NCBI GenBank assembly: GCA_902590355.1
Contig: CACIWI010000002.1
Location: 25,695-89,694 of the forward strand
Origin: an uncultured Prochlorococcus sp.
GTDB taxonomy: Bacteria; Cyanobacteriota; Cyanobacteriia; PCC-6307; Cyanobiaceae
Length of the DNA stretch: 64,000 nt
Direction of reading: 5' to 3'
The notes under the pieces were generated by a model, which was not told where the DNA came from, did no database searches, and worked only from the letters and a program-made list of their open reading frames with translations. A program made the translations under genes and the position numbers. Below are positions 1 to 64,000 of the stretch, in pieces; positions within the stretch are counted from its first letter, which is position 1; every line of letters begins with the position of its first letter.

Positions 1-1187
1 GCTTTAATTTTATTGGTAATTGCTTCTGCCTCGGAAATTTCATCATCACAGCTGAGTAACGTTAAAAGTTCCCCTTTTTCTTTAGTAGCCTTTAAAACTT
101 TGTCAATTCTTTCAGAGTTGTTTTCAATGAGTGCGTTTGCAGCATCAAGGATATTGGAAGATGACCTATAATTTTCTTCTAATTTAATTAAAGATGATTT
201 TTTATCATCTTTGATTGAAGTTTTAAAATCTTCTTGAAAACCAATTAAAATTCTAAAGTCAGCTGCTCTGAAACTATAAATACTTTGATCAGCATCCCCA
301 ACAACAAAGATTGATCGATCTTCCCAACTGAAGAATTTTTTGGGTTCAGTATTTCCAGCGGTAATTAATTTTATAAGTTCATATTGTGTTTTATTTGTAT
401 CTTGATATTCGTCAACTAAAATATGTTTAAATCTTTTGTGCCAGTAATCTCTGACTATATCATTTTGCCTCAATAAGAAAACAGGCAAAAGTAGAAGATC
501 ATCAAAGTCTAAAGAATTATTTTTTGAAAGCGAAATTCTATATTTCTTATAGGCTTCTGCAACTGTTTTATCAAAATTATTATCTGCTTTTTCTAAAAGA
601 TCATTAGAAGTTAAGCATTGATTTTTAGCATTACTTATTAATCTTTTAATCTTTTTGGGATCATATCTTTTTGGGTCAAGATTCATATCTTGACTAATAA
701 TTTCTTTTACTAATGTTTGAGAATCTGTTTCATCGTAAATTGAAAATTGCCTTGTCCATTTTAGGCCTTCTGGATCAGTATATTTTTCAATATCGTATCT
801 CAGAAGTCTTGAAAATAAAGAATGGAAAGTACCGATCCAAAGGTTCTGAAGCCTCTCTTGGTGAACGTTTGCTCTTAATTGATTTTGATCAATTTCTTTA
901 AGAGTTGTCCAAGGCTGACCAAATTGATTAAAAGCTAATTCTTGGGCGAGAAGAACCTCTAATCTTGCTTTCATTTCTTTGGCAGCTTTGTTAGTGAAAG
1001 TGACTGCGAGAATGTTATAGGGATCAATAGAGTTACCCTCAATAAGGTTTGCAATTCTGTGGGTAAGAGCCTTAGTTTTTCCGCTACCTGCACCAGCTAC
1101 AACTAATAGTGGTCCATAAACATGTTTTACTGCTTGAAGTTGTTGATTGTTTAGGGACTTAAAAAGGAAATTGTTGGTTTGAGGCAC
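1..1187 (-). CDS. UvrD/PcrA-type superfamily 1 DNA helicase, N-terminal part (runs off the left edge)
   Basis: ATP-dependent 3'-5' DNA helicase of the UvrD/Rep/PcrA group, acting in nucleotide excision repair and replication restart. About 395 residues are visible. The N-terminus has the Q-motif region (LNNQQLQAV) followed by Walker A GAGSGKT; then come the AVTFTNKAA motif, GTFHS, the Walker B DEYQDTN and the motif III stretch GDADQSIYSFRAAD, in family order. The C-terminal half lies beyond position 1. I chose GTG at 1187 because the upstream frame meets a TGA almost at once and no ATG precedes the helicase motifs. Which of uvrD, pcrA or rep it is cannot be told from the N-terminal half. Confidence 0.93.
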   Translation of the reverse strand, partial: MPQTNNFLFKSLNNQQLQAVKHVYGPLLVVAGAGSGKTKALTHRIANLIEGNSIDPYNILAVTFTNKAAKEMKARLEVLLAQELAFNQFGQPWTTLKEIDQNQLRANVHQERLQNLWIGTFHSLFSRLLRYDIEKYTDPEGLKWTRQFSIYDETDSQTLVKEIISQDMNLDPKRYDPKKIKRLISNAKNQCLTSNDLLEKADNNFDKTVAEAYKKYRISLSKNNSLDFDDLLLLPVFLLRQNDIVRDYWHKRFKHILVDEYQDTNKTQYELIKLITAGNTEPKKFFSWEDRSIFVVGDADQSIYSFRAADFRILIGFQEDFKTSIKDDKKSSLIKLEENYRSSSNILDAANALIENNSERIDKVLKATKEKGELLTLLSCDDEISEAEAITNKIK

Positions 1188-1209
1188 TTTTGGAAGGGTT
1201 TTTCAAAAA

Positions 1210-1416
1210 TCAGACTTTACTATTAGAGTCAGATTCCGTTTCTAGATCTTCTAACGTTTTTTTTAAATTGATAAGTTCATTATTATTATTAATTATTTCT
1301 TCAAATTTATTTTGAGGCATCTTTAATTTCATACTTCTGTCTAGAATTTCTTTTTCCAATCTCTTTTTATATGAGGAAATAAGTTTTTTTGATAATTTTA
1401 AATCCTGTTGATCCAA
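1210..1416 (-). CDS. Small hypothetical protein, 68 aa, highly charged
   Basis: I do not recognise a family. The product is rich in Lys, Glu and Asn and is predicted largely helical, with possible coiled coil across residues 10-60; no membrane segment or signal peptide. It lies 23 nt upstream of the helicase on the same strand, so it could share its transcript. The low-complexity NNNN run is typical of AT-rich Prochlorococcus small proteins. Coding status rests on the start codon, the length and the tight spacing only. Confidence 0.5.
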   Translation of the reverse strand: MDQQDLKLSKKLISSYKKRLEKEILDRSMKLKMPQNKFEEIINNNNELINLKKTLEDLETESDSNSKV

Positions 1417-1593
1417 AACTTTATTGAAAATATAATTTTATATTAGCGGAAAAAATTTTTTTATTTGAATTATTTCAACTATCACTTTGGAATGAAGTTA
1501 TTAATTAAGAAGCGTTGCGTTAAGTTTGAAATTGTATTGTTTTTACTAGCTTTATATTATTCTTAAGATCAATCTTTAATTTTATCCACAGGA

Positions 1594-2106
1594 ATGTCAG
1601 TTTCAAAGAATAATCAACTATTGTCAGCCCATAAGAAATTAAATGATTTAAGCCACATAAAAGAATTTATTAATACTGCAAACTCAAGATTAGATGCAAT
1701 AACCTCAATAACCAATAATTCACATGCAATCGCAGCAGACGCTGTAACAGCTATGATTTGCGAAAATCAAGATTCACTTAATTCAAAAATATCTTTAAAT
1801 ACAACTAACAAGATGTCCGTTTGTTTAAGAGATGGAGAAATAATCCTAAGGGTTGTTGCTTATCTTTTAATTACTAATGACGAATCAGTTTTAGAAAAAA
1901 GTTGTTTGAAGGATCTTAAAAATACTTATCTTGCTCTTGGCGTACCTTTAAGAAATGCAAGAAGGGTTTTTGAATTAATGAGAGATGCAACTATCTCTGA
2001 TTTGAATTCAACAGTTAATAATATGCGTGGAAACAAAGGCTTTCTTCCTAAATTAATATCTGAAACAGAGTTTCAATTTGAAAGGATAATTAATCTATTA
2101 AACTAG
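1594..2106 (+). CDS. cpeB: Phycoerythrin beta subunit, degenerate high-light Prochlorococcus type
   Basis: Phycobiliprotein of 170 residues, close to the usual beta-subunit length (about 177-184). The chromophore-attachment motif CLRD is present at C77, followed by [10 protein letters not shown], which matches the helix after the beta-82 cysteine in phycoerythrins; the C-terminal GVP region is also there. High-light Prochlorococcus keep cpeB without a cpeA or phycobilisomes, and no alpha subunit is seen next to it here. Its role is thought to be photosensory or vestigial rather than light harvesting. It converges with cpeS, and the two 3' ends overlap by 17 nt. Confidence 0.9.
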
Positions 2107-2641
2107 CTAAATTCCTTATCTCTGAAGTATGGGAGGTTTGTATAACTGAGTTATTTTCCAGATTTCTAATAGTAGAAAATCTAGATCTTACATGAGTGGA
2201 TAAAAAGGAAATTCTTTCTTCGGAAACTGTTGATTTATAAATAGTTTTAATGTGTAAATTATTTTGTTCATCAACAAAATAATTGGATGATGCAATAAAG
2301 GATTCTGTATAACCTTTATTTCTTAAAACAATTCCTGAATTTTCATCTTTGGGTAAAAAAATCAGAATAGTTTCATCTCCCTCACTGATGTCATCATTGC
2401 CCCAATCACTAATTGCTTGCCAGTTTATAGAAATGGCTATGCTCTCGAGGTTTAAACTAAATTTATAATTTTTAAAAATTTCAACGACTTTTTTATTTTT
2501 ATTGTTGATAGGTTTTATATATATTTTACTATTTGAGTTTTCAAATTCCTGAAAAGCTAAAGTGTGAGTACTTCTAATAGATTTCCACTCTCCTATACTT
2601 CTATCAATGAATTGATTAATTATTGTTAGATTCTTCGTCAA
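2090..2641 (-). CDS. cpeS: CpeS-type phycobilin lyase
   Basis: Chromophore lyase of the CpcS/CpeS family, which attaches phycobilin to the beta-82-equivalent cysteine; the partner is the adjacent cpeB. The N-terminal pattern RSxGEWxSxRSTH (residues 14-26) is the family signature, and the 183-residue length fits. The chosen start is TTG at 2641, which lies inside the 3' end of the upstream 59-residue ORF, giving a 26-nt overlap and probable translational coupling. Retaining both a bilin-carrying subunit and its lyase suggests the chromoprotein is still made. Confidence 0.87.
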
Positions 2642-2795
2642 GTTTATCTTCTACGGAATGATTTTCTGCTTTTTGTATCATCCTTACCATTGAATCAACC
2701 ATTAATCTTTTTGCAGAAGTTACTTTTAATCCAGAAGGAGTTGTTGATATTTGTTCTCCAGGGCGATCATATGAAGTTGGTCTAAATGGAGTCAT
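2616..2795 (-). CDS. 59-aa small protein upstream of and overlapping cpeS
   Basis: ATG at 2795, TAA ending at 2616. The sequence starts [15 protein letters not shown] and is hydrophilic with no membrane segment. I do not recognise a family. It overlaps the cpeS start by 26 nt on the same strand, so the two are probably co-transcribed and coupled. Its steady neighbourhood with cpeB/cpeS suggests a link with the residual phycoerythrin, but nothing in the sequence proves this. Confidence 0.6.
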
Positions 2796-2911
2796 CTAAT
2801 AACTTTAAAATTAATCGATTTCTATTCTTGCATGAATCATTATTTATATAGTTATTGTTTGCGAAAATGTCATATCTTTCTTCTTTGATTACAGAATTAT
2901 CAACTGTTTTG

Positions 2912-3547
2912 TTATTTAGGCATTTTATTTTTTGCCAATCCTGAAATAGTCGCTAAAGCAAACATTCCTAATAGAGCAATCCCTAGAAATAAGCCTGCTC
3001 CCTGGCTAACTCCAGCTCCTACCGCGACAAGTATAGAGTCACTGATTAGAAGACTTATTAATAATGCAGGAGTAAATATTTTCCAGCGAGTTCCTCCAAT
3101 ACCAATCGCGTAGCTTAGAAAATCAAAAAGGCCAGTCATTAGTAGTCCTGTCATAAGAAAGAAATTTTCTTCTAGCTGGTTTTGATTAAAACTTTCAATC
3201 TTTTTCATTGCTTTCGGGCCTACTAAATTACGTACAGGAGCCCGACCATAATTTCTTGCGATAAAGAAAGCAGCTTGGCAAAAAACGATATCAGAAAAAA
3301 TTATTGTCATGTAACCTTTTTGAAATCCTAGTAATGAACCAGCTAGGAGAGAATAAGCTGAACTTGGAAGGGCAGGTAAAATAATACTTACTCCTCTAAG
3401 TAGGAATATTCCAAAAGGAGCCCAAATCCCCATATTTTGTATTTTGTTTCTTAGAGGTTCAATTCCATAATTTTGGATAAAAAAAATCAAAACAACAAAT
3501 ATTGCTATAAAAAAAACTACTGAGAGAAATTTTTGTAATTTATTCAT
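2912..3547 (-). CDS. TVP38/TMEM64 (DedA-like, SNARE-associated) family membrane protein
   Basis: Integral membrane protein of 211 residues. An N-terminal hydrophobic helix is followed by the family core: a LLRGVSIILPALPSS segment (about residues 49-63), a glycine-rich GSLLGFQKGY stretch and an IARNYGR motif. Family members are membrane-homeostasis proteins, probably lipid scramblase- or transporter-like. The length is normal. Transcribed away from the secreted protein at 3693. Confidence 0.82.
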   Translation of the reverse strand: MNKLQKFLSVVFFIAIFVVLIFFIQNYGIEPLRNKIQNMGIWAPFGIFLLRGVSIILPALPSSAYSLLAGSLLGFQKGYMTIIFSDIVFCQAAFFIARNYGRAPVRNLVGPKAMKKIESFNQNQLEENFFLMTGLLMTGLFDFLSYAIGIGGTRWKIFTPALLISLLISDSILVAVGAGVSQGAGLFLGIALLGMFALATISGLAKNKMPK

Positions 3548-3692
3548 TATTGTTCTAATTAACTTATTGGAAGTAAGTTTTAATTTAATATTTGATTGTA
3601 TCTATAATAGAAATACTAATCAATAAAAATTTTTACAAATTTTTATCCTTTATTTACTTTAGATAAAAGATTTTTGTATTGCAGAAGTATTC

Positions 3693-4112
3693 ATGGTTGA
3701 TTCTAAGAATAAAGTTAGTTCAATATTAATTAGCAATAGCATTGGTTTACTCCTTTCGATAATCGTTCCAATTTGTATTTTTATAAACCCAGTAAATGCT
3801 TTGCCTCATGAATGGGTTGGAGTCCCCAAAAGTGAATATGGAGAGCAGTTATGGGATAGGCAAAGTATAAAAAGGAATGAGGATGGATCTGTAAGAGTAT
3901 TGAGTAAATATATTCCCAAAACAAAAAGTGAAATTACTAAGGATATTCTCTATACAATGGATATAAATTGTTTTGAAAAATCATTTAGAGATGTTGATGT
4001 CTCAATAGATGAAGCAAATAGTAATTTCAATGATTTAGCTGATTGGCAAGATCCAAATGGAGATAAACTGATTTTGGGTGTTATTGGTCAAGTCTGCAGA
4101 GTCGAAAAATAA
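3693..4112 (+). CDS. Secreted or periplasmic hypothetical protein, 139 aa
   Basis: The N-terminus has a basic start, a long hydrophobic core (about residues 12-32) and an AxA-like NALP end, indicating Sec export. The mature part contains WVGVPKSEYGEQLWD and two cysteines (near residues 93 and 135) that could form a disulfide. I recognise it only as the kind of exported protein conserved in marine picocyanobacteria; no function can be assigned. It ends about 60 nt before a strong hairpin. Confidence 0.75.
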   Translation: MVDSKNKVSSILISNSIGLLLSIIVPICIFINPVNALPHEWVGVPKSEYGEQLWDRQSIKRNEDGSVRVLSKYIPKTKSEITKDILYTMDINCFEKSFRDVDVSIDEANSNFNDLADWQDPNGDKLILGVIGQVCRVEK

Positions 4113-4171
4113 AAATTATAAACTATAAAAAAATACGAAAAAATCACGAGTTCTCAATGACTTTAAAGTAT

Positions 4172-4196
4172 AAAACCCTGTCTAAGACAGGGTTTT
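4172..4196. terminator. Strong hairpin between the secreted protein and tRNA-Phe
   Basis: Perfect 11-bp stem (AAAACCCTGTC / GACAGGGTTTT) with a 3-nt TAA loop. A/T-rich arms let it act in either direction: it sits just past the 3' end of tRNA-Phe on the minus strand and downstream of the plus-strand gene ending at 4112. Confidence 0.75.
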
Positions 4197-4201
4197 AAAG
4201 G

Positions 4202-4274
4202 TGCCAGGACCCAGATTTGAACTGGGGACACGGCGATTTTCAGTCGCCTGCTCTACCAACTGAGCTATCCCGGC
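4202..4274 (-). tRNA. tRNA-Phe (GAA)
   Basis: 73-nt cloverleaf on the minus strand: acceptor GCCGGGA pairs with TCCTGGC (one G-T), D-arm GCTC/GAGC, anticodon loop CTGAAAA with anticodon GAA, T-loop TTCAAAT. CCA is not encoded in full. Confidence 0.97.
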
Positions 4275-4364
4275 TCTAACCTATATACTTTAAATTAAGA
4301 TGTGTAGTTTGTGAAACCCTTTTCATTAAAAATTTTATATCTTTATTAAATATTCAAAAAATTA

Positions 4365-5594
4365 TTATTTTGAATTTATCGCTAATAAGGCAGTACCAAA
4401 AGAAGTGCTTCTACTACATGAAACTATTGGTATATTAATAATTTTTTCTCTTATTTTTCTCCACTGAGGGTTTTTTGAACCTCCACCAATAGTAATAACT
4501 TTTTTAGGAAGTGAACCTGTTAGTTCGCCTAGTTTTTCCCATCCTTTCAATTCGATCTTGGCTAGCCCCTCGAATAATGCATGTAAATAAAGTGAGTCAC
4601 TCACTGGTCTTGGACCAAGTATAGGCTCTAATTTAGAATTATTAATAGGAAATCTCTCGCCTTTACTATTTAGAGGTAAAAGATTCAAAGAAGTGTTTTT
4701 CGATGGATTTATTTGTCGACTGAGCTCTTTTATTTCTAAATCAGAGAAGAATTGAGACAATACGCCACAGCCTGCGTTTGATGCCCCTCCACATATCCAA
4801 TGACCGCTTACTCTATGGTTTGTAATACCTTGTTTTTTTATTGGTTTATCAATAACTTTTTTAACTACAATAGTTGTTCCTAAAACTGTGAGACCATCTT
4901 CTTTACCTAAACCTGCAGCTATTACACTTGCATTAGAGTCAGTGGTGCCTGAGATTAATATTAATTTCTTATTCAAGTTAAATCTATCTGCTAAATCAAA
5001 ATTCACTTGTCCAATAATTTTCCCACTTTTTACTATTTGAGGTAAGCATTTTTGCCATGAAGTATTGAGATAACTTTTTGGCCATGATTCTTTTTCTAGA
5101 TCCCAACCAAGTTTGAGATTATTACCTTCTTCTCCGTAAGTCCAATCTTTTAAAAACCAACCAGTTATCCAATCAGATTGATGTCGCAAAAGTATATTTG
5201 TCCCATATTTATCTATCAGATTTAATGCTTTAGCAAGGCTACTGTACGGAGTTTGCAGATGATCTTCTCCAGATGCTAGGGATTTAAGAAGGATCTTATG
5301 TTCATTACATGCTTGGTAATAAGGAATTGCTTCTCCTATCGGTTCTCCTTGTAAATTGGATGGCATTAAAGTTCCTGAGGTGCCGGAGATAGCCAATTTA
5401 TTAAGGTTAATTTTTATCTCAATGGGTAAACTAACTAAAAGATTTTCACAAGAATTTATCCAAGAATTTGGATTGTTAAAGCTGAATAAATAAGGTACTG
5501 AATTTGTATATACTAATTTTTTATGAAGATTAATTATTGATATTCTTGCCCCACTGGTTCCAAAATCTAACCCTCCATAAAAATTATCAGGCAT
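4365..5594 (-). CDS. FGGY-family carbohydrate kinase (probable D-ribulose kinase type)
   Basis: ATP-dependent sugar kinase of 409 residues. The N-terminal phosphate motif GGLDFGTSGARISI (residues 8-21), the central ISGTTDSNA segment and the C-terminal ITIGGGSKNPQW motif are FGGY hallmarks. The short length and DFGTSGAR wording fit the cyanobacterial/plastid group that includes D-ribulokinase, rather than xylulose or glycerol kinases, but substrate is inferred. It starts 13 nt downstream of metK on the same strand, suggesting one transcript. Confidence 0.83.
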   Translation of the reverse strand: MPDNFYGGLDFGTSGARISIINLHKKLVYTNSVPYLFSFNNPNSWINSCENLLVSLPIEIKINLNKLAISGTSGTLMPSNLQGEPIGEAIPYYQACNEHKILLKSLASGEDHLQTPYSSLAKALNLIDKYGTNILLRHQSDWITGWFLKDWTYGEEGNNLKLGWDLEKESWPKSYLNTSWQKCLPQIVKSGKIIGQVNFDLADRFNLNKKLILISGTTDSNASVIAAGLGKEDGLTVLGTTIVVKKVIDKPIKKQGITNHRVSGHWICGGASNAGCGVLSQFFSDLEIKELSRQINPSKNTSLNLLPLNSKGERFPINNSKLEPILGPRPVSDSLYLHALFEGLAKIELKGWEKLGELTGSLPKKVITIGGGSKNPQWRKIREKIINIPIVSCSRSTSFGTALLAINSK

Positions 5595-5607
5595 AGAATA
5601 AATATTT

Positions 5608-6849
5608 TTATAAAAATACTTTGTAAGCCTCCGCTAATTGGGCTGCTTTTTCTTCTACCTTTTCCCAAGGGAGAACAAGATCTCTTCTGCCAAAATGCCC
5701 ATAGGATGCAGTCTTTCTAAAAAATTTGCCACCCATTTTTTGGGGTAGATTTTTTAGATCAAATTCTTTGATAATGGCTGCTGGTCTTAAATCAAAGTAC
5801 TTATTAATAAGCTCAGTCAAATTAGCTTGTGAAATAACGCCAGTATCAAAAGTTTCAACAAGAATGGAAATCGGTTTTGCAACTCCAATTGCATAACTTA
5901 ATTGTACTTCTGCCTTTTTTGCTAATTTTGCCTTAACTATGCTTTTAGCTACATAACGTGCTGCATAAGCAGCTGATCTATCTACTTTTGTGGGATCTTT
6001 ACCAGAAAATGCTCCTCCTCCGTGTCTTGCGTAACCCCCATAAGTATCTACTATAATTTTTCTTCCAGTAAGTCCGGCATCACCTTGAGGCCCCCCTACG
6101 ACGAATTTGCCCGTGGGATTTACTAGAAATCTTGTTGTATGAATGTTTGGTTTGATTTCTAAATCTTCAGTGGCAGGAATTACAACATGCTTCCATAAAT
6201 CTTCTTTTATTCTTTGACGAATTTCTTCTTCATTTGTTATGCCATCTATCTCAGGATTATGTTGAGTTGAAATTAAAATGGTATTAATCGAGACTGGTAC
6301 TCCATTTTTATAATCAATACTTACTTGAGTTTTACCATCAGGGAGTAGATAATTAAGCACGTTTTCGTGCCTTACCTTAGAAAGTTGAATGGCTAATCTA
6401 TGAGCCAAGCTAATCGGTAACGGCATTAATTCAGGCGTCTCATCGCATGCATAGCCGAACATTATGCCTTGGTCACCAGCGCCGGTATTGTCTTCCAAAT
6501 CTTCGTTAACATCATCTGCGTCATTTACTCCTTGTGAAATGTCTGGTGATTGCTCATCAAGTGCTACTAAAACAGCACAACTATTTGAATCAAAACCACC
6601 TGCTTTATAGCCTTCATATCCAATTTCTTTAATTACATTTCTAACAAGTTTTACGTAATCGACTTTTGCTTTTGAAGTTATTTCTCCAGTAAGTAAACAA
6701 AGACCAGTATTAACAACAGTTTCGCATGCAACTCTGCTTTCTGGATCTTCAGTCAGTAAAGCATCTAAAACAGCGTCGCTAATTTGATCACATATTTTGT
6801 CAGGATGACCTTCAGTTACAGATTCAGAAGTGAAAATGAAATCACTCAT
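5608..6849 (-). CDS. metK: S-adenosylmethionine synthase
   Basis: Makes S-adenosylmethionine from methionine and ATP in the cytosol. 413 residues, normal for the family. GHPDK (residues 14-18), the hexapeptide GAGDQG (123-128) and the phosphate-binding [19 protein letters not shown] region are intact. Followed on the same strand by the FGGY kinase. The ATG at 6849 gives the conserved [15 protein letters not shown] start. Confidence 0.98.
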
Positions 6850-6985
6850 TTATAAATAATATTGAAATTAGACAATATCCTAAATTAGACTATCGTTACA
6901 AATCAATTATTGTAAATTAAATAATACTTGCACAAGGATAAATAGGATTGAGCTTTGATATTAATAAAAAAATGAAGAGGTTACT

Positions 6986-8077
6986 TTATACTGTTTCAGA
7001 AGACGCTGTGGGAATTTCTTCGTTATCATCAGTTTGTTCAAATAGCATTTGTTTGTATTTTGCAGCCATTTCTTCTGCTTTACTAAAAACTTTTTGAGGG
7101 TCAGTTAGCATGTCACCTGGTTCAGGTTCAAGTGCTTTTGTAGATAATGAAATTCGTCCTCTTTCCGAATCAAGGTCAATTATCATAACTTTCATTTGGT
7201 CACTCACATTTAAAACATTATGAGGAGTCTCAATATGTTCATGACTAATCTCAGAAATGTGCAATAGTCCACTAACTCCACCAATATCAATAAAGGCTCC
7301 ATAAGGTTTAATACCTTTTACAGAACCAACAACGACTTCGCCTACCTCAAGTCGGTTCATTTTTTTCTCAACCAAAGCTCTTCTATGACTTAGTACTAAT
7401 CTATTTCTCTCTTCATCAACTTCAAGGAATTTTAAAGGTAAATATTCACCTTCCAAGTCATCTTTGATTTTTCGAGCACTTATATGAGAACCTGGGATAA
7501 AACCTCTCAAGCCCTCTACCCTGACGAGAGCACCTCCTCTATTTGTTGCAAAAACTTCAGAATATATAGTGGCATCTTCTTTTTGAAGTTGTCTAACCCT
7601 TTCCCATGCTCTTTGATATTCAATTCTTCGAATGGAGAGGGCTAATTGGCCATCTTCATTTTCTTCGCTCATTATGAAAAATTCTCTACTTTCTGAAGGT
7701 TGTAAAACATCATTAAGTCCTTCAACTCTATTTATTGAAACCTCTTGAACAGGCATAAAAGCAGCTGTTTTTGCCCCTATATCTATCATGGCCCCTTTTG
7801 GCTCTAGAGCAAAAACGGTGCCTTTAACTAAATCGCCAGGCTTAAAGTTATAGTCATACTTACCCAAAAGTGATGCAAATTCTTCTTGTGTGAATCCTGC
7901 GTTGTCAAAATCAGTATTTGTTCTGCTAGAGGAAGAGTCTGCTGAAGGTATATCGCTCTTCTCGAATGATAAATCTTCCTCATTTTGAGAGGTTGAATCA
8001 TTATCTAACTCAGACGAATTTTTAATTTCTTGATCCTCAGAAAGTTCTTTAATGGTTTGGGAAGAATTTTCGTTCAT
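6986..8077 (-). CDS. rpsA: 30S ribosomal protein S1 (cyanobacterial three-S1-domain form)
   Basis: RNA-binding ribosomal protein that helps mRNA loading. 363 residues with an acidic Ser-rich N-terminal tail (about 1-70), then three S1 repeats; the third carries VGSVKGIKPYGAFIDIGG and SGLLHISEIS, the classic S1 motif. Cyanobacterial S1 proteins are this short, unlike the six-domain E. coli protein. Acidic C-terminal tail. The order metK - rpsA - nrdR - psbT - psbB is typical of Prochlorococcus. Confidence 0.95.
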   Translation of the reverse strand: MNENSSQTIKELSEDQEIKNSSELDNDSTSQNEEDLSFEKSDIPSADSSSSRTNTDFDNAGFTQEEFASLLGKYDYNFKPGDLVKGTVFALEPKGAMIDIGAKTAAFMPVQEVSINRVEGLNDVLQPSESREFFIMSEENEDGQLALSIRRIEYQRAWERVRQLQKEDATIYSEVFATNRGGALVRVEGLRGFIPGSHISARKIKDDLEGEYLPLKFLEVDEERNRLVLSHRRALVEKKMNRLEVGEVVVGSVKGIKPYGAFIDIGGVSGLLHISEISHEHIETPHNVLNVSDQMKVMIIDLDSERGRISLSTKALEPEPGDMLTDPQKVFSKAEEMAAKYKQMLFEQTDDNEEIPTASSETV

Positions 8078-8186
8078 TTGTTGAATCGCAGACTACCTAA
8101 GGTAGTTAGAAAGGGATGCTACTAGCCTGCAAACCAATAGCAATAAACATTTGTGATATTTATTCTACACTTTAAGATGCTTAATT

Positions 8187-8666
8187 TTATGAAATTGATG
8201 CTAATTGGTTTTTTGAACTTCCCTTTAGAGATTCAAGAGTTGAAATAAAATCTTTTACCCCATTAAATTTTCTGTAAACTGAGGCGTATCTTATATAGGC
8301 GACTTCGTTTTCTTTTCGAAGATTTTTAAGTATTAATTCTCCGATTTGTGAAGATTTAATATCTTTATTAGAGTCTTGAACGATTTGTGATTCAATTCCA
8401 TCTACGAAATTAATAATTGCTTCACTACTGAAGTTAGTCTTTTCGCATGCCCTTGATATGCCAGTAAATAATTTTTGTTTATCAAATAATTCTCTGCCAC
8501 CGTCTTTCTTTATAACTGAAACTGGCATTGTTTCGACTCTTTCATAAGTTGTAAATCTAAAGCTGCAATTTAAGCACTCTCTTCTTCGTCGAACACTTTT
8601 ACCACTATCAGCAGATCTTGACTCCAAAACTCTGCTATCTGTGTTTTGACAGGTTGGACACTGCAT
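8187..8666 (-). CDS. nrdR: Transcriptional repressor NrdR
   Basis: Zinc-ribbon/ATP-cone repressor of ribonucleotide reductase genes. 159 residues: four zinc cysteines at C3, C6, C31 and C34 with a basic RRRR before the second pair, then an ATP-cone domain starting [16 protein letters not shown]. Length and order match the family. It lies between the S1 gene and psbT, all on the minus strand, with a terminator (8733-8750) separating it from psbT. Confidence 0.97.
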
Positions 8667-8732
8667 GTGGTGAAATAATGCACTTCAACCCTAATAGTAG
8701 GGTAATATTCTAATTATGAAAAGTAAAAAAAA

Positions 8733-8750
8733 ACCTCTTGTTAAAGAGGT
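8733..8750 (-). terminator. Rho-independent terminator after psbB-psbT
   Basis: 7-bp stem ACCTCTT/AAGAGGT with a 4-nt loop, followed on the minus strand by a run of T. It lies 13 nt past the psbT stop codon. Confidence 0.85.
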
Positions 8751-8762
8751 CTTTTTCATGGT

Positions 8763-8861
8763 TCATTTTCTATCGAATTTAGGTGGGTCTCTAAAGGCGA
8801 CAGCAAAGAATAGGGTTACAACTGCGAGAGTTAGAATAAGAACGTAAGCGAAAGCTTCCAT
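8763..8861 (-). CDS. psbT: Photosystem II protein T
   Basis: 32-residue single-pass PSII subunit at the monomer-monomer interface. The protein begins [19 protein letters not shown] and ends RDPPKFDRK, the conserved PsbT ends. It lies 23 nt downstream of psbB on the same strand, the usual psbB-psbT pair. Confidence 0.97.
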
Positions 8862-8884
8862 AAGATTAAGTAATAAAGTTTAGT

Positions 8885-10408
8885 TTAAACCCTTCCAGGG
8901 ATTCTTCTTGTGGTTTCATCACCAAGCTTCTTGAATAAACCAAATTCAACTTGGTCGCCAATCTCAGCATCAATACCAGCAAAGGAATTTCTGTAAAGAG
9001 TTCTTGAAGCGTGCCACCAGTGCCCAAATAAGAATAGCAATCCGAAACATAAATGTGCATATGTAAACCATGCTCTTGGAGAACTTCGGAATACACCGTC
9101 AGATTTATATGTCTCTCTGTCAAACTTGAATGCTTCTCCAAGTTGAGCCTTTCTTGCTAATCTTTTCACCACTGCAGGATCTGTAAATGTTTGACCATCT
9201 AGGTCCCCTCCATAGATAGTTGCAGTAATGCCAGTTTGCTCAAATGAGTACTTTGCTTCAGCTCTTCTAAATGGGATATCTGCCCTTACATTGCCTTCTT
9301 TGTCTTCAAGAATAACAGGGAAGTTTTCAAAGAAATTAGGAATTCTTCTAACTTCTAATTCGTTACCTTCCTTATCTTGGAAAGCAATGTGACCTTGCCA
9401 ACCAGTTGGTAAACCATCACCATTAACAAGAGCTCCAACTCTGAATAGTCCACCTTTAGCTGGACTATTACCTACATAATCATAGAAGGCTAATTTTTCT
9501 GGAATCGATGCATATGCCTCTGATTTAGTCGCACCATCATCAATAGCAGCTTGTACTCTTCTATTAATTTCAGTTTTGAAATAACCTGAATCCCATTGAT
9601 ATCTAGTAGGACCAAAAAGCTCTATTGGGGTGGTTGCTGAACCGTACCACATTGTTCCGGAAACAACGAAAGAAACAAATAGTACAGCAGCTAAAGCACT
9701 AGCAAGAACTCCTTCAAGACTTCCAAGTTTTAATGCTCTGTAGAGTCTTTCTCCAGGCCTGTTGGTAATGTGGAAAATACCTCCAATAATACCCATAAGT
9801 CCTGCTGCGATGTGATTAGCTACAATACCTCCTGGATTAAAAGGGTTAAATCCTTCAACCCCCCAGGAAGGTGCTACAGGTTCTACATGCCCACTTAAAC
9901 CATAGGGATCAGAAACCCAAATCCCCACGTTTGCGCAATGAAAAGCTCCAAAACCAAAACATGTAAGTCCTGCTAGAAGAAGGTGGATTCCGAAAATTCT
10001 TGGTAAATCAAGAGCAGGCTCACCAGTTCTTGAATCTTCCCATAAATCTAGGTCCCAATATGTCCAGTGCCAAATAGATGCCAACATCAATAGACCACTA
10101 AATACTATGTGTGCTGCCGCAACCCCTTCGAAACTCCAGAATCCAGGATCAACTCCAGTAGCACCCGTAATATCCCATCCATTCCAACTACTTGTGATAC
10201 CTAGTCTTGCCATGAAAGGCATAACGTACATCCCCTGTCTCCACATTGGATTGAGAACAGCATCAGAAGGATCAAAAATGGCTAATTCATAAAGAGCCAT
10301 AGAACCGGCCCAGCCGGCTAATAATGCAGTATGCATAAGATGCACAGCAAGTAGTCGACCTGGGTCATTAATAACTACTGTGTGAACTCGATACCAAGGC
10401 AATCCCAT
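8885..10408 (-). CDS. psbB: Photosystem II CP47 chlorophyll-binding core antenna
   Basis: 507-residue inner antenna with six membrane helices and a large lumenal loop. It begins [19 protein letters not shown], contains the family's [12 protein letters not shown] and [20 protein letters not shown] segments, and ends RTYPGRV-like (RRIPGRV). Length is normal. Divergently transcribed from the ferredoxin gene, with 220 nt of promoter region between. Confidence 0.99.
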
Positions 10409-10630
10409 CGGTTAATTTCTAGTAACTATGCTGAGTAAACAGCTAAACATCACGATAGTAAGGGTTTTTTAGTCTTTGAGGGATTTTTGTAAATAAATTT
10501 ATTTTCTTGCAAAAATTGGGCAAATCCATTGTTAGAACTTAGTTTACAAGAAATTTTTAGCTAAAAACTGTTAATATTTTGGTCACAATTCTCAAAGTAA
10601 AACGCCAAAATAAGAAAAATAACTAAAAAA

Positions 10631-10993
10631 ATGGCAACTATCAGATTTATCCGTGAGGATTTAGAGGTTCAATGTAATCCTGGTGAAAATTTAAGGGAAT
10701 TGGTAATGAAAGAAAATTTACAACTTTATGGTTTAAAAGGTATTTTGGGAAATTGTGGAGGAGCAGGACAATGCAGTACTTGCTTTATTTCAGTTGAAGG
10801 TGGAAACAAAAATTCTTTGAGTCCTCTTACATCTGTTGAAGAAGAAAAACTAAAAAATAGACCAGAAAATTGGCGTCTTGCATGTCAAACATTGATAAAA
10901 TCATCTGCCGTAATTTTAACAAAACCACAATCTCCCCCCTCAAATTTGGAAGAACTAAAAAAAATTAGTGAAAATAAAAAATTACCGCGATAA
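10631..10993 (+). CDS. 2Fe-2S plant-type ferredoxin-like protein
   Basis: 120-residue protein with a single 2Fe-2S domain: the cluster cysteines appear as GNCGGAGQCSTC (about residues 40-51) plus a distal LACQT cysteine near residue 85. The spacing differs from classic photosynthetic PetF (CRAGACSSC), so it is a divergent ferredoxin with an unknown partner. The C-terminal 25 residues are Lys/Ser/Pro-rich. It sits between psbB and psbM in a photosystem II neighbourhood, which hints at a photosynthetic redox role but does not prove one. Confidence 0.85.
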   Translation: MATIRFIREDLEVQCNPGENLRELVMKENLQLYGLKGILGNCGGAGQCSTCFISVEGGNKNSLSPLTSVEEEKLKNRPENWRLACQTLIKSSAVILTKPQSPPSNLEELKKISENKKLPR

Positions 10994-11098
10994 ATTGTTT
11001 AAGACTGTTAATCAGTTTATAAAATTTGTTTATTTTTCCACTTTATTCCAAGTTATACGTCTATAGTCTTAATACTTAAATATAGAACTACCAATTAA

Positions 11099-11251
11099 AT
11101 GGAAACAACTAACTTTGGATTCGTAGCGAGTCTTTTATTTGTAGGAGTGCCAACAATATTCCTGATTGGTTTATTTATTTCTACACAAGATGGAGAAAAA
11201 TCAAGCTTCTACTCTGACTCTAGTAAAGGTAGGCTTGGGCCAAAACGCTAA
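11099..11251 (+). CDS. psbM: Photosystem II protein M
   Basis: 50-residue single-helix PSII subunit at the dimer interface. METTNFGFVASLLFVGVPT is the Prochlorococcus PsbM start; a hydrophobic helix spans about residues 7-28, followed by a polar tail ending RLGPKR that is longer than in most cyanobacteria (about 35 aa). Confidence 0.93.
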   Translation: METTNFGFVASLLFVGVPTIFLIGLFISTQDGEKSSFYSDSSKGRLGPKR

Positions 11252-11262
11252 TACTTTAATAA

Positions 11263-12132
11263 ATGCTTTGCATTTCTGTAGAAGAATTTTTATTTTGGAA
11301 GAAAAAGCAACTTTCTAAAGGAGGGGATCAACCATCTTTTGCTGTTTTACTTGATTGTATAGGCGGTATATCGTCTAGTGATCTTAACTTGAAAAGTATA
11401 AATCCCAAGGAAGACATATATTTAAAAAATAATTTGGAATTTTTAGAATCTGTTTGGGATGATCATTTACTAAAATCTTGCCCAATTCAGTATCTTTGTG
11501 GAATAACTTTTTGGAGAGATTTAAAATTAAAAGTTACAAACAAAGTACTCATTCCCAGACCAGAAACTGAACTAATAGTTGATATCGTCTTTAATATATT
11601 TCGAAAGAAATCAGAAAAATTATTTTTTGCTGAATTAGGAACTGGATCAGGTGCAATTAGTATTGCGTTGGCATTGGCTTATCCATTTAGCAAAGGAGTG
11701 GCAACTGACATAGATCAAGACGCATTAGAAATTGCCATTAAAAATTTTACAAATTCTTCTAAACAATCAAATTTGAAATTTTATTGTGGAAATTGGTGGT
11801 CCCCTCTTGAAAGTTTTAAAGGAAAATTAGACCTCGCTATTTCAAACCCGCCATATATTCCCAGAGATACTTATGAAAAATTACCCAAAGAAGTTAAGAA
11901 TTTCGAACCTAAAGTCGCTTTACTAGGTGGCGAAGATGGTTTAAAACATATTAGTGAAATAATACGTAAAGCACCATTATTCTTAAAAGAGAATGGTTGG
12001 ATAATTTTAGAGAATCATTTTGATCAAAGTGAAAAAGTAAAACAACTACTTATTAAAAATAAATTTACATCAATAGAAATTGTGAAAGATTTTTCAGGTA
12101 TTGGTAGGTTTACCATTGGAAGATATAAATAA
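11263..12132 (+). CDS. prmC: Peptide chain release factor N5-glutamine methyltransferase
   Basis: Methylates the glutamine of the GGQ motif in release factors 1 and 2. 289 residues: an N-terminal helical domain (with GITFWRDLKLKV and LIPRPETELIVD near 80-107), then the SAM-binding ELGTGSG (124-130) and the catalytic NPPY (195-198). Starts 11 nt after psbM and is followed by the TsaC-type gene 24 nt later. Confidence 0.95.
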   Translation: MLCISVEEFLFWKKKQLSKGGDQPSFAVLLDCIGGISSSDLNLKSINPKEDIYLKNNLEFLESVWDDHLLKSCPIQYLCGITFWRDLKLKVTNKVLIPRPETELIVDIVFNIFRKKSEKLFFAELGTGSGAISIALALAYPFSKGVATDIDQDALEIAIKNFTNSSKQSNLKFYCGNWWSPLESFKGKLDLAISNPPYIPRDTYEKLPKEVKNFEPKVALLGGEDGLKHISEIIRKAPLFLKENGWIILENHFDQSEKVKQLLIKNKFTSIEIVKDFSGIGRFTIGRYK

Positions 12133-12156
12133 ATTAATTATAGGTTCTTGATCTAA

Positions 12157-12738
12157 ATGAATTTAGTAGACTGTAAAACTGCTTGGAGAACCCTTAAAAG
12201 TGGTTTACCTATAATTTTCCCAACGGACACTTTACCTGCAATTGGATGCTTACCAAAATTCTCAAGTATTATTTATGAGTTTAAAAAAAGAGATAAAAAC
12301 AAACCCTTAATTCTTATGGGATCAGAACATAAAAATTTAATTGATTATGTTCACGAATCAGCAAAAGAAGATTACGAAAATTTAGCCTCAAAATATTGGC
12401 CTGGAGCTCTGACAATTGTTATTCCTGCTTCAGCAAAGCAGACTGAACATATTACCAGTAATGATCAGACTATTGGGTTGAGAATTCCAAATTCAAATAT
12501 CGCACAATCTCTTTTGAGAGAAACAGGCCCATTGTTAACTTCAAGTGCAAATATTTCAGGTTTTAAAGGATCAATTACAGCTGAAGGTATTGCTCTAGAC
12601 TTCCCTTCTATAAAAATTTTGGGCCCCATCCCCTGGGGGAAAAGTAGTGGAAAAGCTAGTACTATTATACTTTGGAAGAACAGTGGAAATTGGAAACTGA
12701 TTAGAGAAGGAGAAGTAATAGTTAGGGAATTGTATTAA
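12157..12738 (+). CDS. TsaC/YrdC/Sua5 family L-threonylcarbamoyladenylate synthase
   Basis: Makes threonylcarbamoyl-AMP for the t6A37 modification of ANN-decoding tRNAs. 193 residues covering one YrdC domain: PTDTLPAIGCLP near the N-terminus, KRDKNKPLILM (about 45-55), and LTSSANISG plus the REGEV end near the C-terminus. The stop overlaps the start of the next small gene (TAATG). Its placement next to prmC, another translation modification enzyme, fits. Confidence 0.92.
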   Translation: MNLVDCKTAWRTLKSGLPIIFPTDTLPAIGCLPKFSSIIYEFKKRDKNKPLILMGSEHKNLIDYVHESAKEDYENLASKYWPGALTIVIPASAKQTEHITSNDQTIGLRIPNSNIAQSLLRETGPLLTSSANISGFKGSITAEGIALDFPSIKILGPIPWGKSSGKASTIILWKNSGNWKLIREGEVIVRELY

Positions 12739-12905
12739 TGTTTTTATTATTATTTTTTGTTTTATTAATTCAATTTTTTACTTATTGGATATTTGAACCC
12801 CTTGCATCTTTTTTAGAGTATGTTCTGGAAATAAGATTTTTTCCTATTGTTGCTCTGATAGGTTTAGTCTTTTTATTTTCAGCAAAGAATATTGAACAGA
12901 ATTAA
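12738..12905 (+). CDS. 55-aa small membrane protein coupled to the TsaC-type gene
   Basis: ATG shares its A with the upstream TAA (TAATG), so translation is probably coupled. Two hydrophobic stretches (about residues 1-14 and 33-48) suggest a small membrane protein. No recognised family. Ends 12 nt before the convergent tRNA-Thr. Confidence 0.6.
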   Translation: MFLLLFFVLLIQFFTYWIFEPLASFLEYVLEIRFFPIVALIGLVFLFSAKNIEQN

Positions 12906-12916
12906 ATCAATCAAAA

Positions 12917-12988
12917 TGCCGGCTAACAGATTTGAACTGATGACCTTCGCTTTACAAAAGCGCTGCTCTACCGCTGAGCTAAGCCGGC
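12917..12988 (-). tRNA. tRNA-Thr (TGT)
   Basis: 72-nt cloverleaf: acceptor GCCGGCT/AGCCGGC, D-arm GCTC/GAGC, anticodon loop TTTGTAA with anticodon TGT, T-loop TTCAAAT, discriminator A. One mismatch at the top of the anticodon stem and one in the T stem; the rest pairs fully. Confidence 0.95.
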
Positions 12989-13054
12989 AATCTCTTCATC
13001 TTACAATTAGGGAGGGTCAATTATCTGTATTTTTTTAGCTTTTTTTTAAATTTA

Positions 13055-13390
13055 TTACTTTTTGATATCTTTGTTAGCTTTATCAGTTTTATCAGTTTTT
13101 TTGAATTTTATCTCTCCTGAAATAGTTCTTTTGATTGGTAAATTGGCAACTAGTGCAGTCATTCTATCCTCAGTCTCCAAACTTACTGCCACCTCCTCAA
13201 AATCAATTTCAACATATTTAGCAACAACATCAAGGATCTCTTTCCTCATTTTATCTAAAAGATCAGTTGTTAAGGAACTCATATCAACTCTGTCATGAGC
13301 AAGTACAAGTTGTAATCTTTCTCTAGCTGTATTCGCACTAGACGTTTCTCTGCCTAGTAATTTATTTATAAGATCTCTGAGAGTCATCAT
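13055..13390 (-). CDS. minE: Cell division topological specificity factor MinE
   Basis: Stimulates MinD ATPase and drives Min oscillation that keeps the FtsZ ring at midcell. 111 residues: amphipathic N-terminus, the anti-MinCD segment with [12 protein letters not shown] (about 24-35), then [14 protein letters not shown] of the dimer domain. The Lys-rich tail after residue 90 is longer than usual. Starts one nt after minD ends, so it is the last gene of minC-minD-minE. Confidence 0.96.
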
Positions 13391-13391
13391 T

Positions 13392-14207
13392 TTAAAAAAC
13401 CTTTGTTTGCATTAATCTCATGAATTTATCTTTAAGACTTTTGCCTTCTTTTTTTGGATCGATAATTGGTACATCTTTATTTGTAAGTCTTTGAGAAACA
13501 TTTAAATAACATTTTTTTGCAGGAGATCTACCATCTGAAAGTGTCAGTGGCTCTCCTCTGTTTGTACTTATTATTACCTGTTCATCTTCTAAAACAATCC
13601 CTAATAAAGGCAAAGAAAGGATCCCTTGAACATCTTCGATGGATAACATTTCTTGACTAGCCATCATGTTAGGGCGAACTCTATTGATTACAAGTTGAAT
13701 AGGCTCAATATCTGAAGTATTAAGAATCCCTATTACTCTATCCGCATCCCGCACTGCTGATAATTCCGGGTTCGTTACAACAATAGCTTCTTTACAGGCT
13801 GCAAGAGCATTTTTAAAGCCATCTTCTACACCAGCAGGACAATCTACTAAGACAAAATCAAATTTCTCACTAAGTAGCTCACTAATTTTTTTCATATCTT
13901 CAGGTTTCATCCAATCCAACATCCTTGGGTCTCCAGCAGGTAGAAGTGCGAGATTAGGTTCCTTTTTATGTCTAACCAATGCTTGGTCAAGACGACAATT
14001 TTTGTCTAGAACATCTTGAGCGGTGTAAATGATGCGATTTTCTAATCCTAGAAGAAGATCTAAATTTCTTAAGCCAAAATCAGCATCTAATACAGCAGTT
14101 GTTGCTCCGCTATTAGCAAGTGCTATTCCTAGGTTTGCAGTTAAAGTTGTTTTGCCAACTCCTCCTTTACCTGAACAAATTAATATTGTGCGAGTATTCT
14201 TCCCCAC
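13392..14207 (-). CDS. minD: Septum site-determining ATPase MinD
   Basis: Membrane-associated ParA-like ATPase of 271 residues. Deviant Walker A KGGVGKT (14-20), a second motif [16 protein letters not shown], and the C-terminal membrane-targeting helix around [14 protein letters not shown]. The start is GTG at 14207. Middle gene of the min operon, 111 nt after minC. Confidence 0.97.
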
Positions 14208-14318
14208 GATTTTTAAGATTTTCCAAATAATAAAGCCACTTGCAGAAAGTTAAATATTTTAAAGATTAAGTAATTCTTAAATTTATCTATCTTGAATTAA
14301 TTTATTGCAGATTGTTGA

Positions 14319-14981
14319 TTAATTTTTATTTTCGATTATGTGTGGTTTGATAATTATCGTTTGTTTATCAATTACTGCAATTTCTGGATAATAATTTTTG
14401 GGTTTATCCTTTGGTCCTATAGCTATCACATCTGCAATTCTCAACTGTAAAGGGTTTAGATAAAGTGATGCAATAGATGCATTTTTATTTCCACTTTTAC
14501 CTGCGAATGCGATCCCTAGTAATTTGCCCCAAACATAAATATTTTTCTTAGCGGAAACTATTGCTCCTGGATTAACGTCTCCAATAATGCATAGGTTTCC
14601 ATTTGAAGATATTCTTTCACCGGATCTTACTGTTCCTTTGTGAAGAATATCATTTTTCTTTTTTGAATTTAACGATAGTAACTTTTTTTTAATCTCTTGC
14701 TCTTTAATAAATACTGAATCAATTTTTAAAGACTTCCCACTTAATATTGTATTTCTATTGTTTGAGTAGATGTGCAAAGAACAAACATTAACCTTGTTAA
14801 GGTGGGTTTTTAATTTTGCTAATTGATGAGAACTTATTGACTCGCTAACGGCAAAGATTTTTGCTTCTAAAGGTTCCTTGATGAAAGAAAAACTTTTGAA
14901 AGTTTCATGGATATTATCTAAATCTAATAAAGAAAAAATCTCTAAATTTTCACTTTTAGTATTTTTTAAAACGATTTCCAT
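14319..14981 (-). CDS. minC: Septum site-determining protein MinC
   Basis: FtsZ inhibitor activated by MinD. 220 residues. The C-terminal beta-helix domain is clear: GTVRSGERISSNGNLCIIGD followed by NPGAIVSAKKNIYVWGKLLGIA (about 116-160), the MinC signature. The N-terminal half is poorly conserved, as usual. First gene of min, 10 nt after the HD hydrolase gene. Confidence 0.93.
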   Translation of the reverse strand: MEIVLKNTKSENLEIFSLLDLDNIHETFKSFSFIKEPLEAKIFAVSESISSHQLAKLKTHLNKVNVCSLHIYSNNRNTILSGKSLKIDSVFIKEQEIKKKLLSLNSKKKNDILHKGTVRSGERISSNGNLCIIGDVNPGAIVSAKKNIYVWGKLLGIAFAGKSGNKNASIASLYLNPLQLRIADVIAIGPKDKPKNYYPEIAVIDKQTIIIKPHIIENKN

Positions 14982-14991
14982 TGAATTAAAT

Positions 14992-16248
14992 CTAGGAATT
15001 GTTTTTTATTAATGAAATTTCATTTTTAATTTCATTTTTGATCATATCTGGGTAAATAATAAAAGAACTTTCCTCAGATCTCATTAAAGTTTTTATTAAT
15101 GCAGAACTATTTTCTAATGCGCTTTGATGAGTGCCGTCCCATATTTTTAGCGCATTATTAGATTCAAAACCTTTAAAAGACTTTTCCTTAATCCCACAAA
15201 ATATTTCTGAATCATAACCATTCTTTTCACATAATTTTGTGGCAAATGCAAGGATTTTTAATCTATTCATCTTACTTAAAAAACTTATGTCTGATGCCTT
15301 TAATAAATCTCTGTCAATAAACATTTTGCATAGTGTAGAAAGTGGCTCAAAAGATTCATCTTTCCATCTAATCAAGTGATAATAAAAAGTTATATCATCA
15401 TTTTTTATGAAATCCTCAAAATCAACCTTTGAAGGTGAAAAAATCCATTTATGTAGAGAATTATCTAACCAAATATTCTTTTCGTAATTATTTTTTATTG
15501 TGTGTAATATTTTTTCTAGAATCCATGTTGATATTTCATTTATCTTGTGATGGTAGATAGTTCTATACATCAAGTTTCTAAGAACAAGGAAATGCTCAAT
15601 AGCGATCACTCCTTTTGGTTTGATTCCAATATTTCCATCAGGTGAAAAGGTAAGAGCTGAAATTATTCTCTCTAAATCTACTAAACCGTAATAAGTACCT
15701 GTGTTGTAACTATCGCGTAAAAGATAATCGAGACGATCGCAATCAATCTCACTACTTATCAATGTTTTTAGAGGTTTTGAAAATAGTTGTTTTGATTGAA
15801 ATAATTCACAAATTTTTCTGGGTAAATCCTTGTCATACTTTTTGAGGATTGAGTTTATTGGAGAATAATTTGTAACTAAGTTTTCAGACCATTGTTCGTG
15901 ATCATGCTCGAATATTGTTTCGCTGGTATGGCTCAAAGGTCCATGACCTAAGTCATGTAGTAGAGCTGCTCCATAAAGAACAAATTTATTTTCACAAAAT
16001 GAAGATTTAATTTCAATTAATCTCTTAAAAATTTTTCTAGCAATATAAAAAACACCAATTGAGTGAGTAAATCTACTCGATTCTGCACCATGAAAAAGTA
16101 ATGATGCCGCTCCAAGTTGTTTTATTCTTCTTAGTCTTTGAAAAGCGACTGTATCAATTAATTCCATAATCATTAATTCTTCTGACTTTCCTGCATCAAA
16201 TACTATTTCTTTATGAATTGGGTCATGAAAAATTCTTTTAATACTCAT
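14992..16248 (-). CDS. HD-domain phosphohydrolase (dGTPase/SAMHD1-like)
   Basis: Metal-dependent phosphohydrolase of 418 residues. The HD site is H62 (in RFTHSIGVFY) and H98-D99 (in LLHDLGHGPLSHTSE); the later SEIDCDRLDYLLRDSY segment supplies the distal Asp. This layout is that of the YdhJ/SAMHD1-like group, whose members are usually dNTP triphosphohydrolases; substrate is inferred. It starts the run HD - minC - minD - minE on one strand with short gaps. Confidence 0.86.
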   Translation of the reverse strand: MSIKRIFHDPIHKEIVFDAGKSEELMIMELIDTVAFQRLRRIKQLGAASLLFHGAESSRFTHSIGVFYIARKIFKRLIEIKSSFCENKFVLYGAALLHDLGHGPLSHTSETIFEHDHEQWSENLVTNYSPINSILKKYDKDLPRKICELFQSKQLFSKPLKTLISSEIDCDRLDYLLRDSYNTGTYYGLVDLERIISALTFSPDGNIGIKPKGVIAIEHFLVLRNLMYRTIYHHKINEISTWILEKILHTIKNNYEKNIWLDNSLHKWIFSPSKVDFEDFIKNDDITFYYHLIRWKDESFEPLSTLCKMFIDRDLLKASDISFLSKMNRLKILAFATKLCEKNGYDSEIFCGIKEKSFKGFESNNALKIWDGTHQSALENSSALIKTLMRSEESSFIIYPDMIKNEIKNEISLIKNNS

Positions 16249-16274
16249 AATTTTTAGATTTTTATTTTTAATCT

Positions 16275-17570
16275 TTAGCCATTAAAAGATTTAATTTCTT
16301 CATTGTTTAATTCAATAGTTTGAACTGGAACTTCTTCTTTTTCCAGAAGCGATCCTAAAAATAATTCCGCATTCTTCAACCATTTATCGTCAGTACTTCC
16401 AAAATCAATTGCATCCGGTAGATCAAGTAATTTGTCAGGGGTTATACCTTGGCCTTGAATATTATTACCAATTGGTGTTAAGTAACTAGCCACTGTTATA
16501 GCAATACCACTATCTTCTCCCAAACTTTTTAGGGATTGAATTAAACCTTTACCATAAGTTTGTTCTCCCATAAGAATTGACCTCTCATTATCCTTTAAAG
16601 AACCAGCAAGTATTTCGCTGGCACTTGCAGTGCCTTTATTTACTAAAGTCACCATTGGACCATCAAAAGATGTCTCTTTTTGAGAAATAATTGCATCTTT
16701 GATTCCATTTCTATCTTTTGTCTCGACTACGGGTTTCTCACTCAATAATGAGTCTGCAACTGCAATACCTGAGCTTACTAGTCCCCCTGAATTATTTCTA
16801 AGATCCAAGATTAAGCCCTCAACCTCCTTCTCATTTAACTCTTGAAGAGCCTCTTCAACTTTTTTGGGTACGCTTTCGCTAAATTGAGTTATTCTTAGAT
16901 ATCCTATTGTGTGAGAATCGTCTCTTAATCTTTTTGTTCTAACTGGTCTGAGATCTACCGATCTCCTCTCTAAATCGACTTCCCTAAGTTCTCCTGATTC
17001 CGTAGATAATTCAACTAAAACTTTTGTCCCTGATTCACCTCTTAACTTAGAGGCGGTACTTGCAAGCCCTAATTTTTCTGATGAGATTCCATCCACTGTC
17101 TCGATAACGTCCCCGCTTACTATTCCAGCTTCTTCAGCTGGCGAGCCCCCAAGAGTAGAAATAACTTTAACTTTATTGTTTTCATCTTCACCTAATTGAA
17201 GCCCAACACCATTAATTTCACTCCCAAAATTACTTGATTTTAGTAGCTCATAATCTTTGGGGCGTAAAACTCTCGTGTAGGGATCCTCTAGAGGTTTTAA
17301 CATGTCTTCAATTGCGGAATAAGCCTCTTCACTTGTTTCAATTTGTTTCTGTAACGTTTTTTGTCTAATTCTTTTCCATTGGATTTCATCAAACTTTTCT
17401 GGATCATAAAAACCTTCGTTTACCAAGGTCCAAGCGTCAAGTACTAATTGCCTACTATCACTGAGAGCATCCACTCTTTCAACCAATAAAAGATTGATAG
17501 AAAAAACGATGATCATTGAGGCAGTGATCACAGTTTTGAATGTTAAAAGTTTGTTAAAAGATGAATTCAT
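16275..17570 (-). CDS. ctpA: Carboxyl-terminal processing protease (S41)
   Basis: Thylakoid lumen/periplasmic serine protease; CtpA in cyanobacteria matures the D1 C-terminus. An N-terminal signal helix (ITASMIIVFSINLLLV) is followed by a PDZ domain (about 110-190, with GVGLQLGED and GDVIETVDG) and the S41 domain with the Ser/Lys dyad in NKGTASASEI and YGKGLIQS. I use ATG at 17570, since a TTG at 17591 would add seven residues before the signal. Divergent from petB with about 70 nt between. Confidence 0.93.
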   Translation of the reverse strand: MNSSFNKLLTFKTVITASMIIVFSINLLLVERVDALSDSRQLVLDAWTLVNEGFYDPEKFDEIQWKRIRQKTLQKQIETSEEAYSAIEDMLKPLEDPYTRVLRPKDYELLKSSNFGSEINGVGLQLGEDENNKVKVISTLGGSPAEEAGIVSGDVIETVDGISSEKLGLASTASKLRGESGTKVLVELSTESGELREVDLERRSVDLRPVRTKRLRDDSHTIGYLRITQFSESVPKKVEEALQELNEKEVEGLILDLRNNSGGLVSSGIAVADSLLSEKPVVETKDRNGIKDAIISQKETSFDGPMVTLVNKGTASASEILAGSLKDNERSILMGEQTYGKGLIQSLKSLGEDSGIAITVASYLTPIGNNIQGQGITPDKLLDLPDAIDFGSTDDKWLKNAELFLGSLLEKEEVPVQTIELNNEEIKSFNG

Positions 17571-17641
17571 TGGGTTAAGTGTTAACACCAAGTATAAGAA
17601 TTTTGAGTAAGCTCTTTATATCAAAGCTAATTTTTTTTTGG

Positions 17642-18298
17642 ATGGCGAATTCTTCATCTGTTTATGACTGGTTTCAAGAAAGACTTGAAATTCAAGACAT
17701 AACTGACGACGTAACTTCCAAGTACGTACCCCCTCACGTAAATATTTTTTATTGTTTAGGTGGCATAACTTTAGTATGCTTCTTAATTCAATTTGCAACA
17801 GGTTTTGCAATGACTTTTTACTATAAGCCAACAGTTACGCAAGCTTATAGCTCAGTAAGTTATTTGATGACTGATGTAAGTTTTGGCTGGTTAATACGTT
17901 CTGTTCATAGATGGAGCGCATCAATGATGGTTTTGATGTTAATCCTTCATGTTTTTAGAGTTTACCTCACCGGTGGTTTCAAAAGGCCTAGAGAATTAAC
18001 TTGGGTAACAGGAGTTGTAATGGCAGTTATAACAGTAGCTTTTGGAGTTACAGGATATTCTTTACCTTGGGATCAAGTAGGTTATTGGGCAGTTAAGATC
18101 GTTTCAGGTGTACCTGCTGCAATTCCAGTAATTGGTGATTTTATGGTCGAACTTCTTAGGGGTGGAGAAAGTGTTGGACAATCAACTCTTACTAGATTTT
18201 ATAGCCTACATACTTTTGTTTTACCCTGGTCATTAGCAGTTTTCATGTTGATGCACTTTTTAATGATTCGTAAACAGGGTATTTCAGGTCCCTTATAA
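17642..18298 (+). CDS. petB: Cytochrome b6
   Basis: Four-helix haem protein of the cytochrome b6f complex. From ATG 17642 it is 218 residues, exactly the usual size; the open frame extends upstream but [16 protein letters not shown] is the conserved start. Haem-ligand histidines lie in [12 protein letters not shown] and LHVFRVY (first pair side) and LHTFVLPW and [11 protein letters not shown]. Followed 34 nt later by petD. Confidence 0.98.
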
Positions 18299-18332
18299 AC
18301 TTTTATACTTAAACCATTATTAAGACTCCCTC

Positions 18333-18815
18333 ATGTCTACGTTAAAAAAACCAGATTTATCTGATCCAAAATTAAGAGCAAAACTAGCCAAAGGTATGGG
18401 CCATAATTATTATGGAGAGCCAGCTTGGCCTAATGATTTACTATATATATTCCCAGTAGTTATTTTAGGTACTATAGCGTGCGTAGTTGGACTTGCAGTT
18501 CTTGATCCCGCAATGCTTGGAGATAAGGCAAATCCATTCGCAACCCCTTTAGAAATTCTCCCAGAATGGTACTTATACCCAGTTTTCCAAATACTTAGGG
18601 TAGTTCCTAATAAACTTTTGGGTATCGCACTTCAAACATTAATTCCACTTGGATTAATGATTTTACCCTTTATCGAAAACGTTAACAAATTTTCAAATCC
18701 ATTTAGAAGACCGATAGCAATGTCTGTTTTCTTGTTTGGAACTTTTCTAACAATATATCTCGGTATTGGAGCATGTTTGCCAATTGATAAATCACTAACT
18801 TTAGGTCTGTTTTAG
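18333..18815 (+). CDS. petD: Cytochrome b6f complex subunit IV
   Basis: 160-residue three-helix subunit IV. It begins [21 protein letters not shown] and contains the PEWY motif ([14 protein letters not shown]) of the quinol site. Converges with the invertase gene, leaving only 2 nt between stops. Confidence 0.98.
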
Positions 18816-18817
18816 TC

Positions 18818-20257
18818 CTAAATTTTAAACATATCAAGATCGTTATTCTCATTTCTTAAGAAATGATTCATCAATAAAAATCCAACAATTGTCCAAGTTT
18901 GATAAGTTCTCGATTGTTGCCCAACCCAAGTACCTGTTGGACCATCAAAATATTCTGCCCACTCTTGCTTAGGCAATTGATTAAGTTGACACCAATATGA
19001 TTCTTCTATTAAAGATTTCATCTCTTCCATGAGAATTACATCATCAGAACCATAATTGTTTTGATGTAATAGAACGGCAGCACCAAAAAACCAAAGTAAA
19101 CTTGGCCAATGACCGCCGTTATGGTAACTCCAAGGCCAATTCTTTGGATCCGATCCAGTTTTATTTTGCCACTCTTCGACATCCATATGAGGATGACAAA
19201 TTCTCATAGGCATTTGAGCCATCAAATGCTGTCTGTTATGTAAAACTAATCTAAATAAAGCTCTTTGTTCTTCAGCAGGGAGTACCCCGAACATACAAGC
19301 TAAAGAATTACCTAAACTGTAAAATCGAAAGTCTGGCCTTCCTGTCCTAATATTTCCAATTAAGTAACCTCCTCTATTCTCCAACCAATCTTGTAGCCAT
19401 GAGGGAACAACTTGAGGTTGAACATTAAATTCATTAAAATGTTGATCTTCCCCATATTGCTCAGTTGGCCTTCTTCTTAAAATTTGCATTGTTTGGCTTG
19501 TAACCCAATAATGTTTTAAAAGAAAACTTCCTAAATCCTTAACCCATTGATTCGTAAGAATAAGTCTTTGATCTAAAAGTCTACTAACGTGATCTGCTCT
19601 ACTTAATTCCATTAAATTTATACAACTTCTTAAACATCCATGAAGTAAAACTTCAACTTCTAAGGGTGCTCCCCATACATCCATAGGTCTATCAATCATA
19701 AACGCGCAATCTGGAACAAAAAGTACTGGAGTACCCTCAAATGTTGGATGTAGAACAAGATCTAGTAGAAGTTGAATACCTCTTTGAACACTTTGACTTT
19801 TTCCGAAGGCATAATCACCGCTCTTGTTGACATAATACCAACATAAAATGGGCCACCATAAACTTGCATCAGCTGAAGTAATTCTCCCTATTGATCTCTG
19901 ACCATAGTCGCCAATGAGCTTTCCATTCTCTTCAATGAAACTAGTAGGAAATACCCCACGTGTTTGGTAATTAGTGCTTTGTAACTGAAGACATACGTTT
20001 AGGAACTTTTTGACAATTTCGTATCGCTTTTGCGTTATGAGGTAAATCATTACAGGAACGTTGTCTCTTAAAAATATTTCTCCATAATTTAATTTTTTAT
20101 TTTTTGTTGGATGTTCTAGTGCAGCAACGCTTCCTACTAACTCGCCTGAGATCTCAACCAAAGTCTTTTCGAAGTGTTTTTTTGCATTTGTTACAATTTT
20201 CTCTTCATCGGAACTTGGTCTTACTCTTAAATTTTTTTGACTAAATCTTTCTGCCAT
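18818..20257 (-). CDS. Neutral/alkaline invertase, GH100
   Basis: Cytosolic sucrose hydrolase giving glucose and fructose. 479 residues of one (alpha/alpha)6-barrel domain with no signal peptide. Recognisable GH100 stretches are NYGEIFLRDNVPV near residue 60, TSADASLWWPILCWYY near 130, a PMDVWGAPLEVEVLL segment near 190, and YHNGGHWPSLLWFF near 380. Prochlorococcus makes sucrose and glucosylglycerate as solutes, so this enzyme would recycle sucrose. Starts about 600 nt from 16S, on the opposite strand. Confidence 0.92.
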   Translation of the reverse strand: MAERFSQKNLRVRPSSDEEKIVTNAKKHFEKTLVEISGELVGSVAALEHPTKNKKLNYGEIFLRDNVPVMIYLITQKRYEIVKKFLNVCLQLQSTNYQTRGVFPTSFIEENGKLIGDYGQRSIGRITSADASLWWPILCWYYVNKSGDYAFGKSQSVQRGIQLLLDLVLHPTFEGTPVLFVPDCAFMIDRPMDVWGAPLEVEVLLHGCLRSCINLMELSRADHVSRLLDQRLILTNQWVKDLGSFLLKHYWVTSQTMQILRRRPTEQYGEDQHFNEFNVQPQVVPSWLQDWLENRGGYLIGNIRTGRPDFRFYSLGNSLACMFGVLPAEEQRALFRLVLHNRQHLMAQMPMRICHPHMDVEEWQNKTGSDPKNWPWSYHNGGHWPSLLWFFGAAVLLHQNNYGSDDVILMEEMKSLIEESYWCQLNQLPKQEWAEYFDGPTGTWVGQQSRTYQTWTIVGFLLMNHFLRNENNDLDMFKI

Positions 20258-20860
20258 TTCATTTATATCCCTTTATTTAAGGCTAGTTGTTTAAAGAGAC
20301 TTTGAACAAATAAAAAATTAATAAAAAATTTTTGTATAAAAGGTTGCACAATTACTGTGGGATGGTTTAATATTTTCTTCTGGGCAGAAATATACTTTTT
20401 GCATTATTCAATCATTTACCTCAAATTTTATTTTTGGTAAATTTATGAATTCTCTAGAGATTTGATTTCTATCTTAATTTCTAGCCAGGTGAAGGGTTTT
20501 CCCTTCGAATGAGTTATCCACTTGTTGTTTAACTCTGCACCTAGAAAATTTAAAAACTTAGGAACTGATGCTTTTATTGCGTCAAGAATAACTAAAATTC
20601 TTTTTTGTTATCTCAAGATGTATAAGCAATAAAGGTGTGAGGTCCCGTCAAGAATATATAAAATGTCATCAATTGCTAACTTTTAGCTTTGATGCAAACG
20701 GATCTGAGATCTTGGAAAGTCACTTTGGATTTTTTTCTAATGTGCACTCAATGTAATCCTTAAAAATTTAAGGAGGCTGAAACTAAATACATAAAACAGA
20801 AGTTTTTATTTGGATAAGGCAATTCAATTTGAGTAGATTTATCTACAAAAGGATTTGAAC
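20258..20860 (+). promoter_or_regulatory. Non-coding rRNA operon upstream region with a candidate promoter
   Basis: No ORF of note on either strand over about 600 nt. A sigma70-like pair, TTGCAC (20344-20349) and TAATAT (20368-20373) spaced 18 nt, points toward the rRNA genes; if used, the leader would be near 480 nt. The last 150 nt before 16S are likely the processed leader. The promoter is a visual call only. Confidence 0.4.
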
Positions 20861-22345
<1,485 letters not shown>

Positions 22346-22470
22346 CAGGGAGACAACAAAATGTTTAATATTATTATTTTGTCACCTTAGGTCGATCGGT
22401 ATCTCACGTTTTTAATTTATTAAGAATTTCATTTCCTAAGTTTTTCTAGGTCACACCCATTATATTTCCT

Positions 22471-22544
<74 letters not shown>

Positions 22545-22556
22545 TATCTCTATGTT

Positions 22557-22629
22557 GGGGGTATAGCTCAGTTGGTAGAGCGCCTGCTTTGCAAGCAGGA
22601 TGTCAGCGGTTCGAGTCCGCTTACCTCCA
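22557..22629 (+). tRNA. tRNA-Ala (TGC) in the 16S-23S spacer
   Basis: 73-nt cloverleaf 12 nt after tRNA-Ile: acceptor GGGGGTA/TACCTCC including the G3-U70 identity pair of alanine tRNAs, anticodon loop TTTGCAA with TGC, T-loop TTCGAGT. Confidence 0.98.
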
Positions 22630-22887
22630 CTGATTACCACCTCTCCCATAATTATGTAGAAAGGAAATGTTTTGAGTGTGATCAAATTCTGAACGAATCT
22701 AGCTTCCTAATGTAATCATTAAGATGCTGGACTCATTGAATTATTTTCATTGTTTTCAGAGAACCTTGACAACTGCATAGATTATTTTTTTAAAGACAAT
22801 AAGCATCTTTAATGATGCAGATTTATTATTTGTGCGAATGCATTAATAACAATTCTATTAAGCTGATGCTTCAATTTTGAAGTTATT

Positions 22888-25762
<2,875 letters not shown>

Positions 25763-25828
25763 AATAAACTTAATTTATTGTTTTTTTAATTTTTATAATT
25801 TTCTATGCAGTTCTCAAGGTTCAAACTA

Positions 25829-25946
25829 TCCTGGTGTTCATGGCGATGTGGAACCACTCCGATCCATCTCGAACTCGGTTGTGAAACGCATCAGCGGCGA
25901 AAATATTTAGGGGGTAGCCCCTTGAGAAAATAGCTCAATGCCAGGT
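25829..25946 (+). rRNA. rrf: 5S ribosomal RNA
   Basis: About 118 nt closed by TCCTGG/CCAGG ends, with the GAACTCGG and CCGATCCATC loops of 5S RNA. Lies 66 nt after 23S as the last gene of the operon. Confidence 0.95.
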
Positions 25947-25956
25947 AAAAATATTT

Positions 25957-25991
25957 AAAAGGGTTTACTCTTTTTGAGTAACCCCTTTTTT
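25957..25991. terminator. rRNA operon terminator, shared with mutM
   Basis: Hairpin of about 13 bp (AAAAGGGTTTACTC with GAGTAACCCCTTTT, one mismatch), T5 loop, followed by a T-run. It ends at the mutM stop codon on the other strand and probably stops transcription both ways. Confidence 0.85.
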
Positions 25992-26868
25992 ATTTTTGGC
26001 ATCTAGGACACCAATGGGTACTTCTTCCAGTAATTTTTTGTCTTTCAATTAAATTTCCACATTTACGACATTCTTTACCAGTTCTCCTATAGACATTTGT
26101 CTGTAAACCAAAATTCCCATTCTCTCCTTCCAAGTCCCTAAAATCGCTAAATGTAGTACCTCCAGAACCTATACTTTTTTTTAATACAGTCACGATTGAT
26201 TCTTTGAGCTTGATTAACTCATTATTTTTTATTGTTTGAGCTTCTCTAAAAGGTGAGATTCCAGCAGAGTATAAACTTTCATCAGCATAAATATTACCTA
26301 TGCCAGCCACGATTGTTTGATCTAATAAAATAGCTTTTATAGATTTTGTTCTTTTTGAAATAACTTTCTTAAGGTAATTTGCGTCAAAGTCTTTAGAAAA
26401 TGGCTCTGGTCCTAATGAACCTAATCCTTTAATAATTTTGTTAAGCGATAGGTCTTTATTAATCCACCACATTTGACCAAAACTTCTTACGTCAATGTAC
26501 CTAAGCTCATTATTATTTTTATCGAAAAATCTTATTCTTGTATGTTTACAAGGATGACTTGAGTTTTCAATAAATTTAAAATATCCAGTCATTCTTAGAT
26601 GAACTACAAGAAACCCGTTATATTGTGAATTTTCTAGAGGTAATTGAGTATTCTCATTTTGAACTTCTTTTAATTGAGCTATTAAATATTTTCCTCTTCT
26701 ATCCCATTTATGAATAAGTGAGTTCTGAAGTCCTTTAATAAATTCATCTTTGTTTTTTGGGAATGCAACAGTTGAATCCCTACATACTTCTACTTTTTTA
26801 ATAATAAAGTTATCAAGTTTTTTCTCTAAACCTCTGCGAACAGTTTCTACTTCAGGTAATTCAGGCAA
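25990..26868 (-). CDS. mutM: Formamidopyrimidine-DNA glycosylase
   Basis: Base-excision repair enzyme removing 8-oxoguanine, with AP-lyase activity through its N-terminal proline. 292 residues: [15 protein letters not shown] at the start (P2 and E3 catalytic), the [12 protein letters not shown] helix-two-turn-helix, and a C-terminal zinc finger [11 protein letters not shown]...CPRC. Normal length. Sits 4 nt after psaE on the same strand. Confidence 0.97.
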
Positions 26869-26872
26869 TTAT

Positions 26873-27082
26873 TTAAGCTTTCTCTAATTCACTTTCTGCG
26901 AAATTATTAGTATTAGCTCCACCATCTGTCCCGCTTATACCAGCGTAATTTACTTTATCAAATCTAACTACACAATTATATTTAATACCTGAGGTATCAA
27001 CTGAAGCAACTTTACCTATTTCATTGTACCAATATGATTCTGGTCTTTTTACTCTTACGAGATCTCCTCTAGAAATTGCCAT
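26873..27082 (-). CDS. psaE: Photosystem I subunit IV
   Basis: 69-residue stromal PSI subunit involved in ferredoxin docking and cyclic flow. SH3-like beta barrel with [21 protein letters not shown] at residues 4-24 and [10 protein letters not shown], both PsaE signatures. Immediately upstream of mutM. Confidence 0.96.
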
Positions 27083-27162
27083 TACTATTAATTTAACTTT
27101 TTGTAGAATAACTCATCATTAATATTCTTAGACAAATTATTCACACATATTAATTAAAAGTT

Positions 27163-27924
27163 TCAACAAAAATCATTTATTAAATTATTTTCGAATTCTT
27201 CTTTAGCAGGCTTGCTTCCCATCCATTTCCTACCAGGTATTCTTACATCTAATTCATTTGTATCACAATTGATTGAAAGAATAAGTTTTTTATTTTCTTG
27301 ATTTAGTACGTTTAAAACTTTTCTACCTTTAATATCTTTATATGATTTACTTTGGATAATTATAGGACCGTAAATTTTTTTATCTAACTCAAGTAAGTCA
27401 TTATTTTTTTTATTTTCAGTTGTTTCATAATTTTCTGAATTAACTGTATCCTTTTTTCTTATTATGAGCTTTTGACCAACTTTTATTGAATCCGGATTAT
27501 TGAGATTATTAATCTCTATTAGATCGATTACTTTTAAATTATATTTGTTTGATATTTCAGTAAGATTTTCACCTGTTTGAACAATATGATAATCATTTAT
27601 TAAATCAGATTGTTTTGTAAGATTTTCAGTAGATTCAGAAATAATAAGATTTTGGCCAATAAAGATATAATTTTCATCTTTTAAGTTATTCAATTTAATA
27701 ATTAAATCTTTATTTATTGAATAGAATTTTGAAATACTTGATAGTGTATCTCCACTTTTTACGATATGAATTTTTTTTATTTCAGCTTTTTCTTCAGTAA
27801 TTGATTCTTTTTTAGCAATATTCTCAATATTATTTTTTCCTGTAAGTATTTTTTCTTCTGATTTTATCAATGAGTGATTAAAAAAATTAATAAATATGGC
27901 AATTACTAAAAATGCAAATTTCAT
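27163..27924 (-). CDS. Exported protein with two LysM domains
   Basis: About 253 residues. An N-terminal signal helix is followed by two LysM repeats, near residues 52-95 (HIVKSGDTLSSISKFYSI) and 112-155 (HIVQTGENLTEISNKYNL), each ending in KVGQ/IGQNLII. LysM binds peptidoglycan, so the protein should sit in the periplasm against the wall. The C-terminal 90 residues match nothing I know; no peptidase motif is seen. ATG at 27924 is preferred to GTG at 27933. Confidence 0.85.
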   Translation of the reverse strand: MKFAFLVIAIFINFFNHSLIKSEEKILTGKNNIENIAKKESITEEKAEIKKIHIVKSGDTLSSISKFYSINKDLIIKLNNLKDENYIFIGQNLIISESTENLTKQSDLINDYHIVQTGENLTEISNKYNLKVIDLIEINNLNNPDSIKVGQKLIIRKKDTVNSENYETTENKKNNDLLELDKKIYGPIIIQSKSYKDIKGRKVLNVLNQENKKLILSINCDTNELDVRIPGRKWMGSKPAKEEFENNLINDFC

Positions 27925-27996
27925 AAAACTCACTATTTATTTAAAGATAATCTTTAAATTTAAAATCGCTAGGTTTTTGAAAACAATTTAAGTAAT

Positions 27997-29388
27997 TTAA
28001 ACCTGAAAAATAAACTTTAAAAATTTCTTTACTCTTTCATAGGGGGGATACCGCAGATTTGAATCAAATAAAAAACCTTTAAAAGTAATAGATTTTTGAT
28101 TTGAAAAATTTCGAAAACCTTCTTCTCCATGAAATTTACCAATACCACTTTGACCAACGCCTCCAAACGGTAAATTTGGAATAAGGACTGGTAACATTAC
28201 ATCATTTATACAAATTGTTCCAGAGCTGGTTACTTTTGAAATATGATTATGGATTTTTTTATTGCCTCCAAATAAGTATATTGCTAGGGGTTTTGATGTT
28301 TGACTAATCTGTTTTAAAGCTGATTCCTTATCATTAATTCCAACTACAGGAAGTAGTGAACTGAATAATTCTTTCTGCAAAATATCAGTTTCATTTAATT
28401 TAGTTTTCAAAATTGTAGGAGATATTTTCAACTTTTTTTTACTAAAAGTCCCCCCAAATAAAATTTTTTTTTCTTTTTCATATTGTTTGAGAATTTCTAC
28501 AGTTGATGTAAATTGTTTTTTCTCCAATTTTGATAGGTTTTCGGAAATAATTGGATTATCTCCGTAAAAACTTATTATGTATTTCTTTAATTTTTCTATA
28601 AAAATATTTTCGATTTCTTTATCTACAAAGATATGATTCGGAGCCATGCAGGATTGACCGGAATTAAAAAATTTACCCCAAACAATTCTTTTTGCAGCTA
28701 CTTCTAAATTAGCATTCTTGAAAACAATTACAGGATTTGTTCCGCTTAACTCAAGAGTTAATGGAGTTAAGTTTTTTGAAGCTAATTTCATTATAGATTT
28801 TCCAGTTTCAGTACTTCCTGTAAAAAAAATGTGGTCAAAATTTTGTTCAATTAATTTTATGGATTGTTTATTATCACCCTCTACTGTCATTAGGACATCT
28901 TTACGGAAATATTTGGAAGTAAGCTTTTTAATAAGTTTTGAGGTCGCAGGACATTTCTCTGATGGTTTTATAACTGCAGTATTTCCTGCTGAGAAAATAT
29001 TTACTAATGGCTTTAAAATGTAAAGTAATGGGTAATTATAAGGACCAAGAATTAAGACACACCCAAGAGGTTCATAAATAACTTTGGAGGATGATGGAAA
29101 AAGATAAAAAGGTGTATCAATTTTTTTTGGTCGCATCCAAGAATTGAGTTTCTTTTTTATAAGTGAAATTTCTTCTTTCACTAAAAGTATTTCTGAAAGC
29201 CCTTCAATTTCAGATTTGCCGAGATCAACAAAAAGTGATTTAATTATCTCTTTTTTATTTTCATACAAAAGTTTAGAAACTATATTGATATGATGGATCC
29301 GCCATTTTATATCTTCAGTTTTACCAGTGAGAACTGTATTTTTTAGTTTATAGATGTCTTCTAAATGAAATTTATCAGAAATTTTCAT
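27997..29388 (-). CDS. Class 3 / fatty-aldehyde-type aldehyde dehydrogenase
   Basis: NAD(P)-dependent aldehyde oxidation. 463 residues: FFTGSTETGKSIM cofactor loop near 190, TLELSGTNPVIV with the catalytic Glu near 213, and FNSGQSCMAPNH with the catalytic Cys near 247; LPFGGVGQSGIGKFHGEEGF near the C-terminus. The short length, and a hydrophobic C-terminal end, place it with the ALDH3 group that in cyanobacteria oxidises fatty aldehydes. Substrate is inferred. Confidence 0.9.
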   Translation of the reverse strand: MKISDKFHLEDIYKLKNTVLTGKTEDIKWRIHHINIVSKLLYENKKEIIKSLFVDLGKSEIEGLSEILLVKEEISLIKKKLNSWMRPKKIDTPFYLFPSSSKVIYEPLGCVLILGPYNYPLLYILKPLVNIFSAGNTAVIKPSEKCPATSKLIKKLTSKYFRKDVLMTVEGDNKQSIKLIEQNFDHIFFTGSTETGKSIMKLASKNLTPLTLELSGTNPVIVFKNANLEVAAKRIVWGKFFNSGQSCMAPNHIFVDKEIENIFIEKLKKYIISFYGDNPIISENLSKLEKKQFTSTVEILKQYEKEKKILFGGTFSKKKLKISPTILKTKLNETDILQKELFSSLLPVVGINDKESALKQISQTSKPLAIYLFGGNKKIHNHISKVTSSGTICINDVMLPVLIPNLPFGGVGQSGIGKFHGEEGFRNFSNQKSITFKGFLFDSNLRYPPYERVKKFLKFIFQV

Positions 29389-29544
29389 TTTTTACCTTTC
29401 AATAGTATTAAATATATCAGAGGATAAATTGTAAATAACTAAGGTTTTTAGGCAGTTCAATCAAAGCGAATGATTTATGAGAAATAATCAAATTTATTAA
29501 TATTGCTATTAAAAATTCAAATTTTTCTTGGTTAGTATATTTCT

Positions 29545-30435
29545 ATGAGGGAAAATTTTTCAATTAGATTGATATCTATAAATGAAATACCAGAAGTCAC
29601 AAACTGGGCAAGGTTAGAAGGATTTTCTCCTGGAATGGATGATTTATCAATTTATAGAAATACAGATAAACAAGGGGTATGGGTAGCTTGCCTAGACAAT
29701 AATCCCATAGGCTCTATTGCGTGTATAAAATATAATTCCTCGTATAGTTTTATAGGTTTATTTATCATTAAAAAAGAATTCCGGAATAACGGATATGGAG
29801 TGAGATTATGGAAACATGCCCTCGAATATTTGAAAAATGTTGATTGTATTGGTCTTGAGGCTGCCCCAGATAGATTAAATGATTACGCAAAGTGGGGGTT
29901 TAGAAAATCTTCCATTACAAATCGATGGAAATTAAATGGTTCTCAAGATTTGCCATTGAGAAATTTCTATAAAGATCAATTTCATTCTTTTAAAGTTGTC
30001 CCGGGTAATAAAATTTCTTCTGAAGCAGTCTTAATTTATGATGATCAAAGAGAACCTAGTCCCAGACCACATTTTCTAAATGACTGGTTGAAAAATTCTC
30101 ATGGTAATGTCAGTGCAATTGTCGATAATAATGGGATGTGCCATGGATTTGGCAGGATTAGACCTTGTGTATTGGAGGATAATGAGCAAGGCTGGAGAAT
30201 TGGCCCACTTTTAGCGGATACTCCACCACTTGCTGAATTATTAATAAGGGAGTTAGTTGGTGATTTAGATGCTCAAATCTTATTGGATTGCTCTAATCTA
30301 AACCCTTATGCAAATTATCTTTTATCAAGTTTGGGATTTGAGGAAATATCAAAAACTTACAGAATGTATAAAGGTATTCAACCTCCCTGCCCTATGAATC
30401 AAGTATATGGACTTGCCTGCTTGGAACTGGGATGA
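29545..30435 (+). CDS. GNAT-family N-acetyltransferase
   Basis: 296 residues. The N-terminal half is a full GNAT fold: GSIACIKYNSSYSFIGLFII then the acetyl-CoA loop FRNNGYGVRLWKHALEY (about 83-99). A second domain follows (about 150-290) resembling the duplicated GNAT found in YitI-type proteins, with GFGRIRPC and a C-terminal LGFEEISKTYRMYKG. The acceptor substrate is unknown. Confidence 0.85.
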   Translation: MRENFSIRLISINEIPEVTNWARLEGFSPGMDDLSIYRNTDKQGVWVACLDNNPIGSIACIKYNSSYSFIGLFIIKKEFRNNGYGVRLWKHALEYLKNVDCIGLEAAPDRLNDYAKWGFRKSSITNRWKLNGSQDLPLRNFYKDQFHSFKVVPGNKISSEAVLIYDDQREPSPRPHFLNDWLKNSHGNVSAIVDNNGMCHGFGRIRPCVLEDNEQGWRIGPLLADTPPLAELLIRELVGDLDAQILLDCSNLNPYANYLLSSLGFEEISKTYRMYKGIQPPCPMNQVYGLACLELG

Positions 30436-30498
30436 TTTCCTTTAAAACGTTAATTTCCCCTTTTTTTGTAATACTGAAAGAAGTTTGTTTGATTAAGA

Positions 30499-30747
30499 TT
30501 AACTTCCAGAAGGTTTCAAAATTTTTTCTACAATATCGGCGTTGATTATAGTGATCTCTCCATTGTCAATATTGGCAACTTGAAACAAGGTCCATGAATT
30601 TGGATTTCTAGCTCCTCCAATGCAGTCGATAACTTGACCGACCCAATAATTTTCATTCTTTTCCTTAGTATCTTCGCAATTTTCTTTTTTAATTGCGACA
30701 TAATCACCAGGCCTAACGAAAAGAAACTCAGGAGTTGCTGAGCTCAC
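30499..30747 (-). CDS. Small protein resembling DUF3104
   Basis: 82 residues starting MSSATPEFLFVRPGDYVAIKK, then ENYWVGQVIDCIGGARNP and a short beta-rich end. The VRPGDYV...WVGQVI pattern is that of the picocyanobacterial DUF3104 family and suggests an SH3-like small barrel. Function unknown. A near-palindromic LexA-like site lies 14 nt upstream of the start. Confidence 0.7.
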   Translation of the reverse strand: MSSATPEFLFVRPGDYVAIKKENCEDTKEKNENYWVGQVIDCIGGARNPNSWTLFQVANIDNGEITIINADIVEKILKPSGS

Positions 30748-30760
30748 AATAAATAACTGC

Positions 30761-30776
30761 TAGTATATACGTACTA
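30761..30776. promoter_or_regulatory. Candidate LexA-like box
   Basis: TAGTATATACGTACTA, a near-palindrome close to the cyanobacterial LexA pattern (RGTACnnnDGTWC) with one half-site C changed to T. It lies 14-29 nt upstream of the DUF3104-like gene. Confidence 0.35.
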
Positions 30777-30844
30777 TAGTAAGTTATTGGTTTTATTGCT
30801 GAACTTTGAATTATTTAGCAAACTAGGGGTAATTTAAAAATAAA

Positions 30845-30937
30845 ATGGAATCAACTGAAATTGCTATATTTTCAACATTATTGGGGTTAATTTTAGCTTT
30901 AACTGACGCTTATATAGAACGAAATATTCCTGGATAA
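30845..30937 (+). CDS. 30-aa single-helix membrane peptide
   Basis: MESTEIAIFSTLLGLILAL starts a protein with one hydrophobic helix (about 5-20) and a short charged end ERNIPG. It looks like a small photosystem or b6f subunit in shape, but I cannot match it to any named one. Converges with hli, 21 nt away. Confidence 0.55.
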   Translation: MESTEIAIFSTLLGLILALTDAYIERNIPG

Positions 30938-30958
30938 TAAATACTTCTAATTCATTTC

Positions 30959-31090
30959 TTAAATTAAATAAGATTTAAGCTGGTCTAATATGTCGGCACG
31001 GTTGGAAACTAGTTTTGTAAAAACTAAATATATCAACCCTCCCATTGCGAGCCTTCCGTTAATTTTTTCTAACTGCTTTAGTTTTCTCAA
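30959..31090 (-). CDS. hli: High-light-inducible protein
   Basis: Short single-helix chlorophyll-binding protein (43 aa) of the HLIP/SCP family, which protects photosystems under stress. The diagnostic EKINGRLAMGGLIYLVF (residues 8-24) carries the E/NGR chlorophyll-ligand pattern. The only in-frame start is TTG at 31090, since a TAA lies two codons upstream. HLIPs are usually 45-70 residues, so this is a minimal form. Confidence 0.82.
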   Translation of the reverse strand: MRKLKQLEKINGRLAMGGLIYLVFTKLVSNRADILDQLKSYLI

Positions 31091-31203
31091 AAGTTACCCT
31101 GACGGTTAGATAAAATTTAAAGGGTATAGAAAATAAAAAAGTATTGATTACTTCAAAATTAAAAAAAAATTTATAGAAATATTATTTCAAACACGAATTA
31201 AAT

Positions 31204-31341
31204 TTAAAGCCAAGCTTCTTTCATCTCAAGATAAAGTCTCTCACTCTCAGCAGAGTTAATTTTGCTGTCTGAATAGGATTGTTGCTGTTGCTGCTGCTGC
31301 TGCTGAGTTGAGTTTGTATTAGGATTTTGGACTTCGCTCAT
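31204..31341 (-). CDS. 45-aa peptide with a nine-glutamine run
   Basis: Starts MSEVQNPNTNSTQ, then nine consecutive Gln encoded by CAG/CAA repeats, then a conserved-looking end SAESERLYLEMKEAWL. Soluble, no membrane segment. Same strand as hli, which lies 113 nt downstream. Family not recognised; the C-terminal block resembles nothing I can name. Confidence 0.6.
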   Translation of the reverse strand: MSEVQNPNTNSTQQQQQQQQQSYSDSKINSAESERLYLEMKEAWL

Positions 31342-31457
31342 TAGAAGGGCTAAATATTTGTGTTTATTCTCTCATATTTAGAGCTTTTTTTGTCAACTTA
31401 AATTCTTAAATTTTTTTTAAATTTTCTACGCTTTTAATTTTCCTGTTTTGAGTGAAT

Positions 31458-31559
31458 TTATTTCGCTACAGTAGTTTTGGTATATAGGAATTTAACTTCC
31501 CAATATACAATCCCTAGGAAGATAGCACTTGCAATAATAATTTCAGAAATGGCTAACAT
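31458..31559 (-). CDS. 33-aa single-helix membrane peptide
   Basis: MLAISEIIIASAIFLGIVYW forms one membrane helix, followed by KFLYTKTTVAK. No family recognised. Supported by length, hydrophobic pattern and start codon only. Confidence 0.5.
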   Translation of the reverse strand: MLAISEIIIASAIFLGIVYWEVKFLYTKTTVAK

Positions 31560-31707
31560 TTTATTTTTCCAATACTAATTTAATTTTGGTATCAATTTAC
31601 ACAGAATGCAATAGGTACTAATTACATTCTAGATTTTAAAAAATCTTATTTAATAAAATAACGCGGCGAAATAATATAAAATTTTAAGTTAGATACATAT
31701 TTTTTCC

Positions 31708-32142
31708 GTGGGAAATTTCATAAATTCAACAACTCTTATACCTTTAATACCTTTAGTAACCTCTTTTTTTATTCTTATTTTATTGGCGAGTTTTAACAGA
31801 ACACTTAACAGGTTAACAAAACCAGTTACTGCACTGGTTGCATTATCTTTATTAAGTTCTGCTTTTATAAGCTTATTTGACTATTTTAAGAAAATAGAAG
31901 AAGAATTAGTTTTATCTGAATTTCTCAAATTTTTTGAAGAAAAAAATTTAGTTATACATCTCAATTTAGTAAATGAAAAAATTATAATTTTTTTCTCATT
32001 AATAATGATATTAATTGTTGGAATATCTTTTTATAAATTGCCTAGAAAAAAAGGTTACGTCTCATTAATGATCAGCCTAGGATTAATTTCTTCTTCGGTG
32101 ATACTCTCAATATTGCTGATAGATTTCTCAGCACTAATCTAA
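31708..32142 (+). CDS. Four-helix membrane protein resembling the NdhF/NuoL N-terminus
   Basis: 144 residues from a GTG start. LIPLIPLVTSFFILILLASFNRTLNR resembles in pattern the first helix of NDH-1 subunit 5 (LIPxxPLxxxxxxxLxxxSFNxxxN); about four hydrophobic helices in all. Far too short for NdhF (over 600 residues), so it is either an accessory NDH-like protein or an unrelated one. The stop overlaps the convergent PTOX gene by 4 nt. Confidence 0.65.
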   Translation: MGNFINSTTLIPLIPLVTSFFILILLASFNRTLNRLTKPVTALVALSLLSSAFISLFDYFKKIEEELVLSEFLKFFEEKNLVIHLNLVNEKIIIFFSLIMILIVGISFYKLPRKKGYVSLMISLGLISSSVILSILLIDFSALI

Positions 32143-32648
32143 ACTGTTGTAAGCATTGACAAAGCTTCGTTAAGTTCTTGGACATGATTTAATTCATCTT
32201 GAGCAATTTCTTTTATTTTTTGATCATTTGGATTATCTATTAAATATTTTGAATAAGTTTCAAATGCATGTTCTTCGATTTTTATGTTTACATCATAAGC
32301 ATTAGCTGGAGAGAGGAAATAATAAAAAACCATGATCCAGTAATAGACAAGAACAAGGTGTCTCGCAAAAAATCTATCAATCCAGAACCTATCACCTCCT
32401 CTTTTCTCCATTTCTTTAAGATGCTCAGTTTCGTTAATAGCTTGATAAAAATGTTCTTTCATTAAAATCATTGTTTTCTCATTTTTAATTCCTAGAGATT
32501 CTTTAAAATGAAGAACTGAAAGAAATGCAAAATAAGGTGATCTAGCTATAACTTCTAAAACCCAAAATCTTTGTAAAGATCTACCAGAGTATAAGAAGTC
32601 TAAGAAGTTAACTGTGCTGTTCAAAATCAAAGAATTCAATTTCTTCAT
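32139..32648 (-). CDS. Plastoquinol terminal oxidase (PTOX), alternative-oxidase family
   Basis: Di-iron oxidase moving electrons from plastoquinol to oxygen at the thylakoid membrane, a safety valve for the photosynthetic chain. All four ligand motifs are present: LEVIARSPY with E32, NETEHL with E73 and H76, EEHA with E125/E126, and DELNH with E152 and H155. At 169 residues it is a compact, catalytic-core-only form compared with plant PTOX. Common in high-light Prochlorococcus, where iron is scarce. Confidence 0.92.
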   Translation of the reverse strand: MKKLNSLILNSTVNFLDFLYSGRSLQRFWVLEVIARSPYFAFLSVLHFKESLGIKNEKTMILMKEHFYQAINETEHLKEMEKRGGDRFWIDRFFARHLVLVYYWIMVFYYFLSPANAYDVNIKIEEHAFETYSKYLIDNPNDQKIKEIAQDELNHVQELNEALSMLTTV

Positions 32649-32803
32649 GGATTTAGTTTTTCTTTAAGTATAATTACTCAGCCGCTCGAGGACTATGATG
32701 TATTGAAGTAATTAACCAAAAATTAATATTTATAGTCTAAAAATTGTTACTTCCATTGAAATATTTTTTTTTCATGCATTAATTGGATAGATAAAAATTT
32801 TAT

Positions 32804-32944
32804 ATGACAACTACTGAAAAAATTGCAAATGCAAAAAAAAGGATTGATGAATTAGAAAGACTTATAAAATTTTGGAATGATTCAGACCATGATGAGGCAA
32901 AAATAGTAAATTTTTTAAAGAACATTGAAAATAAAGTTGCTTAG
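32804..32944 (+). CDS. 46-aa small helical protein
   Basis: MTTTEKIANAKKRIDELERL, then a charged helical rest (KFWNDSDHDEAKIVNFLKN); predicted coiled-coil-like. No family recognised. An upstream A/T-rich stretch gives no clear ribosome site. Confidence 0.5.
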   Translation: MTTTEKIANAKKRIDELERLIKFWNDSDHDEAKIVNFLKNIENKVA

Positions 32945-33090
32945 ATTGTGAAGATTAAGGCTAATTAACTTTATCTACTTAAAGTGATTTAATATCTTTG
33001 AGGTTTCGAATATTGTTTAATTTATAAATAGAGCAATTAAACCTATTTTCAAAAACTGTAAGGAAGAAATAATCTAAAAGAAAAATAAAT

Positions 33091-33204
33091 ATGAAAACCT
33101 TTTCAAAAAAATATTTAGTTCCGATTAAATTTATACCATGGGTTTTTTGGGTATTTATATCTTTTATGAGTTTATATTTGTGTAAGATAGCCTGGGTAAA
33201 TTGA
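33091..33204 (+). CDS. 37-aa single-helix membrane peptide
   Basis: Basic start MKTFSKKYLV, then a helix around FIPWVFWVFISFMSLYL and a short CKIAWVN end. Ends 13 nt before the convergent gene at 33218. Evidence is pattern only; an overlapping longer minus-strand frame (32979-33257) looks less protein-like. Confidence 0.45.
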   Translation: MKTFSKKYLVPIKFIPWVFWVFISFMSLYLCKIAWVN

Positions 33205-33217
33205 ATAATTAATGGAT

Positions 33218-33526
33218 CTAGCTTCTCCTTAGCCAACCAGGAGCACCGCCAAACCAATCCGATATGTCATCTTCATTAGGGTTGAAATGATTTTCTTTAT
33301 CTAGTCCATCTATCCCAAATGATTGTAAGAGGTTATCAATCCCCCCATCATTTTTCGTGCCATTCCTTCTAAAACTGTTAGCTTTTTTCAGCCAAAGAGA
33401 AATTGTAGAGTTATGGTGTGCAAATTTCTCGACATATATTCTTTCTTCTAATGTAATTGATTTATCTTGAGCAATTCTTTTAATTATTCCTTGGATTTTT
33501 AGTCTTTTTGAATTACTAAGAAGCAT
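33218..33526 (-). CDS. Conserved-type hypothetical protein, 102 aa
   Basis: Soluble; helical N-terminal half (SKRLKIQGIIKRIAQDKSI) and a Gly/Asp/Trp-rich C-terminus ending ISDWFGGAPGWLRRS. The C-terminal tryptophan motif suggests real constraint, but I recognise no family and cannot assign a function. Confidence 0.65.
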   Translation of the reverse strand: MLLSNSKRLKIQGIIKRIAQDKSITLEERIYVEKFAHHNSTISLWLKKANSFRRNGTKNDGGIDNLLQSFGIDGLDKENHFNPNEDDISDWFGGAPGWLRRS

Positions 33527-33792
33527 TTTGCGATCAATTCATTATTCTTTTTATAGGAAGGATTACTAAATATATCTTGTCAATGTTAATTTCAACAAAT
33601 TAACTATTTTAAGAGGTTTTTAAGCAATAAAAGTCTTAAGACACTAAAAAAAGGGATCAATAAGTTACTTATGATACTTTTATTCATTTATCAAACTTAT
33701 AATTCCCGCAAATTAGATAAAAAAATCAATCCATTCATAAGGATACTTTGAAATTAAGATAGATGGATGCAGCTGTTGCATGATAGTAAAAA

Positions 33793-33819
33793 TGTACTAA
33801 TATTAGTACAGATGTATTA
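33793..33819 (+). promoter_or_regulatory. Candidate LexA operator (perfect 18-bp palindrome)
   Basis: TGTACTAATATTAGTACA (33793-33810) is a perfect palindrome; the overlapping TAGTACAGATGTATTA (33804-33819) matches a cyanobacterial LexA-type TAGTACAnATGTACTA box except one position. It ends 6 nt before the start codon of the gene at 33826. Confidence 0.5.
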
Positions 33820-33825
33820 TAAGAT

Positions 33826-34032
33826 ATGAAAGTGATTTCATCTTCTCCTTATGCCCCTTTTAATTCAAAAGAGTGGAATTCTCTAATAAGAAAAAATGCA
33901 AAGTTTGAAAATACTCCAATAAAAATTCAAAAAAAATTTTATAAAACTTTTGCTCTAAAAAAGATTGAAAAAGATGAACTATCGCAAGAGAAAAATGAAT
34001 TGCATCAACAAATGCAACTTGTATTTGGATAG
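33826..34032 (+). CDS. 68-aa small protein under a LexA-like site
   Basis: MKVISSSPYAPFNSKEWNSL, followed by a basic helical region and a charged end (DELSQEKNELHQQMQLVFG). No membrane segment and no family recognised. The palindrome just upstream suggests DNA-damage-type regulation; that is an inference from the site alone. Confidence 0.6.
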   Translation: MKVISSSPYAPFNSKEWNSLIRKNAKFENTPIKIQKKFYKTFALKKIEKDELSQEKNELHQQMQLVFG

Positions 34033-34123
34033 AAAAAATATTAAGTAACAATCTTTTTATCGAATATTATTTTACGAGATCCAATTTTTTGTTAGATTAG
34101 TAGAAATACAAGAAGGATTTAAT

Positions 34124-34414
34124 TTGGCTGTAGATCGAGAACTTTTAAAAGAAGTTACCCAAGAACTTTGGAATACCGTAAAAAAACTAAGACCTGAAAT
34201 AGATCGGCAAACTCGACTTCAATTAGTTTTAAAGGCTTTATTAACTATTGGAGATTTACCAGATCAAATGCAAGCTGCCATGGTAGTAGGTGTTTGCGCA
34301 GAAATGGATAAAAGTGATGTTGATAATATTGAAACTAATTCACAAACTAAAGATTCAAGCGGAGTTGATACTTCTACAGGCAGAAAAGTAGTTAGAAGAA
34401 GTTCAGCTAAATAA
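34124..34414 (+). CDS. Conserved-type hypothetical protein, 96 aa
   Basis: TTG start at 34124. The first 65 residues are a compact helical domain (DRELLKEVTQELWNTVKKL, then LVLKALLTIGDLPDQM); the last 30 are Ser/Thr/Asp-rich and end in a basic RKVVRRSSAK. I recognise it only as a protein kept in marine picocyanobacteria. Converges with the gene at 34426. Confidence 0.7.
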   Translation: MAVDRELLKEVTQELWNTVKKLRPEIDRQTRLQLVLKALLTIGDLPDQMQAAMVVGVCAEMDKSDVDNIETNSQTKDSSGVDTSTGRKVVRRSSAK

Positions 34415-34425
34415 ACCTTAAACGA

Positions 34426-34629
34426 TCATCCTTTAATTTTCTTTGATTCGTTTTTATTAAGTCTATTGAATAGGTAATATGAAATTACAAGTAAGAGAGG
34501 AACGAATATTGAATGTAAAGTCATCATTAATTCTGTTTGGCCCATTCCTATAAGATTTGACTCGTTTGGAAGTTGTTCTGACCAAGTGCCAACTAAATGC
34601 CAAGCTTGAGGAATTGATAAGAAAAACAT
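34426..34629 (-). CDS. Small membrane protein, 67 aa
   Basis: One amphipathic segment with HLVGTWSEQLPNESN, and one clear membrane helix (IFVPLLLVISYYLF) before a basic tail LNKNESKKIKG. No family recognised. Confidence 0.6.
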   Translation of the reverse strand: MFFLSIPQAWHLVGTWSEQLPNESNLIGMGQTELMMTLHSIFVPLLLVISYYLFNRLNKNESKKIKG

Positions 34630-34745
34630 ATAAGAGCTATAAGTTAAGTTTATGTTCAGGTAAAGATTATCATTATTGAAAGTTTTTGCTTTCTTTATTG
34701 TTATTTCTTAACTAAGTATTTGTAGAGTTTTAAAAAGAACTTGAT

Positions 34746-36275
34746 TCATAAATTTATTTTCTTAAGAAGAGTTTTAAATTCTTTTTTACCAATAATTTGC
34801 TCAGCTGCGTAAGCGCCACTTGCTGAAACAGCAGGAATTCCAATACCTGGAAATGTACTTGCACCGCAAGTAAATAAATTTTTCACTGGAGTTTTGCAGC
34901 CTGGGAAAAGACCTTTTGCTGCAGATAATGCAGGGCCGTAACTACCGCAATAGGTATTGGTAAATTTTTTATGAGTGATTGGGGTTCCTAGCATCTTTAA
35001 ATCAATCCTTTTATCTATATCAGGGATGAATTTTCGCACTGCATTAAGGAATATTGAACATCTTTCTTCTTTCAAATTTCTATATTCTAATTCCTTTGGA
35101 TTTAGGTTTTCCCAAATTTCCCAAGGTTCATTTGCGGGAGTATATCCATGAAGAACATGTTTTCCTTCAGGGGCCATATTTTTATCTAAAACAGATGGGA
35201 TTGAAAATACAGCTATATTTCTTTCTGCGGTTATACCTTTTTCCCAATCATCAACATGTATCGCATGTATTGGCAAATTTTCAAGACCATCAGCATCAAA
35301 ACCTAGATGTATATGAAGGAAAGAATCACATTTATTAGGGTTCAAAACTTTTGTATTCCATCTTTTTGAAATTTCATTTGGAATTAACTTTTTTAAATTC
35401 CAAACATCAGTGTTGGTGACAACAGACTCACAACTATAACTAGAACCATTATTAAGAGTTATACCTGTAGCTAAATTTTTATTGAAGTTAATTGTCTTTA
35501 CTCTCGAAGAAAGAATTAATTCTCCTCCATTTTTTTTAAATCCATTAATTAAGGCTTTTACGATAGATTCACTACCTCCTTTGGGGTATTCAAGGTATGA
35601 ATTTGGTTCAAACCATTCGTTAAATAAAGTAGCCATTGCAGCTGTATTTGTATCATGCATTGACATACCACTTATTAAAAAGCTCAATAAATCAACCCAA
35701 TTTCTGAGAAAAGGATCCTCTAGATGATTATTTACTAAATTCCCAAAGCCTTTATTAATTTTTGGTATTTGATTGATATTAGGTAAAAATTTTGGTGTTA
35801 AATTTATTAGATCTAAGAAATTTATTGATTCGGGAGAAAAAGAGAGTAATGGTATTTCATTTATTATTTGGCTAAGAGGTTTTATTCCGGAAATAAATGA
35901 TTCCCATTCTTTAACAGATTTCTCACCTCTTAAAGTTTTAATTGTTTGTTTAAAAGGTTCTTCCCCCACATCAAGATTAAAATTGCCTTCTGGGACAATT
36001 ACTTGCCAACCTTTGTATTGAAATAGTTCAACTTCTTCATCAAGTAATTTAAGAATTTGCCCTAGGGGATTAGTTGTCGGCCATTTACCTATTCCACTCC
36101 ACAAGGAAGGACCTGATTCGAAAGTGTAACCATTTCTTTTGAAACTGTGGGCAACACCACCTGGCTGCCTATGAGCTTCACATATAAGTACTTTTTTGCC
36201 TGATAAACCGAGAATCGAACCACAACATAATCCACCTATTCCACTACCCACTATTACAACATCGTACTTTTCCAT
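34746..36275 (-). CDS. crtH: CrtISO-type carotenoid isomerase (FAD-dependent)
   Basis: Cis-trans isomerase that converts poly-cis-lycopene to all-trans-lycopene in the carotenoid pathway. 509 residues: N-terminal dinucleotide motif VVIVGSGIGGLCCGS, the ADAR-like HRQPGGVAHSFKRNGYTFESGPS region (about 36-58) and a C-terminal FTCGASTFPGIGIPAVSASG. These fit the CrtISO/CRTH branch of the phytoene desaturase superfamily; a CrtO-type ketolase is the alternative but less likely in Prochlorococcus. Confidence 0.82.
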   Translation of the reverse strand: MEKYDVVIVGSGIGGLCCGSILGLSGKKVLICEAHRQPGGVAHSFKRNGYTFESGPSLWSGIGKWPTTNPLGQILKLLDEEVELFQYKGWQVIVPEGNFNLDVGEEPFKQTIKTLRGEKSVKEWESFISGIKPLSQIINEIPLLSFSPESINFLDLINLTPKFLPNINQIPKINKGFGNLVNNHLEDPFLRNWVDLLSFLISGMSMHDTNTAAMATLFNEWFEPNSYLEYPKGGSESIVKALINGFKKNGGELILSSRVKTINFNKNLATGITLNNGSSYSCESVVTNTDVWNLKKLIPNEISKRWNTKVLNPNKCDSFLHIHLGFDADGLENLPIHAIHVDDWEKGITAERNIAVFSIPSVLDKNMAPEGKHVLHGYTPANEPWEIWENLNPKELEYRNLKEERCSIFLNAVRKFIPDIDKRIDLKMLGTPITHKKFTNTYCGSYGPALSAAKGLFPGCKTPVKNLFTCGASTFPGIGIPAVSASGAYAAEQIIGKKEFKTLLKKINL

Positions 36276-36314
36276 TAAATATTCACTTTACTCTTCTCGC
36301 GAAACTAACTAGTT

Positions 36315-36425
36315 TTAGACAAATGTATTAGTTGAAGTTGTAATACTTAGTACAACAGCTAAGAAAAATATGTAAGGGACTGCTTTAAGAGGGATATATC
36401 CCTGACTTTTAGAAATAAAATCCAT
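36315..36425 (-). CDS. 36-aa single-helix membrane peptide
   Basis: MDFISKSQGYIPLKAVPYIF leads into one helix (FFLAVVLSITT). Upstream of the carotenoid isomerase on the same strand by 40 nt, so it may share its transcript. Family not recognised. Confidence 0.55.
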   Translation of the reverse strand: MDFISKSQGYIPLKAVPYIFFLAVVLSITTSTNTFV

Positions 36426-36597
36426 TAATTTAGTTACTTTATGTAAACATAATAACGAGATCTTGTTCCTTATGTGTGCCATAAAATTATTTTTTTGGAA
36501 ATATTTTGAAATAAAGAAATCTTTTTGGAGATATTTTTAACAAAGAACATTTTTTATAGAGTTATCTTAGTATTTGATTCTTAGATTAAAATCTATT

Positions 36598-37083
36598 ATG
36601 AAACAATTTCCTGATATTAATGAGATAAAACTATTAGAAAAAAATTCCCAAAAAAATGGTAGCGGAATTGCATATGAGGAATTGTTAGGAATATGGAAGT
36701 TTAAGTATGTATGGGGAAAGGAGTCAGGTGAAATCAAAAATATACCCAGTTCCATTCTCCAAGTATTGTCGGCAAGACTCGAACTGAAAAGTAAAAATAA
36801 AGAGGATCAAATAAATTATGAAATAAAAAATTCAATTAATTTCGGATTATTAAATATCACTTTTATAGGCAACGCAGAATTAAAAGGGATTAGACCTTTA
36901 TTGGCTTTCTATTTTGAAGAATTAAAAATTAGTATTAGTAGTTTTCCTATATTTAATAAGGAATTAAAAAAACCAGAAGATAAAAGAATGCCTTTTTTCT
37001 CACTTGTAGGAATTAGTACTAAAGATAATTGGTTGTGTGCTCGAGGCAGAGGCGGAGGGCTGGCAATATGGGTTAAGTCTTAA
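36598..37083 (+). CDS. Hypothetical protein with weak fibrillin/PAP-like features, 161 aa
   Basis: ATG at 36598 chosen over a TTG at 36574. LLGIWKFKYVWGKE near residue 28 and the C-terminal WLCARGRGGGLAIWVKS echo the lipocalin-like opening and the RxRGxxGxxxVL ending of plastid-lipid-associated (fibrillin) proteins. Similarity is by eye and weak. Beta-rich, soluble. Ends 1 nt before the convergent Nif11-like gene. Confidence 0.6.
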   Translation: MKQFPDINEIKLLEKNSQKNGSGIAYEELLGIWKFKYVWGKESGEIKNIPSSILQVLSARLELKSKNKEDQINYEIKNSINFGLLNITFIGNAELKGIRPLLAFYFEELKISISSFPIFNKELKKPEDKRMPFFSLVGISTKDNWLCARGRGGGLAIWVKS

Positions 37084-37084
37084 T

Positions 37085-37300
37085 TTAGTGGTATTCTCCT
37101 GGATGATCTACCTTTCTTACGGTAACTTTATCAACTTTTTGTCCATTAAATCTTAAGAGATCATCTCCTGAAAAGTCATAACCTAAGCGTTGACCTATTA
37201 TGGCTACATCATCTGCTGTAGAGGATGTAGTAACCTGCTTTTTTAATTCTTCATCAGATTGCATCTTAATTAAAAATTTTCTTATTTCAGAAAAACTCAT
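37085..37300 (-). CDS. Nif11-like small protein
   Basis: 71 residues. The first 50 fit the Nif11 domain: MSFSEIRKFLIKMQSDEELK, then a VAIIGQRLGYDFSGDDLL helix pair. Elsewhere Nif11 domains serve as leader peptides for lanthipeptide or cyclodehydratase maturation, but the C-terminus here (KVDKVTVRKVDHPGEYH) has no Gly-Gly cut site, Cys or rich Ser/Thr core, and no modification enzyme is nearby. A stand-alone Nif11 protein of unknown role. Confidence 0.8.
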   Translation of the reverse strand: MSFSEIRKFLIKMQSDEELKKQVTTSSTADDVAIIGQRLGYDFSGDDLLRFNGQKVDKVTVRKVDHPGEYH

Positions 37301-37391
37301 TACTAGAATTTGATTGATTGATGTTAAAGAAATTTATAAAATCTTTTTCTTAGCAAGAACAAGATAAATAGATAATCATTATACTATTTTT

Positions 37392-37709
37392 ATGACTTAC
37401 TTATTCCTATATATAGTTGGCATAATTTTAATATGGTGGATATATCGTGTCGGTTGGCTTGAGGCGCTCAAAACAGTAGTTAAAGTTATAGTCCCTTCAG
37501 CGCTTATTATTTTATTTAACATAAAAGCCGGAAGATTACTTTTTAAAAGTCCTGTAGTCGGATTATTAAGCGCTTTGCCTACCTCTATTTTTATTTTTAG
37601 AGGTTCATTACCTTTAGTTAGTTATATAAATAACTGGATTGAAAATAAAATAAATAATTATGATGATTCGGAAGTTATAGATACTGATTCTGTGCCTTTA
37701 GATGATTAA
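37392..37709 (+). CDS. Membrane hypothetical protein, 105 aa
   Basis: Two to three hydrophobic segments (FLYIVGIILIWWIY; VIVPSALIILF; VVGLLSALPTSIFIF) and an acidic C-terminus ending DTDSVPLDD. No known family. Ends 1 nt before the convergent gene at 37711. Confidence 0.7.
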   Translation: MTYLFLYIVGIILIWWIYRVGWLEALKTVVKVIVPSALIILFNIKAGRLLFKSPVVGLLSALPTSIFIFRGSLPLVSYINNWIENKINNYDDSEVIDTDSVPLDD

Positions 37710-37710
37710 T

Positions 37711-38103
37711 TTAATCAAATCCAAGAAATAATTCTTTGTGTACAACAAGAACATCAAATAAAGTTGTTCCATGAATAGGACTTAATGGGATTTTGTCTAT
37801 ATTTAATGCTTCTGCGCAAATTAAATGAGCATCCCATTTTGTATTGTGATCACTTATTTCGATTGACCACTCAATTACTTTTTTGAAATGATCTGGCATC
37901 TCCGAACCAATTTTTCTGCAAATTTGACATAGAACTGACAAAAGAGGAGGTTTTGATGGCCTTTTTAAATCTTTAATAAGACTAGGTTGTGTAAAAACAC
38001 TTGTATAGCGGATGTAGTCTATCAATTCATATTCTTCTTTAGTAAGAGCTGCTTTATCTAATGCTCTTTCAAATTCGTCTATGGGGGTTATGGGCCTATC
38101 CAA
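37711..38103 (-). CDS. Conserved-type hypothetical protein, 130 aa
   Basis: Soluble and helical. Begins MDRPITPIDEFERALDKAAL; middle LLSVLCQICRKIGSEM carries two close cysteines. Starts 4 nt after tatA ends, so probably co-transcribed with it. Function unknown. Confidence 0.7.
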   Translation of the reverse strand: MDRPITPIDEFERALDKAALTKEEYELIDYIRYTSVFTQPSLIKDLKRPSKPPLLSVLCQICRKIGSEMPDHFKKVIEWSIEISDHNTKWDAHLICAEALNIDKIPLSPIHGTTLFDVLVVHKELFLGFD

Positions 38104-38107
38104 GATA

Positions 38108-38368
38108 TTATTTTTTGCTGTTTTCTGAATCTATTTTTTCTTGATTAATTTCATTGGTTTGATTGCTTTCTATAGATTTAGGAGATTCATCTTCTTCGTT
38201 CATAACTTGGTCGATTTCATTTTGAAATTCATTCGATGCTTTTTTAAGACTTTTCAAAGTTTTACCAAGCTGTTTCCCTAATTCTGGAAGCTTTTTTGGA
38301 CCAAAAATTAAAAGAGCTAAGATAAGTATTACAGTAACTTCAGGCAAACCTACACCAAAAATATTCAT
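38108..38368 (-). CDS. tatA: Sec-independent translocase protein TatA/E
   Basis: Pore component of the twin-arginine pathway exporting folded proteins. 86 residues: GLPEVTVILILALLIFGPKKLPELGK is the classic Tat A/B hinge (helix, FGP, amphipathic helix), followed by an acidic soluble tail. TatC is not in the window. Confidence 0.94.
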   Translation of the reverse strand: MNIFGVGLPEVTVILILALLIFGPKKLPELGKQLGKTLKSLKKASNEFQNEIDQVMNEEDESPKSIESNQTNEINQEKIDSENSKK

Positions 38369-38458
38369 AACTGATAACTATTTAACTAATTAGGAAATCT
38401 ACTATTAAATATAGTCAAATCATGTGAAAATTTCATTCTCGGAAGAGCTTTTTTAATA

Positions 38459-38596
38459 TTAAAAAATTTTGAAAAATATTATTGTTATTAATACTCCTTT
38501 AAAGAAAACTAACCAAAGTAATTGATAATCACTCAATTTGAATTTTTTTTGGTACCAATTTATAAGAGTTTTATGTTTGTCTATTAATTTTCTCAT
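38459..38596 (-). CDS. 45-aa membrane peptide
   Basis: Basic N-terminal half (MRKLIDKHKTLINWYQKKFK) then YQLLWLVFFKGVLITIIFF as one helix. The shape is that of a small tail-anchored protein. No family recognised. Confidence 0.5.
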   Translation of the reverse strand: MRKLIDKHKTLINWYQKKFKLSDYQLLWLVFFKGVLITIIFFKIF

Positions 38597-38757
38597 TTTC
38601 ACCGAGATAATTTATTACTATCACTTATTTTATCTTAATTTCTTTTATTATTATTTATAGAAATCCTACATTCAATCCATAATAGATTATTCTATTAGAT
38701 TTTAATCTTTTCTAAATTATTGAAACTATTCACTAAATATCTTCCTTCTTAAAAAAA

Positions 38758-38991
38758 ATGAAGTACTTATTTGTTGTTTTTTATCTATTCTTTATAATTT
38801 ATCCAGCTGAAGCCGTTACCACAAAAATGTTTAAAGTATTGGATACGTGTGCAAGATATCGACTCGGTGAGATTAATGCTAATGAGGCTATAGAAAAACT
38901 AAAATTAAAAAATTCTTCCATTAGTCAGCCAAAGGATCTAGTAAAAAAATATTGCTCAGTATTTACTCCAAATGAAAAAATTGAATTTTAA
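38758..38991 (+). CDS. Small exported hypothetical protein, 77 aa
   Basis: Signal peptide (MKYLFVVFYLFFIIYPAEA, cut likely after AEA at 19). Mature part of 58 residues with two cysteines (in DTCARYRLG and KYCSVF) that may form a disulfide. Function unknown. Confidence 0.7.
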   Translation: MKYLFVVFYLFFIIYPAEAVTTKMFKVLDTCARYRLGEINANEAIEKLKLKNSSISQPKDLVKKYCSVFTPNEKIEF

Positions 38992-39007
38992 ATTTAGCAC
39001 TATATAT

Positions 39008-39142
39008 TTAATTATTCTTTTTTGAATAATCTTTAGCTTTGCTTCTTATTTCTTTAACTTTTTTATAATTAGTTATTTTTAAATTAAAAATAACTCCCAA
39101 AAAAAGAATAAGAAATAAAAAAATATAAATTATTAATTCCAT
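39008..39142 (-). CDS. 44-aa membrane peptide
   Basis: MELIIYIFLFLILFLGVIF forms a membrane helix at the N-terminus, followed by a basic cytosolic tail (KKVKEIRSKAKDYSKKNN). No family recognised; strand choice rests on the absence of a comparable plus-strand frame. Confidence 0.5.
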   Translation of the reverse strand: MELIIYIFLFLILFLGVIFNLKITNYKKVKEIRSKAKDYSKKNN

Positions 39143-39306
39143 ATTATTGAATTAATAAATTTACCATAGTTAAATTCACCCTAGTTTATTTCAACAATTT
39201 TTTAGTATCTTATAAAACAAAAAAACTGACTTTAATATCAGTTATTTACTTCAAGGCCACAAAAAAAACATATTAACCCCTAATATGGAATTTTATAAGA
39301 ATTATT

Positions 39307-39756
39307 GTGCAGATTGGAGATAAAATTCCAGAATTTTCTTTACTGGATCAAAATGGAGTTAAAAGATCAAATAAGGGTTTAAAAAATCCCCTTGTTTTGT
39401 TTTTTTATCCAAAAGATGATACGCCGGGTTGCACTATAGAAGTTTGCGGATTTAGAGATAAATATGACTTATTTAAAGTATTAGGCGCACAAGTTTGGGG
39501 AGTAAGTAATGGAAGTACCTCAAGTCATTTGGCATTTGCTAATAAAAATAAATTACAGTATCCATTACTTTGTGATACGAATGACTCTCTTAGGAAAACT
39601 TTTAAAGTTCCTAAAGTATTAGGTTTTATGGATGGTAGGGTAACTTACGTTATTGATCGCAAAGGGACAGTTAGGCATATTTTTAGAGATTTATTAAATG
39701 GTCCTGAACACATTAAAGAGGCTATTAGAGTACTTAAGGAAATTCAAAATCAATAA
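39307..39756 (+). CDS. bcp: Peroxiredoxin, PrxQ/BCP type
   Basis: Thioredoxin-dependent peroxide reductase. 149 residues from GTG 39307. Active site PKDDTPGCTIEVCGFRDKY carries the peroxidatic and resolving cysteines five residues apart, the PrxQ hallmark; later VTYVIDRKGTVRHIF is typical. Protects against photosynthetic peroxide. Confidence 0.95.
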   Translation: MQIGDKIPEFSLLDQNGVKRSNKGLKNPLVLFFYPKDDTPGCTIEVCGFRDKYDLFKVLGAQVWGVSNGSTSSHLAFANKNKLQYPLLCDTNDSLRKTFKVPKVLGFMDGRVTYVIDRKGTVRHIFRDLLNGPEHIKEAIRVLKEIQNQ

Positions 39757-39819
39757 ATTATTCAAAGAATTTTAGATTAATAAGTTTTGTTTTATTATAG
39801 TTTCAGCTTTTTTAACTAT

Positions 39820-40092
39820 ATGAAGAAAATAGGAATGCAGGCTGTTGATCTTGCTATTCAAAATGGAGTGGATCTTGACGGTACTCCAATCCCTCAAAAA
39901 ATGCTTGATCTATACAATAGAATTATGGATGAGGAGAATAAAAGAAAAAGGAGTGGTGTTAAAAAATCAATGAGAAATAGATGCGTCAAAACGGGTTCTA
40001 AGCATTTTGATAAAGAAACATTGAATCAATTATTAATAGACTCGGGATGGGAAGGTCTCAAAGAAAAAGAAATTTTGTTTTTTTATAACTAA
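39820..40092 (+). CDS. Conserved-type hypothetical protein, 90 aa
   Basis: ATG at 39820 chosen, as the TTG at 39787 would add an unlikely aromatic stretch. Soluble: GMQAVDLAIQNGVDLDGTPI, a basic linker RKRSGVKKSMRNRC and a C-terminal helix ending LLIDSGWEGLKEKE. No family recognised. Confidence 0.65.
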   Translation: MKKIGMQAVDLAIQNGVDLDGTPIPQKMLDLYNRIMDEENKRKRSGVKKSMRNRCVKTGSKHFDKETLNQLLIDSGWEGLKEKEILFFYN

Positions 40093-40191
40093 AAATTTTT
40101 AAATTATCTTGCAATTTATATATGGTAATTTTTACTTAAATTAAAAAAATTGAGAACTAACAAAGTAATTATTTAGATCTAATTTTTTAAA

Positions 40192-40536
40192 TTATTTAAA
40201 CCATCCTTTTTTGTTGGAGGATATTATTTTCTCTTTTTCAGCTTTTGTTTTATTACTTGCTTTTTTGAAAGCCAAGTTGGCTTCGATAACTGTAACTATT
40301 GATATGAAAAAAAGACCAGAAATCCCAATTATTTGTTCATTTTGAGAAGGTTCTGAATCACCTTGTAAAAAAATACCTATAGCGAACCATGCGGTACTAG
40401 CAGTGATGGTAAAAAAATAGGGTTTCCATCTTCTTTGATATAAGTAACCTGATCCTAAACCAGGAAGAAAATTCAAAAAAGAAGCTACCCATCCTTTTGA
40501 AGATGCAAGTATTTCGTCTCTTGAGGGGTAAGACAT
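40192..40536 (-). CDS. Small membrane protein, 114 aa
   Basis: Segment FLNFLPGLGSGYLYQRRWKP is reminiscent of TM2-type proteins, followed by three hydrophobic helices between about 43 and 92 and a Lys-rich end. The preceding 34-residue ORF ends 5 nt upstream on the same strand. Confidence 0.7.
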   Translation of the reverse strand: MSYPSRDEILASSKGWVASFLNFLPGLGSGYLYQRRWKPYFFTITASTAWFAIGIFLQGDSEPSQNEQIIGISGLFFISIVTVIEANLAFKKASNKTKAEKEKIISSNKKGWFK

Positions 40537-40541
40537 TTATG

Positions 40542-40646
40542 TTAGGTATTTATTAAATGTGAATTTATATAAGCAAAAGATATTGCTGCACAAATTACCC
40601 AACTAAAGGGTAAGAACATTCTTATTTTTTCTTTATTGTTATTCAT
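40542..40646 (-). CDS. 34-aa membrane peptide
   Basis: Basic start MNNNKEKIRMFLPF, then a helix WVICAAISFAYI. Stop lies 5 nt before the start of the 114-aa gene, suggesting one transcript. No family recognised. Confidence 0.5.
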   Translation of the reverse strand: MNNNKEKIRMFLPFSWVICAAISFAYINSHLINT

Positions 40647-40715
40647 GAGTTTATTATGGAAAATATTTTTAAAATCTGTGGATTTAATAGATACCTTAAA
40701 ATCAGAAGAATTAAA

Positions 40716-40738
40716 AAAGACGGTTTTTAACCGTCTTT
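40716..40738 (-). terminator. Rho-independent terminator after the 40766 gene
   Basis: Perfect 10-bp stem AAAGACGGTT/AACCGTCTTT with a 3-nt loop and a T6 run on the minus strand, 28 nt past the stop of the gene at 40766. Confidence 0.85.
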
Positions 40739-40765
40739 GAAAAAAGTAATTTCTCTAAAAATAAA

Positions 40766-41140
40766 TTATTTATCTTTTGAGACTGAGAGTACTTTAAGTT
40801 GTTTTTTTACTTCTTTTTCTCTCTCTTCAAGATGTTTTAGTTGAGCTTTAAAAGCATCTTCAAGTCTTACTTTTTGTGTTGTAATTTCATCAAGCTCTTC
40901 TTGATGTTGGTTTTTCTTTAACTCCTTCATTTCACTATCGGAAATAACATATACAGGGCGATATGAAGGTGTTTCAAAAAGAAGATCAAACATTGAATAC
41001 ATAAGTGACCTTTGAATTAGTACAAATTCAATATCTGATAATTCTTTGGAATATGAAAGGATAAATACCGAAGATATTGATACGGCAAATACACCGAATT
41101 TCGGTTTACATAACATAACCGCCCAGTATTTACCGATCAA
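40766..41140 (-). CDS. Hypothetical protein with C-terminal coiled coil, 124 aa
   Basis: N-terminal half is mildly hydrophobic (VFAVSISSVFILSYS, then SLMYSMFDLLFETPSYRPVY); residues 68-118 are a long charged coiled coil (ELKKNQHQEELDEI to REKEVKKQLK). Followed by a strong terminator. Function unknown. Confidence 0.75.
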   Translation of the reverse strand: MIGKYWAVMLCKPKFGVFAVSISSVFILSYSKELSDIEFVLIQRSLMYSMFDLLFETPSYRPVYVISDSEMKELKKNQHQEELDEITTQKVRLEDAFKAQLKHLEEREKEVKKQLKVLSVSKDK

Positions 41141-41206
41141 ATTTTAAGGTATGTTTTAAAGTATTAAGGAGATGATTCTAAAAATTTAAATCAAAAAGAA
41201 CTAAAA

Positions 41207-41635
41207 ATGGATTTAAAAATTACTAAAACATTAGTAATCCCATCCAACGAAATTAAATGGCGATTTTCCAGATCCTCCGGTCCTGGAGGGCAAAATGTAA
41301 ATAAAATTGAAAGCAGAGTAGAGATTATTTTTGATTTAGAAGATTCCAAAGTATTAAATGATTATCAGAAAGAAATTCTTAAAAGAAACTTGAAAAACAA
41401 ATTAGTAAATAATAGCTTGCGTTTAGCCGTTCAAGAACATAGAAATCAATTATTAAATAGGCAGCTAGCTTTAATGAAATTTAGTTCAATCATAAAAAAT
41501 GCTTTAAATAAACCATTTAAATTAAGAAAATCTACACAACCTACTAAAGCATCACAAAAGAAAAGAGTTGAGGTTAAGAAAAAACGCGGCGAATTGAAAA
41601 AAAGTCGACAAAAAGAAAAAATATATCAAATATGA
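41207..41635 (+). CDS. arfB: Peptidyl-tRNA hydrolase ArfB (ribosome rescue)
   Basis: Rescues stalled ribosomes by hydrolysing peptidyl-tRNA. 142 residues with one RF-1 domain: FSRSSGPGGQNVNKIESRV carries the catalytic GGQ, and the C-terminal 35 residues are very basic (KKRVEVKKKRGELKKSRQ), the tail that enters the mRNA channel. It lacks the codon-recognition domains of RF1/RF2. Confidence 0.94.
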   Translation: MDLKITKTLVIPSNEIKWRFSRSSGPGGQNVNKIESRVEIIFDLEDSKVLNDYQKEILKRNLKNKLVNNSLRLAVQEHRNQLLNRQLALMKFSSIIKNALNKPFKLRKSTQPTKASQKKRVEVKKKRGELKKSRQKEKIYQI

Positions 41636-41706
41636 ATAAACTAAATAATTTTTTCCTCGAAGATTGCAATCAAAGCATGTGATAAATTTAATTTTATTTT
41701 GGTTTA

Positions 41707-41955
41707 TTGAATTCAACTAATGATTTCTGGTTAATTGACTCTAATTTTGTAGGGGTGATTCGTTTCTACAAAGATAGAGATTATTCTGATAAATCTATTG
41801 ATTATATGTTTATTGAAGAAGGAATTATTATGGGAATTCATGGAGAAAATCCTCCATTAATGAAAACTAGAAAAAAAATTGTTATTGAAGAAGCGAGATT
41901 ATTATGGCAAAAATTGTTAAATGAAGGTTGGCAAAAAACTAATAAAAAATGGTGA
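41707..41955 (+). CDS. DUF1651-like small protein
   Basis: 82 residues from TTG. The pattern W-x-RF near the start (FVGVIRFYKD) and the end EEARLLWQKLLNEGWQKT is that of the picocyanobacterial DUF1651 family (R/EA..LW..L...GW). Function unknown. Confidence 0.72.
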   Translation: MNSTNDFWLIDSNFVGVIRFYKDRDYSDKSIDYMFIEEGIIMGIHGENPPLMKTRKKIVIEEARLLWQKLLNEGWQKTNKKW

Positions 41956-41983
41956 GGAAATTCTACAAAAAATTTTTTTAATT

Positions 41984-42148
41984 TCAGAAAATTAATGAAC
42001 CCTTAGGGTATAGCTTGGAAATTTTTTTCTGTTGCAAATATTTCTTTTTTTTGACGTCGTTTTCATATCTTCTCAACATCATTAGATAGTTTATAACTCC
42101 AAAAATTATTAAAAACACAATAAATCTTATTCCTGCATCAAAGTTCAT
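41984..42148 (-). CDS. 54-aa membrane peptide
   Basis: ATG at 42148 chosen over an upstream start. FIVFLIIFGVINYLMML is a membrane helix; RRYENDVKKKKYLQQKK follows as a basic tail. Family not recognised. Confidence 0.55.
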   Translation of the reverse strand: MNFDAGIRFIVFLIIFGVINYLMMLRRYENDVKKKKYLQQKKISKLYPKGSLIF

Positions 42149-42210
42149 ATGAATATTAAGCTTTATTTTAATCTGACAATTACTAATCAAAAATCAATCG
42201 GTATTTATAT

Positions 42211-43071
42211 CTAATTAATACGTCTAGTAAAAATCTTTTTTGATTGTACGGTATAAAAAATACATAATAAAAGTAATATTAAAATTGCACTAAAGCTTCC
42301 GATTGGGTTTGGAATATTTTGTGTAAAAGGACCTGCTAAAAAAGAAGGTGTCTTTTCTTTGAATTCTATTAATCCGTTATTTAATAAAAACCAAATGCCT
42401 ACTAGTCCTGCATGAATTCCTATGCAATTCCATAAAGAACCTTTATCTCTAATTTTTACTAATGATAGAAATATCCCAAGTAAAATAAATCCCAAGCGTA
42501 ATCCTACTATGTTCCAAAAGATCTCATTTGATAAATTATGAACGAAGCTAAAAATCATAGCTTGTAAAGCTATTGATATTTTTGTACCATATTCAAATTT
42601 CAATTCTTCTAGTAACCAGCCTCTAAAAATTATTTCCTCTGCGAATCCAACACCTAATCCCAGTAAAATAGAATTTAACAATATTATTGGCGAGAATTCA
42701 CCTATCCAAGAAATATAATTTTTTTGCAATAGTGGTACCAGAATTAGAATTATTAAAACTAAAGCAAATAAAATACCTTGAGAAAAATTGAAAAAGTTTT
42801 TCAAGAATTTGTCTTTTGTTATCCCAAGAATTATCCAAGCATTTGATTTATTTCGTTTGATATAAAACCAATATGGGAGTAAAAAGATAAAAAGTAAGAA
42901 AGTAATAATAGTACCAATTAAGGATAAATTATCTTTTTCAAAATTAAACAAATAAAGTGGCTGAGATAAAGCCCAGCCAATTCCGTAGAGAATAGGAATA
43001 AAAAATATAGTGGATAAAAATCTTGGTCTTAAAAGAAAAAAACTTCTAATTAGTATCATTAAATTTTTCAT
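42211..43071 (-). CDS. CPBP-family intramembrane metalloprotease
   Basis: 286-residue multispan protein (about seven helices). The family motifs are present: EEIIFRGWLLEEL (about 145-157), FSFVHNLSN (about 173-181) and HAGLVGIWF (about 228-236), giving the Glu-Glu/Arg and His metal ligands. Such proteases are found in bacteriocin immunity, Rce1-type CAAX processing and unknown roles. Confidence 0.9.
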   Translation of the reverse strand: MKNLMILIRSFFLLRPRFLSTIFFIPILYGIGWALSQPLYLFNFEKDNLSLIGTIITFLLFIFLLPYWFYIKRNKSNAWIILGITKDKFLKNFFNFSQGILFALVLIILILVPLLQKNYISWIGEFSPIILLNSILLGLGVGFAEEIIFRGWLLEELKFEYGTKISIALQAMIFSFVHNLSNEIFWNIVGLRLGFILLGIFLSLVKIRDKGSLWNCIGIHAGLVGIWFLLNNGLIEFKEKTPSFLAGPFTQNIPNPIGSFSAILILLLLCIFYTVQSKKIFTRRIN

Positions 43072-43088
43072 TTTAGTTTGAATATTAA

Positions 43089-43286
43089 TTAATCCCAGCC
43101 TTTCCCTTTTATTATTCTAATTACTTGTTCAAAAGGTTTTAGCTTTTTCTTTTTACTATAATTTATGTTTTTTGAAAGATTAGATAAATCTTTATAAAAT
43201 TGCCGAGTTATTTTATCTTCTTTATCACTAGGCCATAGTAAGTCTGAGCCCTCTTCATATTCTTCTTTATATCTGTCTTTATTCAA
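43089..43286 (-). CDS. Hypothetical protein, 65 aa
   Basis: Charged, soluble: acidic first third (DRYKEEYEEGSDLLWPSDKED) broken by a Lys-rich linker and a C-terminal PFEQVIRIIKGKGWD. Starts 17 nt upstream of the CPBP protease. No family recognised. Confidence 0.6.
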   Translation of the reverse strand: MNKDRYKEEYEEGSDLLWPSDKEDKITRQFYKDLSNLSKNINYSKKKKLKPFEQVIRIIKGKGWD

Positions 43287-43375
43287 ATTTTTTTTATATC
43301 GTAATAATTTAAATTTTACTTATTGCAAATGCTAAAAAGTGATGTTTATTAAATTTGTGTATTTATTTAAAATTT

Positions 43376-43465
43376 ATGCTGATTAATCTTTCAACTTTAG
43401 TTTTTACAATATTATCTCCATTGCTTATTTTTGCAGTAATAGTATCGGTTTACTTATTTCATTAG
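43376..43465 (+). CDS. 29-aa single-helix peptide
   Basis: MLINLSTLVFTILSPLLIF and VIVSVYLFH form one long hydrophobic helix. Size and shape fit a small photosynthetic membrane subunit, but I cannot match a named one. Confidence 0.4.
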   Translation: MLINLSTLVFTILSPLLIFAVIVSVYLFH

Positions 43466-43493
43466 GAAGCATTTACAAATAAACTTAATTAAT

Positions 43494-43589
43494 TTAAGGG
43501 TGTATTATGCCTACTTTTTCTAATGCAAATGATAAAACTGCAATTACGGCCATTAGTGTTAAGATCTTGTTCTTTTTGATGAAATCCAT
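43494..43589 (-). CDS. 31-aa single-helix peptide
   Basis: MDFIKKNKILTLMAVIAVLS is a basic start plus a helix; ends EKVGIIHP. It looks more protein-like than the overlapping plus-strand frame starting at 43507. No family recognised. Confidence 0.45.
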   Translation of the reverse strand: MDFIKKNKILTLMAVIAVLSFALEKVGIIHP

Positions 43590-43663
43590 AATGCATATTA
43601 ATAATCTTTTTATTAAATTCTTATATAAAATAATAAATAATTAAAATTATTATAACAATTACA

Positions 43664-43804
43664 ATGGAATCCATATATATTAGAGATTTAGTTCCCTCAA
43701 TTGCTTCTTATAAAAAGATAATTGAAAAATATGATAAAGGTATAAAAGAAGGGGAATTTTATGAAGAACCTATTGGAGGAGATTTTAATTACCCTGATTG
43801 GTAA
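43664..43804 (+). CDS. 46-aa small soluble protein
   Basis: MESIYIRDLVPSIASYKKII, then an acidic C-terminus EFYEEPIGGDFNYPDW. No family recognised; the stop lies 2 nt before the disrupted gene at 43807. Confidence 0.55.
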   Translation: MESIYIRDLVPSIASYKKIIEKYDKGIKEGEFYEEPIGGDFNYPDW

Positions 43805-43806
43805 AT

Positions 43807-43989
43807 ATGCTTACTACAAAAATAACTTTTGCCTTGGCAGATTAGATTAGAGAGTGGCGTAAGTGCCGGGACAAGAATCCTTCTATAGATGAGTGTGTAA
43901 AATTTGTTCAGTGGAAATTAGAAGATCATAAACTTTCTGATAGTGATAAAAGAATAATTGAATCTATTTTGCTCTATGAATCTGAATAA
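43807..43989 (+). pseudogene. Small gene interrupted by an in-frame TAG
   Basis: Reading from ATG 43807, MLTTKITFALAD is followed by TAG (43843-43845), then the same frame continues 47 more codons: IREWRKCRDKNPSIDECVKF to SILLYESE, TAA at 43987. The post-stop part looks protein-like (charged helices, a W-R motif, acidic end), so I read it as a 60-codon gene with a nonsense codon. The alternative is a shorter protein initiated after the stop, for which no standard start is close. Confidence 0.5.
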
Positions 43990-44394
43990 ATAAGTGATTA
44001 TAGACTTTAACTCTTATATTTATCTATAAAAAACAAAGGATCATTAAAATCCTCTTACAAATTAAGAAAAAAGTAAATCAGCATATTTACGGATTTACTG
44101 AAAATATAAAAAGGAGTAATTTATAAATGTTGAGTTCGGAGGCAATCTAAATGATTGATAGTCCGCCTGAAATTTAGCAAATTCCAAAATATAGGAAGCG
44201 TATTCCTGAGAATGGGATTATTCGAAAATTAAAGTTCAATCAATTAGTCTGATAAGACTTCGCTTTATAATTACTTGCGACAATAGGGACTGAAATTATC
44301 GAGAGAAATCCCCGAATTCACGTATTCTAGGTTTATGAGTAAATAGACTTAAAAATATGTAATTTTATATCCTGTAAGAAGGAAATCAAATATT
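43990..44394 (+). other. Region without intact gene; candidate small RNA
   Basis: About 400 nt with no intact ORF, followed by a strong plus-strand terminator. A structured stretch at about 44130-44172 pairs AGGC/GCCT and AATC/GATT around a TAAAT loop. It also holds the broken reading frame at 44127. Either a decayed small gene or a non-coding transcript ended by the terminator at 44395; it matches no RNA family I know. Confidence 0.35.
44127..44252 (+). pseudogene. Small reading frame broken by two stop codons
   Basis: An AAGGAG ribosome site (44111-44116) precedes ATG 44127. The frame reads MLSSEAI, TAA, MIDSPPEI, TAG, then QIPKYRKRIPENGIIRKLK to TGA at 44252. Each internal stop is one C-to-T change from a Gln codon (CAA, CAG). 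It looks like a 41-codon gene with two nonsense changes, but it could be chance within a non-coding RNA. Confidence 0.35.
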
Positions 44395-44424
44395 AAAAAG
44401 GACTGTTTGTACAGTCCTTTTTTT
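44395..44424 (+). terminator. Strong rho-independent terminator
   Basis: Perfect 12-bp stem AAAAAGGACTGT/ACAGTCCTTTTT, 4-nt loop, T7 run. It follows no intact gene on the plus strand, which is why I suspect a small RNA upstream. Confidence 0.88.
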
Positions 44425-44499
44425 GTTTAACAAATTTTTTCTAAACTAGACTTCTTTTTGGATATTATGGATTAATAAAGTGATTAAAAATATTTAAAA

Positions 44500-45450
44500 A
44501 TGAAAGATCAAGTCTTGTTTCCAAAAATTGAAGTACGTGAAAAGGGTTTTTTACAAGTAAGTGATATTCATACTATTTATTGGGAAAGATCTGGTAATCC
44601 AAATGGCCAAAAAATTCTTGTTATTCATGGAGGTCCAGGAGGAGGAAGTCAACCAAGATATAGAAGATACTTTGACCCAGATAAATTTGATATTATTCAA
44701 TTTGACCAAAGAGGATGCGGTTCTTCAACTCCTTTCTCCGAATTAAAAGAAAATACGACAAATCATTTAGTTGATGATATTGAGAAATTAAGGATCCTTT
44801 TAAAAATAGATAGTTGGCATTTGTTTGGTGGATCTTGGGGCTCAACACTTTCACTTATATATGCGATTAAAAATCCCTCAAGAGTTATCAGCTTAACTTT
44901 GCGAGGAATATTTTTATGTAGAAAGTTTGAATTATTGTGGTTCTATCAATATGGTGCAAGTGAGATATTCCCCGATGAATTTGAAGAATATATTTCTGTA
45001 ATACCAAAAGAAGAAAGAAATGATTTAATAAGTTCTTTTTATAAATATCTAACATCATCAGATGCAAATCTTAGATCAAAAGCAGCAGCAGCTTGGACAA
45101 AATGGGAACTCTCAACAAGTCATTTAATAAATAAAAAATTTGATTTTGATAAGTCTGAAGTTAATTCTTTTTCAGATGCTTTTGCAAGGATCGAATGTCA
45201 TTATTTTATTAATAATATTTTCTTAGAGGATGATTTTATTTTGAAAAATATAAAAACAATAGAATCGATTCCAACAAAAATAATTCAGGGTAGGTATGAC
45301 GTAGTTTGTCCTGTTAGGAGTGCTTGGGATCTAAATAAAAAATTAAAGAATTCTGAATTAATTATTGTTGATGATGCTGGTCATTCAATGAGTGAAAAAG
45401 GTATTACTATCCAACTAATAAAAGCTGTAAAAGGAATTCAAAATCTCTAA
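44500..45450 (+). CDS. pip: Proline iminopeptidase (S33)
   Basis: Alpha/beta hydrolase releasing N-terminal proline from peptides. 316 residues: oxyanion region HGGPGGGSQPRYRRYF, DQRGCGSS, nucleophile S112 in GGSWGS, the acid in GRYDVVCP and the His in DDAGHS near 290. Normal length, cytosolic. Confidence 0.94.
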   Translation: MKDQVLFPKIEVREKGFLQVSDIHTIYWERSGNPNGQKILVIHGGPGGGSQPRYRRYFDPDKFDIIQFDQRGCGSSTPFSELKENTTNHLVDDIEKLRILLKIDSWHLFGGSWGSTLSLIYAIKNPSRVISLTLRGIFLCRKFELLWFYQYGASEIFPDEFEEYISVIPKEERNDLISSFYKYLTSSDANLRSKAAAAWTKWELSTSHLINKKFDFDKSEVNSFSDAFARIECHYFINNIFLEDDFILKNIKTIESIPTKIIQGRYDVVCPVRSAWDLNKKLKNSELIIVDDAGHSMSEKGITIQLIKAVKGIQNL

Positions 45451-45473
45451 AAGAGATAATATTACTTTAAAAA

Positions 45474-45647
45474 TTAAAGTCCATTATCTTCAATATTTTG
45501 TGCAATACTCCTAAGAAGTTCGACGATATCAGAATCTTCGCATTTAGTATCTTCTTTGAGCAAAATGCACTCGTCTCTAATACTTACATTAGTACTCCAC
45601 CATATACCTGAACTATTGGTATCGTCCCATTGAAATCTTTCAAACAT
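45474..45647 (-). CDS. 57-aa small soluble protein
   Basis: MFERFQWDDTNSSGIWWSTN, then acidic helical C-terminus (DSDIVELLRSIAQNIEDNGL) and two Cys. Converges with pip. The WDD...WW pattern looks constrained, but no family is recognised. Confidence 0.55.
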   Translation of the reverse strand: MFERFQWDDTNSSGIWWSTNVSIRDECILLKEDTKCEDSDIVELLRSIAQNIEDNGL

Positions 45648-45774
45648 AATTAATAAAATCTAATAATTACATTAAAGCTTGCATTAGTTCATCGTGGATT
45701 CATATATTTAATTTCAAAATTTAAAAAATTTTCCTAGGCGCTAAAAGGAATCCAGAAATTTATAACAATAAAAT

Positions 45775-47271
45775 TTAGAAATCTAATTTCAGTTCGTATT
45801 GTTTTCCCTTTTCCTTAGAAACAATTTTTTTATTACTTATATTTTTTCTTGGCCTTTTTCTAGAGCCATGCTTTAAATAAATTTCTTTTGAGATATCCCA
45901 ATATCCATCCTTTTTAGTGATTTCCTGAATTTTCTTCTTTGCAGTTTTAGTGCTATTTGGGATGTCAATTATTGGTCTTATGTAATCAACTTGTTCATAT
46001 TCTTTTTGATTAAATCTAGATAATAGCCATGGTTCATGAATAAAATTAAGTGAAATATCTTTTAATTCTGGTATCCATTTTTTTATAAATTTTCCTTGAG
46101 GATCATGATCCTTTCCCTGCTTAATAGGATTATAAATTCTATTGGTATTTATAGAAGTAGTTCCAGATTGCATTTGGCATTGGTTCCAATGTATTCCAGG
46201 CTCATAATCTACAAATTTATTTGCTAATTCAGAACCTGAATCTTGCCATGGTAGCCATAAATTATAGCTAGCAAAAGACATTAACATCGCTCGCATCCTA
46301 AAGTTAATCCATCCATTGAAATTTAATGAACGCATACATGCATCTATAAAAGGATAGCCCGTATTCCCTGAACTCCATGCATAAAGTAATTCATTATTTT
46401 TTTCTCTAATATTTTTAAAAAAAGGATGGTATTCCCTAAACTCTAGTTCTGGTTCACTTTCAAGTTTCTGAATAAAATGACAATGCCAAGTTAGTCTACT
46501 TTTTAACATCCTGGAATTATTGTTTTTTGATATATTTGCCTTTTTAAAAATTTCTTTTAATGAAATGCATCCCCAACAAATATATGGGGATAGTCTTGAA
46601 CAACTATCAAATGATTTTTCTGGGCTAGATATATCTTTTGAATAAGAATCTAATTTATTACTAAAGAAGTATTGCATTCTCTCTAAACCTTTCTTTCTGC
46701 CACCTTGCATTCTTCCTGGACAAGTTTCTTTTTTAAAGGTAAAAATTGCGTCTGAGGGTAATTCTCCAACATTAAAGTTTATAGAATTAATTCTTAATGG
46801 AGCTTTAAGTAAGTTTTTTTCGGAATTTTCTTGCCACTTTTTAGACCAATTATTCCTATCTAAATTTCCTCTAAAAACTGAAAATTGTAGAAATTCCTTC
46901 CAAATAATATTTTTGCTTAAAGCCCATTCTCTTACTTTTTGATCTCTTTTATAAGTAAGCCAATCTCCGGTTTCTTGATGGCTATATATACCTTTGATTC
47001 TAAATTTTGAACTAATTTCATCAAAAATATTAATAACATTACCAGTCCTAATAATTAATGGTTGTCCAATCTCAGTAAGTGCATTTCTTAAATCTATTAA
47101 ACTTTCTTTGCAAAATTGCCATTGTCTATCTGAATGAGTATTTTGGCTCCAAATATCTAACTCAATAACATAAATAGGTAAAATATCATTATCTTTTATA
47201 GCCTCACAGAGAGCTTCGTTATCAAAAATTCTTAAATCTTTCTTAAACCATAAAATATTTATTTCTTTCAT
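45775..47271 (-). CDS. DNA photolyase / cryptochrome family protein
   Basis: Light-driven repair of UV pyrimidine dimers using FAD (and usually an antenna chromophore). 498 residues: N-terminal Rossmann domain (ILWFKKDLRIFDNEAL), FAD-binding helical domain with GCISLKEIF, TGYPFIDACMRSLNFNGWINFRMR (about 315-338), and DYEPGIHWNQCQMQSGTTS. These are FeS-free, class-I-like features; the exact group is not decidable by eye, and a cryptochrome role remains possible. Confidence 0.9.
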   Translation of the reverse strand: MKEINILWFKKDLRIFDNEALCEAIKDNDILPIYVIELDIWSQNTHSDRQWQFCKESLIDLRNALTEIGQPLIIRTGNVINIFDEISSKFRIKGIYSHQETGDWLTYKRDQKVREWALSKNIIWKEFLQFSVFRGNLDRNNWSKKWQENSEKNLLKAPLRINSINFNVGELPSDAIFTFKKETCPGRMQGGRKKGLERMQYFFSNKLDSYSKDISSPEKSFDSCSRLSPYICWGCISLKEIFKKANISKNNNSRMLKSRLTWHCHFIQKLESEPELEFREYHPFFKNIREKNNELLYAWSSGNTGYPFIDACMRSLNFNGWINFRMRAMLMSFASYNLWLPWQDSGSELANKFVDYEPGIHWNQCQMQSGTTSINTNRIYNPIKQGKDHDPQGKFIKKWIPELKDISLNFIHEPWLLSRFNQKEYEQVDYIRPIIDIPNSTKTAKKKIQEITKKDGYWDISKEIYLKHGSRKRPRKNISNKKIVSKEKGKQYELKLDF

Positions 47272-47356
47272 AATTTTTTCTTTAATCCTAGAAAAATAAG
47301 ATTAAGTTTGTAGGTATAAAATATAAAAAATTTTAGAATAACTAAAAATCAAAAAA

Positions 47357-47980
47357 ATGAAAATAACAAAAAAACTTTGGGAGGATAATTTTGAGATTGC
47401 TTTACTAAGTTTAAATACAAAATTTGTTCAAGGTTTAAAGAATGGAAGTCTCCCTAAAAATATATTTCAAGAATATTTAGCTCAAGATTATTTCTTTTTA
47501 GAGACTTTTGCTAGGGCTTATGGTCTCGCTGTTTCAAAATCAAAAGATAAGTACTCAATAAGGAAGTTAAGTGAACTCTTAATGGGCGTTTCAGAGGAGT
47601 TAATACTTCATGAAACGTATGCAAAAGAATGGGATATTGATTTGTCTAATAATTACATAAAAAAAGCTACTAAAAATTATACAGATTTTCTTGATGATAC
47701 TTCCAAAAGACTTAGCTCCGTTGAAATAATGTTTGCAATGACTCCATGCATGCAACTTTATTCTTGGATAGGAAAAAGTTTGTATGAGGAGGATTTTGAC
47801 ATTAAGTATAAAGAGTGGATAATTACTTATTCTGATGAGAGCTTTGAAAAGCTAGCAGATTCACTTGAAAATCTTATTGAGACTAATAAAGAAAAATATG
47901 ATATTAATCAGGCCAAATATTTATACAGGAGAGCTATGGAATTGGAGTTAGATTTTTTTTATGCATATTCAGATTTCTGA
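47357..47980 (+). CDS. tenA: TenA family aminopyrimidine hydrolase (thiaminase II)
   Basis: Salvages thiamin degradation products by hydrolysing aminopyrimidines to HMP. 207 residues, all-helical: AQDYFFLETFARAYG near 42-56, GVSEELILHETY near 77-88, and the nucleophilic Cys at 131 in MTPCMQLYSWIG. thiD follows 49 nt downstream, so the pair forms a pyrimidine salvage unit. Confidence 0.94.
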   Translation: MKITKKLWEDNFEIALLSLNTKFVQGLKNGSLPKNIFQEYLAQDYFFLETFARAYGLAVSKSKDKYSIRKLSELLMGVSEELILHETYAKEWDIDLSNNYIKKATKNYTDFLDDTSKRLSSVEIMFAMTPCMQLYSWIGKSLYEEDFDIKYKEWIITYSDESFEKLADSLENLIETNKEKYDINQAKYLYRRAMELELDFFYAYSDF

Positions 47981-48029
47981 TTTAGATTAAAATTTACTTA
48001 TAGTATTTGCAAAAACAATTTAATAAATT

Positions 48030-48809
48030 ATGTATTCTAAAATTGCACTTTCAATAGGTGGGAGTGACTCCGGTGGTGGAGCAGGTATTCAGGCTGACTT
48101 GAGAACTTTTATGGCCCTTAAAGTACATGGATGTTCTGTTATTACATGTATTACCGCACAAAATAGTGTAGAGGTTTCGTGCGTTCAGCCAGTAGAGAAG
48201 AATACTTTATTAAATCAGTTTGATACTTTATTTGCTGATTTTGGTATTGGTGCCTTAAAAACTGGAATGTTATTAAATGAAAGGATAATCAATGATACTA
48301 CTTCAAAATTAAATACATACAAAATAACTAAAATTATTGACCCAGTAATGGTTACAAGAACTGGTTCCAAATTACTGGAAGATTCTGCTATTAATGCTTA
48401 TAAAAATCTCTTATTACCAATTGCTGATTTGGTAACTCCAAATATTTACGAAGCAAATCTACTTTCTGGTTTAGAAATAAGGAGTAAAGCAGATATTGAA
48501 AATTCAGCAAGAAAAATTATTGGTCTTGGAGCTAAAGCGGTACTTATAAAAGGTGGCGGTTTAAAAGATATGAAAGGGAAGGATTTTTTCCTTGACTTAA
48601 ATGGTAGAAAAGAGTGGCTATTTAATAATTTTATAAATACAAAAAATACCCACGGTAGCGGCTGTACTTTGAGTGCTGCTATTTGTGGTTACAAGGCTTT
48701 AGGTTTTGATTTATTTGATTCCATACAAAAAGCAAAATTATTTGTTGAGAAATCTTTAGACAATTCTTATAAAATAGGCTCTGGCCCTGGTCCCTTAGGC
48801 CATTATTAA
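48030..48809 (+). CDS. thiD: Hydroxymethylpyrimidine (phosphate) kinase
   Basis: Phosphorylates HMP and HMP-P for thiamin synthesis. 259 residues of the ribokinase fold: IGGSDSGGGAGIQADLRTF near 8-26, ITAQNS, IDPVMVTRTGSKLL and the anion hole GSGCTLSAAI near the C-terminus. Same strand as tenA. Confidence 0.97.
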   Translation: MYSKIALSIGGSDSGGGAGIQADLRTFMALKVHGCSVITCITAQNSVEVSCVQPVEKNTLLNQFDTLFADFGIGALKTGMLLNERIINDTTSKLNTYKITKIIDPVMVTRTGSKLLEDSAINAYKNLLLPIADLVTPNIYEANLLSGLEIRSKADIENSARKIIGLGAKAVLIKGGGLKDMKGKDFFLDLNGRKEWLFNNFINTKNTHGSGCTLSAAICGYKALGFDLFDSIQKAKLFVEKSLDNSYKIGSGPGPLGHY

Positions 48810-48827
48810 TTATTTATAGAAGTGGAG

Positions 48828-49013
48828 TTAGAACCACCATTTTCTGTAGGGCTTTTTTAAAAATAAGATTTCTTCAGTCTCCCATCCTCCCTCCAACCAC
48901 TCAAGATGCTCAAGTAATAAAGACTCACTTTCCCTTTTGCTTAATTGCCCAATTCTATTAGCAATACCATCGAACCTTACTTTCATCAATTCCTCAATCT
49001 TGATGTTATTCAT
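48828..49013 (-). CDS. Small hypothetical protein, 61 aa
   Basis: KVRFDGIANRIGQLSKRESE is followed by LLEHLEWLEGGWETEEI and a basic-aromatic end PYRKWWF. Soluble and helical. The GxxxxRIGQLS pattern looks conserved-like, but I know no family. Confidence 0.6.
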   Translation of the reverse strand: MNNIKIEELMKVRFDGIANRIGQLSKRESESLLLEHLEWLEGGWETEEILFLKKPYRKWWF

Positions 49014-49195
49014 AGGTTAAATATTAAATTTTTTCTACTCTTACTTGTATACATTTTCTTGTCAACGATTTAATTTTATTTGTTTACTAGCAGTTCTTAA
49101 ATATGTATTAAATACAACTTTTTAAAATAGATAGTAATTAAGACTTATTCACATTGATTTAATTAAATACTAATTTATATAAAAATACTTTAACT

Positions 49196-49339
49196 ATGAA
49201 TAAAGAAGAAGCATCAAATCAAAAAACTATTTTAAATGTAGGCTATTGTGAAACCACCTCTGAATGGCTGAATAGAATCATTACTGAGCTGGCAGATGAA
49301 AATAAAAATTTTGTAGATTTATCAGTTATTTGTGCTTAA
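49196..49339 (+). CDS. 47-aa small protein
   Basis: MNKEEASNQKTILNVGYCET, then SEWLNRIITELADENKNFVD and a short end. Soluble. Family not recognised. Confidence 0.5.
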   Translation: MNKEEASNQKTILNVGYCETTSEWLNRIITELADENKNFVDLSVICA

Positions 49340-49419
49340 GTTTTTAGAAAATGTAGTTTATTTTGATTTTTTTCAGTCAGCTTTTAAGTATATGAGAAAT
49401 TTAAAAGATATTTTGTGAT

Positions 49420-49887
49420 GTGAATCCTAATAAAAAAAATATAGAAATAATTAAACAATACAATTTATCTCCTCATCCAGAGGGTGGATGGTTTAGAGAG
49501 ATACTAAGAAGTGATAATTCTCTAATAAGGGAAGATGGCCAAAGTAGAAACTTTATTACGGGAATTTATTATCTTTTGGAGAGAGATGCAAAAAGTGCTT
49601 GGCACAGAGTAAATAATGCTGATGAAATTTGGATTTATTTAAGGGGCGATCCTCTGAATTTATGGTGCCTAGATAATGATAATAAGTTAATAAGAAATTT
49701 AATTTTAGATTCCAATAATCCAGTAGAAATGATCCCATCTGGATATTGGCAAGCTGCAAAAAGTAGAGGCGAATTTACATTAGTGAGTTGTTGTGTTGGC
49801 CCGGGATTTGATTTTAAGGATTTTGAATTACTCAAAAATACAAATCATACTTCTAGATTGGATAAAGCAATTAATGATCTTATTTGA
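49420..49887 (+). CDS. Cupin-fold protein, DUF985 family
   Basis: 155 residues from GTG. The DUF985 pattern is clear: LSPHPEGGWFREILRS near 16-31, SAWHRVNNADEIWIYLRGDPL near 58-78, and a later WQAAKSRGEFTLVSCCVGPGF with the second cupin motif. RmlC-like sugar-nucleotide-type fold; substrate unknown. Confidence 0.9.
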   Translation: MNPNKKNIEIIKQYNLSPHPEGGWFREILRSDNSLIREDGQSRNFITGIYYLLERDAKSAWHRVNNADEIWIYLRGDPLNLWCLDNDNKLIRNLILDSNNPVEMIPSGYWQAAKSRGEFTLVSCCVGPGFDFKDFELLKNTNHTSRLDKAINDLI

Positions 49888-49957
49888 GATATTTTTTTGT
49901 TTATATTTTTGAAATTATCCTCTAGATTTATAAGGCTACTCAATTAATCTATATTTA

Positions 49958-50335
49958 ATGAATCAAAATTCTGTCAAAACAATTGGTATTAATGATGAGC
50001 CAAGAAAAGATTCATACTTAGTATATGTAAATCAGGCTGATGGATTAAAAGGCATCCTTAATAGGGATTTTGATGAATGGTCGAATTTTGATAGTTGGGA
50101 AAGTATTTCAGTTCAGCAATGGATTTTTTCTAGAGCTTTAGAGGTTTTCAGAGGTAAGAAAATTGATATTAAATGCGACTGTTGTGAACATAATGATTTA
50201 ATCCCAAATGACTTTGAGAGTATTAAAAAAGAAAAATGTTTTGGTAAAAAAAGTGCTTACATGATTGAAAAAGTTGTAGATGAAATCGTATTAGCTAAGG
50301 CAAGAAGAGAAAGTGATGGAACATATTCTGCGTAA
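49958..50335 (+). CDS. Hypothetical protein, 125 aa
   Basis: Soluble: SVQQWIFSRALEVFRGKKID and a CDCCEHND metal-binding-like cluster (four close Cys/His near 74-80). Function unknown; a zinc-dependent role is only suggested by the CDCCEH cluster. Confidence 0.7.
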   Translation: MNQNSVKTIGINDEPRKDSYLVYVNQADGLKGILNRDFDEWSNFDSWESISVQQWIFSRALEVFRGKKIDIKCDCCEHNDLIPNDFESIKKEKCFGKKSAYMIEKVVDEIVLAKARRESDGTYSA

Positions 50336-50371
50336 GATTCATAAATATCTACGAAGTGAAAAATCTTTTAT

Positions 50372-50554
50372 TTACCAGTGAAAATTATCAGAAGAACCAA
50401 TCGTTAAATTTCTAGTGGACATCTTATGGAACTTAAAGTGTACCGAATCACTGAACTCCTTTTCATCTGAGTAATTCACAAGATCAACTGGGTCGATGTT
50501 TTCATCGAACCATTCATCATATTCAATATGGTTTGGTTCAGCAAAATAACTCAT
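50372..50554 (-). CDS. 60-aa small acidic protein
   Basis: ATG at 50554 (a TTG at 50560 adds two residues). MSYFAEPNHIEYDEWFDENI, then strongly acidic. Family not recognised. This is about where the island-like region begins. Confidence 0.5.
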   Translation of the reverse strand: MSYFAEPNHIEYDEWFDENIDPVDLVNYSDEKEFSDSVHFKFHKMSTRNLTIGSSDNFHW

Positions 50555-50694
50555 ATCCAATTAATAGCTTCCAAATAACGTATAAACGGTACATGCGATA
50601 CCAAATTAAAATTCTTAATTTTTAGATAATCTATATTTTTAACTTTTTCATCAAGATTAGTTGCTTAAAAGATAGGAGTAATATCTATAAATTC

Positions 50695-50796
50695 ATGTCT
50701 CTCGATACATCCATGGTTTCTATCCATCCCCACTTCACAATCAAGGATGGGAAGATAGACCTTTTGGACCAGGGTTCGAACAAGATGCACTTATGA
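50695..50796 (+). pseudogene. 33-codon frame, probably a gene remnant
   Basis: MSLDTSMVSIHPHFTIKDGK is followed by a short end and TGA at 50794. The opening has the feel of a monooxygenase-type ferredoxin-like protein that was truncated. An overlapping second frame running to 50888 (GWEDRPFGPGFEQDALMNIY) also looks coding but lacks a start. One frameshifted gene may explain both. Confidence 0.3.
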
Positions 50797-50908
50797 ATAT
50801 CTATAAACCAATTGACACAGCTTCAATGAATGAACAAACACCCTATCCACCAGTTTTTTCTTTATTATTGACAATCGATTTAAAATAAATATCAATTAGC
50901 TTTTTTTT

Positions 50909-51192
50909 ATGACTATTGAAACTACTGTTTTCACCTTTAAACTTTCAAATACATTTGAGGAATGGGTAAAAATGTTTGATAGTTCAGAGATAGATGCATT
51001 TCATAAAACGGTAGGACTTACTCCTTTATATCGTGGCAAAAGTTTAATCGATCCAAAAGAAGTTATTGTTATTCATCAAGCTGAAGAAGGTGTTGCTAAG
51101 CATGTTTTTTAGATCCTGAAACCATTAAGAATATAGAATCTGGAGGACATATTTATAGCACAACGAAAATCACAAGTTGGGTTTCTGATTAG
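50909..51192 (+). pseudogene. DUF3764-like gene frameshifted at a T6 run
   Basis: Starts MTIETTVFTFKLSNTFEEWV and stops at TAG 51110-51112 after 67 residues. Re-reading one T at the run 51105-51110 opens the frame to TAG 51190: LDPETIKNIESGGHIYSTTK, TSWVSD. The intact paralogue at 56336-56641 shares FTFKxxxTFxEWxxxFDS and the PLxRGxSxxDPxxVIVIHQA block, and continues where this frame breaks. Hence a single-T loss, or a slippage site. Confidence 0.65.
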
Positions 51193-51670
51193 TCGAAAAA
51201 CTAATTATGCAAACTTATACAAGTTTAATACGAACAGGAGTTCTACATAAGATATTTAAAACAAAATTAGGATATAGGAGAATTTAAGGACAAGAGTATT
51301 AACTAATTTATTTGACTAAATTATTATTAAGAATCTAAGTGCTAGAGGTAACCATAGACATAGAAGAAGCATTATTAAAAGAGTAATGGCATGGATATTT
51401 GGAATGTATTGCTCTTTAAAAATTTGTGTTTTCATGATTTATCTCGCCTTCTTAAGTTTTATTTCTCTTCTGATTAGCAAAGCAATAACAACAACACACA
51501 TGTTCATTAGAAATACGTCTAATGGCATTTAATAAAAAAAGTCTCTAATCAATTAATAGCAAGATTATTGATCTAGGAATCAAGAAATGATTATTAATGT
51601 TTATTGGCTTAATAAAACGAATTTAAAAATTAAATTTATGCTTAAATATCTCAATTCTCTTAACTATTAA
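51193..51670. other. Mostly non-coding stretch
   Basis: No convincing gene apart from the 39-aa minus-strand frame at 51316-51435. A 22-codon minus-strand frame (near 51450-51505) was not trusted. Nothing structured is seen. Confidence 0.4.
51316..51435 (-). CDS. 39-aa membrane peptide
   Basis: MKTQIFKEQYIPNIHAITLL is followed by LIMLLLCLWLPLALRFLII, one membrane helix at the C-terminus. Coding is uncertain; no family recognised. Confidence 0.4.
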   Translation of the reverse strand: MKTQIFKEQYIPNIHAITLLIMLLLCLWLPLALRFLIII

Positions 51671-51970
51671 ATGGCTTATTCAGAAACAAGAATAGTAATA
51701 GGCGGTTTAGCTCATGTGCCTGTTCTTATTTTTATAGCCAATTTTATTAAAGGTAAGTTTGGAATTAAAACTGAAGAGACAAAAGATATTGTAATTAAAG
51801 GAGAGCCAGTTAAAATTATTGAGATAAGTGATACTGTATTTAAAGAAGGGAAAGCAAAAGCTATAAAAGAAATCTCAAATAAACTGGACAGTATTGAACA
51901 GAATGCTGATGAGCTTTATGAAAAGGTAAAGAAGAAAAAGAAAGATAAGAAGAAGAAAAAAAATAACTAA
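51671..51970 (+). CDS. Lys-rich hypothetical protein, 99 aa
   Basis: Starts MAYSETRIVIGGLAHVPVLI (one N-terminal hydrophobic helix), then helical charged middle with ADELYEKVKKKKKDKKKKKNN: 15 or so lysines at the C-terminus. Possibly a membrane-anchored nucleic-acid-binding protein. Overlaps the gene at 51967 by 4 nt, tail to tail. Confidence 0.6.
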   Translation: MAYSETRIVIGGLAHVPVLIFIANFIKGKFGIKTEETKDIVIKGEPVKIIEISDTVFKEGKAKAIKEISNKLDSIEQNADELYEKVKKKKKDKKKKKNN

Positions 51971-52152
51971 ATTGAGATTTTATCAAGCATCAATACATCT
52001 TGAGCTTGGATTGTATCTCTCTTATCTTCGTTTTCGGGATCTTTATAAGATTCAATTTCAGCTTGAATTTTCTTCTTGTAAACTCCTTTTATATAGTCCA
52101 TTTCTCTTTTGTCTTTGTCAAGAATTGAGAATGGTGATCTTTTCAAGTTCAT
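51967..52152 (-). CDS. 61-aa small charged protein
   Basis: A good ribosome site AAGGAGAAAG lies just before ATG 52152, unusual in this genome. MNLKRSPFSILDKDKREMDY, then helical charged. No family recognised. Same strand as the 45-aa gene at 52181. Confidence 0.6.
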   Translation of the reverse strand: MNLKRSPFSILDKDKREMDYIKGVYKKKIQAEIESYKDPENEDKRDTIQAQDVLMLDKISI

Positions 52153-52180
52153 AACTTTCTCCTTAATAAATAAAATCTAA

Positions 52181-52318
52181 TCAGCTCCAGTTTTTATCAG
52201 ATTCAACAAAGCTATCCAATGTTTGCTGATTCCTGATTTCTTCCTCAAGAAGTTCTTCTTCTGATCTTTCTTCAATCTCAGATTTATGATCTTCTTTTAG
52301 TGTGGATTTCGTAGACAT
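52181..52318 (-). CDS. 45-aa highly acidic small protein
   Basis: MSTKSTLKEDHKSEIEERSE, then EELLEEEIRNQQTLDSFVES and DKNWS. Very acidic and helical; 28 nt upstream of the 61-aa gene. Family not recognised. Confidence 0.55.
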   Translation of the reverse strand: MSTKSTLKEDHKSEIEERSEEELLEEEIRNQQTLDSFVESDKNWS

Positions 52319-52461
52319 TCGCTCATGACAGCTATATCTATGTTCTAACTAGTTAGAGAGGCCATACGACTTATAAATATGTACGGTTTGAGGTACTCCC
52401 ATATACGGATAAAGGATCAACAATTGAATTGAAATATGTGTAGGATGTTATGAAATTTTTG

Positions 52462-52548
52462 TCAATTTTTGCCTTTAAGAATCATCAACAAAGGTAGACC
52501 AATAAGCATCAAACTTCCATCAATTAATAAAAAAGTATTCAGGTTCAT
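52462..52548 (-). CDS. 28-aa single-helix peptide, overlapping the gene before it
   Basis: MNLNTFLLIDGSLMLIGLPL forms one helix. Its ATG overlaps the upstream TGA as ATGA (52545-52548), the sign of translational coupling. No family recognised. Confidence 0.55.
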   Translation of the reverse strand: MNLNTFLLIDGSLMLIGLPLLMILKGKN

Positions 52549-52715
52549 TTTCCCATTCCTTCGGGGGTATTCCAATTGAGAGAAATTCCTTTTTTAATTG
52601 GTTGTTTTTTCATATCATCCATCTCTTTTCTGATTTTGTTGTAGTAGGCCAACTCCTCTGGATCATCAGAACCAAGACCATAATTCATAGTTGCTGCAAT
52701 ATATATTTTGTGCAT
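52545..52715 (-). CDS. 56-aa small protein
   Basis: MHKIYIAATMNYGLGSDDPE and then ELAYYNKIRKEMDDMKKQ. I use ATG 52715; the open frame could start at 52748. Soluble, helical C-terminus. Stop overlaps the start of the next ORF (ATGA). Family not recognised. Confidence 0.5.
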   Translation of the reverse strand: MHKIYIAATMNYGLGSDDPEELAYYNKIRKEMDDMKKQPIKKGISLNWNTPEGMGK

Positions 52716-52788
52716 CCGGTATGACGATAGTGGCATTACTAAAGGCAAACTATTTTAAATATATTTAAATTTTAGTTAAAATGCTGAT

Positions 52789-53175
52789 CTACGAGATCTC
52801 AGTTTCAAAATTTGCTTTATTTTCCTTAATTTCTTGATTAGCCCATTGCAATAATCTTATAGATAATATTAAGTCTCCATCTAACCATGCTCTAATAGCT
52901 ATAGCTCTTCTAGGATCATAAAACTTTTTCTTTCTATACCAATCAAAAACATTCTCATCTGATTTGTCTCCATTGCATGAAAGACAAGCTGGAACACAAT
53001 TTTCTGTTAAGTTTGAACCTCCTTTACTTCGTGGCAATATATGATCAATAGATTCTGAAGGTTTTCCGCAATATATGCATCTTTTGCTCGTAAATGTATG
53101 AATAGACTTTCTCCAAAATCTTAATTTGAGCTTAGGGCATAAATCCTCTAAAAACACTGCATCATCAATATGCAT
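52789..53175 (-). CDS. HNH endonuclease
   Basis: 128 residues with a single HNH domain: CIYCGKPSESIDHILPRSKG (zinc Cys pair and catalytic His) followed by TENCVPACLSCNGDKSDENV (second Cys pair, N and the KS end), about residues 33-75. The C-terminal half (RRAIAIRAWLDGDLILSIRL) is not recognised. No methylase lies nearby, so it is a solitary HNH, as found in islands and also in cyanobacterial genome backbones. Confidence 0.88.
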   Translation of the reverse strand: MHIDDAVFLEDLCPKLKLRFWRKSIHTFTSKRCIYCGKPSESIDHILPRSKGGSNLTENCVPACLSCNGDKSDENVFDWYRKKKFYDPRRAIAIRAWLDGDLILSIRLLQWANQEIKENKANFETEIS

Positions 53176-53465
53176 TAAGATTATTCAATTATCTATATTT
53201 GTGTCATATGAAATTTAAAAATAATTTAAGAAAACGTTATTTTTAAGAAATTAAATTATTTTCAAAAACCAATCACAAAATAATTAATTTCAAATAAATT
53301 TTTAATTAATTTTCTCATCACTTTTTCTACTTTTTAGTTTGAGCTTTTCCTCTTCAGAATTTGGTTATGGGATTAACAATATACATTTAACTTTATAACT
53401 CACCTTTTCTTTATGTGGAGTCTAGTTATTTAGTTGAATATAATAAGCTAAGAATTTCAAAAAAA

Positions 53466-53699
53466 ATGTCTGATAAAAAGAAAGATACAAAAAAAGATTT
53501 TAAAAAGAATAAAGCTATGCTTGCTTACGGAGTGATACAACTAGGATCAGCAGTTGTATCAGCTGTTGCCTTAGTAGCTATTGCACTAAGCTTTTGCTCA
53601 TTAAAAAAAGAATCAAAGTTCTTTAATGAATGTGTTGAAGAAATGAAAGCGACTGGTTCGCCAACAGCTGATGCGGTTCGTTTCTGTACTGGTGGTTAG
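53466..53699 (+). CDS. Membrane protein, 77 aa
   Basis: ATG at 53466 chosen: MSDKKKDTKKDFKKNKAMLA (very basic), then one long helix YGVIQLGSAVVSAVALVAIA and a Cys-containing outer tail (FNECVEEMKATGSPTADAV, FCTGG). Family not recognised. Confidence 0.6.
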   Translation: MSDKKKDTKKDFKKNKAMLAYGVIQLGSAVVSAVALVAIALSFCSLKKESKFFNECVEEMKATGSPTADAVRFCTGG

Positions 53700-53855
53700 C
53701 ATTAGGTAAATTAAGTGTTCCGATATTTTTATAAATAATATTTAATTTGTCTTAGTTCATATTAACCATAAATTAATTTTTTCTTATTTTCCCCTTAGTA
53801 AAACTAATAAATAAACTAACTAAAATTTAAGTGGTTATAAATTTAGGAAAATTTT

Positions 53856-54008
53856 ATGAGTGGAGATTATGAGACATTAGAAATCAATCAACCTAAGATT
53901 TCTTATTTTAAAAAGAGATCAGAAGATAATACTTTATGGCTAGAGGAAATGATTAAAGAGATTGAAAAGATTGAAGATACGAATAACAATATATCTGATG
54001 CTGCTTAA
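53856..54008 (+). CDS. 50-aa small protein
   Basis: MSGDYETLEINQPKISYFKK, then SEDNTLWLEEMIKEIEKIED; acidic, helical. Ribosome site weak. No family recognised. Confidence 0.5.
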   Translation: MSGDYETLEINQPKISYFKKRSEDNTLWLEEMIKEIEKIEDTNNNISDAA

Positions 54009-54025
54009 TCTACGATGGTTTGTGA

Positions 54026-54145
54026 TTAATGATATTTATTGAGTAATCGATTATAAATTACCAACAATAATATTATTCCACCTATACCAAGAATTGCATG
54101 GTATGGGTCATAATGATTCTGCCAAAGCTCCTTTAAAAATTCCAT
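54026..54145 (-). CDS. 39-aa single-helix peptide
   Basis: MEFLKELWQNHYDPYHAILG, then GIILLLVIYNRLLNKYH: one helix with a short polar start. Converges with the 50-aa gene at 53856 (17 nt apart). No family recognised. Confidence 0.5.
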   Translation of the reverse strand: MEFLKELWQNHYDPYHAILGIGGIILLLVIYNRLLNKYH

Positions 54146-54255
54146 TAATTTAGTCTTTGGGTCGAGTTAATATCAAGCGTTTCATTTATTTGTTTTATTG
54201 GAAGAATTACCTAAGGAAAAAATATTAGAAGAATTAGCAAATTTATTAGATGGAT

Positions 54256-54933
54256 TTAAAATCCTTTATATAACTTTAAATAATAAATAATTTCTGATAA
54301 ATCATTAATTTTTTGAATCTTTTCTTGGTTAAATTCATTTATTAATTTATTTAGTATTTCAATATCTTTTGAAAAAAACATTAAATTACATTCCGCTTTA
54401 AGTCCTGAGATAGATCCTGCATATGAGTCTTCTATAACCCATGATTTCCTTGGATCTACATCCAATATTTTTAATGCTCTCAAATAAGGATCAGGCGAAG
54501 GCTTGCCATCAGAAATGAATTTATCATCTCCAAGAACCTTTGTATTGAATAAATTTAACCAGGGATTTGCAGAGCTTTTTATTTTAAAACTTTCACTACT
54601 ACTACTTGTTACTAGTGCAATAGGTAATTTTGTATTTATACAAAATTTGATTAATTCTATTGCTCCTTTAAAAGGTTTTGCTTTAGTAAGTACTTTATCT
54701 ACTTTTAACTTTTGAGTAATGAGTAATTCTTCTATTGTGATTTCTTCATTTATCCATTTGAAAACTTTTTTTGCGCAATCTATTCTTCTTCTTCCTTTTA
54801 ATTCTAGTAATTTATCGTTTGATAAATAGTAATTATATTCTTTTGCGGTTTCATACCAGGCATTAGCTAGTAATGGTTCTGTATCTAGTAATACCCCATC
54901 TAAATCAAAAAGAATTGCTTCTGGTAATTCCAT
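54256..54933 (-). CDS. HAD-superfamily phosphatase/phosphoglucomutase-type hydrolase
   Basis: Phosphate-ester hydrolase of 225 residues. DLDGVLLDTEP near the N-terminus holds the nucleophilic Asp; LVTSSSS is motif II; GKPSPDPYLRAL and VIEDSYAGSISGLKAE (residues 165-181) are motifs III and IV. It matches the beta-phosphoglucomutase/CbbY group by sequence style; substrate unknown. A repeat copy (55021-55038) lies 88 nt upstream of its start codon. Confidence 0.9.
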   Translation of the reverse strand: MELPEAILFDLDGVLLDTEPLLANAWYETAKEYNYYLSNDKLLELKGRRRIDCAKKVFKWINEEITIEELLITQKLKVDKVLTKAKPFKGAIELIKFCINTKLPIALVTSSSSESFKIKSSANPWLNLFNTKVLGDDKFISDGKPSPDPYLRALKILDVDPRKSWVIEDSYAGSISGLKAECNLMFFSKDIEILNKLINEFNQEKIQKINDLSEIIYYLKLYKGF

Positions 54934-55020
54934 CTTTATAGAAATATTTTTTTATTTGCTTTTAAAATTTGGAATATCTTTTTAAAGATAGCTTATTAAA
55001 AGGAGATAATTGCCCCTTAT

Positions 55021-55038
55021 TTTAGATCGACTGTCAAA
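55021..55038 (-). repeat. Copy 1 of the TTGACAGTCGATCTA repeat
   Basis: Plus strand TTTAGATCGACTGTCAAA, identical over 15 bp to the copies at 62436 and 62785. On the minus strand it reads TTTGACAGTCGATCTAAA, 87 nt upstream of the HAD start. Confidence 0.8.
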
Positions 55039-55489
55039 AATATTTAATATAGCGGTGCAAGTAGTAAGCGTTTCATTTAATCGTTGACTTTTTGGTCTAA
55101 TAATTCTTTTAATTACTTTGGTAAGTTTAAAAAGAATCTCTTAAATTTTCATTCTTTTCTCCTATATGCAGTATCCACTCTCTAAATTATTCTTCTATTG
55201 CATAACTGTCTTCAACTCTTTTACTTTCAAGAAATGAAAATGAAATGAAGTTTATAAGTTGATTTTTGTTCATGTTTATCTTTTAGGTCTCTATTGTTAA
55301 CTTTTAATTAAATACTTATTAAATAAACTTTTGACTATTAAAAAAATATTTAATTTAAAAATTTAGAAATTTTTTAAACAAATTTATTTTTTACTTAATA
55401 ACTTATTAATCCAATAATCTTAGATTATATAATACTTCTATATTTTTACGCCTTAAATATTGAAGACAATCATATAAAAAAAATAATAA
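55039..55489. other. Non-coding stretch of about 450 bases
   Basis: Only a doubtful 28-codon minus frame (55187-55273) is present. Nothing else is recognised. Confidence 0.4.
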
Positions 55490-55711
55490 ATGATTATAAA
55501 AAATTCACCTTCTCCCAAAAACTCAAATCAAGCCCAAGAAATAGGGCATATCAAATATTCTTATAAAGAAAGTTTTAAAAGAGAAAATAAATCTATTTTG
55601 GATGATTCGGAATTTATTGAAAATTACAATAACGCCCTTAAATCACCACAATCAAGAAGATTGTATAAAGATGCAGAGAATGAAATTCATTTGGACTCAA
55701 TTGAGGCCTAG
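55490..55711 (+). CDS. Hypothetical protein, 73 aa
   Basis: MIIKNSPSPKNSNQAQEIGH, then hydrophilic (FKRENKSILDDSEFIENYNN) and a C-terminal RLYKDAENEIHLDSIEA. Soluble. Family not recognised. Confidence 0.55.
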   Translation: MIIKNSPSPKNSNQAQEIGHIKYSYKESFKRENKSILDDSEFIENYNNALKSPQSRRLYKDAENEIHLDSIEA

Positions 55712-55896
55712 AATATCCTACCTCTAGATAAAATTTCTATTTAAAATTATACTAAAAACTACTTTTAAAGATTTTTTAAATATATCTTAAATCCGAACTT
55801 CTTTTTTTAATGTTAGTTTACTTCTACGTTCATCCAATTTATTTGGACGCATGATATGAGAATAGGGAACGGGATTCTCATTAACTGCATAAGATC

Positions 55897-56067
55897 ATGA
55901 ATGAGCTCTCTCAAATAAGAGAAAAAATTACAAAAGCCAAGAGGCTTTATGAAGCCCAAATCTTGGCAACTAAAAATGGAGAAGTTACTCCATATAGAAG
56001 ATCAGTCTTTGAAGAAAGAATTAGGGAAGCACAAAAAGAAATGAGATCGCAAGACACCAAAAAATAA
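55897..56067 (+). CDS. 56-aa charged helical protein
   Basis: MNELSQIREKITKAKRLYEA, then YRRSVFEERIREAQKEMRSQ; predicted as one long coiled helix. Converges with the lipoprotein gene at 56084. No family recognised. Confidence 0.6.
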   Translation: MNELSQIREKITKAKRLYEAQILATKNGEVTPYRRSVFEERIREAQKEMRSQDTKK

Positions 56068-56083
56068 ATTCTTTTGTAAAAAT

Positions 56084-56332
56084 CTATTTTGTATCAGCTA
56101 CATTCTTGAAGAAATCACAGTAAGCCATTAATTCTGATTCGGTTTCAATTTTTAGATTTAAATCATTAATTGCTTTCTTGGTATCAATTCTGTAGCCATA
56201 CCAATCTAGACAAACTTCTCTCTGCTTTTGGGTTTCAGAAACCTTTTGAGTACCTATTTTGTTTGAGTTACTAGTACAACTCGCAAGGAAAATAGTTGAG
56301 AGAGCTAGTAGTGGGAATAGTAGTCTTTTCAT
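56084..56332 (-). CDS. Small lipoprotein, 82 aa
   Basis: Signal peptide with lipobox LASC (Cys 19) after MKRLLFPLLALSTIFLASC. The mature 63 residues contain an acidic C-terminal half and two Cys (CLDWYGYRID and YCDFFKN). Function unknown. Three nt after the DUF3764 gene on the same strand. Confidence 0.78.
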   Translation of the reverse strand: MKRLLFPLLALSTIFLASCTSNSNKIGTQKVSETQKQREVCLDWYGYRIDTKKAINDLNLKIETESELMAYCDFFKNVADTK

Positions 56333-56335
56333 TTG

Positions 56336-56641
56336 TTAATCACAACAACTTTCCGTTGTTGCCGAAGAAGTCCAAGATGATTCTTCCATTGTTGAAAGGT
56401 CAACTCTATGGGTTGCCATCCAGTCACCATTAGCTTCCACAAACTTCTGAACATTACCTTCTGGAGCTTGATGAATAACAATAACTTTTTGAGGATCTTC
56501 CTTACTTACTCCTCTAAAAAGTGGCTTAATATCAAATTCTGAATGCCTTTTATCTGCTTCTGCACTATCAAATATTGCTGCCCATTCATCGAAAGTGCTT
56601 TCAATTTTAAAAGTAAAAACAGATGTTATAGAACAAGACAT
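56336..56641 (-). CDS. DUF3764-like protein, intact paralogue of the 50909 gene
   Basis: 101 residues: FTFKIESTFDEWAAIFDSAE, then PLFRGVSKEDPQKVIVIHQA. The same blocks occur in the broken gene at 50909. I believe this is the picocyanobacterial DUF3764 family, ferredoxin-like alpha+beta fold, but the name is from memory. It ends in SSATTESCCD. Just upstream of the lipoprotein. Confidence 0.72.
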   Translation of the reverse strand: MSCSITSVFTFKIESTFDEWAAIFDSAEADKRHSEFDIKPLFRGVSKEDPQKVIVIHQAPEGNVQKFVEANGDWMATHRVDLSTMEESSWTSSATTESCCD

Positions 56642-56691
56642 AATAAAATATTATTTGTAGCTTAAAATAAGTCTGTTTAATTAAGGTTTGG

Positions 56692-57228
56692 TTAATTATC
56701 TTTAAACGGAATTAAAATACCTTTTTTTTCAAATTTGAGCCAACCTTTTTTTTCTAGTATTTTTAAATTTCTCGTTACGGTTACTCTTGTTGAAGAAATT
56801 GAATTGCCGATAATTTTATGGGTGAAATTAAATTCTTTTAAATTTAAATAAATATATTTATCTTTTTTTAAGCCAATTATTGAGGATAAGTATAAAAGAA
56901 ATTCTTTTAATTTTTCTTCTGATTTTTTTATATTACTTATTAATAAAAGTTTTTCCAATTGATCAATTCTTTTTAGACTTTTTGTTAATAAGTCTGTAGA
57001 TGAAAAAAATAGCCCTCTTTTAATTGTTTTAATTTCGCAATTTGTCAACGCAATTAATTTAATATTTTCGTAGTTACATAATTCCAAATTTATTACAATA
57101 TTTTCATTTATTATCCCAACAATATTTTTCTTATTCTTGATTTTTGATTCCATTATTAATATTCCTGATTTGACTTCTAAAATTGTATTTTCTTTAAATT
57201 CTATTTTTTGCTTTTCAGGAATTATCAT
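56692..57228 (-). CDS. Crp/Fnr-family transcription regulator
   Basis: 178 residues: an N-terminal beta-barrel-like part (about 1-70) with no cAMP-binding residues visible, and a C-terminal winged helix with SISSTRVTVTRNLKILEKKG (about 138-157), the Crp-type recognition helix. It is divergent from phnDCEE with about 190 nt between, the usual layout for a local regulator; PtrA of Prochlorococcus phosphate islands has this architecture, but identity is inferred. Confidence 0.83.
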   Translation of the reverse strand: MIIPEKQKIEFKENTILEVKSGILIMESKIKNKKNIVGIINENIVINLELCNYENIKLIALTNCEIKTIKRGLFFSSTDLLTKSLKRIDQLEKLLLISNIKKSEEKLKEFLLYLSSIIGLKKDKYIYLNLKEFNFTHKIIGNSISSTRVTVTRNLKILEKKGWLKFEKKGILIPFKDN

Positions 57229-57420
57229 ATTTATTTCTTAAAATACTTTCACCCTAAATTTATAAAGTTAAAAATAAATTAAAAATTATTTAATTCCCTA
57301 ATAAATCTGATTAAAAATTGACTAACTCAAAATAAAACAATTAATCAGAATTTAAACTCTTTTTTGGAAAAACTTAATCTCTTTAGAGCAAGTTAAATGA
57401 GGAGAATAAATTCAACACTA
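57229..57420. promoter_or_regulatory. Divergent promoter region of the regulator and phn operon
   Basis: A/T-rich. An imperfect inverted repeat CTGATTA...TAATCAG spans about 57309-57350, a plausible regulator site. Pho-box-like CTTAATCT at 57373 is not convincing. Confidence 0.3.
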
Positions 57421-58419
57421 ATGAAAAATTTTTTAAAGATAGTCTTAGGGCTATCAATAATTAGTACAAGTATTTCAAGTTGTGGGAACAAATCAAATGA
57501 TTTAATTGGAGATTTAGATTTATCTGATTGCAATCCAAATAATACTGTTGACAGTAAATATTGTGATCGAGATGGAGATTTTCTCGCAGATCTACCCCTT
57601 TCCGAAGATGAATGGATAGATCCTGAAACCATTGTGTTCTCATATACACCTGTTGAAGACCCCTCCGTTTATGCAAAAGTTTGGGAAGATTTTGTAATGC
57701 ATATGTCTAAGGTGACTGGTAAAAAAGTCACTTTCTTACCAGTTCAATCTTATGCTGCTCAAGTTGAGGCAATGAGATCCGGACGTCTTCATGTAGCAGG
57801 AATTAATACTGGAAGCAATACAGTGGCAGCAGCATGTGCAGGAGCAGTTCCATTTGGAATGATGGCTAAAAAAGATTTATCTTACGGTTATGAAATGGAA
57901 ATTATTGTTCCTTCTGATAGTCCAATTAATTCTCCTGCAGATTTAAAAGGTAAAAAAGTTACATTTACATCTAAAACATCTAATTCAGGATTTAAAGCAC
58001 CATCGGCCATTCTTAAAGGAGAATTTGGTCTTGAGGCAAATAAAGATTTCACCCCAGTCTTTTCTGGCAAGCATCAAAATTCAATAATTGGTGTTGCAAA
58101 CAAAGATTATGAAGTAGCACCAATTGCTAACTCAGTTCTTACAAGAATGGATGCAAGAGGTGTTGTTGATTCTTCTAAAATAAGAACTATTTATAAATCC
58201 CAAACCTTCCCAACGACAGGTTATGCTCATGCTCATAATCTACATCCAGCTGTAGTTGCAAAAGTAAAGCAAGCTTTTTACACCTATAACTGGGATAATT
58301 CAACATTAGATAAAGAATTTAAAAAGGCTGATAGATTCATTTCAATAAGTCACAAGCATGATTGGGATGTTATTAGAAAAATAGATAAGGCTAATGGTGT
58401 TGTTTATGATTGCAAATAA
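57421..58419 (+). CDS. phnD: Phosphonate/phosphite ABC transporter substrate-binding lipoprotein
   Basis: Binds phosphonates or phosphite in the periplasm. ATG 57421 gives 332 residues; a start at 57397 would precede the signal. Signal and lipobox ISSC (Cys 21), then the PhnD/periplasmic-binding-type fold: FSYTPVEDPSVYAKVWEDF, SYAAQVEAMRSGRLHVAG, and TSNSGFKAPSAIL. Which phosphorus compound is bound cannot be told by eye; Prochlorococcus PhnD1-type proteins bind phosphite. First gene of phnDCEE. Confidence 0.9.
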   Translation: MKNFLKIVLGLSIISTSISSCGNKSNDLIGDLDLSDCNPNNTVDSKYCDRDGDFLADLPLSEDEWIDPETIVFSYTPVEDPSVYAKVWEDFVMHMSKVTGKKVTFLPVQSYAAQVEAMRSGRLHVAGINTGSNTVAAACAGAVPFGMMAKKDLSYGYEMEIIVPSDSPINSPADLKGKKVTFTSKTSNSGFKAPSAILKGEFGLEANKDFTPVFSGKHQNSIIGVANKDYEVAPIANSVLTRMDARGVVDSSKIRTIYKSQTFPTTGYAHAHNLHPAVVAKVKQAFYTYNWDNSTLDKEFKKADRFISISHKHDWDVIRKIDKANGVVYDCK

Positions 58420-58449
58420 AAATTTTAATCATAAATAAAATCAGACTTA

Positions 58450-59217
58450 ATGCTTAAAACAATAAACCTCAAAAAGGTTTATCCAAATGGAGAAGAGGCG
58501 CTTAAAGGAATAAACCTAGAAATTCCTAATGGGCAAGTAGTTGCTCTTATCGGTCCTTCAGGTGCTGGTAAAAGTACTTTTATTAGAACAATAAATAGAC
58601 TAGTTGAGCCCACTTCAGGGAAAGTTTATTTCGCTAATGAAAAAAATGACATTACTTCTTTAAATAAATCTAAATTAAGAAAAATAAGAAGACAAATTGG
58701 AATGATTTTCCAGGAATTTGCTTTGGTAGAAAGATTAAGTGTAATGGAAAATGTCCTTTCCGGCAGATTAGGTTACGTAGGATTTTGGAATAGTTTTTTC
58801 AGGAAATTTCCTCAAAATGATATTGAAGAAGCATTCCGTCTGCTTCAAAGAATTGGACTAGAGCATATGCTTGATAAAAGAGCCGATGAATTGTCAGGAG
58901 GGCAGAGGCAAAGAGTAGGAATTGCTAGAGCTTTGATACAAAATCCAATGTTACTTTTAGTAGATGAACCTACAGCTAGTTTAGATCCCAAAAATTCCAG
59001 GCAAATTATGCGATTAATATGCGAGTTATGTAAGGAAAGAAATCTTGCTGCGATTATAAATATTCATGATGTTTTTCTTGCTCAGAATTTTGCAGAAAGA
59101 ATAATAGGTTTAAAATCTGGAGAAATTGTTTACGATGGCAAGCCAAGTGGCTTATCAGAGACAATACTTACAAAAATATATGGAGAAGAAGACTGGTCTA
59201 AAACCGTAGCAAATTAG
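58450..59217 (+). CDS. phnC: Phosphonate/phosphite ABC transporter ATP-binding protein
   Basis: Importer ATPase of 255 residues. Walker A GPSGAGKS (35-42), Q-loop [13 protein letters not shown], signature [15 protein letters not shown] (about 148-162), Walker [13 protein letters not shown]. Starts 30 nt after phnD and is followed by the first phnE after 13 nt. Confidence 0.96.
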
Positions 59218-59230
59218 GAAAATATATTAA

Positions 59231-60028
59231 ATGAATTATAAGAAAGTAATTTGGAAAAGAAAACCGTTAATAAAAAATAGGTTATTGAGAATTGGATTAA
59301 TTTTGCTAATTATTACTTACTTATTATCTGTTTTCCTAACTACCGAAATTGATTGGCAAAGAATTCTTGAAGGGATCCCAAGGGGTAAAATTTTTATATT
59401 TGCTTTTTTCCCTCCAGATTTTATAACTAGATCTAATGAGATTTTGGCAGGTATTTTTGAAAGTCTATGGATGACTATTGTTGCAACTATTGTGGGGATA
59501 CTTATTTCTATACCTGTATCCTTAGGGGCGGCTAAAAACATAGCTCCTAAATTTGTTTATTTCTTATCAAGAGGAGTTATCACATTGTCGAGGAGTTTTC
59601 AGGAAGTTATCCTAGCAATATTTTTTGTTAAGTTAATGGGTTTTGGACCTTTTGCTGGGATGGTAACTCTGAGTTTATCAACAATAGGGTTTTTCGCTAA
59701 ATTATTATCTGAAGATATTGAAGACATTAATAAATCCCAAGCTGAAGCAATCAAATCTACTGGCAGCAGTTGGTTTCAATGGGTTAATTATGGTGTCCAG
59801 CCTCAAGTTATGCCAAGATTCATTGGATTATCTTTATACAGATTGGATATTAATTTTAGAGAGTCAGCGGTAATTGGAATTGTTGGGGGAGGAGGTATTG
59901 GTTCTACCTTAAATACAGCTTTTGATAGATATGAATTTGAGACTGCAGCGGCTGTTCTTATCGTAATTATTTCTATCGTGATGATTGTTGAATATACATC
60001 TAGTCATCTCAGGAAATTAATAAAGTAA
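59231..60028 (+). CDS. phnE: Phosphonate/phosphite ABC transporter permease, first copy
   Basis: 265 residues with about six helices. EAIKSTGSSWFQWVNYGVQPQV (about 176-197) is the EAA loop, and VGGGGIGSTLNTA is near the C-terminus. The stop overlaps the next start (TAATG), so the two permeases are coupled. Confidence 0.93.
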   Translation: MNYKKVIWKRKPLIKNRLLRIGLILLIITYLLSVFLTTEIDWQRILEGIPRGKIFIFAFFPPDFITRSNEILAGIFESLWMTIVATIVGILISIPVSLGAAKNIAPKFVYFLSRGVITLSRSFQEVILAIFFVKLMGFGPFAGMVTLSLSTIGFFAKLLSEDIEDINKSQAEAIKSTGSSWFQWVNYGVQPQVMPRFIGLSLYRLDINFRESAVIGIVGGGGIGSTLNTAFDRYEFETAAAVLIVIISIVMIVEYTSSHLRKLIK

Positions 60029-60843
60029 TGCCAATAATAAAACAAAAGGATTACAAAACCTGGAAAAAATTTGATCGAAAAAGAGATTTACAAAACTGGC
60101 TTTGTTGGTTCTTAGGTACTTTAATTTTTAGCTTTTGTTTCGGTCTGATTAGTAGTAAAACAATCTGGTTTTATGTTTTTGATTCACATAATGAGGCTTT
60201 AGATCTTTTAGGTAGGATGTTTCCTCCAGAAACTAATTATTTCTTCACTTTAATAAAACCTATTTGGGATACTTTAAATATCGCGACTATTGGTACAACG
60301 ATTGGAACTTTAATTGCAATACCATTAGCTTTTTTATCCGCAAACAATACTACCCCAAGTAAAAAGTTTATAAGACCTTTAGCCTTATTTTGCATAGTTT
60401 CAAGCAGATCAATTAATTCAGTAATCTGGGCATTACTTCTGGTTGCAGTTGTCGGTCCAGGAGTCTTGGCTGGCATAATTGCTATCGGATTAAGATCGAT
60501 AGGATTTTGTGGAAAATTACTTTATGAAGCTATAGAGGAAATTGATGAAAACCAAATTGAAGCTATTGAGGCAACAGGGGCAAATAAAGCACAAATTATG
60601 ACCTTTGGCATAGTGCCTCAAATTCTCCCAGCATTTACGAGTATTTCTATTTATAGGTGGGATATAAATATTAGAGAAGCAACTGTTGTTGGCTTAGTTG
60701 GAGCAGGAGGTATAGGGATAGAATTAGATGCTCAAATAGGAGACTTAGCTTGGGCTAAGGTATCAGTTATTTTATTAGCAATAGTAGTGGCGGTAGTTTT
60801 TAGTGAATGGATTACAGCAAAAATAAGAAAGGCTATTATTTAG
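60028..60843 (+). CDS. phnE: Phosphonate/phosphite ABC transporter permease, second copy
   Basis: 271 residues; EAIEATGANKAQIMTFGIVP is the EAA loop, with VGLVGAGGIGIELDA. It shares the family pattern but is diverged from the first copy, so the pore is probably a heterodimer. N-terminal charged region (about 1-22) is longer. Confidence 0.93.
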   Translation: MPIIKQKDYKTWKKFDRKRDLQNWLCWFLGTLIFSFCFGLISSKTIWFYVFDSHNEALDLLGRMFPPETNYFFTLIKPIWDTLNIATIGTTIGTLIAIPLAFLSANNTTPSKKFIRPLALFCIVSSRSINSVIWALLLVAVVGPGVLAGIIAIGLRSIGFCGKLLYEAIEEIDENQIEAIEATGANKAQIMTFGIVPQILPAFTSISIYRWDINIREATVVGLVGAGGIGIELDAQIGDLAWAKVSVILLAIVVAVVFSEWITAKIRKAII

Positions 60844-60888
60844 ATTAAATTAAATACTAGTATGAATATTTGAGTAAAAAAATTTTAA

Positions 60889-61899
60889 ATGCAATTTTCT
60901 GATAGATATCTAAGTATTTGGGTTTTCTTAGCAATGTGTATTGGATCTTTATCCGGTTATTTATTTCCTAATTTATCTCAATTTATAGGCGGATTAGAAC
61001 TCTCAAGAATAAATCTTCCAATAGCAATTCTTATCTGGGGAATGATTTTCCCAATGATGTTATCAATAGATTTCAAGTCAATAATAAATTTGAAATATAA
61101 GATTAAAGGATTTTCTATTGTCCTTTTTATTAATTGGTTAATAAAACCAGTTGCAATGGCAATCATTGCAGCCTCTTTTTTATATTTTTTATATGGTAAT
61201 TTGATAGATCCTGTACTTGCTAAAGAATATGTTTCTGGAATGATCCTATTAGGAATAGCGCCATGTACAGCAATGGTTTTTGTCTGGAGTAATCTTGCTA
61301 AAGGCGATCCTTTATTTACTTTAATACAAGTAGCTATTAATGATCTAATATTAATTTTAGCCTTTCCATTATTGTCAAAAATTCTTTTAGGATTTAACAG
61401 TATAGATATCCCGTTAGATACTGTTTTCGGTTCTGTAATAATCTTTATTTTGGTACCACTTTTTCTAGCAATATTTTTAAAAAATAAAATCTATAGCGAA
61501 AAAAAAATAAAAAGTATTTTGAATAAAAGTAAAAGTTATTCGTTATTTTTTTTAATTCTTACAGTCTTTTTATTATTCTTTGTTCAATCAAAATCTATAT
61601 TACAAAATCCTATTCATATAATCTTAATTTCAATTCCATTAATAATACAGACTCTTTTTATTTTTTATTTAACTGCTTTTTCAATGAAGTTTTTTAGGCA
61701 AAAGTATTCTATTTCCTGTCCAGGCTCGATGATAGCCGCTTCAAACTTTTTTGAACTTGCAGTAGCTGTATCGATAACTCTTTTTGGTATTAATTCAGGA
61801 GCTGCTTTGGCTACCATAGTTGGGGTACTAGTAGAAGTTCCTTTGATGCTTTATTTAGTAAATATTTCTAAGTCTTCCAAAATATTATTTATAAAGTAA
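60889..61899 (+). CDS. Arsenite efflux transporter, ACR3 family
   Basis: Exports arsenite (III), made from arsenate that entered with phosphate. 336 residues, ten helices; GIAPCTAMVFVWSNLAKGD (about 124-142) has the conserved Cys and is the ACR3 signature; SNFFELAVAVSITLFGINSG near the C-terminus. It follows phnE by 45 nt, and no arsenate reductase gene is seen in the window. Its place in a phosphorus-acquisition unit fits arsenate stress under low phosphate. Confidence 0.92.
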   Translation: MQFSDRYLSIWVFLAMCIGSLSGYLFPNLSQFIGGLELSRINLPIAILIWGMIFPMMLSIDFKSIINLKYKIKGFSIVLFINWLIKPVAMAIIAASFLYFLYGNLIDPVLAKEYVSGMILLGIAPCTAMVFVWSNLAKGDPLFTLIQVAINDLILILAFPLLSKILLGFNSIDIPLDTVFGSVIIFILVPLFLAIFLKNKIYSEKKIKSILNKSKSYSLFFLILTVFLLFFVQSKSILQNPIHIILISIPLIIQTLFIFYLTAFSMKFFRQKYSISCPGSMIAASNFFELAVAVSITLFGINSGAALATIVGVLVEVPLMLYLVNISKSSKILFIK

Positions 61900-62056
61900 T
61901 ATTTTCTTCTTCAAGTTTTTTCTTTAGTTCTAGTGGCATATAAGTAATATCTTTTTTAACTGCATCTATCGCATCTTTATACTTTTGAGGATTAGATAAA
62001 AGCGTTTTTATCAAGTTGTATTGACTTTCTATTTCCTGAGAGGAAAATTTACTCAT
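61889..62056 (-). CDS. 55-aa small helical protein
   Basis: MSKFSSQEIESQYNLIKTLL, then KDAIDAVKKDITYMPLELKK. Soluble and helical. Its 3' end overlaps the acr3 gene by 11 nt, tail to tail. A copy of the repeat lies 27-44 nt upstream of its start. Confidence 0.55.
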   Translation of the reverse strand: MSKFSSQEIESQYNLIKTLLSNPQKYKDAIDAVKKDITYMPLELKKKLEEENITL

Positions 62057-62082
62057 TTATAAAAACTTATTACTTTTTTTAT

Positions 62083-62100
62083 TTTAGATTGACTGTCAAT
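62083..62100 (-). repeat. Copy 2 of the TTGACAGTCGATCTA repeat
   Basis: Plus strand TTTAGATTGACTGTCAAT. Differs from the others at one base, which makes the minus-strand core TTGACAGTCAA a perfect 11-bp palindrome. Upstream of the 62056 start. Confidence 0.8.
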
Positions 62101-62153
62101 TTAATCTGTCTTTAAATATCAACTCCTAAAGTAAATTTAATTTTTAAATTATT

Positions 62154-62411
62154 TTGGGTTACTTTAAAAAAGAATTTATTAAATCACTTAAAGTTAAAGG
62201 GTCCATATTTTTAATTGTGTTAATTATTGGATTTATTTACTCAAGTCCAAAATCAAAAGTAATTATTGCAAATTCTTTGACTTCTTCCGCTAAATTTTTA
62301 AACGAAACTGTAGAAATAACAGATAAAGATAGTTGGTTTTCTGAACCTGATTTCATTTTTAGTCTTAGGTTAAAATTACGAGAATTATTGAGAGGAACTC
62401 AAAGAGGTTGA
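62154..62411 (+). CDS. Small membrane protein, 85 aa
   Basis: TTG start. Basic N-terminus (YFKKEFIKSLKVKGS), one helix FLIVLIIGFIYS, then a soluble part ending LRLKLRELLRGTQRG. It is the only plus-strand gene inside the repeat array. Family not recognised. Confidence 0.55.
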   Translation: MGYFKKEFIKSLKVKGSIFLIVLIIGFIYSSPKSKVIIANSLTSSAKFLNETVEITDKDSWFSEPDFIFSLRLKLRELLRGTQRG

Positions 62412-62435
62412 GAAGGAGCTAAATGCTAATTATGG

Positions 62436-62451
62436 TAGATCGACTGTCAAT
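62436..62451 (-). repeat. Copy 3 of the TTGACAGTCGATCTA repeat
   Basis: Plus strand TAGATCGACTGTCAAT. Overlaps the last codons and the stop of the ABM-domain gene (62447), and lies 353 bp from copy 2 and 349 bp from copy 4. Confidence 0.8.
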
Positions 62452-62755
62452 CGTGATATCCAACTTTAGAAACAATATTTCCTGAAACAGGGTCAGTAAC
62501 TCCAAGTTCTGGAGACAACTCTTCCATAAATCCTCTAACCTCATCAAGGTGAGCAATCATAGCTGGTCTTTGAGCTGAAATAGCTTCTGCACTTTTCCAG
62601 ATCCCAACAAAACAGTAATCATAATCTCCAGTTTTAGCGATATATCTTTGAGTCATTCCCTCAAAACTTGTTTTATCTATTACTTCGAAATACTTATCTA
62701 CACAATCAGACTTTAATTTAAATCGAACAACATTCATGAAATTTTGAGCAGTCAT
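62447..62755 (-). CDS. ABM (antibiotic biosynthesis monooxygenase)-like protein, 102 aa
   Basis: Small dimeric alpha+beta barrel. MNVVRFKLKSDCVDKYFEVI, then DYDYCFVGIWKSAEAISAQR and FMEELSPELGVTDPVSG. It matches the ABM/quinol monooxygenase shape; substrate unknown. A hairpin with a T-run sits 8 nt upstream of its start, and the repeat copy 4 lies 30 nt upstream. Confidence 0.7.
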   Translation of the reverse strand: MTAQNFMNVVRFKLKSDCVDKYFEVIDKTSFEGMTQRYIAKTGDYDYCFVGIWKSAEAISAQRPAMIAHLDEVRGFMEELSPELGVTDPVSGNIVSKVGYHD

Positions 62756-62762
62756 AAAAAAA

Positions 62763-62780
62763 GAGGGTTTTTATACCCTC
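62763..62780 (-). terminator. Hairpin with T-run just before the ABM-like gene
   Basis: Stem GAGGGT/ACCCTC, 6-nt loop, T7 run on the minus strand, ending 7 nt before the ABM start codon. It ends the pseudogene's transcript or lies in the ABM leader. Confidence 0.6.
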
Positions 62781-62784
62781 CAAT

Positions 62785-62802
62785 TTTAGATCGACTGTCA
62801 AT
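62785..62802 (-). repeat. Copy 4 of the TTGACAGTCGATCTA repeat
   Basis: Plus strand TTTAGATCGACTGTCAAT. It lies between the DUF3303-like pseudogene stop (62811) and the hairpin before the ABM gene. Confidence 0.8.
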
Positions 62803-62810
62803 CAATTAAA

Positions 62811-63123
62811 TTATCCCATCGCTGCTACTTCTTCAGCAAGTTGTTTATTTCTTAGAATAACTTCTTCATCATTAAAAACAGGAAGTACATTCCATTCAAC
62901 GCCAAATTTTGCTCTCCAAATACCAAAATGTTCAGCCATTTTAAGATGACTGTCAGCTTTGCATGTTACGAAAACTTCTCTGGTTTGAGGAGCATGGACT
63001 CAACTTATCAATTCAAAGCCGTCAAAATTATCCTTAAGTGCGCCGGAAGCAATATATTGTTCAAAGAGTTTGTACCCTTTTCTAAATTCTTTAAAACTCT
63101 TGCGGTAGTTGGGCTTTGGGCTA
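62811..63123 (-). pseudogene. DUF3303-like pseudogene with a TGA and no N-terminus
   Basis: On the minus strand the frame runs from near 63123 through NYRKSFKEFRKGYKLFEQYI and DNFDGFELIS, meets TGA at 63000-63002 where TGG (Trp) is expected, and continues VHAPQTREVFVTCKADSHLK, GIWRAKFGVEWNVLPVFND to TAA 62811. The SHLKMAEHFG...W region resembles DUF3303-type small proteins. There is no start codon before the frame enters the tRNA fragment, so the N-terminus is lost. Confidence 0.65.
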
Positions 63124-63170
63124 TGCCCTCGCCGAGAATTGAACTCGGGGCCTCTCCCTTGCCAAGGGAA
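63124..63170 (-). pseudogene. 3' fragment of a tRNA gene (47 nt)
   Basis: Minus strand: anticodon stem-loop TTCCC TTGGCAA GGGAG (loop with GGC in the anticodon position), variable region, T-arm CCGAG TTCAATT CTCGG, 3' acceptor half CGAGGGC and discriminator A: positions 27-73. The D-arm and 5' acceptor half (GCCCTCG would be expected) are absent. GGC would read Ala, but the G3-U70 pair of alanine tRNAs is not there, so the identity is unsure. Probably a scar of integration at a tRNA gene. Confidence 0.65.
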
Positions 63171-63505
63171 ATTTTTATATACTAAAGCTATTGGTATGAC
63201 TGATGTTAATTGGTATATATTACTAAGTATTAACTATTTAGTGCGATAACTAGTGCGAAGAGAATTAAAGATAAATAAATTGGCGAGGTACTAATTCTAT
63301 TAATAGTTCTACAAAAATCTTTGATTATATTCAGGCTAACTAAAATAATTATTAAGATTAGGGTAAGCTAAGCCATAACCCCTTGTTAGAACTAAATTTA
63401 TTCTACAAATCTATAATATTTAATGCTATAAATACAGTAGTTACACCTACTTTATGTCTTTTTTTGAGCAAGAGCTAGATGCAAAGATGGGCAAATCAAA
63501 TAGTA
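63171..63505. other. Mostly non-coding
   Basis: About 335 nt. A 19-codon plus frame (63454-63513, MSFFEQELDAKMGKSNSNA) overlaps the next gene's start codon and could couple its translation. Nothing else is seen. Confidence 0.4.
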
Positions 63506-63850
63506 ATGCCTAAAAGAGCAACTAAACAGGAAACTGAATTAAGGGTTGCACATGCTGCTGAATTAGTTGCTGAAGGACAAGCCTATTCATCTATTACTTC
63601 CCTTGTTGCCGCAAAATATGGTATCTCAAGAAGAAGAGCCAGGCAGATCACTTCGAATGCTTATCTTTTATTGAAAAATGATATTGAGGAAGGGGACTTA
63701 AATCGCCCTGAAATGACAGCGAAATTAGTATGTACATTAGAAAATGCAATGCATAGAGCAATGAGAGAAAAAGAATATTCTGCAGTTGCAAGTAATGCAA
63801 AAGTCCTTATGAAATTAATAGGTTTAGAAGCAAAAACACAAATTAGATAA
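63506..63850 (+). CDS. Helix-turn-helix DNA-binding protein, possibly phage-derived
   Basis: 114 residues from ATG 63506 (63479 possible). MPKRATKQETELRVAHAAEL, then a likely HTH YSSITSLVAAKYGISRRRAR (about 32-51), and a C-terminal helical part ending LIGLEAKTQIR. The style resembles terminase small subunits or small phage regulators, but this is by eye. No other phage gene is seen. Lies about 340 nt from the tRNA fragment. Confidence 0.6.
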   Translation: MPKRATKQETELRVAHAAELVAEGQAYSSITSLVAAKYGISRRRARQITSNAYLLLKNDIEEGDLNRPEMTAKLVCTLENAMHRAMREKEYSAVASNAKVLMKLIGLEAKTQIR

Positions 63851-63921
63851 TTACTTTTTATTAAAAATATAACTTGCAAAAATCCCTTTCTTTTTGTTTC
63901 TTTTTTTTTCTTTTAAACAAT

Positions 63922-64000
63922 TCATAACTTGCTTATAACTTTAAAATGTGATTCTAATAATGCATTCAATTCTTCTAAAGCAAAGCAGTGGTCTTGGATG
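63922..64000 (-). CDS. C-terminal end of a gene entering from the right
   Basis: Minus-strand frame IQDHCFALEELNALLESHFK, VISKL, TGA at 63922. Only 25 codons are visible, so no identification. Confidence 0.5.
   Translation of the reverse strand, partial: IQDHCFALEELNALLESHFKVISKL

Follow-up and report, generated by a model that had tools for sequence, protein, structure and literature searches.

The promoter-early stem-loop (PeSL) is reportedly a composite promoter-terminator of T4-type phages (Arbiol et al. 2010; Comeau et al. 2014, as cited in PMC4503421). According to PMC4503421, PeSLs mediate shuffling between T4-like phages but are an improbable source of the ORFs gained by cyanophage S-PM2. 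Tycheposons of Prochlorococcus, known here from a second-hand description (PMC10872708), are tRNA-integrating elements with tyrosine recombinases. Here we describe a short module, recurring in Prochlorococcus islands, that can be compared with both and with the attC arrays of integrons. Like the PeSL, it appears to pair a promoter with a stem-loop, set between unrelated small genes of variable regions, and it is a point of modular insertion and deletion where otherwise unrelated genes are exchanged, as judged from the junction, breakpoint and with/without data given below. The module sequence is, however, a different one, and it has a -10-like TAnnnT core where the PeSL has a phage early promoter. 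Its main home is the chromosomal islands throughout one cyanobacterial genus, unlike that of PeSLs, which lie in the hyperplastic regions of T4-like phages. Tycheposons share the genus and the islands, and tRNA-linked tyrosine recombinases lie near motif-bounded cassettes at two loci only (L257 and L240), but tycheposon borders are tRNA-derived, whereas the motif borders single cargo genes and is also found far from any tRNA or integrase. With integron arrays the system has in common that its single small genes lie promoter-proximal and point one way, have a repeated site at their borders and recombine freely. Unlike integrons, it has yielded no integron integrase in the genomes searched, shows no attC core sequence by eye, apparently uses no attC-like fold as a site, carries its hairpin on the side of the downstream gene, and provides each cassette with its own promoter-like element. 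The core sequence was found in no paper of the literature searched, which does not prove that it is undescribed.

The window, the whole stretch of 64,000 nucleotides that was analysed (G000:C2:25695-89694), runs to the end of its contig and belongs to a 947-kb assembly that is 59% complete. The first-pass annotation had reported a repeat at four sites, and this was borne out: the core ATTGACAGTCRATCTA, about 15-17 bp long, has four copies in the window, all on the minus strand (Table 1). The intervals between the three neighbouring copies had been given as 353 and 349 bp and were measured to be exactly 351 and 351 bp. Chance recurrence had been called very unlikely; 6 matches with at most 3 mismatches were found against 1.2 expected from dinucleotide shuffles, and none of 100 shuffles reached 6. 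In the host genome there were 26 matches with at most 2 mismatches, compared with 3 for the reversed control, and many of them crowded into the window itself and the opening 17 kb of contig 1. Each interval holds one small gene on either strand, as annotated, and neither of the two genes gave a match in a Pfam search. The cassette of the 85-aa gene (350-351 bp) recurs in at least seven other loci. The array had also been said to end at a pseudogene and a tRNA fragment. The pseudogene was confirmed, and its 5′ homology to intact relatives stops at 63079; the tRNA fragment is less certain, resting on an Rfam match with no call by ARAGORN.

Table 1. Features around the core copies of the window (positions within the window)
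Feature	Position	Strand	Remarks
tRNA-like remnant	63124..63188	-	Rfam RF00005, 30.7 bits (cut-off 29)
DUF3303-type pseudogene	62811..63079	-	in-frame stop; ends at first motif
Core TTGACAGTCRATCTA / TTGACAGTCGATCTA	62787..62801	-	right border of ABM-like cassette; L206 junction overlap falls exactly on it
Spacer AAAT (completes TAnnnT), hairpin GAGGG...CCCTC (class-2 pattern) and T7 run	62756..62786	-	ends at ATG 62755
102-aa ABM-like gene	62447..62755	-	cargo of 351-bp cassette; stop codon overlaps next motif
Core TTGACAGTCGATCTA	62436..62450	-	boundary between ABM-like and 85-aa cassettes
85-aa membrane-protein-like gene	62154..62411	+	opposite in orientation to its own motif
Core, G to A variant TTGACAGTCAATCTA	62085..62099	-	upstream of 55-aa gene
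55-aa gene	61889..62056	-	downstream of third motif; ATG 29 nt past core
Fourth core	55023..55037	-	U0-type upstream module and class-1 hairpin sequence
Degenerate module TTGACAATCGATTTA	50868..50882	+	2-mismatch relative of core; precedes conserved DUF3764-like gene

Other features of the window are a Glutamine-II riboswitch (55824-55881, plus strand, 52.5 bits) upstream of a 56-aa ORF and, by eye, phosphonate-type-like ABC transporter genes for a binding protein, an ATPase and two permeases (57397-60843, plus strand), followed by an SLC10-like transporter (60889-61899). A small HTH-like protein encoded at 63479-63850 (plus strand) matches PHROG 34910, of unknown function, and a similar ORF sits behind the tRNA-Ser integrases of L257 and L259.

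Among 313 non-redundant exact sites, position -1 was A in 294 and position +4 was T in 300. Because +4 is nearly always T, the last TA of the core and the following NNNT form TAnnnT, a -10-like box of the kind known in bacteria, which was seen in 96% of the sites. The usual order is core, NNNT, short hairpin, T-run and the ATG of the next gene, with mostly 26-31 nt from the core end to the ATG. The hairpins had a mean dG of -5.3, compared with -1.1 for shuffled sequences, and could be assigned to two classes in 275 of the 313 sites, one GGGGCAATTAGCTCC-like (156 sites) and the other GAGGGATAAAACCCTC-like (119 sites). About 13% of the sites (38 of 313, unclassified or ambiguous), including the window copy at 62450, had no recognisable hairpin, and a T-run was present in 79%. 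Pairs of the class-1 hairpin showed no covariation beyond column composition (0.844 vs 0.837), those of class 2 slightly more than it (0.72 vs 0.66), and an Rfam search found no RNA family at the module. When gene starts were scanned, a core with at most 4 mismatches lay upstream in 248 of 323, nearly all 24-35 nt before the ATG, although this fraction is biased upwards because the loci had been selected by the exact core. The TTGACA present in the module was considered as a sigma70 -35 box and rejected, since TAnnnT, the only conserved downstream box, would leave a spacer of 7 bp.

The intervals from motif to motif often contain a single small gene, and these many one-ORF intervals of 296-424 bp meet the integron pattern of single-gene cassettes sharing one border site. 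Within a cassette the ATG is at +27 to +31 and the stop codon 0-44 bp ahead of the next core. Reversed genes are found in a few cassettes, including that of the 85-aa gene and one with a DsrE-family gene; the latter family occurs in both orientations within motif-bounded cassettes (L085; L227/L230/L136). Cargo families include DUF3764, DUF3303, DUF3804 and DsrE. A 40-nt module, ATGAAACGCTTACTACTTGCACCGCTATATTAAATACGA, which we call U0, stands directly before the core after many unrelated genes (37 exact sites, including window 55038-55080 on the minus strand). It resembles the first codons (MKRLLL) of a signal peptide common to many secreted island proteins, and the near-identical signal peptide MKRLLLPLLAALALPTAVNA was seen on different secreted proteins (L216, L228, L225, L231, L110, L090 and others), as if mature parts had been swapped behind one leader.

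For the analysis of shuffling, 317 non-redundant sites were clustered twice, once by their 100 upstream nt and once by their downstream genes. Two or more downstream partners were found for 42 of the 47 multi-member upstream clusters, and two or more upstream partners for 44 of the 50 multi-member downstream clusters; the large upstream cluster U0 represents the recurring 40-nt module and not a gene end. In cluster-weighted identity, linkage to the upstream side extended to position -3/-2 and linkage to the downstream side began at +1, so that the switch falls inside the 15-bp core. The hairpin class tracked the downstream gene (87% concordant, 92% when cluster-weighted, background 50%), whereas concordance with the upstream gene was 53%, or 60% when weighted (background 50 ± 6%, p = 0.08). 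The borders of gene presence and absence, expected to fall at the motif if it is a recombination boundary, did so: motif windows contained 269 distinct synteny breakpoints against 44.5 expected. Their density was 1.46 per window, 4-fold that of matched intergenic control windows (0.36), with a smaller second peak near the hairpin end.

The cassettes of the window themselves provided with/without pairs. In locus L206, from another genome, the counterpart of window 63079-62787 runs straight into that of 62452-60001 with an overlap of the 17-bp motif only, indicating that this same neighbourhood lacks the 351-bp ABM-like cassette. In three other loci (L151, L180 and L228) the 85-aa cassette occurs but the ABM-like one is missing, and three more (L137, L219 and L225) have both behind a different upstream neighbour. 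A simple count of insertion/deletion types (A|X|B versus A|B arrangements) gave 43, a number that label shuffles can also reach (mean 27.5, maximum 45), and for this reason our case rests on the aligned loci, the junction profiles and the breakpoints. At the level of sequence comparison, then, the cassette architecture, the junction within the core and the existence of loci with and without a cassette are established, as is the presence of the module on the phage-like contigs described below.

The exact core was present in 145 of 151 Prochlorococcus genomes, and the reversed pattern in none. In a family-wide draw it was found in 15 of 16 genus members and in 1 of 235 genomes of other genera, indicating that, in the genomes searched, the motif is restricted almost entirely to one genus. 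The sole carrier outside it (G309, locus L252) has a DUF3303 fragment 85-89% identical to copies of the genus, then core and hairpin, directly before a D-Ala-D-Ala-ligase-like gene; because fragment, core and hairpin occur there together, this match is not a product of chance. The copies gather in islands, as had been anticipated: adjacent pairs less than 20 kb apart exceeded random placement in four of six one-contig genomes, and the remaining two hold only 3 scattered copies. Together with the breakpoints and the with/without loci, this supports the first-pass reading of a cassette array or recombination boundary. That boundary can now be defined more closely, in that the motif appears to be no attC site of the integron type but the 5′ part of a promoter/terminator-like module. 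The proposal of a tRNA-associated island was only partly substantiated, by the tRNA remnant in the window and by L257 and L240, where 10 bp separate the end of a divergent tyrosine recombinase (a whole integrase or a fragment) from the core that follows; in L257 a tRNA-Ser adjoins the integrase.

We favour, with moderate confidence, the reading that the module is both a composite promoter-terminator and an exchange point for single genes, where the promoter and terminator activities, recombination by short homology and phage vectors are inferred. An unlikely but surviving alternative is that the core is the dedicated site of an unidentified site-specific recombinase, behaving like an integron with another site and enzyme. 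The confinement of the linkage switch to 15-17 bp would be expected of such a site, and so would single-gene cassettes in head-to-tail arrays with few reversed genes. Partners of the same hairpin class were not significantly preferred on the upstream side, even though matching hairpins extend the homology, and the divergent recombinases of L257 and L240 are close to the motif. Against these points, the core has no evident inverted-repeat arms, and the module also stands before a gene with mostly constant neighbours. The enzymes that could be named do not fit either. An IntI-type integron integrase (TIGR02249) exceeded the cut-off in 0 of 51 genus genomes. The only tyrosine recombinase in all complete genus genomes, a 389-aa protein, spans 33 of the 34 genera of the family, nearly all of them without the motif, and is not adjacent to it; its gene (L260:2975-4144, minus strand, and equivalents) adjoins a ferrochelatase-like gene family-wide. 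A dedicated recombinase thus remains possible, with no candidate that fits.

The module also precedes genes that are not shuffled. Across 29 orthologous loci of the DUF3764-like gene (window 50868), conservation averaged 0.97 in the core compared with 0.93-0.94 in the flanks, and the neighbours were kept in most of these loci, with different upstream DNA in L296. This gives modest support to the idea that the module may serve a function besides recombination. In L294 the module is partly duplicated in tandem before the DUF3764 gene. Taken further, the module could be nothing more than the regulatory element of a regulon, exchange arising incidentally from general recombination and from selection for correctly regulated genes, without any adaptation for shuffling. 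The -10-like box, the fixed place of the core 26-31 nt before the ATG and the conservation of the module at this mostly non-shuffled locus agree with such an explanation, which we nevertheless consider quite improbable. It does not by itself account for the fixed distance between the core and the 3′ ends of upstream genes, which travel with the core as units, and it overlaps the promoter-terminator at which genes are exchanged, the sole difference being whether shuffling was selected.

Two metagenomic contigs from IMG/VR, the only clearly phage-like ones, carry the module. L057 holds a cupin-like gene, a DUF3764 cassette and modules that match host loci at 90-98% identity. Behind these come genes for a helicase and for uvsX (UvsX family, E 1e-99) that share 79% identity with P-SSM2, and the host-like stretch of the contig stops about 14 bp ahead of the uvsX ATG, not at a core. 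L060 has RNaseH- and phoH-like genes of T4-like type with a core 3 bp past the phoH stop, and the 563 bp from the core start onward match host locus L191 at 97%. Both are short assemblies that could be chimeric, so that these host-cassette borders on virus-like contigs suggest, and no more, a route of gene spread. A scan of viral contigs for the exact core gave 33 matches, most of them chance-like without hairpin context. The 85-kb IMG/VR contig L041, which has a proper module at its end behind a small host-like gene, was not counted as phage because it matches neither known phages nor PHROGs. No isolate phage in the collection had the module; module queries gave only weak unrelated matches, and a DUF3764 protein query gave none. 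The suspicion that short repeats were misjoined in single-cell (MDA) and metagenome assemblies can be practically dismissed, and for host loci is largely refuted, since, although single-cell genomes supplied many of the loci and metagenomes the phage-like contigs, the core is far below the usual assembly k-mer length, the same cassettes recur across many independent genomes, and 46 sites in assemblies of five or fewer contigs recombine too (at least two partners for 5 of 10 multi-member clusters on the upstream side and for 3 of 10 on the downstream side).

If the module is a composite promoter-terminator and exchange point, the hairpin and T-run would halt transcription coming from the upstream gene, and RNA polymerase would initiate that of the downstream gene from the TAnnnT box, either within the 5′ arm of the hairpin or past it. 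Each gene would thus be an insulated unit, and any arriving gene would be ready for expression. As an identical 16-17 bp stands in front of many genes, core copies could recombine with one another and so insert, delete or exchange genes one at a time, precisely at the core. Phages and tRNA-integrated elements with the same borders may ferry cassettes between cells. Only tentatively do we extend this to one module as the genus-wide common currency of islands, tRNA-integrated elements and T4-like cyanophages, in which a fixed 16-bp junction would let single, expression-ready genes cross from host to virus or back, possibly by a dedicated recombinase.

Few photosynthetic organisms are as abundant as Prochlorococcus, and the turnover of its island genes is still unexplained, given how few mobile elements have been recognised in it. 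With a 16-bp border to predict changes in gene content, this turnover can be tested directly, as the cassettes become enumerable from sequence, their carriers traceable and their promoters assayable. Such a border would bring a shuffling device of the phage type to the bacterial chromosome and link the gene pools of host and cyanophage.
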